A stretch of 35,821 bases of DNA from an uncultured Olsenella sp. (GTDB lineage: Bacteria > Actinomycetota > Coriobacteriia > Coriobacteriales > Atopobiaceae). This document shows positions 1-35,821 of the stretch, piece after piece. The stretch is from NCBI GenBank assembly GCA_900314495.1, contig OMVJ01000025.1:1-35821 (forward strand), given 5' to 3'. Every line of letters starts with the position of its first letter. Positions within the stretch are counted from its first letter, which is position 1. Below the pieces are notes generated by a model that was not told the DNA's origin, made no database searches, and saw only the letters and a list, made by a program, of their open reading frames with translations. The translations under genes were made by a program, and so were the position numbers.

Positions 1-1
1 G

Positions 2-1492
2 GTGGAGGAGCTCAAGGAGGTCCGCGACTTCCTGCGCGAGCCCGAGCGCTACCAGAAGATGGGCGCAAAGATACCGCACGGCGTGCTTCTCGTGGGCCCT
101 CCGGGCACGGGCAAGACGCTGCTCGCCAAGGCGGTGGCCGGCGAGGCGGGCGTGCCATTCTTCTCGATATCCGGCTCTGACTTCGTGGAGATGTTCGTGG
201 GCGTGGGCGCAAGCCGCGTGCGCGACCTCTTCAAGCAGGCCAAGGCGGCCGCGCCCTGCATTATCTTCATCGATGAGATCGACGCCGTGGGACGTCAGCG
301 CGGAGCCGGCTTGGGCGGCGGCCACGACGAGCGCGAGCAGACCCTGAACCAGCTGCTGGTAGAGATGGACGGCTTCGAGGACAACTCGGCCGTCATTCTC
401 ATCGCCGCCACCAACCGCCCGGACATCCTTGACCCGGCACTGCTGCGCCCCGGCCGCTTTGACCGCCGCGTGACCGTGGACCGCCCCGACGTAAAGGGCC
501 GCGAGCAGATTCTGCGCGTGCACTCCAAGAACAAGCCACTTGGTGACGACGTCAAGTTCGAGCGCCTGGCCCAGCTCACGCCGGGCTTCACGGGTGCCGA
601 CCTGGCCAACCTCATGAACGAGGCAGCCCTGCTCGCCGCCCGTCGCCACAAGGACAAGGTGGGCATGACCGAGGTCGAGGAGGCAATGGAGCGCGTCATA
701 GCCGGCCCGGAGCGCAAGAGCCGCGTCATGACGGAGAAGGAGCGCAGCACCATAGCGTTCCATGAGTCGGGCCATGCCCTGGTTGGCCACGTGCTGGAGA
801 ACTCGGACCCCGTGCACAAGATCTCCATCATCAGCCGCGGGCGCGCCCTGGGCTACACCCTGCAGCTGCCCGAAGAGGACCACTTCCTGGAGACGCGCGA
901 CGGCATGCTGGACCAGATTGCCGTGCTGCTTGGCGGTCGCACCGCCGAGGAGCTCTTCTGCGGGGACATCACCACGGGCGCGAGCAACGACCTGGAGCGT
1001 GCCACCAAGATCGCGCGCGAGATGGTCACGCGCTACGGCATGAGCGAGGAGCTGGGCGCGCAGGTCTTCGGCGAGGCCCAGCACGAGGTGTTCCTGGGAC
1101 GCGACTACGCCAACCACAACGACTACTCGGCCGAGACGTCCAAGCGCATCGACGACGAGGTGGAACGCATCATGCGCAAGGCGCATGCGCGCGCGACCAA
1201 GGTCCTCTCGTCCCGGCGCAGGCAGATGGAGACCATGGCCGCCGTCCTGCTGGACCGCGAGACCGTGGAGGGTGAGGTCGTGGACGCGCTTCTGGACGAC
1301 AAGTGGGACGAGTACGTTGCCGAGCACCCCTCCGAGGCAATTGGCGCCGCCGACCACAGCGCTGCCGTCCGCCGCGGCGACGTTCGGAAGCCACTGACGG
1401 ACGTGGCGGGCGCAGACGAGGAGGCCATGCCCGCGGATGCGGAAGACTCCTCCGTCGAGGCTCCCACCACGGGCGAGACTGCGGGGGAGTGA
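2..1492 (+). CDS. ftsH: ATP-dependent zinc metalloprotease FtsH (5' partial)
   Basis: Membrane-anchored AAA+ protease that unfolds and degrades membrane and short-lived cytosolic proteins. The window opens inside the gene, so the N-terminal transmembrane segments are missing; the first codon seen is internal, not a start. In the visible 496 residues: Walker A GPPGTGKT at 32-39, Walker B IIFIDEID at about 87-94, second region of homology [20 protein letters not shown] at 136-155, and the zinc motif HESGH at 254-258 (usual form HEAGH). The C-terminal ~60 residues form an acidic, low-complexity tail ([13 protein letters not shown]) of the kind common in actinobacterial FtsH. The next gene starts 6 bp downstream, so the two are probably cotranscribed. 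Family assignment is essentially certain. Confidence 0.97.
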
Positions 1493-1498
1493 CCTGGC

Positions 1499-2002
1499 AT
1501 GGGCTCGCGCTGGGACGAAGGCCGAACGGGCAGGGGCGCTGGGGGCCAGCGAGCGACCGGTGCCTCGCTGCGGGGCTCGGGCTACGGCTACAACGCGCAG
1601 GGGTACAACCTGCGCGGCGCCAGCCAGGGCTACGTGCGCGACCACAACGGCTACGACCGCAACGGTTACCCCGTGCAGGGTGGAAGCGTGCGGCGGGACC
1701 GCAACGGCCGGCCCGTCTATGCGCAGCCTCCCGCACCCTTGGGCAGCCTGGGCAGGCAGCGCGTCCCAATGGGCGGCATCAGCCCGGACGACGGCCGCTC
1801 CGGAAGGTCCGACCGCAGGTCCGGGAGTGCCCGCCGGGCCGGTGACCACCAGCGCAGGCGGGGCACCGCACGCCGCGATGCCGCCGCGAGGCCTCGCTCC
1901 GGCGAGCCCACGGTGGGCGGCGTGCGCATCCTGCCCGTCATTGCCCTGCTCATCCTGGTGCTGGCCATCGTCATTGCCGTTCGGGGCCTTGCCGTGGGCT
2001 AG
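1499..2002 (+). CDS. Small Gly/Tyr/Arg-rich single-pass membrane protein, unknown function
   Basis: I do not recognise the family. The 167-residue product begins 6 bp after the ftsH stop, with a purine-rich Shine-Dalgarno (GGGGGAG) lying over that stop. Residues 28-60 are built from spaced Gly-Tyr dipeptides (GYGY, QGY, QGY, NGYD, NGYP). A short repeat occurs twice: DRNGYPV at 53-59 and DRNGRPV at 67-73. Residues 100-135 are strongly basic (Arg-rich). The C-terminal segment 142-163 (ILPVIALLILVLAIVIAV) is a clear transmembrane helix, so this looks like a tail-anchored protein with a disordered basic cytoplasmic part. Position after ftsH suggests a membrane-associated partner or substrate, but that is inference. 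A strong hairpin follows 70 bp downstream. Confidence 0.75.
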   Translation: MGSRWDEGRTGRGAGGQRATGASLRGSGYGYNAQGYNLRGASQGYVRDHNGYDRNGYPVQGGSVRRDRNGRPVYAQPPAPLGSLGRQRVPMGGISPDDGRSGRSDRRSGSARRAGDHQRRRGTARRDAAARPRSGEPTVGGVRILPVIALLILVLAIVIAVRGLAVG

Positions 2003-2071
2003 CCTTCGCCAGGCGTGCGAGCCGCGGGGAGTCACCAAGGCTTCCGCAACAAATTAGACCAAGAAAAACCA

Positions 2072-2106
2072 ATGGGCCCCAACCGTCGTCCTCGGTTGGG
2101 GCCCAT
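2072..2106. terminator. Strong 14-bp hairpin, probable bidirectional terminator
   Basis: Perfect inverted repeat: ATGGGCCCCAACCG at 2072-2085 and CGGTTGGGGCCCAT at 2093-2106, with a 7-nt loop. Read on the minus strand the stem is followed by TGGTTTTTCTTGG, a good U-tract; read on the plus strand only CTTGT follows. It would end the ftsH-1499 transcript and also any minus-strand transcript coming from 2110-2560. Confidence 0.75.
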
Positions 2107-2366
2107 CTTGTACGCGCTTGCTCGTAACGGGGAAGGGAAGGTGGATTCCATTACTTTGCAAGTTGTCCGAACGCGGCGTTCCCTGTTCGCTTTGTTCGTT
2201 GATGTACTTTTACCCCCTTTGCTCGTCTTCGTTCTGGAAGTTGCGCGATTCAAATATTCTTGACATCCAGAACACCGTTTGCACAAAGTTGGCTTCCGCA
2301 GGGCTGCCGAAGCCCGTTTGGGCAAGTCACGGCGAGCGCGAGGGCGTGGTACACCGCGTGCAAGAC

Positions 2367-2412
2367 GGCCCTGACGACGATGTGCCGGAGAAGAGGAGTG
2401 GTCGTCAGGGCC
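2367..2412. repeat. 12-bp perfect inverted repeat with 22-nt loop
   Basis: GGCCCTGACGAC at 2367-2378 pairs perfectly with GTCGTCAGGGCC at 2401-2412. No T-run follows directly on either strand, so it is not a simple terminator. It sits about 100 bp after a TTGACA hexamer (2260-2265) and may be part of a structured RNA. Confidence 0.5.
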
Positions 2413-2528
2413 TACGGCTATTCTTGCGTGAGCCTATGACTTTCTTGTAATTGGAAAAGTACGTTTGTGGGTCGCTCCTGTTGCGAACGCGTGTCGTGCC
2501 TTGGGGTGTGCTCCTCGCCACATGGTCG

Positions 2529-2534
2529 TATACT
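2529..2534 (+). promoter_or_regulatory. Possible -10 box for the 2567 gene
   Basis: TATACT lies 33 bp upstream of the ATG at 2567. No good -35 hexamer is at the proper distance; TTGGGG at 2501-2506 is 22 bp away. Weak call based on the -10 alone. Confidence 0.3.
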
Positions 2535-2566
2535 TCTGCAGGTACAAGGGCTGACAGGGGAATACC

Positions 2567-4141
2567 ATGACCATCATCAGGAACGATCGGAACGCGGCCG
2601 CGCGCCGCAACGCAGAGGCGGCAAAGGCGGCGCCGGAGGAGGAGCCGGAGGTCGACTACACGTGGCGGCCTACGCCGGAGGACTACGACCCGCAGATCAC
2701 CGTGGACCAATGGGCCGCCATGCTGGCGGATTCCTCCGTCTTTGACGAGGACGGCCTGCGCGCCACGCAGGAGCTGCGGGACTACGGTGTCCCCGCAACC
2801 TTCCAGCAGCTGAGCGTGCGTTACGGTGCCACCATGGGTCGTTACCGCCGCTGGCTGGAGGATACCGCCAAGCGCGTGGGGGAGCATCTGGGCAAGGAGC
2901 CTCCCCAGCGGGACCAGTTTGGCAACCCGGAGTGGTGGCCCCTCATGTACCAGCAGCGTCCGGCCGGCAAGGTGGGCGCCCACCGCTTCGAGATGCTGCT
3001 CAGGCCAGAGCTGGTGGAGGCGCTGGACAAGCGCGTGTCCGCGGCCGAGGCAGAGAAGGAGAGGGCCAAGAAGGAGGCCGAGGAGGCCGCGGCAAAGGCG
3101 CGGGCGGAGGCGTCCAAGAAGGCCATTCAGGAGCGTATAGCCGCAGCGCAGGCGCGCCAGCAGGCCCAACTGGCGCAGGCCGAGGCCGAGCGTGCGGAGA
3201 GGCAGGCGCGGGAGGAGGCTGTCCGCGCCGCGGCCCAGCAGGAGGCGGCCCGGCGGGAGGCCCAGGCCTCGGCACCCCAGCCACAGCAGGCGGACGCAGG
3301 CCAGCAAGGCGGCTTCTCGGATGACGCTGTGCCGGCCCGCCAGCGCGCGGCCGAGCAGGCGAGACCCCGTGCCGCGCACGATGCTGGCGAGTTCGCCTCC
3401 GTGGCGGCGTTCCTGCAGGCGGCGGAGGACGACGACTCCGCGGTGGCCGCCTTCGACCTGGTCTCCAAGGGTTCCTCCCGGAAGAAGGGGGCGGGAGCCG
3501 CAAGGAAGCGCGCGGCGGACGGGTCCCGCCTGCCCCTTGACTACGCAAAGACGTACGCAGAGCGCATATACGAGGCCCTCGACCTCATTGCGGAGGGGGA
3601 GCCTGGGGTGACTCCCGCCGCGGTGGCGCGCCTTGCCGGTGGGTCCTCCGTGGAGGCCCTGCAGGGTTGCCTCAACGGCCAGTCCGTTCCCAGCTTCGAC
3701 CAGCTGGACCGCCTGTGCGAGGCTCTCTTCCTCAACCCCAGGCGGCTTGAGGCGACGGATGCCGAGCGCGCCAAGGCACTGCCCGTCTTCTCCACCCTGC
3801 GGGAGCGGTGCGGTGCCGCGCAGGCCGCCGCCTATCTGCAGGGGAGGAGGCCCAAGCACGTCTACTTCGTGGTGGACGACTCCGAGGACCGCAGGACGGG
3901 AGTCATCCTTGGCTATTCGGAGCTTGCCTACGTGCTGCTGGAACGCGTGCCCGTGAACGCGGACGCAGACCGGACCAAGGACCCCACGCTCAAGGCCTTC
4001 GTGCGCATGGTGAGGGACATCGACGCCGCCTCCAAGCGCAGTGACCTGCAGAAGTCCAGCCTGACCATCAGCTCCAGCGAGTGGGACGCCCTGGCTGCGG
4101 GCAACGTGTGGCCGGGAACGGTGGTCGCGCGCCACGCGTAG
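2567..4141 (+). CDS. Coiled-coil protein with HTH-like domain, unknown function
   Basis: I do not recognise a named family for this 524-residue protein. Residues 30-150 form a compact region rich in aromatics (WWPLMYQQ, FEMLLRPELVEALD) that resembles N-terminal regions I associate with some actinobacterial restriction-type and AAA proteins; that resemblance is an impression, not a search result. Residues 152-235 are an Ala/Glu/Lys/Arg/Gln heptad-like stretch, almost certainly a long coiled coil. Residues 236-320 are probably a disordered basic linker. Residues 347-393 (TPAAVARLAGGSS, then SFDQLDRLCEALFLNPRRLE) look like an XRE-type helix-turn-helix. Residues 400-520 form a further unidentified domain. 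No signal peptide or membrane segment. A DNA-associated role is plausible but inferred. RBS: AGGGG 7 bp before the ATG. Confidence 0.8.
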   Translation: MTIIRNDRNAAARRNAEAAKAAPEEEPEVDYTWRPTPEDYDPQITVDQWAAMLADSSVFDEDGLRATQELRDYGVPATFQQLSVRYGATMGRYRRWLEDTAKRVGEHLGKEPPQRDQFGNPEWWPLMYQQRPAGKVGAHRFEMLLRPELVEALDKRVSAAEAEKERAKKEAEEAAAKARAEASKKAIQERIAAAQARQQAQLAQAEAERAERQAREEAVRAAAQQEAARREAQASAPQPQQADAGQQGGFSDDAVPARQRAAEQARPRAAHDAGEFASVAAFLQAAEDDDSAVAAFDLVSKGSSRKKGAGAARKRAADGSRLPLDYAKTYAERIYEALDLIAEGEPGVTPAAVARLAGGSSVEALQGCLNGQSVPSFDQLDRLCEALFLNPRRLEATDAERAKALPVFSTLRERCGAAQAAAYLQGRRPKHVYFVVDDSEDRRTGVILGYSELAYVLLERVPVNADADRTKDPTLKAFVRMVRDIDAASKRSDLQKSSLTISSSEWDALAAGNVWPGTVVARHA

Positions 4142-4165
4142 CACGCGACCAGCCGTCTATTGCAG

Positions 4166-4810
4166 CTACTTGAGGGAGACGCAGTCCGCGAGCTCGGCCA
4201 CCGCTTCGTCCTGGCCCCAGGGGCCATACACCGTGACGTGCCAGCCCGGGGCGGCGATGACGTCCCCAAGCGGTATGGCGGAGAACTCCCCCTGGACGTC
4301 GTAGTTCTCGTTGAAGACCGTGATGCCGTAGACGCCAGAGGCGTAGTCCTCCTGCGTTGGGGCGGCGGTGGGGTCGTCGGAATCCACGCGGGCGATGTGC
4401 ACGGTGCAGCCCAGGCCCGTGCCGTCGTCACGCGTGACGAGCTCCGCCCCCTCGTCCCAGGCCTTGTAGTGGCCGGTCCAGCTGCTGGGCAGGACGACGG
4501 CGTAGTAGGGCGTGTCTATTATGTTGCGGCTGACGTCGTAGGTGATCTGCGCGGCGGCGGGTTCCGCGGTGGGGGAGGGTGCGGCGGAGCTTCCGGCCTG
4601 TGCGGCAGAGCCAGCAGAGCTACCGGCCTCCGCAGAGCTGCCGGCGTCTGCGGCGCTGCCGGCCGAGGACGCGGCAGACCCGGCTGTCGTGGCCTGCTGG
4701 GCGGATGACCCGCCGGCTGCTGCGGTTCCCTGGGAATTGCAGGCCACGAGCCCGGGGGACAGGGCCAGTGCGAGTGAGAGCGCGAGTGCGGTTCTGCGTG
4801 CGTACTTCAT
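4166..4810 (-). CDS. Secreted lipoprotein with Ser/Ala/Gly linker
   Basis: Predicted surface lipoprotein of 214 residues. I chose the ATG at 4810 over a longer frame because it has a GGAG site 7 bp upstream and opens directly into a signal peptide: basic start MKYARR, hydrophobic core, then lipobox L-V-A-C with the modified Cys at 24. Residues 25-85 are a low-complexity Ser/Ala/Gly/Thr linker with repeated AGSSA units, typical of a wall-spanning tether. Residues 88-214 look like a small folded domain with Cys135 and Cys210, which could form a disulphide. The function of that domain is not recognised. It lies 88 bp downstream of the phosphatase-EIIA-like gene on the same strand, so they may be cotranscribed. 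It converges with the 2567 gene with only 24 bp between the two stops and no clear terminator. Confidence 0.85.
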   Translation of the reverse strand: MKYARRTALALSLALALSPGLVACNSQGTAAAGGSSAQQATTAGSAASSAGSAADAGSSAEAGSSAGSAAQAGSSAAPSPTAEPAAAQITYDVSRNIIDTPYYAVVLPSSWTGHYKAWDEGAELVTRDDGTGLGCTVHIARVDSDDPTAAPTQEDYASGVYGITVFNENYDVQGEFSAIPLGDVIAAPGWHVTVYGPWGQDEAVAELADCVSLK

Positions 4811-4898
4811 GGGGTGCTCCAATCTGCTGCGTTCGGGGCTTGGTGCCGGGGCGTCTGCCTGGTTCTTGGTGTCTGTACTTCGGAGCTTACCATCGGGC

Positions 4899-6338
4899 CT
4901 ACCACGAGACGGCGGCAATGGCGTCGCCGGCGCTGATCTCTTTGCCGCGTTCGGCAAAGCGGACGTGGCTCATCTCTGATGCGTTGGTTATCTCAACCGT
5001 GACCACGGTCGCGAGGGCACGAACCTCCGGCTTGGTGGCATCCCACGAGATGAGGGGCATGCCGCGCCTGATGCTGTCGTTCTGCCAGGCGTGCTGCCTG
5101 AAGCCGTCGCCGTGGTATGCCGTGGGATTCTCCCCAATGGAGATGACGAGCTCCATCCCGTCCTGCGTGAGAAGGCCAATGGCGTTGTGGCTGGGAATCT
5201 GCGCCGTCACGCGGCAGGTGGCGGGGGCGTAGACCGTGTGGCCTGTCGGCGCCAGCCGTATGCGGGCGGACCCGCCTTCCGTCCCCGGCAGGTGGTGGGA
5301 CAGGACCACGCCCGGCACTGGCGCGAAGAGCTTGCCCATCTCGGCCTCCGGCACATCGAGGGTGATGTACTCATGGTCGTGGAAGGAGCGGTCGTGCATG
5401 CCCTCGTCCACGCGGTCCGTCAGGTCGCGCGTGCGCTGGGCGTAGTAGTACAGGTCCGCGATCATCTTGTCGGGGTTGTGGTACGTGCTCAGGTAGTAGG
5501 CGCGCTTCTGGTCCGCCTCCGTGGAGGAGTCGTTGAGCAGGTCCACGCTGAAGGCTGGCTCGGGTTGCTTGCCCGTGAGCCGCAGGCGGACGCGGGCCAG
5601 CTCGGAGTCGGTGACGCCACACTCCTCCAGGTAGTGCTGGAAGCTGCCGTAGGTGGAGATGAGGCGGTCGTGCGCGACGGAGATGGCATCTATGCGCATG
5701 GCAAGGTCCTCGCGCACGTGGTGCTGCGTGCCCGCGCCGAAGATGGCGGCGTTGACCTCCGGAATGTAGCCGAAGGAGTAGGCGTAGTCGGCAATGAGCT
5801 GCTTGCGCTCAACTCCAACCAGGCCCAGCAGCAGCATGGAGACTATGCCCGTGCGGTCGCTGCCCGCACCGCAGTGGAAGAGGGTGCAGCTGTCGAGCGG
5901 CTCCGCGGCCAAGAAGGAGAAGATGGCGCGCACGGCCGCCTTGTTGGAGAGCATCTTGAGGTAGCCCTCGGCCAGGTAGCCATCGGAGCTGCCGGGGCGC
6001 TCCAGCAGGGCCGCGGTCATGTCGTAGTCATAGAGCGGGACGTTCAGGTAATGCACGTCCAGGAGCTGGGCCAGGCGTTCCGGGCTGCCTGCGACCTCAT
6101 CGGTTCCGCGCAGGTCAAGCACGCTGCGCACGCCGTAGCCCCAGAGTTCCCCCGCATCCTTCTTGCTGATGTTGGCCGTGGTGCCGGAGCGGATGAAGCG
6201 GTGGTTGAGCGTGCGGCCGCTTGGCGTCTCGAAGCCGCCGAGCTCGCGCACGTTCATGCCCGATGCGATGTCAATCTCCCCCGTCGCAAAGCCGCGTCGC
6301 GGCCCGTAGCGAAAGAGGAGGTCGCGCCAGAAGCTCAT
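4899..6338 (-). CDS. Tyrosine phosphatase fused to a EIIA-Glc-like domain lacking both active-site histidines
   Basis: 479 residues, RBS GGGAGGG 5 bp before the ATG. Residues 20-256 match the bacterial Tyr/Ser phosphatase family (Y_phosphatase3 type): NVRELGG at 29-35, LDLRGTDE at 74-81, and the P-loop HCGAGSDRTG at 155-164 with nucleophile Cys156 and Arg162, so this half should be active. Residues 260-325 are a linker region. Residues 335-479 align by eye with the PTS glucose IIA (Crr) fold: LFAPVPG, then RLAPTGHTVYAPA, then NAIGLLTQDGMELVISIG, then DGF and GMPLISWD. In EIIA-Glc the phosphorylated His lies in LFVHFG and a second His in NHAF. Here the matching positions are Ser400 and Asn385, so the domain cannot carry the phosphate. 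It may be a sensor or scaffold. No signal peptide, so cytoplasmic. Confidence 0.85.
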   Translation of the reverse strand: MSFWRDLLFRYGPRRGFATGEIDIASGMNVRELGGFETPSGRTLNHRFIRSGTTANISKKDAGELWGYGVRSVLDLRGTDEVAGSPERLAQLLDVHYLNVPLYDYDMTAALLERPGSSDGYLAEGYLKMLSNKAAVRAIFSFLAAEPLDSCTLFHCGAGSDRTGIVSMLLLGLVGVERKQLIADYAYSFGYIPEVNAAIFGAGTQHHVREDLAMRIDAISVAHDRLISTYGSFQHYLEECGVTDSELARVRLRLTGKQPEPAFSVDLLNDSSTEADQKRAYYLSTYHNPDKMIADLYYYAQRTRDLTDRVDEGMHDRSFHDHEYITLDVPEAEMGKLFAPVPGVVLSHHLPGTEGGSARIRLAPTGHTVYAPATCRVTAQIPSHNAIGLLTQDGMELVISIGENPTAYHGDGFRQHAWQNDSIRRGMPLISWDATKPEVRALATVVTVEITNASEMSHVRFAERGKEISAGDAIAAVSW

Positions 6339-6468
6339 GCGAACCCTCCCTCAGGCCAGCCCTACAGACCATCATACGGTGACGCGGCGCACGCGGCCAG
6401 CGCCTTGCGGCAAACGAAGGCAGGCCAACACCGGCAGGAATACGAGGAGTGCGGGGTATGGGGCACGG

Positions 6469-6512
6469 CGCATGTAGAAGAAATAACGCATGTACAAAGA
6501 CAAACATATGTT
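6469..6512. promoter_or_regulatory. Candidate operator: direct repeats and palindrome before the TetR gene
   Basis: CGCATGTA occurs twice as a direct repeat (6469-6476 and 6487-6494, 18 bp apart), followed by the perfect 10-bp palindrome AACATATGTT at 6503-6512. The local sequence is much more AT-rich than its surroundings and lies between the divergent phosphatase and TetR-type genes. The palindrome overlaps the first bases of the predicted -35 box, the placement expected for an autorepressor site. Regulator binding is inferred. Confidence 0.4.
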
Positions 6513-6539
6513 GATTTCTACGAACTTTGGGTAGATATT
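6511..6539 (+). promoter_or_regulatory. Predicted promoter of the TetR-type gene
   Basis: TTGATT at 6511-6516 and GATATT at 6534-6539 with a 17-bp spacer, each matching four of six consensus bases, 70 bp before the ATG at 6610. A possible minus-strand -10 (TATGAT, plus positions 6371-6376) could serve the divergent phosphatase gene, but its -35 is poor. Confidence 0.4.
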
Positions 6540-6609
6540 TCTGTCGAGATGGGATTTGGCCCTGCGGCCAAGTTGCCCAAGGGCGGCCCGTTGGAGGAGG
6601 CGGACAGGG

Positions 6610-7230
6610 ATGCAGAAGACAACTGGCGGAAAGACGAGGAACCGCAACGCGGAGCGGTCGGTTCGGCTGCTGGAATCGGCCTTCTTGGAGCTCTTGGCCG
6701 AGAAGCCCTACGAGAAGATCACGGTGACCGACGTGACGGCACGTGCCGACCTCAACCGCGGGACGTTCTATGCCCACTTCAAGAACATGGACGACCTCAT
6801 GAACACGGCGGTGGACACGCTCACGGACACCCTGTCGAACCTGCTGGTCCAGGTGATGGACCCCTCCTGCATAGAGAACCCCATGCCGGTGCTGGAGCAG
6901 ACGGGCAACTTCATCAACGCGAACCGCGCCCTGCTGCAGAAGCTCACGGGCACGAGCAGCCTGGGACCCCTCACCGTCGCCATTGTTGGCAAGACCAGGG
7001 AGCGGCTGCGCGACTTCCTCAACGAGGAGTATGGCGAGCGCGCGCTCACCGTCTTGGAGCATGCGGACTTCATCTTCGCGGGAGTGCTCTGGGCCCAGTA
7101 CAGCTGGCTGACGGGCGAGTACGGCGCGAGGGACATTCACGAGGTGAACGAGGAGCTCTGCAAGATGATCCAGGGGGTAGGGTCAAGCGTCAGGAGGAGG
7201 CCTGGCGGCGAGGCTGGTACGGCGGAGTAA
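6610..7230 (+). CDS. TetR/AcrR-family transcriptional regulator
   Basis: 206-residue one-component regulator, probably a repressor. The ATG at 6610 is chosen over a longer frame because it has AGGAGG about 8 bp upstream and begins the usual short basic leader (MQKTTGGKTRNR). Residues 15-60 carry the TetR DNA-binding domain: LLESAFLELLAEKPYEKITV, TDVTARADLNRGTFYAHFKN, the last segment being the recognition helix and the typical FYxHFK signature. Residues 65-190 are the variable helical ligand-binding domain; no specific ligand can be named. The extended N-terminal helix, with AFLELLAEKPYEKITVTDV, resembles the DhaS/RcdA-like branch. The gene is divergent from the phosphatase-EIIA-like gene, so that gene and the regulator itself are the obvious targets. 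No terminator with a T-run is seen on the plus strand. Confidence 0.9.
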   Translation: MQKTTGGKTRNRNAERSVRLLESAFLELLAEKPYEKITVTDVTARADLNRGTFYAHFKNMDDLMNTAVDTLTDTLSNLLVQVMDPSCIENPMPVLEQTGNFINANRALLQKLTGTSSLGPLTVAIVGKTRERLRDFLNEEYGERALTVLEHADFIFAGVLWAQYSWLTGEYGARDIHEVNEELCKMIQGVGSSVRRRPGGEAGTAE

Positions 7231-7288
7231 CTGGAAGGTGCGGCTGGCGTCATCGTCACTACCTCGGCCTTCATGCGACCACAAACAA

Positions 7289-7319
7289 AGGGCCCGCACG
7301 GCACAACCGTGCGGGCCCT
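7289..7319 (-). terminator. 13-bp hairpin, terminator for the small minus-strand gene
   Basis: AGGGCCCGCACGG at 7289-7301 and CCGTGCGGGCCCT at 7307-7319 with loop CACAA. On the minus strand the stem is followed by TTGTTTGTGG, a T-rich tail; on the plus strand no T-run follows. It lies 27 bp beyond the stop of the 50-residue gene at 7346-7498 and may also slow the TetR transcript arriving from the other side. Confidence 0.7.
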
Positions 7320-7345
7320 GGTGCGCCAGGTTGCTGCGTCTGGAA

Positions 7346-7498
7346 TCAGCAGCGCTCCCCAAGCTTCTTTGCCTCGGCGCGCTCCCGCTCGGCGACGTCC
7401 TTGTGCGCGTCGCACTGAGCCCTCTGCTGGCGAAGCATAGGCCTGCGCTGCTCCAGCTCTTGGAGCGCGGCAATACCCAAGAGGGTCTTGAAGTCCAT
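7346..7498 (-). CDS. Small protein of 50 residues, unknown function
   Basis: A short charged helix-rich product beginning MDFKTLLGIAALQELEQRR and ending in KKLGERC; no domain is recognised. Evidence that it is real: an AAGGCGG Shine-Dalgarno about 5 bp before the ATG at 7498, and a strong hairpin with a T-rich tail 27 bp after its stop on the same strand. The segment LQELEQRRPMLRQQRAQCDAHKDV is predicted to form one amphipathic helix. Two cysteines (one near the C-terminus) could bind metal or form a disulphide. The frame is open further upstream, but only this start has a ribosome site. It stands alone between the TetR gene and the esterase gene. Confidence 0.55.
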   Translation of the reverse strand: MDFKTLLGIAALQELEQRRPMLRQQRAQCDAHKDVAERERAEAKKLGERC

Positions 7499-7623
7499 TA
7501 GAACCGCCTTCAGTAAAACAACAGAAAACATATCTGCAGCTAAACAGGGTAACGCTGTGCTAGTTGAAGAGGGAACAATCGCAGTTCGTCCACATTTTGG
7601 GTCCAAAAGGTACCGCTTGCGGC

Positions 7624-7647
7624 AAAAATGCGACCGTTTGTGACCGC
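7624..7647 (-). terminator. Terminator of the esterase gene
   Basis: On the minus strand a 6-bp stem with two G-T pairs (GCGGTC / GGTCGC, plus positions 7642-7647 and 7630-7635, loop 6) is followed at once by ATTTTT. It begins at the esterase stop codon. A short stem, but the T-run is good. Confidence 0.5.
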
Positions 7648-8636
7648 TAGGCCTCAGACTTGACAAGCTCGGCAAGGTCTTTCATGGCCCGCCTTGCCTC
7701 CGGGGTGGGGTGGAGCGGCCAGGCGTGGTTGAGGTTCTTGCCTATGACCATGTCTGTCGCCACGTCCGCCGCCTGCAGCTGGTCTGCAAACTCAACGATG
7801 TCCGGGTAGTAGAGCTCGCGCGTTCCCGCGTAAAGCGTGACGTTCTGGAGGCAGGAGACGTCGCCGAACTTGGGGGAGAGGCGCGGAGAGGTGAGGTCAT
7901 CGCCGTCGGCCCAGGCACGCCCGTACTGGGCCACTGCCCAGGGATCCAGGTAGGGGTCCTTGGCCGCAAGCCGAATGATCTCTGGGTTGAACATGCTGAG
8001 GTCGAGTTCGGGCGAGATGAGCACCAGGTGCGCGGGCTGCGGCAGCTGGAACTCCGGCAGGGCCTCCGCAAGGCCAGCGGCGAAGCCGCCGCCGGCCGAG
8101 TCGCCCATGAGGGTCAGGTTTTCCGCGCCATAGCGGTCAACCATGCCGGCGTAGAGGGCGCGCACGCACTCGTAGGCCTCGTCGTAGGAGTGCTCCGGCG
8201 CAAGCGGGTAGAGGGGCACGCAGATCTCCGCCCCGCTCAGGCGGCACAGGCGGTCGACGAAGGACCAGTGAAGCGCGTTCGGCTGCTTGGCGTAGCCGCC
8301 CCCGTGCAGGTAGAGGACGGCGCGCTCGTTCTTGCCCGTCGTGCCAATGTGGTAGGTCTTCATGTCGTCCCGGGTCTCGTCAAACGAGATGGAGCGCAGG
8401 GGAATGGGCGGCTTGTAGGGCCTCTCGTTGGAGATGCTGAGCTTGTTTAGCTGGTCTGTCAGCTCCTGGCTGTTGCGGGGCGTGGACGAGCGGGAGATGG
8501 GCCTCATTGCCAGCTCGCACAGGGTGGCGGAGGCGGAGCGCCCGTAGCGCAGGTGAGAATAGGCGCCAAGTGCCGCGCCTGCCGCGGTAACGGCGGCAGC
8601 GGCTATGCCGGCCGCCCTCAGGGCTTTCTTGGGCAT
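7647..8636 (-). CDS. Alpha/beta hydrolase, hormone-sensitive-lipase family (family IV) esterase
   Basis: 329 residues. Carboxylesterase/deacetylase fold. Motifs: oxyanion HGGG at 111-114, nucleophile elbow GDSAGGG at 178-184 with Ser180, acid Asp279 in GTRELYYPD, and His304 in NHAWPL, a complete catalytic triad. The N-terminus (MPKKALRAAG then a hydrophobic Ala-rich segment to about residue 27) looks like a signal anchor, so the enzyme is probably membrane-tethered or exported. RBS AAAGGA lies 8 bp before the ATG. Substrate cannot be deduced; short-chain acyl esters are usual for the family. It diverges from the aminotransferase gene across a 286-bp spacer. Confidence 0.92.
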   Translation of the reverse strand: MPKKALRAAGIAAAAVTAAGAALGAYSHLRYGRSASATLCELAMRPISRSSTPRNSQELTDQLNKLSISNERPYKPPIPLRSISFDETRDDMKTYHIGTTGKNERAVLYLHGGGYAKQPNALHWSFVDRLCRLSGAEICVPLYPLAPEHSYDEAYECVRALYAGMVDRYGAENLTLMGDSAGGGFAAGLAEALPEFQLPQPAHLVLISPELDLSMFNPEIIRLAAKDPYLDPWAVAQYGRAWADGDDLTSPRLSPKFGDVSCLQNVTLYAGTRELYYPDIVEFADQLQAADVATDMVIGKNLNHAWPLHPTPEARRAMKDLAELVKSEA

Positions 8637-8713
8637 GGGAGTAGTCCTTTCCTTTGCCTACAAGGAACAGCGTACCGTTGAGAATAGCAGCATCCCATTC
8701 CCTTGGCGGCATA

Positions 8714-8787
8714 CCGGCGGCGGGCGTGGCTGCCCTCCTTGGCGAGTGAGCGCACGGGCCACGCGTGGGGCGTGGCCTTGCCGCCGG
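8714..8787. repeat. Nested inverted repeats in the esterase/aminotransferase spacer
   Basis: Outer arms CCGGCGGC (8714-8721) and GCCGCCGG (8780-8787) enclose a perfect inner hairpin, GGCCACGC (8757-8764) and GCGTGGCC (8770-8777) with loop GTGGG. The GC-rich structure lies in the 286-bp divergent spacer. No T-run follows, so it is not an evident terminator. It may be a leader structure or a regulator site. Confidence 0.35.
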
Positions 8788-8831
8788 CGTTTCCAGTCTG
8801 GGGCATTGTGGCACGGTACCAGCGAGGTGCC

Positions 8832-8837
8832 TACAAT
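8832..8837 (+). promoter_or_regulatory. Possible -10 box for the aminotransferase operon
   Basis: TACAAT at 8832-8837, 85 bp before the ATG at 8923. The nearest -35-like hexamer, TTGTGG at 8806-8811, is 20 bp away, longer than optimal. Weak call. Confidence 0.3.
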
Positions 8838-8922
8838 AAAACCCATCTGTGACCTTTGTGGCGCGGGCACGGCCGGACGCGTGGCGCCCAGGCTCCCCGC
8901 GCCTGAGCAAGAAGGGGTTTCC

Positions 8923-10113
8923 ATGAGCATTAACCAGATGAGCTACGCATACGGCGCTTCCAAGAGCTCCATCCGCGAGATCGCGGCCTACGGCAGCGCC
9001 CGCAAGGCGGAGATTGGCGCGGAGAACGTGTTCGACTTCAGCCTGGGCAACCCCAGCGTGCCCGCGCCGGACGCCGTGCGCGACTCCATTGGGCATGCCC
9101 TCACGCTGCCCGCCGTGTCCCTGCACGGCTACACGCCCGCGGCGGGCCTGCCCCAGGCGCGCAAGGCTGTGGCGGACTCGCTCAACCGTCGCTTCGGCAC
9201 CGGCTACGCCCCGGCAGACCTGTACCTGACCTGCGGTGCCGCGGGCTCGCTCTCCATCGTCTTCAACGCCATTGTGGAGCGCGACGCAGCCTGCGAGGTG
9301 GCCGTGGTGGCCCCCTACTTCCCGGAATACAAGGTCTTCATAGAGAACGCCGGCGCCAAGTGCGTGGAGGTGCTGGCGGACCCAGCCACGTTCCAGATTG
9401 ACGTTGCGGCCATGGCGGCGGCCATCAACGAGCACACGGTGGCCGTGCTCATTGACTCGCCCAACAACCCCGTGGGCTCCGTCTACAGCCAGCAGAACCT
9501 GGAGGACCTGGCGGCCGTCCTCAGGGAGAAGTCCGCGACGTACGGCCACACCATCTACCTGGTGTCCGACGAGCCCTACCGCGAGCTTGCCTACGGGGTT
9601 GAGGTGCCTTGGGTGCCCAGCATCTACGACGCGACCATCGTGTGCTACAGCTACTCCAAGTCCCTCTCGCTCCCCGGCGAGCGCATTGGCTGGATCCTGG
9701 TGCCCAACACCAACCCGGACCACGACAGCCTGGTGTTTGCCGTGGCCGGCTCCGGCCGCAAGCTGGGCTTCGTGTGCGCCCCCGCCCTCTTCCAGCGCGT
9801 GCTCATTGACTGCGTTGACGTGCCCACCAACCTGGACGCCTACGTCAGGAACCGCGAGGCCCTGCTGAGCGGCCTCTCTGAGCTGGGCTACGAGTACATT
9901 GAGCCGCAGGGTGCCTTCTACCTGTGGATGAAGGCGCTGGAGCCGGACGAGAACGCCTTCTTCGAGCGCTGCAAGAAGCTGGAGCTGCTGCCCGTGCCGT
10001 CCGAGTCCTTCGGCTGCCACGGCTGGGTGCGCCTGGGCTACTGCGTGAGCTACGAGACCATCGTGAACTCCATGCCCGCCTGGAAGAAGCTCAAGGAAAG
10101 CTATGCCCAGTAA
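8923..10113 (+). CDS. PLP-dependent aminotransferase, class I/II (AspC-like)
   Basis: 396 residues, fold type I aminotransferase transferring an amino group between an amino acid and a 2-oxo acid. The ATG at 8923 is chosen because AAGGGG lies 6 bp upstream and the protein then begins at the usual place before the FSLGNPSVPAPD segment. Visible motifs: SPNNPVG at 179-185 (binds cofactor and substrate), SDEPYR at 215-220 with Asp216 contacting the pyridine nitrogen, the Schiff-base lysine Lys246 in SYSKSLSLPGERIGW, and a C-terminal GWVRLGYC segment whose Arg should bind the substrate carboxylate. Aspartate or aromatic amino acids are likely substrates but cannot be separated by eye. The next gene overlaps it by 11 bp, indicating translational coupling. 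Confidence 0.92.
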   Translation: MSINQMSYAYGASKSSIREIAAYGSARKAEIGAENVFDFSLGNPSVPAPDAVRDSIGHALTLPAVSLHGYTPAAGLPQARKAVADSLNRRFGTGYAPADLYLTCGAAGSLSIVFNAIVERDAACEVAVVAPYFPEYKVFIENAGAKCVEVLADPATFQIDVAAMAAAINEHTVAVLIDSPNNPVGSVYSQQNLEDLAAVLREKSATYGHTIYLVSDEPYRELAYGVEVPWVPSIYDATIVCYSYSKSLSLPGERIGWILVPNTNPDHDSLVFAVAGSGRKLGFVCAPALFQRVLIDCVDVPTNLDAYVRNREALLSGLSELGYEYIEPQGAFYLWMKALEPDENAFFERCKKLELLPVPSESFGCHGWVRLGYCVSYETIVNSMPAWKKLKESYAQ

Positions 10114-10924
10114 GCCGCTTCGCATAGCCTGCGACGTCCACACGCACACCATCTATTCTCGTCACGCCTACTCCACCATTGGCGAGTGCGTGCGCGCCGC
10201 CGCCGAGGCCGGCCTTGAGCTGCTGGGCTCCACGGACCATTTTGGTGCCATGCTCTTCCCCACCAACGACGCCCGCAACTTCCAGCACTTCATCAACTTT
10301 GGAATATGGCCGCGCGTGTGGGACGGGGTGGTGGTCTTGCACGGCTGCGAGGCCGACATCATGGACCTTGAGGGTCACCTCTTCGGCTGGAACGTTCCCG
10401 TGGGCTGCGACATAACCCAGAAGCCGCTTGCCGCGCCGACCACCCTCAAGGACTTCGTCTTCCGTGGCGCGGACTACGCCATTGCCAGCATTCACAACAC
10501 GGCCCCCATGGCTGGCGCCTCCCTTGCCGCCACGACGCAGATGTACGTCAACGTCCTGGAGGACCCTAAGGTGCTCATTCTAGGGCACGTGGGGAGGTCT
10601 GGCGTGCCGTTCGACTTGGACGAGGTCCTGACCGTGGCCAAGGAGAAGGGCAAGCTCATCGAGATAAACGAGCACAGCCTGGAGGGCAGGCACGCCAAGG
10701 AGGCGCGCGGCAGGTGCCTGGCAATAGCGGAGCGCTGCGCCGAGCTGGGCGTCATGGTCTCGACCGCAACGGACGCGCACATCTACCCCTCGGTAGGGCA
10801 GTTCGGGCGCGTGCGGGCGCTTCTGGACGAGGTGCACTTCCCGCAGGAGCTGGTTGCCACGCGCGACAGGAAGACCTTCCTGGCGGTGCTGGAGCATGCC
10901 GTGGGGACGCGCGTACAGCTGTAG
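10103..10924 (+). CDS. PHP-domain metal-dependent hydrolase (YcdX/HisK-like phosphoesterase)
   Basis: 273 residues. PHP-family trinuclear-metal phosphoesterase. Metal ligands visible in order: DVHTHT at 11-16 (His13, His15), STDHFG at 43-48 (His46), GCEADI at 81-86 (Glu83), SIHNT at 129-133 (His131), GHVGR at 161-165 (His162) and ATDAH at 222-226 (Asp224, His226), a full set, so it should be active. The pattern fits the YcdX-type stand-alone phosphatases better than histidinol phosphatase, but coupling to an aminotransferase leaves the histidinol-phosphate route open as a possibility. The ATG overlaps the end of the aminotransferase gene by 11 bp, with AAGGAA just upstream. It converges with the GNAT gene, 36 bp between stops. 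Confidence 0.9.
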   Translation: MPSKPLRIACDVHTHTIYSRHAYSTIGECVRAAAEAGLELLGSTDHFGAMLFPTNDARNFQHFINFGIWPRVWDGVVVLHGCEADIMDLEGHLFGWNVPVGCDITQKPLAAPTTLKDFVFRGADYAIASIHNTAPMAGASLAATTQMYVNVLEDPKVLILGHVGRSGVPFDLDEVLTVAKEKGKLIEINEHSLEGRHAKEARGRCLAIAERCAELGVMVSTATDAHIYPSVGQFGRVRALLDEVHFPQELVATRDRKTFLAVLEHAVGTRVQL

Positions 10925-10960
10925 CGGCAAGGGGCCCCACCGCCGCGGGGCAGGGCCAGC

Positions 10961-11983
10961 CTAGCGCAGGTCCAGCCGGTAGAAGTACTCTGCCACGTAG
11001 CGGTCCGGCGCCAGGCGGCGCTCCGTCTGCCCCTTGCGAACGAAGCCCAGGTGCTCCGCGCTGACGGAGGCGAGGGGGTTGGCCTTGGCGACGCGCAGCG
11101 CCAGGTGCGTCATGTCCAGCTGGTCCGCCGCCTTTGCGGCAAAGGCAACAAGGTCACGAGAGAGGCCCTTGCCGCGCTGGGCGGGGTCAAGGTAGAGGGC
11201 GATGACGTCCAGCGTGTGGGGCGCCTCCGGCCCATGGGGCTGAAGGCCCAGCAGGCCCAGCGGCGCGGGTGCGGCCTCGGCGGGGGTGCCATTCATGGCC
11301 TGCGCGTCGCCCCCGCGCCGGTAGACCAGCCAATAGCCCGTCCCCTCGCGGGAGATCTGCGCCGCCAGGGAGGCCGCGGTGGCATGTGCGTCGGCCCAGG
11401 CGGCAAGGTCTGCCTCCGCAAGGTCTATTCCCCAGGCATCCTGCAGGTTCCTGCGGTAAAGGCCCTGCAGGAGGCCCACCTGGGTCGCGTCGGCGGGGTC
11501 CACCTCAACATAGCGAAGCTTGGGCTCGGCGAACGAACGCACCCGACGCGCTGGGGCTGAGGCGTTGCCCCGTTGGGCAACGGGCTGCATGGGCTTGAAG
11601 TCCGGAATCATCTGCAGCGCCTGCTCCGTCTGGGCGAGGCGCTCCTCGTCCTTGCTGATGAGCTTGGCCACTTCGCGGGCGTGGGCCGTGGGCTCCCGAG
11701 TGAAGCCCGCGGACCTGAGCACGTGGGCGGAGACCAGAGCATGCGTCACAAGGACGCGGAAGGCAACCGCGGCAAAGACGGCAATGCCCAGGGCGGCCGT
11801 CGCCACCCGCAGGCCGGCGGCAAAGAGGCCAAGCGCGACCGTAGGGACCAGGGCAAAGGCCAGGAGCATGAGAAGCACGTCCAGCCACCGTGGCCTGAGG
11901 TCAAACTCGCGGCCGCACTTCGGGCACTTGCCCAGCGTGGTCCCCGCCACGCCCACCTTGTGCCCGCAGCGCTCGCAATACAT
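10961..11983 (-). CDS. Zinc-ribbon, membrane-anchored GNAT acetyltransferase (paralogue 1)
   Basis: 340 residues. The ATG at 11983 is chosen: GGGAGG 5 bp upstream, and the product then starts with the zinc ribbon MYCERCGHKV (Cys3, Cys6, Cys20, Cys23). Two transmembrane helices follow at about 33-55 and 58-80. Residues 95-150 are a linker. Residues 155-340 are a GNAT acetyltransferase domain with the acetyl-CoA pyrophosphate loop QRGKG at 269-273, followed by LSRDLVAF, and a C-terminal HLGFVRKGQ segment. The acceptor substrate is unknown. It shares its whole layout with the gene just upstream (12018-13022), 34 bp away, so the pair arose by tandem duplication. It is the last gene of a patatin - GNAT - GNAT operon. 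Confidence 0.88.
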   Translation of the reverse strand: MYCERCGHKVGVAGTTLGKCPKCGREFDLRPRWLDVLLMLLAFALVPTVALGLFAAGLRVATAALGIAVFAAVAFRVLVTHALVSAHVLRSAGFTREPTAHAREVAKLISKDEERLAQTEQALQMIPDFKPMQPVAQRGNASAPARRVRSFAEPKLRYVEVDPADATQVGLLQGLYRRNLQDAWGIDLAEADLAAWADAHATAASLAAQISREGTGYWLVYRRGGDAQAMNGTPAEAAPAPLGLLGLQPHGPEAPHTLDVIALYLDPAQRGKGLSRDLVAFAAKAADQLDMTHLALRVAKANPLASVSAEHLGFVRKGQTERRLAPDRYVAEYFYRLDLR

Positions 11984-12017
11984 TGGTACCTCCCGTTCGT
12001 GTTGGCCAGGCACTTGC

Positions 12018-13022
12018 CTAGACGGCGAGCTCGTAAACGAAGTCATCCATGAAGAAGCCGTTGCCTATGTCGTTCTTCTCCTCGCGCACCTTCTTGAAGC
12101 CCAGGTGCTCGTAGGCAAGGATGGCCTGGTAGTTGTTGCGGTTCACGTTGAGGGTGATGCGGTTGCAGTCTAGCTCGCGGGCGGCGTCCGCCACGAAGGC
12201 GAGCATGTCGCGCGAGAGGCCGCGCCCGCGGCAGTCGCGCCTCAGGTAGAACTTGCTGAGGTAGAGCTCCCCGGCCTTGCGCGGGTAAAAGGCAACGAAG
12301 CCCACGTGGCGGTCTGCCGGCAGGGCGCTGGCGGATGCCTCTGGGTCGTTCACGAAGAAGTAGCGGTAGCCCTCCTCGCCCAGCTGGCGGCCTATGGCCT
12401 CTGGGGTGTTGAAGCGCCGGATCATGTAGTCGTTCTGCTCGGGGCCGATGATGGGGTCGAAGTGCTCCTTCACAATGCTGGACGAGAGCGCGCCAAGCTC
12501 GGCTATGCCCGCGGCGTCGTTGGCACGGACCTCATCGTAGGTGTTGCGGTGGCGGGGCCGCACGGGTGCGGGTGCCTGGCGCCTTTGGGCACGGGGGGCC
12601 GGGCGTTCCACGGCCAGGCGTCGCCCCTCCTGCAGGCTGGTCTTGGGCAGGTCCACCTGCGCGAGGTTGACCTCAATCTGCTGCGCGGCGCTGAGCTTGC
12701 GGGCGGACCCCTGGCGGCGGCATGCGGCCGGCCGCTGCGCGGTAAGGGAGTCGCAGGTCATGACTGCCGTTCTGAAGAGAACCACCTGCAGAAGGTTGAA
12801 GGCCAAGATTCCCAGGGCAACGCCCAGGGCGGCACCGGCCGCAAGGGGGAGCGAGAGTGCCCTGAAGACCAGAATGACCGCCAGCGAGACGGCAAGCAGG
12901 ACCAGCAGGGCCACCGTGGGGACCCACGTGGGCGCGTAGTCAAGCGGACGCTTGCAGCCGGGGCACTTGCTGGGGACGAAGAGGACGGGCTCTACCTTGT
13001 GTCCGCAGTCCTTGCAGTACAT
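12018..13022 (-). CDS. Zinc-ribbon, membrane-anchored GNAT acetyltransferase (paralogue 2)
   Basis: 334 residues. The ATG at 13022 has GGAGG 5 bp upstream, and that site lies over the patatin stop codon. Order: zinc ribbon MYCKDCGHKV (Cys3, Cys6, Cys20, Cys23), two hydrophobic helices at about 33-53 and 60-84, a basic proline-rich linker (85-160), then a complete GNAT domain at 165-330 with acetyl-CoA loop RGRG at 265-268 and the typical AYEHLGFKKV end. The loop is followed by LSRDMLAF, nearly identical to LSRDLVAF in its paralogue, while the rest has diverged. Catalytic domain predicted on the cytoplasmic side. Substrate unknown; not obviously a ribosomal-protein or antibiotic acetyltransferase. 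Confidence 0.88.
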   Translation of the reverse strand: MYCKDCGHKVEPVLFVPSKCPGCKRPLDYAPTWVPTVALLVLLAVSLAVILVFRALSLPLAAGAALGVALGILAFNLLQVVLFRTAVMTCDSLTAQRPAACRRQGSARKLSAAQQIEVNLAQVDLPKTSLQEGRRLAVERPAPRAQRRQAPAPVRPRHRNTYDEVRANDAAGIAELGALSSSIVKEHFDPIIGPEQNDYMIRRFNTPEAIGRQLGEEGYRYFFVNDPEASASALPADRHVGFVAFYPRKAGELYLSKFYLRRDCRGRGLSRDMLAFVADAARELDCNRITLNVNRNNYQAILAYEHLGFKKVREEKNDIGNGFFMDDFVYELAV

Positions 13023-13030
13023 GGGGCCTC

Positions 13031-14089
13031 CTACATTCCCACGGAGAACCCGGCTAGGCCGTACGGGGAGGCCGGGCTGACGGTGGGCTGGTCGGTGGGC
13101 TGGGCAAGGGCGCAGGCGTCGTCCTGGAGCCTGGCCAGCCATTCGGCGGGGTCCGCCTTGGGGCCGGCCGTCTCGTTCCCGAAGAGGAACTTGCGGATGC
13201 GAGGAAGCTCGCGAACGCCCTGGTCGTAGCCAAGCAGGTAGGCGTCGCGAAGGACGGCCACGTCTTGGGTGGTGGACTTGAGGGGCATGATCTCTGGGCA
13301 GACGATCAGGGCCCTGCCCTCTTGCTCCAGCTGGAACATGTGGTCAAGGGCGGCGTTGTAGCGCTCGTAGCGCGTGAGCAGGGCGTCCGCCAGGTAGGGG
13401 TAGCGGCTGCGCGTCCGCTCCAGCAGCTGGCGGTAGGCGCCGCTCGGTGCCGTCTTGCGGTAGCCGCGCGGGCGCGTGGCCACGAAGAGGAACTTGGTGT
13501 AGCCGTCCTCCTCCGCCAGGTGGGTGGGGATGCCGGCGCCCACGCCAAGGCCGCCGTCGAACATGCGATGGCCGTCACGCAGCAGGGGGTGCATGAAGCC
13601 AGGCAGCGTGGAGCTCATGCGGACGGCATCGACCATGTCGTATATGTCCCCCATGTCCTCCTTGCGGAACTCCACGGTCTGGCCGGTCTCCGCGTCGAAG
13701 GTCTGGATGGCAATCCGCACGTCGCTGGCCGTGAAGGTGCCCCAGTCAAAGGGCATGTATCCGTCCTCGATGCAGCCGGTGTAGTCGTACTCCGCGTCGA
13801 AGTAGCCCTTGCCGCGCAGGATGGAGCGGAGGCCGCCGCGGTCGGGGAGGGTGGCGAAGTCTATGAAGCTGCGGCGAATGCGTACGCGGTCCCTGCTGGC
13901 GTAGTCCACGGTGTGCGAGGCGCCCGCGGAAAGGCCGCAGACGTAGCCGAAGTTGATGCCCTGGTCCAAGAGGACGTTGGCGATGCCGGCGGTGTAGCTG
14001 GCCCGGAAGCCGCCGCCCTCGAAGACGAGGGCGCAGTCAGTGACGTTGCAGGGGGTGATGGCAGGTGTGGGGTGCTGAGGCGCAGCCAT
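13031..14089 (-). CDS. Patatin-like phospholipase
   Basis: 352 residues. Ser-Asp dyad acyl hydrolase. Motifs: oxyanion EGGGFRASYTAG at 24-35 (Gly25-Gly27; GGGxRA rather than the usual GGGxRG), nucleophile GLSAG at 52-56 with Ser54, and FDGG at 177-180 with Asp178. The set is complete, so it is probably an active lipid acyl hydrolase of the bacterial YjjU/RssA type. No signal peptide. The Shine-Dalgarno before the ATG at 14089 is weak (AAAGGC, about 12 bp upstream). It heads a minus-strand operon: its stop is only 8 bp from the GNAT start at 13022. It diverges from the sirtuin gene across 109 bp. Confidence 0.92.
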   Translation of the reverse strand: MAAPQHPTPAITPCNVTDCALVFEGGGFRASYTAGIANVLLDQGINFGYVCGLSAGASHTVDYASRDRVRIRRSFIDFATLPDRGGLRSILRGKGYFDAEYDYTGCIEDGYMPFDWGTFTASDVRIAIQTFDAETGQTVEFRKEDMGDIYDMVDAVRMSSTLPGFMHPLLRDGHRMFDGGLGVGAGIPTHLAEEDGYTKFLFVATRPRGYRKTAPSGAYRQLLERTRSRYPYLADALLTRYERYNAALDHMFQLEQEGRALIVCPEIMPLKSTTQDVAVLRDAYLLGYDQGVRELPRIRKFLFGNETAGPKADPAEWLARLQDDACALAQPTDQPTVSPASPYGLAGFSVGM

Positions 14090-14198
14090 GACGTTTCGCT
14101 TGCCTTTCTTGCCGGGGTCCTGACGCTAGGATGTGCCCGCGCGCCCCGGCGGGTGCTAGAGTTTGACGCAAGTAATGGTAGGGGAATGAGGGGGAGCT

Positions 14199-14939
14199 AT
14201 GGCGAAAACAATCAAAGACCCCAAAGAGGCCGCGGCAACGCTGAAGGCGGCGGTCCAGGAGGCCGGCAGCGTGGTCTTCTTCGGCGGCGCGGGCGTCTCC
14301 ACGGCAAGCGGCATCCCGGACTTCAGGAGCCCCAACGGCCTGTACCACCAGCGCGGGTACAAGTACCCGCCCGAGACCATGCTCAGCCACAGCTTCTACC
14401 AGACCCACCGCGAGGAGTTCTTTGACTTCTACCGCCACGTCATGTGCGTGCCGGACGCCAAGCCCAACCAGTGCCACAGGAAGCTGGCGCAGCTGGAGCA
14501 GGAGGGCAAGCTGACGGCCGTGGTGACGCAGAACATAGACGGCCTGCACCAGGCGGCCGGCAGCAGGCGGGTGTACGAGCTGCACGGCTCCACCCACCGG
14601 AACATCTGCCGCAAGTGCGGTGCCGTGTACGACCAGGACTGGGTTCTGGCCACCACCGGGGAGCCCCGGTGCGAGAAGTGCGGCGGCCCGGTCAAGCCGG
14701 ACGTGGTCCTGTACGAGGAGAGCCTGGACCAAGACGTGATCATGGGGGCGGTTCGCGCCATCCAGACCTGCGACCTGCTCGTCATTGGCGGCACGTCGCT
14801 GGTGGTGTACCCCGCGGCGGGGCTCGTGGACTACTTCCGCGGCAGCCAGCTCATCATCTGCAACCTGGAGCCCACGCCCGGGGACAGCATGGCGGACGTC
14901 ATCTGCGCCTGCGACATTGCCAAGGCCTTCGACTGGTAG
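14199..14939 (+). CDS. cobB: NAD-dependent protein deacylase, Sir2 family
   Basis: 246 residues, the normal size for a bacterial sirtuin. It removes acetyl (or other acyl) groups from lysines, consuming NAD. Motifs in order: GGAGVSTASGIPDFRS at 29-44 (NAD binding), QNIDGLHQ at 111-118, catalytic His129 in ELHG, zinc cysteines 137, 140, 158 and 161 (CRKC and CEKC), and a GGTSLVVYPA segment. The sequence looks like the class U/III SirTM-like bacterial group closest to Thermotoga Sir2 in the KPDVVLYEE segment, so deacetylase activity is likely. A GAGGGGGAG site lies just before the ATG. It is divergent from the operon that encodes two acetyltransferases. The symbol is given by family, not by proven orthology. 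Confidence 0.93.
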   Translation: MAKTIKDPKEAAATLKAAVQEAGSVVFFGGAGVSTASGIPDFRSPNGLYHQRGYKYPPETMLSHSFYQTHREEFFDFYRHVMCVPDAKPNQCHRKLAQLEQEGKLTAVVTQNIDGLHQAAGSRRVYELHGSTHRNICRKCGAVYDQDWVLATTGEPRCEKCGGPVKPDVVLYEESLDQDVIMGAVRAIQTCDLLVIGGTSLVVYPAAGLVDYFRGSQLIICNLEPTPGDSMADVICACDIAKAFDW

Positions 14940-14989
14940 GGTCTCCCACGCCAACGGCATCCCCGCGAACAGCCGTTCCTCAAAGTCGC

Positions 14990-14995
14990 TACAAT
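14990..14995 (+). promoter_or_regulatory. Possible -10 box for folPK
   Basis: TACAAT at 14990-14995, 78 bp before the chosen folPK start, with no recognisable -35 hexamer 16-18 bp upstream. The same TACAAT box occurs before the aminotransferase gene. Weak call. Confidence 0.25.
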
Positions 14996-15072
14996 GATTG
15001 GATGCATGTGTGCCCGGCCTGCGCGGAGGCGGAGTTGCCGGTGCGGGCGCGCCAGAGCGGAAGGACCACTGG

Positions 15073-16491
15073 ATGCTTCGAGAGAACTACTACACCTGGC
15101 AGTGCGGCGAGCACGAGATTTCCCTCGTGCGGCCCCGCATCATGGGCATTCTGAATGTCACGCCAGATTCCTTCTCTGACGGCGGGGAGTTCAGCGATCC
15201 TCAGGTGGCCATCCAGCACGGTCTGGACATGCTGGACGCCGGGGCGGACATCATTGACGTGGGCGGGGAGTCCACCCGCCCCGGTCACACGCCCGTCTCC
15301 GCGGAGGAGGAGGCCAAGCGCGTCGTCCCCGTGGTGCGCGCCCTGGCGGAGGCCGGTGCCGTCGTCTCCATAGACACGCGCCACGCGTCCACGGCAAAGA
15401 TCTGCGTGCGGCTGGGCGCCTCCATCGTCAACGACGTTACGGGCTTCACGGACCCAGATATGCTGGACGTGGTTGCCAACTCCAACTGCGGCGTCGTCAT
15501 CATGCACTGGAACGAGACCTCGGGAAGAAGCTCCCGCAAGTCCGTCACGCTGGACACGGCCCGCGGCCCGCGCAGGCTGGCGCCAAGCAACCGCCGCTTC
15601 ACCCTGCCGGAGGAGGGCCCCATCCTGCGCGAGGTCATGGGCTTCCTGGGTGACCAGGCGCGCACGCTCATGCGTGCCGGCGTCGCGCACGAGAGGATCT
15701 GCGTGGACCCCGGCCCCGGCTTTGCCAAGACCACGGACGAGGACGTCGTCATCCAGCGCAACATGCGCAAGATCGTCTCCATGGGCTACCCCGTGCTGGA
15801 GGCGGTGTCGCGCAAGCGCTTCGTCGGCGCCGTGACCAACGTGAAGGAGGCGCAGGAGAGGGACGCCGCGACGGTGGGCATGTGCCTTCAGGCCGTTGCG
15901 AACGGCGCCCGCATCCTGCGCGTTCACAACGTTGGCATGGCCGCCCAGGCCGTGAACGCCTTCCTGTCCGTCGGCCAGCGTGACGACCGCCAGGCCTTCG
16001 TCTCGCTGGGGTCCAACGTGGGCGACCGCCTGGGCTACCTGCGCCGTGCGGCGCAGCTCATAGACCAGCTGCCTCTCACCTGCGTGGTGAGCGTGAGCCA
16101 CGCGTACGTGACAGAGCCCGCCTACGGCATTGCCGCGCCCGTGGCGAACGCGGTGGCGGAGATTCGCACCGAGCTCGCCCCCGTCGTCCTCATGCGGAAC
16201 CTGCTGGAGGTAGAGGATGCGCTGGACCGCGTCCGCAAGCCTGGCGAGGAGGGCCACGGCCCCCGCACCATTGACTGCGACCTCTGCTGGGTGGAGGGGG
16301 AGTCGCACGCGGGGCCGCTGCTGACGCTGCCCCACCCCCACCTTGGGGAGCGTGACTACGTGCTCGTGCCCATGGAGGACCTCATGAGCGACCCGGTGCG
16401 CTTCCTCACGCACGCCGGCGTCGAGGTCGCGCCCGTGGAAGAGCGGGTTGGGCACGTCCTGGCGGACCTTGGCCCCATAGAGTGGCAGTAG
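15073..16491 (+). CDS. folPK: Fused dihydropteroate synthase / HPPK (FolP-FolK)
   Basis: 472-residue bifunctional folate enzyme; the two domains catalyse consecutive steps. HPPK (FolK) pyrophosphorylates 6-hydroxymethyl-dihydropterin and DHPS (FolP) joins it to p-aminobenzoate. FolP occupies about 22-300: MGILNVTPDSFSDGG at 24-38, DVGGESTRPG at 62-71, SIDTRH, VNDVTG, VDPGPGFAKT at 211-220, SRKRF at 246-250. FolK occupies about 308-465: VSLGSNVGDR, and GPRTIDCDL at 397-405 with the two metal-binding aspartates (401 and 403). The order FolP-FolK, without FolB between, is unusual; a fused pair more often runs FolK-FolP or FolB-FolK. The ATG at 15073 is preferred to an upstream TTG at 14998 because GGAAGGA lies 7 bp before it and upstream residues match neither domain. 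FolP is the sulfonamide target. Confidence 0.94.
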   Translation: MLRENYYTWQCGEHEISLVRPRIMGILNVTPDSFSDGGEFSDPQVAIQHGLDMLDAGADIIDVGGESTRPGHTPVSAEEEAKRVVPVVRALAEAGAVVSIDTRHASTAKICVRLGASIVNDVTGFTDPDMLDVVANSNCGVVIMHWNETSGRSSRKSVTLDTARGPRRLAPSNRRFTLPEEGPILREVMGFLGDQARTLMRAGVAHERICVDPGPGFAKTTDEDVVIQRNMRKIVSMGYPVLEAVSRKRFVGAVTNVKEAQERDAATVGMCLQAVANGARILRVHNVGMAAQAVNAFLSVGQRDDRQAFVSLGSNVGDRLGYLRRAAQLIDQLPLTCVVSVSHAYVTEPAYGIAAPVANAVAEIRTELAPVVLMRNLLEVEDALDRVRKPGEEGHGPRTIDCDLCWVEGESHAGPLLTLPHPHLGERDYVLVPMEDLMSDPVRFLTHAGVEVAPVEERVGHVLADLGPIEWQ

Positions 16492-16499
16492 GCCCCGGC

Positions 16500-17186
16500 A
16501 TGGCAGGGGCGAGTGACGCGCGCGGGGCGGACGCCCCGCTGGCATACCTTACCGAGGCCGCATACGCGGGTGCGCCTGCGGGTGAGTCCACGGGATTCGT
16601 GGACGGTGGCCTGCTGAGGTGCGGCGTCCTTCTGCGGCCGGACGTCCCCATGGGTCAGCTGGTGGCGGCTCCCGCAGTGCTGGCCCTGGGGGTGCGTGAC
16701 GGCCTGCTGGCGCTGGGCGCGCCTTCGGAAGAGGTTGGCATCGGCTGGCCGGACCAGGTCGTCTTAGGCGAGGGGGATCAGACCCTGGCCCACGTCTCCA
16801 GCAAGGCGGGCTACGCGGAGGGCATGTTCGTGGTGGCGGCGGTGGACGTGGAGACGGCGAAGCTTCCGCCTGCACTTGCGCACGCCACCCCGGAGGGCCT
16901 GATTCGGGCCCTGTGTGACGGCATGACGGCCCGCTCGGATGCCTGGGCGCGGGATTCCCGCTCCAGCCGCGCCAAGGCCGGGCCATGGGCAACCTTCCTG
17001 CCGGAATACTTTGATTGCGTGCCCCTTCTGGGCAAGCCCGTCAACGTGTGCTACCCCAACGGGCGCGTCTACGCGCGGGGCCACTTCGTGGGCATAGACA
17101 TCTGGGGCCGCGCCACGGTGCGGACCAAGAGCGCGGGCGACATAGAGTTCCCGCCAGAGAAGTTCGTCATTCGCCCTCAGGAGTAG
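16500..17186 (+). CDS. Divergent BirA-like (biotin protein ligase fold) protein, catalytic residues lost
   Basis: 228 residues. The segment IGWPDQVVLGEGDQTLAHVS (81-100) aligns with the biotin-ligase core, where the family reads KWPNDxxxxxxKLAGIL; here WPND is WPDQ and the catalytic Lys is replaced by Thr95. The N-terminal GRGRxG biotinyl-AMP loop is not seen at all. The C-terminal 178-228 (LGKPVNVCYPNGRVYARGHF, then GIDIWGRATVRT) matches the small BirA C-terminal domain. So the fold is recognisable but ligase activity is unlikely. A pseudo-enzyme or a neofunctionalised member is possible. It faces coaX, and birA-coaX pairing is common in bacteria, supporting the ancestry. Start uncertain: ATG 16500 with weak TAGG, or GTG 16482 overlapping the folK stop. 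Confidence 0.65.
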   Translation: MAGASDARGADAPLAYLTEAAYAGAPAGESTGFVDGGLLRCGVLLRPDVPMGQLVAAPAVLALGVRDGLLALGAPSEEVGIGWPDQVVLGEGDQTLAHVSSKAGYAEGMFVVAAVDVETAKLPPALAHATPEGLIRALCDGMTARSDAWARDSRSSRAKAGPWATFLPEYFDCVPLLGKPVNVCYPNGRVYARGHFVGIDIWGRATVRTKSAGDIEFPPEKFVIRPQE

Positions 17187-17209
17187 GTGTCCGGCGCGGC
17201 GCGCGGCCG

Positions 17210-17998
17210 CTATGCCTGCGCCTCCGCGGCGCGAATCTGCAGCCAGATCTCCCGTATGCCGCGCAGCGTCAGGTCTGGGTCCACGGCGGTGAAGAGGTCC
17301 GTGGCCTGGGCAACCGTGCGTGCAAGGCCGCCCGTCGCAACGACGGGGGCGTCCTCTATGGCCAGCTCCCGTTTGATGCGGGCTACCAGCCCCTCCGCCT
17401 GCGCGGCCGCGCCAACGACCAGGCCGGACTGGACGGCGGTTTCCGTGGTGTTACCAAGGGCGTGGGCGGGTGCCTCAATGGGAACGCTGGAGAGCTTTGC
17501 CGCTCGGGAGAAGAGCGCGCTGGCGGAGAGCATGAGCCCCGGGGCTATGGCACCGCCGCGGAAGCTTCCCGTGGCGTCCACGACGTCTATGTTCGTTGCG
17601 GTGCCAAAGTCCACCACAATCACCGGCGCACCGTAGGTCCCTATGGCGGCGACCGCGTTGGCGATCCTGTCCGCGCCAACGGTGGAGGGGTTGGGCATGT
17701 TGACCGGGAGCGTGTGGGGCGTGTCTGCGCCCACGCGGATGGGGCTGCGCCCCAAGACCTTCTGCAGGCAGCGGCACCACGCCCTTGTGAGCACGGGGAC
17801 GACGCTGGCAATGGCGGCGTCCGTGACGAGCGCCAGGTCAAAGTGGTCCATGGCGAAGTAGCCGTGCAGGCGCTCGCGGAGCTCGTCCGAGGTGTCCGCG
17901 CGGTCGGTGGCGAGGCGCCAGCCGTGCAGGAAGGAGCCCCCGTCGTCGAAGAGCCCGATGGTGGTCTGGGTGTTGCCCACGTCTATGGAGATGAACAT
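17210..17998 (-). CDS. coaX: Type III pantothenate kinase
   Basis: 262 residues. Phosphorylates pantothenate, the first step of CoA synthesis; the type III enzyme needs a monovalent cation and is not feedback-inhibited by CoA. Motifs: FISIDVGNTQT at the N-terminus (phosphate loop of the ASKHA fold), NPSTVGADR at 103-111, and VVDFGTATNID at 128-138 with catalytic Asp110 and cation-binding Asp130, then GGAIAPGL at 148-155. Shine-Dalgarno TAGGAG 4 bp before the ATG. Size and motifs are normal. It converges with the BirA-like gene (23 bp between stops) and diverges from rpmE. Confidence 0.96.
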   Translation of the reverse strand: MFISIDVGNTQTTIGLFDDGGSFLHGWRLATDRADTSDELRERLHGYFAMDHFDLALVTDAAIASVVPVLTRAWCRCLQKVLGRSPIRVGADTPHTLPVNMPNPSTVGADRIANAVAAIGTYGAPVIVVDFGTATNIDVVDATGSFRGGAIAPGLMLSASALFSRAAKLSSVPIEAPAHALGNTTETAVQSGLVVGAAAQAEGLVARIKRELAIEDAPVVATGGLARTVAQATDLFTAVDPDLTLRGIREIWLQIRAAEAQA

Positions 17999-18135
17999 GA
18001 CTGCTCCTAGCGGTTTGCCGGTGAATCAGATTGTATCCAAGCGGCGGCGGGTGGGCGGCCACGTGGCCGGCCCTCGCAGCATGTGGGGGTTAATGTGGAG
18101 CAAACGTTGTCGCGCTTGTCGCGGGTGAGGTGAGA

Positions 18136-18141
18136 TATACT
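18136..18141 (+). promoter_or_regulatory. Possible -10 box of the rpmE promoter
   Basis: TATACT at 18136-18141, about 94 bp before the rpmE ATG. Upstream, TTGTCG occurs twice (18107-18112 and 18116-18121), but neither copy has ideal spacing (23 or 14 bp). The -10 is good and the -35 uncertain. Confidence 0.4.
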
Positions 18142-18234
18142 TCCTTACTTGGCTGTCCAGAATACCGTCAGGTTGCGGATGGTCAGAACCACCCCTCGCC
18201 TGGTCGGAAACCAGGCCGGTCAAAGGAGTCCAGC
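18142..18234 (+). promoter_or_regulatory. rpmE 5' leader, candidate L31-type autoregulatory RNA
   Basis: The region between the -10 box and the rpmE start carries a clear hairpin, GCCTGG (18198-18203) and CCAGGC (18211-18216) with a 7-nt loop, ending about 5 bp before the Shine-Dalgarno AAAGGAG. A weaker pairing, GGTT and AACC, encloses about 18171-18190. Ribosomal protein leader RNAs for L31 have been described in several lineages including Coriobacteria (published as L31 motifs). I have not matched the consensus, so this is inference from position and structure. Confidence 0.4.
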
Positions 18235-18660
18235 ATGAAGCAAGGCATCCATCCCAACTACGTTATGTGCACCGTTCGCTGCACCTGCGGCAACACCTGG
18301 GTCACCCGCTCCACCAAGAGCGAGATGACCGTTGACCTGTGCGACAAGTGCCACCCCTTCTACACCGGCCAGCAGAAGCTGGTCGACACCGGTGGTCGCG
18401 TCCAGCGCTTCTCCGACAAGTTCGGTGGCGCCGCAGCCGCCCAGCTCAAGAAGGCCCAGGAGGCCAAGGCCGCCAAGGCCGCCAAGGCTGCCGAGGCAGA
18501 GGCTGCAAAGAAGGCCGCCAAGGCCGCCAAGGCAGCGGAGAAGGCCAAGCGTGCCGCCGAGTACGCCAAGAAGGCCGAGGCCGAGGCTGCCAAGCAGGCT
18601 GCCGCAGAGGCCGCTGCCGCCGAGGCTGCCCCTGCTGCGGAGGAGACTCCGGCCGAGTAG
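18235..18660 (+). CDS. rpmE: 50S ribosomal protein L31 with long Ala/Lys/Glu tail
   Basis: 141 residues. Residues 1-65 are a standard zinc-binding L31 (MKQGIHPNY start, zinc cysteines 16, 18, 36 and 39, [22 protein letters not shown]). This is the C+ form, not the zinc-independent paralogue. Residues 66-141 are an Ala/Lys/Glu repeat (units such as AKAAKAAK) that becomes acidic near the end. That tail doubles the usual ~70 residues and probably forms a long single helix on the ribosome surface. Shine-Dalgarno AAAGGAG 6 bp before the ATG. Between coaX and a minus-strand gene, it keeps the common rpmE-prfA neighbourhood. Confidence 0.96.
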
Positions 18661-18709
18661 GCTGGCCTCACTGCCAGGTGCCGCTTGCAGGCAAACGCAA
18701 GGGAACAAG

Positions 18710-18738
18710 AAGGGCCGGCCCATTGGGTCGGCCCTTTT
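18710..18738 (+). terminator. Intrinsic terminator of rpmE
   Basis: AAGGGCCGGCCC (18710-18721) pairs with GGGTCGGCCCTT (18725-18736), 12 bp with one G-U pair and a 3-nt loop, with a run of four T at 18735-18738. It also lies just beyond the stop of the convergent minus-strand gene. Confidence 0.8.
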
Positions 18739-18769
18739 GCTGTCTCGCGCCCATGTACCAGCCGTGGCG

Positions 18770-20182
18770 CTACTCCGCCGCGGCGCGAGAGAGCGAGTAG
18801 GTGTCCGTGTAGGTGACCTGGGTCTGGTAGGGCACCACAAACAGGAGCCTCTCGGTGTACTCGTGCGTCGTGCTCACAATGGCGACGGCACCCGTCGGGT
18901 CGTCCTTGGGGCCAAAGCCCAGCGTGAAGGCAAGGGAGCCCCCTGCGGAGTCGGGAACCTTGCACGCTATGTTGAGGTCGGCGTTCGTCTGGTCGTCGTG
19001 GGCGGTTGAGATGGTGCCCGTGAAGGCCACGTCCCGGAGCTCCTGGTCTCCCTCGTCGGAATCCTCGCTGGTCTTGGCGGGCGCGTGGAAGTGGGCCAGG
19101 CCGCTGATGGTGCCCGTGACCTGGCTGCGGCTGCCGGAGGAATCGCCCACGCTCGCAATCGTCACGCTGAGGGGCGTGGAGTTCGCACCGTAGCACGCGC
19201 CGGCGGTGCTCTGCGACCCCGTGTGGGTGCCCACCCAGGTGCCGACCAGCTGGTCGTAAACGGGAGTGAGCGCACCTTCGGATGCCTCTGCGGAGCGAAG
19301 CTGCCACGTGCCGTCCAGGAAGGCAAAGTGGGCCACGATGTCAGTCCGCACGGACCAGAAGGTGTCTGCTCGCTCGGCGTGCAGGGTGACGTCGTCGGTG
19401 GAGGTGTCGTTCTCCGGCGACGCCTGGAAGTCGTTGCCCACGACGGAGAAGGTCGCGTCCTGGTATGCGCTGGCAAGGGAGCCCCCGCCCTTCCACGAGG
19501 AGTCCGCCTCGGCAAGGATGGCGGCCGCGTTTGCCAACACCTTGTCTTGGTCGACGCCAGAGCGAGCCGTGTAGCTGGTGCCGAGGTCGCTCAGCTCGCC
19601 CGAGAGGACCCAGCCCTCGCTCGACTGCACGTAGGTGCCCCCAACGTTGCGGACTATCTCCACGCTTCCGTTCAGGTAGTGCACCTCAGCCTGCACGTCG
19701 TAGGCCGCGGCGGAAAGGCCACCCGTCTGGGCTGCGGGGGATTGCGTCTGGGTCTTTCTGGTTATGGAGACCGACGAGACCGAGAGCTCCTCGTCCGAGC
19801 CGTACTGGCCGGCCGTGTAGGTTGCGGAGCCGGCCCGCTGGGCGATATCGGCCTCCAGGGCGGCGTTCGTGGGGGCGCTGGCCAAGGCCCGAGCGAAGAG
19901 GACGGCCGCGAGCAGCGCGCCCAGCGCAACCACGGCAAGCACCGCGACGGCGCGCTGGTGCCTGTGCAGGAAGGCCCCCGCCTTCCTGCCCTGCTGGGAA
20001 AGGAACTCCTTCCAGGTGACGTCGCGTGGCGGGGGAGCCTGCCCCGGCGCCTGCCTGTGGGGCAGCGGCTGCGTGCCGCTTCCGCCCTCGCCTTGCGCGG
20101 GGACCTGGGTCAGGTCCGCGCCGCAGGCGGAGCACCTGGTGGCTTTGTCGCTGTTGTCGTGTCCGCAGGCGGGGCAGATCAT
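18770..20182 (-). CDS. Zinc-ribbon membrane protein, unknown function
   Basis: 470 residues. The ATG at 20182 has GGAGGAA 2 bp upstream and gives the zinc ribbon MICPACGHDN (Cys3, Cys6, Cys17, Cys20). Residues 25-56 are a Gly/Pro-rich linker, residues 77-98 one strong transmembrane helix (VAVLAVVALGALLAAVLF), and the remaining ~370 residues are a Ser/Thr/Asp-rich region with no Arg-rich pattern, likely outside the cell. Domains in that part are not recognised; segments such as LVGTWVGTHTGSQ suggest a lipocalin-like or other beta-rich fold, a weak impression. Layout (cytoplasmic zinc ribbon, one helix, external domain) is widespread in Gram-positive bacteria. It splits the usual rpmE-prfA adjacency and is divergent from prfA. 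Confidence 0.85.
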   Translation of the reverse strand: MICPACGHDNSDKATRCSACGADLTQVPAQGEGGSGTQPLPHRQAPGQAPPPRDVTWKEFLSQQGRKAGAFLHRHQRAVAVLAVVALGALLAAVLFARALASAPTNAALEADIAQRAGSATYTAGQYGSDEELSVSSVSITRKTQTQSPAAQTGGLSAAAYDVQAEVHYLNGSVEIVRNVGGTYVQSSEGWVLSGELSDLGTSYTARSGVDQDKVLANAAAILAEADSSWKGGGSLASAYQDATFSVVGNDFQASPENDTSTDDVTLHAERADTFWSVRTDIVAHFAFLDGTWQLRSAEASEGALTPVYDQLVGTWVGTHTGSQSTAGACYGANSTPLSVTIASVGDSSGSRSQVTGTISGLAHFHAPAKTSEDSDEGDQELRDVAFTGTISTAHDDQTNADLNIACKVPDSAGGSLAFTLGFGPKDDPTGAVAIVSTTHEYTERLLFVVPYQTQVTYTDTYSLSRAAAE

Positions 20183-20370
20183 GGTTCCTCCATACGCGTT
20201 GCCGGGGGCAACCTCCATGGCCACGGTCTAGTTTCCCACACCGGGGAGCTTCCTGCTTGGCCTGTTGCCTCGCATGGAATGAATAAGAAGCAGCGTAGGG
20301 TGGTAGACTAGGAATGCTGAACATTCATGCCGCGCAACCGTGTGTCGCGGCACTTCTAAGGAGTTGCACC

Positions 20371-21438
<1,068 letters not shown>

Positions 21439-21463
21439 GACCGCGGCTTTCATAGCGGTTCTT

Positions 21464-21493
21464 CCGGCGTCGGCTTCGGTCGGCGCCGGTTTT
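21464..21493 (+). terminator. Possible terminator or attenuator between prfA and prmC
   Basis: CCGGCG (21464-21469) and CGCCGG (21484-21489), loop of 14 nt, followed by TTTT at 21490-21493. The stem is short and the loop may pair further. It lies 25 bp after the prfA stop and 55 bp before prmC, so it may uncouple expression of the two genes. Confidence 0.4.
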
Positions 21494-21547
21494 GGTATTG
21501 GGGCGTGTCAGTTTGGTGCAAGCTGGCAGAGACGAAAGGGGCGTGGC

Positions 21548-22732
21548 ATGGCAGACGGGGTTTGGACGATTGGCCGTATGCTGGCGTGGATCTCCGACTA
21601 CCTTGGCAAGAAGGGGGACGAGCACGGGCGCCTGTCGGCGGAGTGGCTCGTGAGTGACGTGACGGGCCTGACGCGCGTGCAGATATACATGAGCTTCGAC
21701 CGCGTGCTGACCCCAGACGAGCTGCACCGCATGCACGACGCCGTCGTTCGCCGCGCAAAGGGCGAGCCGCTGCAGTACGTGACGGGCGAGATGCCCTTCC
21801 GTCACATAGTGCTCAGGTGCGAGCGCGGCGTGCTCATCCCGCGCCCCGAGACGGAGGTGCTGGTCGATGCCGCCCTGGAGGGCGTGGACGCCGCCGTCGC
21901 GGCGGGCGTCGTCTGGCCCAACGAGCGGAAGTCGGCCGCAGCGAACGAGCAGGCCGTGCCCGCCCCGGACCAGCCCGCGGAAGAGGAGGCGCGCGTGGGG
22001 CAGGCCGTCTCCAGCTTCGCTGGCGACTCCAGCCATGACGCCGCCTCAGCGGAAGACGACACGGAGGAGACCATTGACCCCATCGTTCCCGTCGCGGGGC
22101 CAGAGGAGGCCCTTCGCGAGGTCTTCATTCCCGGTCCCGGCGACGTAGTGCCCGAGGAGGCCGAAGGAGGCGCGCCGGCCGCTCCGGAGACGGAGCCCGC
22201 TCTGCCAAGCGGGCCGCGCGTGCTCGAGGTGGGCTGCGGCACGGGTTGCATAGCGCTCTCCATAGCGAGCGAGCGCCCGGGGACGCACGTCGTGACGACG
22301 GACCTCTCCGAAAAGGCGGTCGCGCTCGCCCTGCGCAACAGGGACGCCCTGCGCCTCGGGGACTTCGTGGACGTGATCCAGTGCGACCTCGCCGCGGGCG
22401 TAAGCCAGGACCTCATGGGGACGTTCTCCGTGCTCGTCTCCAATCCGCCCTACATTCCAACGTCCATCGTTCCCACGCTGCCCCATGAGGTTGTGGGGTT
22501 CGAGCCGAAGCTCGCGTTGGACGGCGGGCCCGACGGCCTGGACGTGTTCCGCAGAATCCTGGCGCTTGCTCCCCGCGCGCTGACCCCTGGCGGCATGCTC
22601 TGCTGCGAGCTCTTCGAGGACAACGTGACCAAGGCCGCGGAGCTGGTGCGGCGGCAGCCGGGCTGGGCCAGGGTGGAGGTGCGCCGTGACCTTACGCACA
22701 GGCCGCGCGTGCTGGTGGCCGTGAGGGAGTGA
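21548..22732 (+). CDS. prmC: Release factor glutamine methyltransferase PrmC with a long acidic insertion
   Basis: 394 residues against about 280 for the family. Methylates the Gln of GGQ in RF1 and RF2 using S-adenosylmethionine. N-terminal domain 1-115 with GEPLQYVTGEMPF at 72-84 and IPRPETEVLV at 97-106; methyltransferase domain 222-394 with motif I EVGCGTG at 227-233 and the catalytic NPPY at 299-302. Between them, residues about 118-222 are an acidic Ala/Pro/Glu-rich stretch (EEEARVGQAV, AEDDTEETID, PEEAEGGAPAAPE) with no counterpart in typical HemK/PrmC. It sits where the hinge between the two domains lies. The core is complete, so activity is expected. The ATG at 21548 has AAAGGGG 6-7 bp upstream. 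Confidence 0.95.
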   Translation: MADGVWTIGRMLAWISDYLGKKGDEHGRLSAEWLVSDVTGLTRVQIYMSFDRVLTPDELHRMHDAVVRRAKGEPLQYVTGEMPFRHIVLRCERGVLIPRPETEVLVDAALEGVDAAVAAGVVWPNERKSAAANEQAVPAPDQPAEEEARVGQAVSSFAGDSSHDAASAEDDTEETIDPIVPVAGPEEALREVFIPGPGDVVPEEAEGGAPAAPETEPALPSGPRVLEVGCGTGCIALSIASERPGTHVVTTDLSEKAVALALRNRDALRLGDFVDVIQCDLAAGVSQDLMGTFSVLVSNPPYIPTSIVPTLPHEVVGFEPKLALDGGPDGLDVFRRILALAPRALTPGGMLCCELFEDNVTKAAELVRRQPGWARVEVRRDLTHRPRVLVAVRE

Positions 22733-22777
22733 CAGCGCTAGCATGGGTGGATGCTCCGGCCATGGGAGGGAGAGACT

Positions 22778-23425
22778 ATGGGCAAGATGGTGAGGGTTGA
22801 CCAGGCGGCACCGAGCGAGGAGGCCATGTCCCTTGCCTCCAAGGTGCTGCTTGGGGGCGGCGTGCTGGTCATGCCGACGGATTCCGTATATGGGATCGGC
22901 TGCGCGGCAACGCCCGGCAACCCCGGCCACGAGCGCATCTTTGGCATCAAGAGGCGCGACAGGGCCCAGACCCTCCCATGGCTGGTGGCGGACGTGGCGG
23001 ACTTGGAGCGCTACGGTGCGAACGTGCCGCGGTGGGCGGTTGCCGTGGCCGGCAAGCTTTGGCCTGGCGCCCTGACGCTGGTGGTCAAGGCCTCGCGGGA
23101 GGTGCCGGGGGAGTACGCGAGGGCGGGGGACGGGACGATTGCGCTCAGGTGCCCGGCCTCCAACCTCGTGCGGGGGCTCGCCCGGCGCTGCGCGGTCCCG
23201 CTGGCCACCACAAGCGCCAACACGCACGGTGCGGACCCAGCGGTCACGGGCCTGGGCGTGGAGAGCCGCCTGGTGAGCGAGGCGGACCTGACCCTGGACG
23301 GAGGGCCCGCCCCGCTTGCCGTCCCCTCTACCATCGTGGACTGCACGAGGGCCGAGCCGGCGTTTCTGCGCGTTGGGGCAATTGACCCCGCGGAGATATT
23401 ACTCATTGCCAATCTCAGCTCCTAG
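22778..23425 (+). CDS. tsaC: L-threonylcarbamoyladenylate synthase (TsaC/Sua5 family)
   Basis: 215 residues. Makes threonylcarbamoyl-AMP from threonine, bicarbonate and ATP for the t6A modification at position 37 of ANN-decoding tRNAs. Signature: PTDSVYGI at 33-40, KRRD at 58-61, a SANTHG segment near residue 150, then TIVDCT near the end. Length is that of the short TsaC/YrdC form, without the extra Sua5 C-terminal domain. ATG at 22778 with GGAGG 8 bp upstream; an earlier in-frame ATG at 22751 lacks a ribosome site. The gene follows prmC by 45 bp, the order common in Firmicutes and Actinobacteria. Confidence 0.95.
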   Translation: MGKMVRVDQAAPSEEAMSLASKVLLGGGVLVMPTDSVYGIGCAATPGNPGHERIFGIKRRDRAQTLPWLVADVADLERYGANVPRWAVAVAGKLWPGALTLVVKASREVPGEYARAGDGTIALRCPASNLVRGLARRCAVPLATTSANTHGADPAVTGLGVESRLVSEADLTLDGGPAPLAVPSTIVDCTRAEPAFLRVGAIDPAEILLIANLSS

Positions 23426-23539
23426 CGACTATTCTGTGACCTACGTGGACGCGGGTGAGGGCTTGCTAGCCAAGGTTGCGCGCCGCCCATAAGAGTCCTG
23501 CAAGCGGGGTGTGGCCCCACGGCCGGCAAGGAGAGATTC

Positions 23540-24802
23540 ATGAGCTTTAGTTACCTCGGCACGTCTGACCCAGAAATCGCCAACGCCATTGGCGCCGAGC
23601 TGGGACGCCAGCGCGATTCCATCGAGCTCATCGCCTCGGAGAACTTCGTTTCTCCCGCGGTGATGGAGGCCGTCGGTTCGGTCCTTACCAACAAGTACGC
23701 CGAGGGCCTGCCCGGCAAGCGCTACTACGGCGGCTGCTGGGCGGTGGACAACGTGGAGAACATCGCGCGCGACCGCGTCAAGCGGCTCTTCGGCGCCTCC
23801 TTCGCAAACGTCCAACCTCACTCGGGCGCACAGGCAAACTTTGCCGCAGAGACGGCGTTCGCCAAGCCTGGTGACACCGTCATGGGCATGGACCTCTCCA
23901 ACGGCGGCCACCTAACGCATGGCTCGCCCGCCAACTTCTCGGGCAAGCTCTTCAACATCGTCTCGTATGGCCTGAACCCCCAGACGGAGCGCATCGACTT
24001 CGAGGACGTGGCTCGCAAGGCGGAGCAGAACCACCCCGCCATCATCATTGCCGGGGCATCGGCCTACCCGCGCGTCATTGACTTCGAGCGCTTTGCGCAG
24101 ATCGCGCACGACAACGGCGCGGTCCTCATGGTGGACATGGCGCACATTGCCGGCATCGTCGCAGCGGGCAGGCACCCCAACCCCGTGCCGGTTGCGGACG
24201 TCGTCACGTCCACGACGCACAAGACCCTGCGCGGCACGCGTGGTGGCATCATCCTGTGGAACAATCCCGACTACACCAAGCGCCTGAACTCCTCCGTGTT
24301 CCCCGGCAGCCAGGGTGGCCCCCTGGAGCACGTGATCGCCGGCAAGGCGGTCGCCTTTGGCGAGGCCCTGAAGCCCGAGTTCAAGGACTACATCGACGGT
24401 GTGCTCAAGAACGCCAAGGCCCTCGGGCGCGGCATGGAGGCGTCCGGCCTGCGCCTTGTGACCGGTGGCACCGACAACCACCTGCTTCTGGCGGACCTCA
24501 CCCCGGCCAAGGACATCACCGGGCGCGACGCCGAGCAGGCGCTGGAGCGCGTGGGTATCACCGTCAACAAGAACACCATTCCCGGCGAGCAGCGCAGCCC
24601 CTTTGTGACCAGCGGCATTCGCGTCGGGTCGGCCGCCGCAACCACGCGTGGCTTCACGGAGGCGGAGATGGAGCGCGTGGGCCAGATCATCGGCGAGACC
24701 GTGTTCTGCCTGCAGCGTGGGGAGGATGCCAAGCTTGACTCCCTTAATGCCGAGGTTGCCCAGATGCTGGGGGAACACCCCCTGTACCCCGAGCTTGGCT
24801 AG
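23540..24802 (+). CDS. glyA: Serine hydroxymethyltransferase
   Basis: 420 residues, normal length. PLP enzyme that converts serine and tetrahydrofolate to glycine and 5,10-methylene-THF, the main one-carbon source, so it works with the folate made by FolPK. Motifs: [16 protein letters not shown] at 29-44, SGAQAN at 95-100, HGSP at 127-130, and the Schiff-base Lys228 in [14 protein letters not shown] (223-236). AAGGAG 7 bp before the ATG. It shares the strand and gene order of the prmC-tsaC-glyA-upp cluster. The 114-bp spacer before it has no clear riboswitch-like element. Confidence 0.98.
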
Positions 24803-24850
24803 GTTTTCACCCACAATCCAGAATCCGCGCCGGAGAGGAGACTGACCGCC

Positions 24851-25492
24851 ATGGAGTTTGACGAGAAGCGATTTCAGATAATCGACCACCCGCTGGTACA
24901 GCACAAGCTGTCCATTCTGCGCAACAGGGCCACGGGCACCAAGCAGTTCCGCGAGCTCGTCACGGAACTTGCGGTACTTGAGGGTTACGAGGCCATGCGT
25001 GACTTTCCGCTTGAGGACGTAGTGGTGGAGACTCCCCTGGAGTCCACCGTCTGCAAGCAGATAGCCGGCAAGAAGGTTGCGATCATCCCCATCCTGCGCG
25101 CAGGCCTGGGCATGGTGGACGGCATCCTCACCCTGACTCCTTCCGCTCGCGTGGGCCACGTCGGCATGTACCGTGACCCCGTGACGCACGAGCCCCACCA
25201 GTACTACTGCAAGTTCCCGCCCGACATCCAGAACCGCACGTGCCTCGTGGTTGACCCCATGCTTGCCACGGGCGGCTCGCTCACGGCGGCGATCAAGTTC
25301 CTGCGCGAGGCCGGGGTGAGGGACATCCGCTGCCTGACGCTCGTCTCTGCCCCGGAGGGCGTGAAGGCGGTCTTGGATTACGACCAGGACGTTCGTCTGT
25401 ACACGTGCTCGCTCGACAGGCAGCTGAACGAGAACGCCTACATCCTCCCCGGCCTTGGTGACGCCGGCGATAGGATCTATGGCACCAAGTAA
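24851..25492 (+). CDS. upp: Uracil phosphoribosyltransferase
   Basis: 213 residues. Pyrimidine salvage: uracil plus PRPP to UMP, in the cytoplasm. PRPP loop VVDPMLATGGSLTAAI at 133-148; ILRAGLGM at 81-88 and the C-terminal YILPGLGDAGDRIYGT (uracil-binding flap) are typical. GAGGAG 11 bp before the ATG, rather far. It lies 48 bp after glyA and just before the atp operon, the same order as in many Gram-positive genomes. A terminator follows. Confidence 0.97.
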   Translation: MEFDEKRFQIIDHPLVQHKLSILRNRATGTKQFRELVTELAVLEGYEAMRDFPLEDVVVETPLESTVCKQIAGKKVAIIPILRAGLGMVDGILTLTPSARVGHVGMYRDPVTHEPHQYYCKFPPDIQNRTCLVVDPMLATGGSLTAAIKFLREAGVRDIRCLTLVSAPEGVKAVLDYDQDVRLYTCSLDRQLNENAYILPGLGDAGDRIYGTK

Positions 25493-25503
25493 CCATAGTG
25501 GGG

Positions 25504-25549
25504 CCCGGTGCCGCGTCTCGGTAGGGACGTGACACCGGGTCTTCTTTTT
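25504..25549 (+). terminator. Intrinsic terminator after upp
   Basis: CCCGGTG (25504-25510) pairs with CACCGGG (25533-25539); an inner partly matched stem continues between CGCGTC and GGACGTG; it ends in TCTTCTTTTT at 25540-25549. It separates the glyA-upp transcript from the atp operon. Confidence 0.8.
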
Positions 25550-25637
25550 GCGCAGTGGCTCCCATACTCGTGCGACTTGTTGCGGGTGTGTTGGAAAACT
25601 GAACAGATGTGCTTTTTTGTGGATTCAAAAGAGCAAA

Positions 25638-25997
25638 ATGACTAGGATAGCCACGTCGTTTTTCGCAGCTCTTGTGAGAGGCGGTACCTTGGAGGTGTGG
25701 AGTGCGGTAGTCGCGGGCGCCATCTGCGGGCTCGCTGGGTGTGTTCCGCCCGCATTCTTGCTCGAAGGGGTTATGAGTAAGGGAATACGGGTAAACATAG
25801 CCACAGGCTTGGCGAGCATCATTGTCTCGTTCGTCATGCTTTCGGTTGCGGTCTTGGTCGTATACCTTGTTGCTAGCGAGGCAACGCTCGTATTTGGGTG
25901 TTCTATGGCGGCTGCGTTCCTTGCCGTTTGGGCAGTGGAGTCGCTAAGGGCCTGGAGGGATGCCAACGGCAGCCCGAAGGGTCGGAAGGAAGGATAG
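25638..25997 (+). CDS. atpI: Small membrane protein in the atpI position
   Basis: 119 residues with about three transmembrane helices (about 19-40, 53-78 and 84-102). Sequence similarity to AtpI is not obvious by eye; the call rests on position (first gene of the atp operon, 3 bp before atpB), size and hydrophobicity. AtpI/UncI assists assembly of the c-ring. The ATG at 25638 has only a weak AAAGAG site; upstream codons in the same frame would add a Cys-rich segment and are less likely. Start and family are both moderately certain. It is less GC-rich than its neighbours. Confidence 0.65.
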   Translation: MTRIATSFFAALVRGGTLEVWSAVVAGAICGLAGCVPPAFLLEGVMSKGIRVNIATGLASIIVSFVMLSVAVLVVYLVASEATLVFGCSMAAAFLAVWAVESLRAWRDANGSPKGRKEG

Positions 25998-26000
25998 AGG

Positions 26001-26834
26001 ATGAACCCTCTCGATGGCCTGAACAGCGCGGTTAACGAGCTGATTGACAGCTTCATGGCACACGACGTCGTGGGTGACGAGACTGCCACGCTGACCAGCG
26101 TGGGCCTCACGCAGTACATCTTCTGGATGACGGTAGCGCTGGTTCTGCTTCTTGTGGTTGTCTTCGTGTTCAGGAAGAAGCAGTCGCAGAGCCTGGTTCC
26201 CCATGGCGTCTTCGTAAACGGCATGGAGTACATCATCGAGTTCGCTCGCGACGACCTCTGTAAGTCCATCCTGCCGGAGACTTGGAAGAAGCACTTCCCC
26301 TTCATCTTCGCGCTGTTCTTCTTCATCCTGGCCAACAACATCGTGGGCATCATCCCCGGCTGTCACCCCGGCACGGGCACCATGGGCGTTACCGCGGCGC
26401 TGGCCCTCTACTCGTTCGTCTACTTCATCGTGGTTGGTTGCAAGAACAAGGGCGTGTGGGGCTACATCAAGAGCCTGGCCCCTGAGGGCGTTGCCTTCCC
26501 GCTCAACGTCCTCGTCTGGCTGATCGAGCTCTTCTCCACGTTCCTGCGCTTGGTCACGCTTGCCGTCCGACTCTTCTGCAACATGTTCGCCGGACACGTG
26601 GTCATGGGCGCGTTCGCAATCCTGGCTTCGCTCTTCTTCCAGCCACTGACCAGCGCGCTTTCCGGCGCAACCGCGTTCAGCGCCGCCGCCATCGGCAACG
26701 CCGGGGCATCCGTCATGTGGATTGCCGTTCTCATCATCATCTACTTGGTGGAGATTCTGGTTGCCGCCATCCAGGCGTACGTCTTCGCGCTCCTCACCGC
26801 CGTGTACATCCAGACGGCCGAGGGCGGGGAGTAG
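26001..26834 (+). CDS. atpB: ATP synthase F0 subunit a
   Basis: 277 residues. Forms the proton half-channels beside the c-ring. The essential Arg is Arg190 in RLVTLAVRLFCNMFAGH; the helix after it is typical. Six hydrophobic segments are visible (about 37-58, 97-119, 129-147, 167-190, 195-215, 230-265). GGAAGGA 6 bp before the ATG. Gene order atpI-B-E-F-H-A-G-D-C is complete from here. Confidence 0.97.
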   Translation: MNPLDGLNSAVNELIDSFMAHDVVGDETATLTSVGLTQYIFWMTVALVLLLVVVFVFRKKQSQSLVPHGVFVNGMEYIIEFARDDLCKSILPETWKKHFPFIFALFFFILANNIVGIIPGCHPGTGTMGVTAALALYSFVYFIVVGCKNKGVWGYIKSLAPEGVAFPLNVLVWLIELFSTFLRLVTLAVRLFCNMFAGHVVMGAFAILASLFFQPLTSALSGATAFSAAAIGNAGASVMWIAVLIIIYLVEILVAAIQAYVFALLTAVYIQTAEGGE

Positions 26835-26847
26835 GACTTGGCATCAG

Positions 26848-26866
26848 GCGAAGGAACTGCCTTCGC
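26848..26866 (+). repeat. Hairpin 1 in the atpB-atpE spacer
   Basis: GCGAAGG (26848-26854) and CCTTCGC (26860-26866) with loop AACTG, followed by TTCTTGTAAC. It lies 13 bp after the atpB stop. It may protect upstream mRNA or lower readthrough rather than end the operon. Confidence 0.55.
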
Positions 26867-26887
26867 TTCTTGTAACTTTGTAAGCAC

Positions 26888-26905
26888 TCGTCCCTTCAGG
26901 GGCGA
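26888..26905 (+). repeat. Hairpin 2 in the atpB-atpE spacer
   Basis: TCGTCCC (26888-26894) and GGGGCGA (26899-26905), tetraloop TTCA, 7 bp with one G-U pair. It ends 6 bp before the atpE ribosome site. With hairpin 1 it could adjust the high c-subunit synthesis needed for the ring. Confidence 0.5.
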
Positions 26906-26923
26906 ATAACGAAGGAGGAAATC

Positions 26924-27127
26924 GTGGGTGCTCTCGGTGTTGTTGGTTACGGTCTTGGTGTCATCGGCGCTGGCATTGGCATTGGCCTTGCCGCCTATGG
27001 CGCGACTTCGGCAATGGCTCGCCAGCCCGAGGTTCAGGGCCGTCTGTTCACCGTCTTCATTCTGGGCTCCGCATTCGTCGAGGCCCTGGCTCTGATCGGC
27101 TTCGTTGTCTCGCTGATTGTCAAGTAA
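26924..27127 (+). CDS. atpE: ATP synthase F0 subunit c
   Basis: 67 residues, two helices with a polar loop. Starts with GTG at 26924 and has a strong AAGGAGG 6 bp upstream, suited to high expression. Helix 1 carries a glycine repeat (IGAGIGIGLAAYG, 14-26); the loop is RQPE at 33-36; helix 2 carries the ion-binding Glu53 in AFVEALALIGFVV. The residue after Glu is Ala and helix 1 has no Gln/Glu partner. Sodium-binding rings use a Gln/Glu plus a Ser/Thr pair, so this ring is predicted to be proton-driven. Confidence 0.97.
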   Translation: MGALGVVGYGLGVIGAGIGIGLAAYGATSAMARQPEVQGRLFTVFILGSAFVEALALIGFVVSLIVK

Positions 27128-27162
27128 TCAGAGCGACGAATCACGCCGAGTTGGAGGTGCGT

Positions 27163-27768
27163 ATGTATACCGGAAAGAGGGATCTTGTGCGGCTGGCCTC
27201 TGCCGCTTGCGCCATGGCGGCGGCCGTGCTCGCGTCGCCGACCGTTGCGCTGGCCGACGTGAGCGGACCAGACATCCTGCTTCCCAAGGCGTCTGAGTTC
27301 ATTCCCGCCCTCATTGCCTTTGCCGTCATCTGGGTCGTTCTTGCCAAGTTCGCGTGGCCTCCCATCCTGAAGATGATGGAGGACCGCGAGAACAAGATTA
27401 AGTCCGACTTGGACGAGGCCGAGCGTTCCAAGAACGACGCGGCAGCAAGCGCCCAGGAGTACAAGGACCGCATTGCGGAGGCTGACCGCAAGGCAGAGGA
27501 AATCATCGCCGAGGCAAAGAAGGAGGCCGAGGCCCAGCGTGCGGAGATCATCTCCAAGGCGCAGCAGGACGCGGCCCAGATCATCACCAAGGCCCACGGA
27601 GCCGTGGAGTCCGAGCGTCACAAGGCAATGATCGAGCTCTCTGGCTCCGTCGTGGACCTGTCGGTGGAGATTGCCAGCAAGGTCATCGGCGACAGCATGG
27701 ACGAGGCGCAGCAGCGCAAACTGGCCGAGAAGTACCTCACGGAAGTGGGTAGCCTGAATGACAAGTAA
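27163..27768 (+). CDS. atpF: ATP synthase F0 subunit b with a signal-peptide-like N-terminus
   Basis: 201 residues; peripheral stalk. The ATG at 27163 has GGAGG 5 bp upstream, against a TTG four codons earlier with no site. The expected transmembrane helix is at 46-65 (FIPALIAFAVIWVVLAKFAW) with WPPI at 65-68, followed by a long charged coiled coil (about 72-180). Ahead of it, residues 1-31 look like a Sec signal peptide (basic start, hydrophobic Ala-rich core, cleavage site ALA at 29-31). Typical b subunits start directly with the membrane helix. The extra segment may direct N-out insertion or be cleaved. It overlaps atpH by 11 bp. Confidence 0.95.
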   Translation: MYTGKRDLVRLASAACAMAAAVLASPTVALADVSGPDILLPKASEFIPALIAFAVIWVVLAKFAWPPILKMMEDRENKIKSDLDEAERSKNDAAASAQEYKDRIAEADRKAEEIIAEAKKEAEAQRAEIISKAQQDAAQIITKAHGAVESERHKAMIELSGSVVDLSVEIASKVIGDSMDEAQQRKLAEKYLTEVGSLNDK

Positions 27769-28228
27769 GCGCGTCGAGCAGAAGAAGATCGAGGCCTACA
27801 CCAGGGCCCTGCTCGAGGCCGCAAAGTCAGAGGGACGAGCGGCGCGAGACCTCGAGCAGATCAAGCACGTTCTGAAGTTCTCCCCAGAAGTGATGGAGAC
27901 CATCACCGCCATGGAGGGCGAGGATGACCTTGACCTGCTCGACAAGGTCTACTCCGAGTACAAGGGCATGCTCGACAAGGGGGACACGACTGTCTCCGTT
28001 GACGTCACCACGGCCGTTCCCATGGATGATGACCTTCGCGAGAAGGTGCGCCAGAAGTGCTACGACGACTTCAAAGCGCCCATCTACCTGGTCGAGCACG
28101 TTGACCCCAAGATTCTTGGCGGTATCATCCTCGAGGCGCGCGGCCACCGGCGCGACGCATCCGTTCGCGCGCAGCTCGTGAACATCCGGAAGACCCTCTC
28201 TTCGTCCTATATCGGAAGCGAGGACTAA
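27758..28228 (+). CDS. atpH: ATP synthase F1 subunit delta
   Basis: 156 residues, a little shorter than the usual ~180. Connects the b-dimer to the top of the alpha3beta3 head. N-terminal helical region with [21 protein letters not shown]-terminal part with [22 protein letters not shown], the conserved delta tail (GGxxxxxxxxxxDxSxRxxL). It starts inside the atpF 3' end (11-bp overlap) and its stop TAA overlaps the atpA ATG by one base, both signs of translational coupling. Confidence 0.95.
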
Positions 28229-29868
28229 TGATTGGAAACATTGATGCCTCCGGCATCATGAGGACCCTGCGGGGCGAGCTGGACAGCATTGCCACGAAGG
28301 TGGAAACCCACGAGGCCTCCACGGTCATAGAGGTTGGCGACGGCATTGCCCACATCGCAGGCCTCAAGAGCGCCATGTCCGGCGAGCTGCTGCAGTTCAC
28401 GAGCTCCGCAACGGGCAGAAGCGTGTACGGCCTGGCTCAGAACCTCGAGGAAGACGAGGTTGGCGCCGTCCTTTTCGGTGACGTCGATTCCATCAAGGAG
28501 GGCGACGAGGTAACCACGACGGGTCACGTCATGGACATCCCCGTCGGTCACGCCATGCTGGGCCGCGTCGTCAACCCCCTTGGCGCGCCCATCGACGGCA
28601 AGGGACCCATCAACACGACGCATCGTCGTCCCATCGAGTTCAAGGCGCCCGGCATCATGGAGCGCCAGCCCGTAAGCGAGCCCGTCCAGACGGGCCTCAT
28701 GGCCATCGACGCCATGGTCCCCATTGGGCGCGGCCAGCGCGAGCTGATCATCGGTGACCGCAAGACGGGCAAGACGGCCATCGCCATCGACACGATCATC
28801 AACCAGAAGGATACGGACATCATCTGTATCTACGTGGCAATCGGTCAGAAGGCGTCCACCGTTGCCGGCATCAGGGAGACCCTCCTGCGTCACGGTGTGC
28901 TCGACAAGACGATCATCGTCTCTGCCACCGCCGCGGACTCTGCCCCGCTCCAGTACATTGCTCCCATGGCCGGCGCCGCAATCGGCGAATACTTCATGTA
29001 CAACGACGAGCATGGCAACCCCGCGGATGCGGAGCACCCGGGTGGTCATGTGCTCATCGTCTACGACGACCTTTCCAAACAGGCCGTCGCGTACCGTCAG
29101 ATGTCCCTTACGCTGCACAGGCCGCCCGGACGCGAGGCGTACCCTGGCGACATCTTCTACCTGCACTCTCGCCTCTTGGAGCGAGCCGTCAAGATGAGCG
29201 ATGCAAACGGTGGCGGCTCCATGACCGCGCTCCCCATAATCGAGACGCAGGAGGGCGACGTTTCCGCCTACATCCCCACCAACGTGATCTCCATCACGGA
29301 TGGTCAGATCTACCTGCAGTCCAGTCTCTTCTTCCAGGGCCAGCGCCCGGCAGTCGACGTGGGCATCTCCGTGTCGCGCGTCGGCGGCTCCGCCCAGCTT
29401 GCTGCAATGAAGCAGGTGGCTGGCACGCTTCGCCTTGACTTGGCCAGCTACCGCGAGCGCCAGGCCTTCGCACAGTTCGGCTCCGACCTTGACCAGACGA
29501 CCCAGTACCAGCTGAACCATGGCGCCCACATGATGGAGCTCCTGAAGCAGAAGCGCTACGCGGCGCTTCCCGTTGCAGACCAGGTGATTGCCATCTACGC
29601 GGCCAAGGAGAACTTCCTCGACGACCTCGATCTTGGCCAGGTCGTGGCCTTCCGTGACGGGCTTGCCAAGTTCATGGAGGCTCGCCACCCGAGCGTGCGC
29701 CAGAAGGTCCTCTCGGGCAAGATTTCCGCGGAACTGGGTGCAGAACTCGACAAGTACATTGGTGAGTTCAAGGAACAGTTCCTCGAGAAGGTGGGCGCAA
29801 CGGACGTGCTCCCCGCAACCGACGAGGCGGCAAAGTCCGATGACGCGGCCGCCAAGAGTGAGGCGTAG
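28228..29868 (+). CDS. atpA: ATP synthase F1 subunit alpha
   Basis: 546 residues. Regulatory nucleotide-binding subunit of F1. Walker A GDRKTGKT at 176-183, [12 protein letters not shown] at 232-243, [14 protein letters not shown] at 278-291, and the arginine-finger region [10 protein letters not shown] are all present. Compared with other alpha subunits there is an extra stretch at about 258-272 ([15 protein letters not shown]) before the VYDDLSKQ segment. The C-terminus ends in an acidic tail ([15 protein letters not shown]). ATG directly overlaps the atpH stop. The reading frame is intact, unlike atpD. Confidence 0.98.
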
Positions 29869-29876
29869 GGCGTCGC

Positions 29877-32234
<2,358 letters not shown>

Positions 32235-32243
32235 GGAGGACGC

Positions 32244-32660
32244 ATGGCTGAGCTCAATTGTCAGTTCGTGCGACCGGACAAGCTTGTTTACGAGGGCTTG
32301 GTGGACCACCTCATCCTCGTGACGTATTCTGGCGAGCTTGGCGTGTGGCCCGGCCACGCGCCGCAGATCTGTGCGCTGGGCGACGGCGTGGTCAGGCTCC
32401 ACCAGCGCTCCGAAGACGGCGGGGGCGAGATCGACGTGGTCATCTCCGGCGGCTACGCGGAAGTCGTCAACGACACGGTCATCATTCTCGCCGACCATGC
32501 AAGGTTGACAAACGACATCGAACCCGACGTGGTCATGAGCACGCGAACCAAAGCGATGGAGTCCCGCGACAAGCTGCCTGACGGCGACGCCCGAAGGGCG
32601 TATTATAATAACAAGATTAAGTGGTGCAACTTGCTCCTAAAGCAGACTTCCGAGGCCTAA
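32244..32660 (+). CDS. atpC: ATP synthase F1 subunit epsilon
   Basis: 138 residues. Rotor and inhibitory subunit. N-terminal beta-sandwich with VYEGLVDHLILVTYSGELGV and GHAPQICALGDG; C-terminal region about 90-138 forms the helical domain, but lacks the long Ala-rich helix of many species. GGAGGA 4 bp before the ATG, 9 bp after the atpD stop. It ends the operon; the hairpin at 32642-32676 covers its stop codon. Confidence 0.95.
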   Translation: MAELNCQFVRPDKLVYEGLVDHLILVTYSGELGVWPGHAPQICALGDGVVRLHQRSEDGGGEIDVVISGGYAEVVNDTVIILADHARLTNDIEPDVVMSTRTKAMESRDKLPDGDARRAYYNNKIKWCNLLLKQTSEA

Positions 32661-32676
32661 CGCCTCGGGGGTCTGC
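32642..32676 (+). terminator. 15-bp hairpin across the atpC stop codon
   Basis: GCAGACTTCCGAGGC (32642-32656) pairs with GCCTCGGGGGTCTGC (32662-32676) with two G-U pairs and a 5-nt loop that begins at the atpC stop. There is no T-run after it, so it is a non-canonical terminator or an mRNA-processing or stability element between atpC and murA. Confidence 0.55.
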
Positions 32677-32711
32677 CCCTAATCGCAGGTCAAATGAGCC
32701 AAAGGGGAACG

Positions 32712-33995
32712 ATGGAAGTAATTCGCGTCGAAGGCGGCCATCCGCTGTCGGGTGAGGTAACGGTCGAGGGCGCGAAGAACTCCGCCCTGAAGCTCATGGC
32801 GGCAACCATACTTGCGCCTGGCGTGAACTACCTGAGGAACGTCCCGAACATCGCTGACGTTCATGTTATGGGCAAGGTTCTGAAGTGCCTTGGTGCCAAG
32901 GTGGACGTTCTTGGTGTCCATGAGCTGCGAATCGACACCTCGTCTGTGGACAGCTGGGAGACACCCTACCATCTGGTTGAGCAGATGAGGGCATCCACGG
33001 CGGTCTTGGGACCCCTGATTGCCCGTTTCGGCAAGGCCATCGTTGCCATGCCTGGTGGCTGCAACATCGGTGCCCGGAAGATCGACATGCACATCCTAGG
33101 CCTGCAGGCCTTGGGTGTCGAGTTCAACATTGACCACGGCGACATTCATGCCAGCGCCCCCCATGGCGTGACCGGCACCACCGTATCTCTGGACTTTGCT
33201 AGCGTTGGTGCAACGGAGAACCTGATCATGGCCTCCGTGCACGCCAAGGGCACGACCGTCATCGACAACGCCGCGCGCGAGCCAGAGATTGTCGATCTGG
33301 CCAACATGCTGAACGAGATGGGTGCCCACATCAAAGGTGCCGGCTCCCCTGTGATAGAGGTGACTGGCGTCGACAAGCTGTCGCCGGTTGATCACACGGT
33401 TGTCGGAGACAGGATTGAGGCGGGCACGTTCATCGCCGCGATGGCGGGCATCACTGGCGACAAGCTTACGGTGAAGGGCTTCGAGCCTCTGCATCTTGGC
33501 CTGGTCCTGAAGAAGTACGAGCAGATGGGCATAAGCATCGAACGAGGTGACCGCGAGGTCGTCGCCAGCCGAAGCGGGGACATTCGTCCCGTTGACATTC
33601 AGACGCTGCCATTTCCGGGTTTCCCAACGGACATGCAATCGCAGACTATGTGTCTGCTCTCCGTTGCCAAGGGCACGTGCATAATCACGGAGAACGTCTT
33701 CGAGAGCCGCTTCATGTTTGCCAGCGAGCTGCAGCGCATGGGTTCCAATATCGTGATCAAGGGGCACCATGCAGTGGTGCACGGGGTGGACGGCCTGCAG
33801 GGAGCGGAGGTCAAGTCGCCAGACCTGCGTGGAGGCGCCGCGCTGGTCATGGCCGGCCTGGTTGCCGATGGAGTTACCACGGTGTCGGCAATCCACCACA
33901 TCGACAGGGGGTACGAGGGCTTCGTCGAGAAGCTGCAGGCCCTTGGGGCAAAGGTCGAGCGGGTGCAGGTACCTGATCCCGAGATAGTGGAGTAG
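32712..33995 (+). CDS. murA: UDP-N-acetylglucosamine 1-carboxyvinyltransferase
   Basis: 427 residues. First committed step of peptidoglycan synthesis: transfers enolpyruvate from PEP to UDP-GlcNAc. Motifs: VEGAKNSALKLM at 18-29 with Lys22 and Asn23, and PGGCNIGAR at 114-122 with Cys117, the residue that fosfomycin modifies; it is Cys, not Asp as in mycobacteria, so no natural fosfomycin resistance from this site. The ATG at 32712 (AAGGGG 4 bp upstream) is favoured over an ATG at 32694. PDPEIVE ends the protein. It follows the atp operon by 51 bp, an order seen in other Gram-positive bacteria. Confidence 0.97.
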   Translation: MEVIRVEGGHPLSGEVTVEGAKNSALKLMAATILAPGVNYLRNVPNIADVHVMGKVLKCLGAKVDVLGVHELRIDTSSVDSWETPYHLVEQMRASTAVLGPLIARFGKAIVAMPGGCNIGARKIDMHILGLQALGVEFNIDHGDIHASAPHGVTGTTVSLDFASVGATENLIMASVHAKGTTVIDNAAREPEIVDLANMLNEMGAHIKGAGSPVIEVTGVDKLSPVDHTVVGDRIEAGTFIAAMAGITGDKLTVKGFEPLHLGLVLKKYEQMGISIERGDREVVASRSGDIRPVDIQTLPFPGFPTDMQSQTMCLLSVAKGTCIITENVFESRFMFASELQRMGSNIVIKGHHAVVHGVDGLQGAEVKSPDLRGGAALVMAGLVADGVTTVSAIHHIDRGYEGFVEKLQALGAKVERVQVPDPEIVE

Positions 33996-34110
33996 GGCAG
34001 GCTCTGACCGCGCCGCACACGGATGCGCGTCGAGTCACCTGAAACTCTTCGATTTCTTTGGGCATAAAGATTACCATCTAATGGCTGGAAGTCATTCTTA
34101 TGTGGCTGAA

Positions 34111-34130
34111 TAGTTAGATATATTTAACTA
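34111..34130. promoter_or_regulatory. Palindromic operator upstream of the metalloregulator
   Basis: TAGTTAGATATATTTAACTA is a 20-bp near-perfect palindrome (6-bp outer arms perfect, one mismatch pair inside). It lies in an AT-rich island 57 bp before the regulator's ATG and covers a possible -10 (TATATT, 34119-34124). Its TTA...TAA layout resembles DtxR/IdeR and MntR boxes. Autoregulation is likely. Confidence 0.6.
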
Positions 34131-34186
34131 ATCCAACGAGACGTGACGCACGGCCGCGAAGTCGCATCAAGAAGGGTGGAAATAGG

Positions 34187-34606
34187 ATGTCCAAGCAAGT
34201 CAAGGGTGGTCACGAGCTCTCGATGGCGAGCGAGGACTATCTGGAGTCCATCTATCGCATCACCATCGACAAGGCGGAGGAGGCAGACGGTATCCGCTCA
34301 GTTGACGTTGCGGAGCAGCTAGGTGTGTCCAAGGCGAGCGTGAACAAGGCCCTTTCCACGTTGAAAGAGGCTGGCATGGTGGAGCAGACGAGGTATGGGC
34401 GCGTGAAGCTGACCGAGGAGGGGCGTGTCTATGCGGCTCGTGTTTGGCGGACCCACCGAACCCTGCGCTCTTTCCTCGAGGACGACCTTGGCGTGACTCC
34501 CGAAGTCGCGGATGAGGAGGCCTGCCTCATGGAGCACTACCTCTCGGATGACACCGTGTCCCGTTGGTGTGACTACCTCGAAAAGCAGGGGTTTAAGATC
34601 CGCTAG
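34187..34606 (+). CDS. DtxR/MntR-family metal-dependent repressor, short form
   Basis: 139 residues, the length of MntR; no SH3-like third domain. Winged HTH at about 35-75 (VDVAEQLGVSKASVNKALSTL), then the dimerisation domain. Metal ligands by alignment: Asp17 and Glu20 in SEDYLESIY match MntR Asp8 and Glu11, His90 matches MntR His77, and ACLMEH (112-117) gives Cys113, Glu116 and His117, as Cys102, Glu105 and His106 of DtxR. MntR has Glu at the Cys place, and DtxR has Met at the Asp place, so the site is mixed. Iron or manganese are both possible. No uptake genes are adjacent. RBS GAAGGGTGG about 8-10 bp upstream. Confidence 0.88.
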   Translation: MSKQVKGGHELSMASEDYLESIYRITIDKAEEADGIRSVDVAEQLGVSKASVNKALSTLKEAGMVEQTRYGRVKLTEEGRVYAARVWRTHRTLRSFLEDDLGVTPEVADEEACLMEHYLSDDTVSRWCDYLEKQGFKIR

Positions 34607-34703
34607 GCGCCGTTCGGAATCCTGAGCTAGCGGGGGCCATCGGCGGCTACTATTCTTCATAGGCAAAGAGCGTTTCCTCAGTCTGTACAAGAAAGGACTC
34701 GGT

Positions 34704-35606
34704 ATGAAGGCAATCATTCCCGCCGCGGGCTTGGGCACGCGCTTCCTCCCCGCGACAAAGTGCACACCGAAGGAACTTCTGCCCGTGCTCAACAAGCCAG
34801 TCATCCAATACGTCGTGGAGGAGGCGCTCGAGCCAAGGGGAGTCGACGAGGTTGTCATCGTCAATTCTCACGAGAAGCCGCAAATCGAGAAGTACTTCTC
34901 GCCAGACCAGGACTTCGAGGCGTATCTGCATGCGCATGGCAAGGATGCGCTGGCCGAGAAGGTCCATGCCGCCGGCGCCCTTCCCGTGAGTTTTGTCTAC
35001 CAGGACGACCCGAAGGGTCTGGGTCACGCGGTTTACATGGCCAAGGACAAGATGGACGGGTCGCCATTCTTCATCCTTCTTGGTGACTACTTCGTGCCGG
35101 ATCGCCAGATGTGCGTGAACATGCAAAAGGTGTCGGAGGAACACGGCGGGGCATCCGTCATTGCCGTCGCGCCGGTTCCGGCGGATCAGGTCAGCCGCTA
35201 TGGAATCATCGCAGGCGAGTGCGTCGGCACGCTCACGGGTGAAGAGGCTCAGGACATCGAGCAGGAAGGTGCCGTCTGGAAGGTAACGGGCCTCGTAGAG
35301 AAGCCGGCGCCCGAAGACGCGCCGTCGCACCTCTTCATTGTGGGGCGCTACCTGCTGAGCCCGCGCATCATGGACTTGCTCGCCACACAAGCGGCTGGTG
35401 CCGGCGGGGAGATTCAACTGACCGATTCCATGGAGCGGCTCCTGGATGAGGAAGAGATGTATGCCCTGGTGGTGGACCCTGCCGAGGGCTGTGACACGGG
35501 TACGCCTGCCGCCTGGGCCGCAACGAATGCGCGCATGGCGTTGCGCGACGCAGCCCAAAGGGAGGCCTTCCTGGAGGCACTCGGACCAACGGACGAGCTG
35601 AAGTAG
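34704..35606 (+). CDS. galU: UTP-glucose-1-phosphate uridylyltransferase
   Basis: 300 residues. Makes UDP-glucose from UTP and glucose-1-phosphate for cell-wall glycans and glycolipids. Motifs: AAGLGTRFLPATKCTPKELLPV at the N-terminus (nucleotide-binding loop and catalytic Lys), DPKGLGHAV at about 109-117, LLGDYFV, and VEKPAP. AAAGGA about 7 bp before the ATG. A hairpin at 35655-35684 lies 48 bp after its stop. Confidence 0.96.
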   Translation: MKAIIPAAGLGTRFLPATKCTPKELLPVLNKPVIQYVVEEALEPRGVDEVVIVNSHEKPQIEKYFSPDQDFEAYLHAHGKDALAEKVHAAGALPVSFVYQDDPKGLGHAVYMAKDKMDGSPFFILLGDYFVPDRQMCVNMQKVSEEHGGASVIAVAPVPADQVSRYGIIAGECVGTLTGEEAQDIEQEGAVWKVTGLVEKPAPEDAPSHLFIVGRYLLSPRIMDLLATQAAGAGGEIQLTDSMERLLDEEEMYALVVDPAEGCDTGTPAAWAATNARMALRDAAQREAFLEALGPTDELK

Positions 35607-35654
35607 GGCCTGCGACCTCAGGTCCAGCTGCCTTCGATATACAGATGGGACAAG

Positions 35655-35684
35655 GTGAGGGGTGCCCAAGGTGGTGCCCCTCAC
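35655..35684 (+). terminator. Hairpin after galU, probable terminator
   Basis: GTGAGGGGTGCC (35655-35666) pairs with GGTGCCCCTCAC (35673-35684), 12 bp with two G-U pairs and a 6-nt loop. No T-run follows, so it is probably Rho-assisted or weak. Confidence 0.55.
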
Positions 35685-35821
35685 ACATATGCTCAATGCC
35701 TATATAGGGATGAGCAAAATACCGTCCCGGGCCCCGGTTGTGGAGGTCCCGTGGAGGCGCCCGCCGAGGGCGCCGGCGGCGCGGAGGGGGAGTATATTCG
35801 TTCCTCGCGCGCGGGCGCGGC
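35685..35821. other. Non-coding tail of the window
   Basis: No gene is visible. It holds a 10-bp palindrome CCTATATAGG at 35699-35708, a GC-rich stretch with short inverted repeats around 35757-35790, and TATATT near 35792-35797 which could be a -10 box for a gene beyond the window edge. Confidence 0.4.

Follow-up and report, generated by a model that had tools for sequence, protein, structure and literature searches.

The locus and the phosphatase half

The window, that is the whole stretch of 35,821 nucleotides of an uncultured Olsenella sp. analysed here, harbors on its reverse strand a gene for a protein composed of two unlike halves. The open reading frame has exact boundaries and starts with ATG, and a purine-rich run lies immediately 5′ of this start codon. 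The gene and its main parts are:

4899..6338, (-) strand: whole gene, 479 aa fusion of a PF13350 phosphatase and an EIIA-Glc-like domain
5574..6272, (-) strand: PF13350 (Y_phosphatase3), residues 23-255, Pfam E 2.3e-45
5847..5876, (-) strand: P-loop HCGAGSDRTG, residues 155-164, with Cys156, Asp161 and Arg162 intact
5334..5498, (-) strand: helical leader, residues 281-335, from the alignment
4902..5339, (-) strand: EIIA-Glc-like core, residues 334-479, from Pfam PF00358 and the structural match to 1f3g

The PF13350 match of the fusion protein reached 155.9 bits compared with a curated Pfam cut-off of 22.2, and with the full-length structure model the top Foldseek matches of this half were the C. 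difficile PTP 8dhj and M. tuberculosis PtpB (1ywf). The catalytic CX5R motif is present together with the loop aspartate, and the intact phosphatase loop named in a preliminary description of this DNA was found at exactly the residues given there (Cys156 and Arg162). The fusion protein thus shares the domain and the catalytic Cys-Asp-Arg with the atypical lipid phosphatases M. tuberculosis PtpB and Listeria LipA, but differs from them in the P-loop. The signature of these enzymes is HCXXGKDR, the lysine of which has been tied to substrate binding (PMC3091653). At this position of PtpB the fusion protein carries Ser160 and so lacks the lysine that defines the group; serine is found here in all seven fused or adjacent phosphatases described below, and Met, Ile or Lys in the other paralogs. 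Since the signature lysine is missing, phosphoinositide activity should not be assumed.

Directly downstream, and on the same strand, lies a lipoprotein-like gene (window 4166-4957, (-) strand) with no evident link to the fusion. A TetR-type regulator gene (window 6556-7230, (+) strand) is located divergently to it.

Fold of the C-terminal half

Residues 362-455 match PF00358 (PTS_EIIA_1) with an E-value of 1.6e-15 and 57.4 bits, against a curated Pfam cut-off of 27.2. In the full-length AlphaFold model, built from 11 sequences, the phosphatase was good, residues 283-383 were unusable and the part thereafter was weak. A domain-only model of residues 281-479, based on 7 aligned sequences, had a mean pLDDT of 78.7 and about 90 across most of the core. 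With this model, Foldseek returned EIIA-Glc structures only at E < 0.001, and VIA-align superimposed it on E. coli EIIA-Glc (1f3g) over 139 residues with a Z of 19.7 and an rmsd of 1.8; the next-best fold class, the M23 peptidases, reached a Z of 9.3. As modelled, the C-terminal half is an EIIA-Glc fold. This agrees with the preliminary description, which had proposed the fold and listed NAIGL, ELVISIG and GDGF as retained motifs: all three are present in the sequence, and the predicted structure is not an unrelated one. The helical leader is conserved along with the EIIA-like domain, stand-alone copies included, and not along with the phosphatase.

Loss of the phosphorelay site and new conserved residues

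EIIA-Glc signals by means of its phosphorylation state. The positions compared here are His75, His90, Asp94 and Val96 in the numbering of the E. coli protein. In a phmmer alignment to a Vibrio EIIA (3our), both active-site histidines face Asn385 and Ser400, which confirms the replacements reported before, and the conserved aspartate that follows faces Asn404. The family counts given below refer to the 12 members, the window copy included, that we call pseudo-EIIA:

5184..5186, (-) strand: Asn385 (AAC), EIIA-Glc His75 position; N in 11/12, H in 1/12 of the family
5139..5141, (-) strand: Ser400 (TCC), position of the phospho-histidine His90; T5, A3, V3, S1 in the family
5127..5129, (-) strand: Asn404, Asp94 position; D in 0/12 of the family and in 28/29 controls
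5367..5378, (-) strand: DHEY motif, residues 321-324, with no change at D, H or Y in 12/12
5199..5216, (-) strand: CRVTAQ, residues 375-380, of which R, T and Q are invariant in the family
5076..5102, (-) strand: family signature FRQHAWQND, residues 413-421; FRQ..WQND invariant

Both active-site histidines are kept in 29/29 genuine EIIA-Glc controls, and the His90 equivalent is missing in every member of the family. The preliminary description had suggested a look at the conservation of the Ser/Asn pair, and only half of it stood: asparagine is general, with a single exception, whereas serine is restricted to the window copy and replaced by Ala, Val or Thr in its relatives (Thr in all five stand-alone copies). 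As the serine is not conserved, the pair itself is no family signature; what is conserved is the loss of phosphotransfer. The sole member with a histidine at the His75 position is the copy at L047:11807-13297 (genome G038), which also lacks the glycine two residues past the His90 position.

The docking face is altered as well. The Val96 position is occupied by V or I in 29/29 genuine EIIA and by E, Q, T, A or H, mostly E or Q, in the pseudo-EIIA family, which makes ordinary binding of HPr or EIIB by these domains doubtful. Because the active-site replacements are a conserved trait of the whole clade and not of one sequence, we infer that pseudo-EIIA is unable to accept phosphate from HPr. Compared with EIIA-Glc/Crr of E. 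coli, the glycines and prolines of the family are kept along with the fold, but His90, His75 and Asp94 are all replaced, the Val96 position is mostly polar, and the family alignment adds the helical leader as well as new invariant residues, namely D-H-x-Y within this leader, RxTxQ and FRQxxWQND.

Family, phylogeny and selection

The searches covered overlapping genome samples at three ranks, with 397 genomes for the order, 398 for the class and 396 for the phylum. They detected 12 pseudo-EIIA members with 278-350 bits in 11 genomes, all of one Coriobacteriales family, and none outside that family among these order, class and phylum genomes, where the next scores were at most 128 bits. The 29 matches at or below 128 bits that were examined in detail, and which serve as controls here, were all genuine EIIA. 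In a phylogenetic tree the 12 pseudo-EIIA domains form one clade with a support of 100/100, separate from the 29 genuine domains. Three pairs of EIIA-like domains gave dN/dS values of 0.02 (with dS near saturation), 0.24 and 0.33, showing that the domain is under purifying selection; phosphatase pairs gave 0.06 and 0.20. Several of the actinobacteria carrying pseudo-EIIA come from rumen samples.

The search for the same fusion in other genomes, also suggested before, was successful. Pseudo-EIIA is fused to the phosphatase in five cases (window, G052, G036, G041 and G038), directly follows a phosphatase gene with a gap of at most 9 bp in two (G127 and G128) and stands alone in five. The fusion is thus naturally split into two adjoining genes at L049:5056-6815 and L048:1324-3000. 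Two of the 12 members belong to the genome of the window itself; the second, at L054:6992-7699 (G000:C36), is a stand-alone copy behind an RpiR-type gene.

PF13350-type phosphatases are widespread without an EIIA-like domain. The fused and adjacent ones form one clade (support 100/99) and share the loop HCG[AG]GSDRTG, where the other paralogs have HCAAGMDRTG, HCAAGIDRTG or a Lys form. Their closest relatives, at 250 bits or more, occur in 10 of the 11 genomes with pseudo-EIIA and in no other genome of the family; the eleventh, G053, has a stand-alone pseudo-EIIA only and no phosphatase at this score.

A search of an open library of papers found none on a fusion of a phosphatase with an EIIA-Glc-like domain. 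A plasmid or phage origin of the fusion was considered and rejected, since no plasmid or phage record covers 80% of the protein. Phage records labelled as Listeria phage or faecal phage (H10-H16) contain homologs of the phosphatase half with about 27-30% identity; these records are short and unannotated and may be host DNA.

Gene neighbourhoods

In G036, G038 and G041 the fusion is located just upstream, and on the same strand, of a mannose-family PTS operon encoding EIIA, EIIB, EIIC and EIID, and the phosphatase/pseudo-EIIA pair of G128 adjoins the same operon type. In G052 the fusion has a divergent neighbour that encodes a glucoside EIIBCA, the EIIA of which is intact. The pair of G127 sits on a contig of 4.4 kb. 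A mannose-family PTS is therefore found beside 4/7 and a glucoside PTS beside 1/7 of the fused or adjacent loci. The PTS link of the phosphatase that had been suggested for this gene is supported by the gene context at these five loci and not at the window locus, which has no PTS neighbour. The matching PTS operon of the window's own genome (C24) has no pseudo-EIIA copy beside it, and both absences count against the coupling to sugar uptake proposed below. The same operon occurs without the fusion in G039 and G040, which makes the fusion accessory to the operon, and no phosphatase of the PF13350-type family was found within 5 kb, up to contig ends, of 16 further PTS loci. Moreover, G036, G038 and G041 represent one clade, in which the adjacency may have been inherited once. 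The association with the PTS is thus real but accessory, and in part a single inherited event.

Other genes recur around these loci. An RpiR-type gene directly precedes 4/5 stand-alone pseudo-EIIA copies; the HTH_6 match of the one such protein examined was 28.0 bits, just below the cut-off of 28.3. In G041, G127 and G128 the fusion or gene pair has a divergent DeoC aldolase gene as its neighbour, and the pairs of G127 and G128 are also followed by a gene for a Cof-type HAD hydrolase. The genes for DeoC-type aldolases at L046:7586-8332, L049:4263-5033 and L048:3168-3875 occupy this divergent position in two separate clades, and Cof-type HADs recur by these phosphatases and by mannose-family PTS (L049:6825-7628, L127:5983-6819 and L050:6704-7624). 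Inducer exclusion of the MalK type was set aside for a stand-alone locus, where the ABC neighbour resembles, by eye, the iron-type Fbp and is encoded on the opposite strand.

Proposed function and alternative explanations

Judged from its relatives, pseudo-EIIA is a conserved module, commonly located near sugar-uptake genes, rather than a damaged gene. We consider it about an even bet (roughly 50%) that its role is that of a module for docking or regulation outside the phosphorelay, which couples a competent phosphatase of the PTP fold to sugar uptake and sugar-phosphate control. Starting from the observed fold, lost relay site, selection, co-inheritance and neighbourhoods, we infer a partner, a sense of regulation and a substrate. 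The C-terminal half would be a pseudo-EIIA-Glc that has retained the fold and abandoned the phosphorelay and, not being phosphorylatable, could act as a permanently dephosphorylated EIIA-Glc or as a scaffold. There is precedent for regulation through binding, by which dephospho-EIIA-Glc acts on LacY and MalK (PMC10710835). The new conserved face (DHxY, RxTxQ and FRQxxWQND) would grip the partner and, given the altered docking face, a new partner or a ligand is likelier than HPr or EIIB bound in their customary way. Binding would then place or regulate the phosphatase, whose substrate might be a sugar-phosphate or a phosphoprotein connected with the neighbouring PTS. Somewhat more tentatively, the whole family may consist of lineage-specific adaptors derived from EIIA-Glc that read sugar status independently of phosphorylation and are connected with a dedicated phosphatase in some cases and an RpiR-type regulator in others.

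Instead of docking to a protein, the domain might bind a sugar-phosphate in its old pocket or on the new face and thereby switch the phosphatase or, where it stands alone, the RpiR-type regulator. The polar residues that are newly invariant in the family (D, H, Y, R, T, Q, R, Q, W, Q, N and D) do resemble a binding site, and DeoC aldolase, Cof-type HAD and RpiR-type genes, all related to sugar-phosphates, lie nearby. However, EIIA-Glc is known as a fold for binding proteins and not metabolites, and the residue of the pseudo-active site itself varies between A, S, T and V. We regard such a sensor as rather unlikely. Still less probable is a role as a mere aid to folding or dimerisation that was kept by chance after the fusion. 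The missing active-site residues and the frequent occurrence of the phosphatase without the domain would fit this idea, but the purifying selection, the existence of stand-alone copies as independent genes and the conservation of the new motifs and the helical leader speak against it.

Two further explanations concern the active site itself. Ser400 could replace His90 as phospho-acceptor, for instance for a Ser kinase, in line with the serine of the window copy and the threonine of the stand-alone copies; this is very improbable and was rejected, as the serine is not conserved, Ala or Val occupy the position in 6/12 members, fused copies among them, and the equivalents of Asp94 and His75 are gone as well. 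A lone mutant, a pseudogene or a sequencing artefact, for which nothing but the odd active site could be advanced, has a negligible probability and is refuted by a clade of 12 members from 11 genomes with dN/dS well under 1. The preliminary description had named relatives with both histidines as the sign of such a mutant, and there are none. Of these readings, the docking or regulatory module is the best supported.

Comparison with known systems

As the fold is kept and three active-site residues are lost throughout the clade, an EIIA-Glc module appears to be usable without the phosphorelay, and the fused, adjacent and stand-alone forms represent a natural set for probing the role of this fold minus phosphorylation. 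The finding also points to a putative, uncharacterised phosphatase in the sugar control of these actinobacteria.

Fusion of an EIIA-Glc-like domain to a non-PTS protein is known from LacS (PMC10710835). The domain of LacS is phosphorylated by HPr, in contrast to the protein of the window, which has no such site and a phosphatase as its partner. Control of a hydrolase by an EIIA-Glc-type protein, as proposed here for the fusion, has been described for the phosphodiesterase PdeS of Vibrio cholerae, to which EIIA-Glc binds in a phosphorylation-dependent manner (PMC6877527); there the proteins are separate, whereas in the window they are fused and the phosphorylation site is absent. A more distant comparison is offered by the M23-like fold, to which pseudo-EIIA shows a remote similarity (Z 8-9). 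In the degenerate LytM regulators EnvC and SpoIIQ this catalytic fold has turned into a binding module; these proteins belong to another family and are non-cytoplasmic, and the likeness is one of analogy only.
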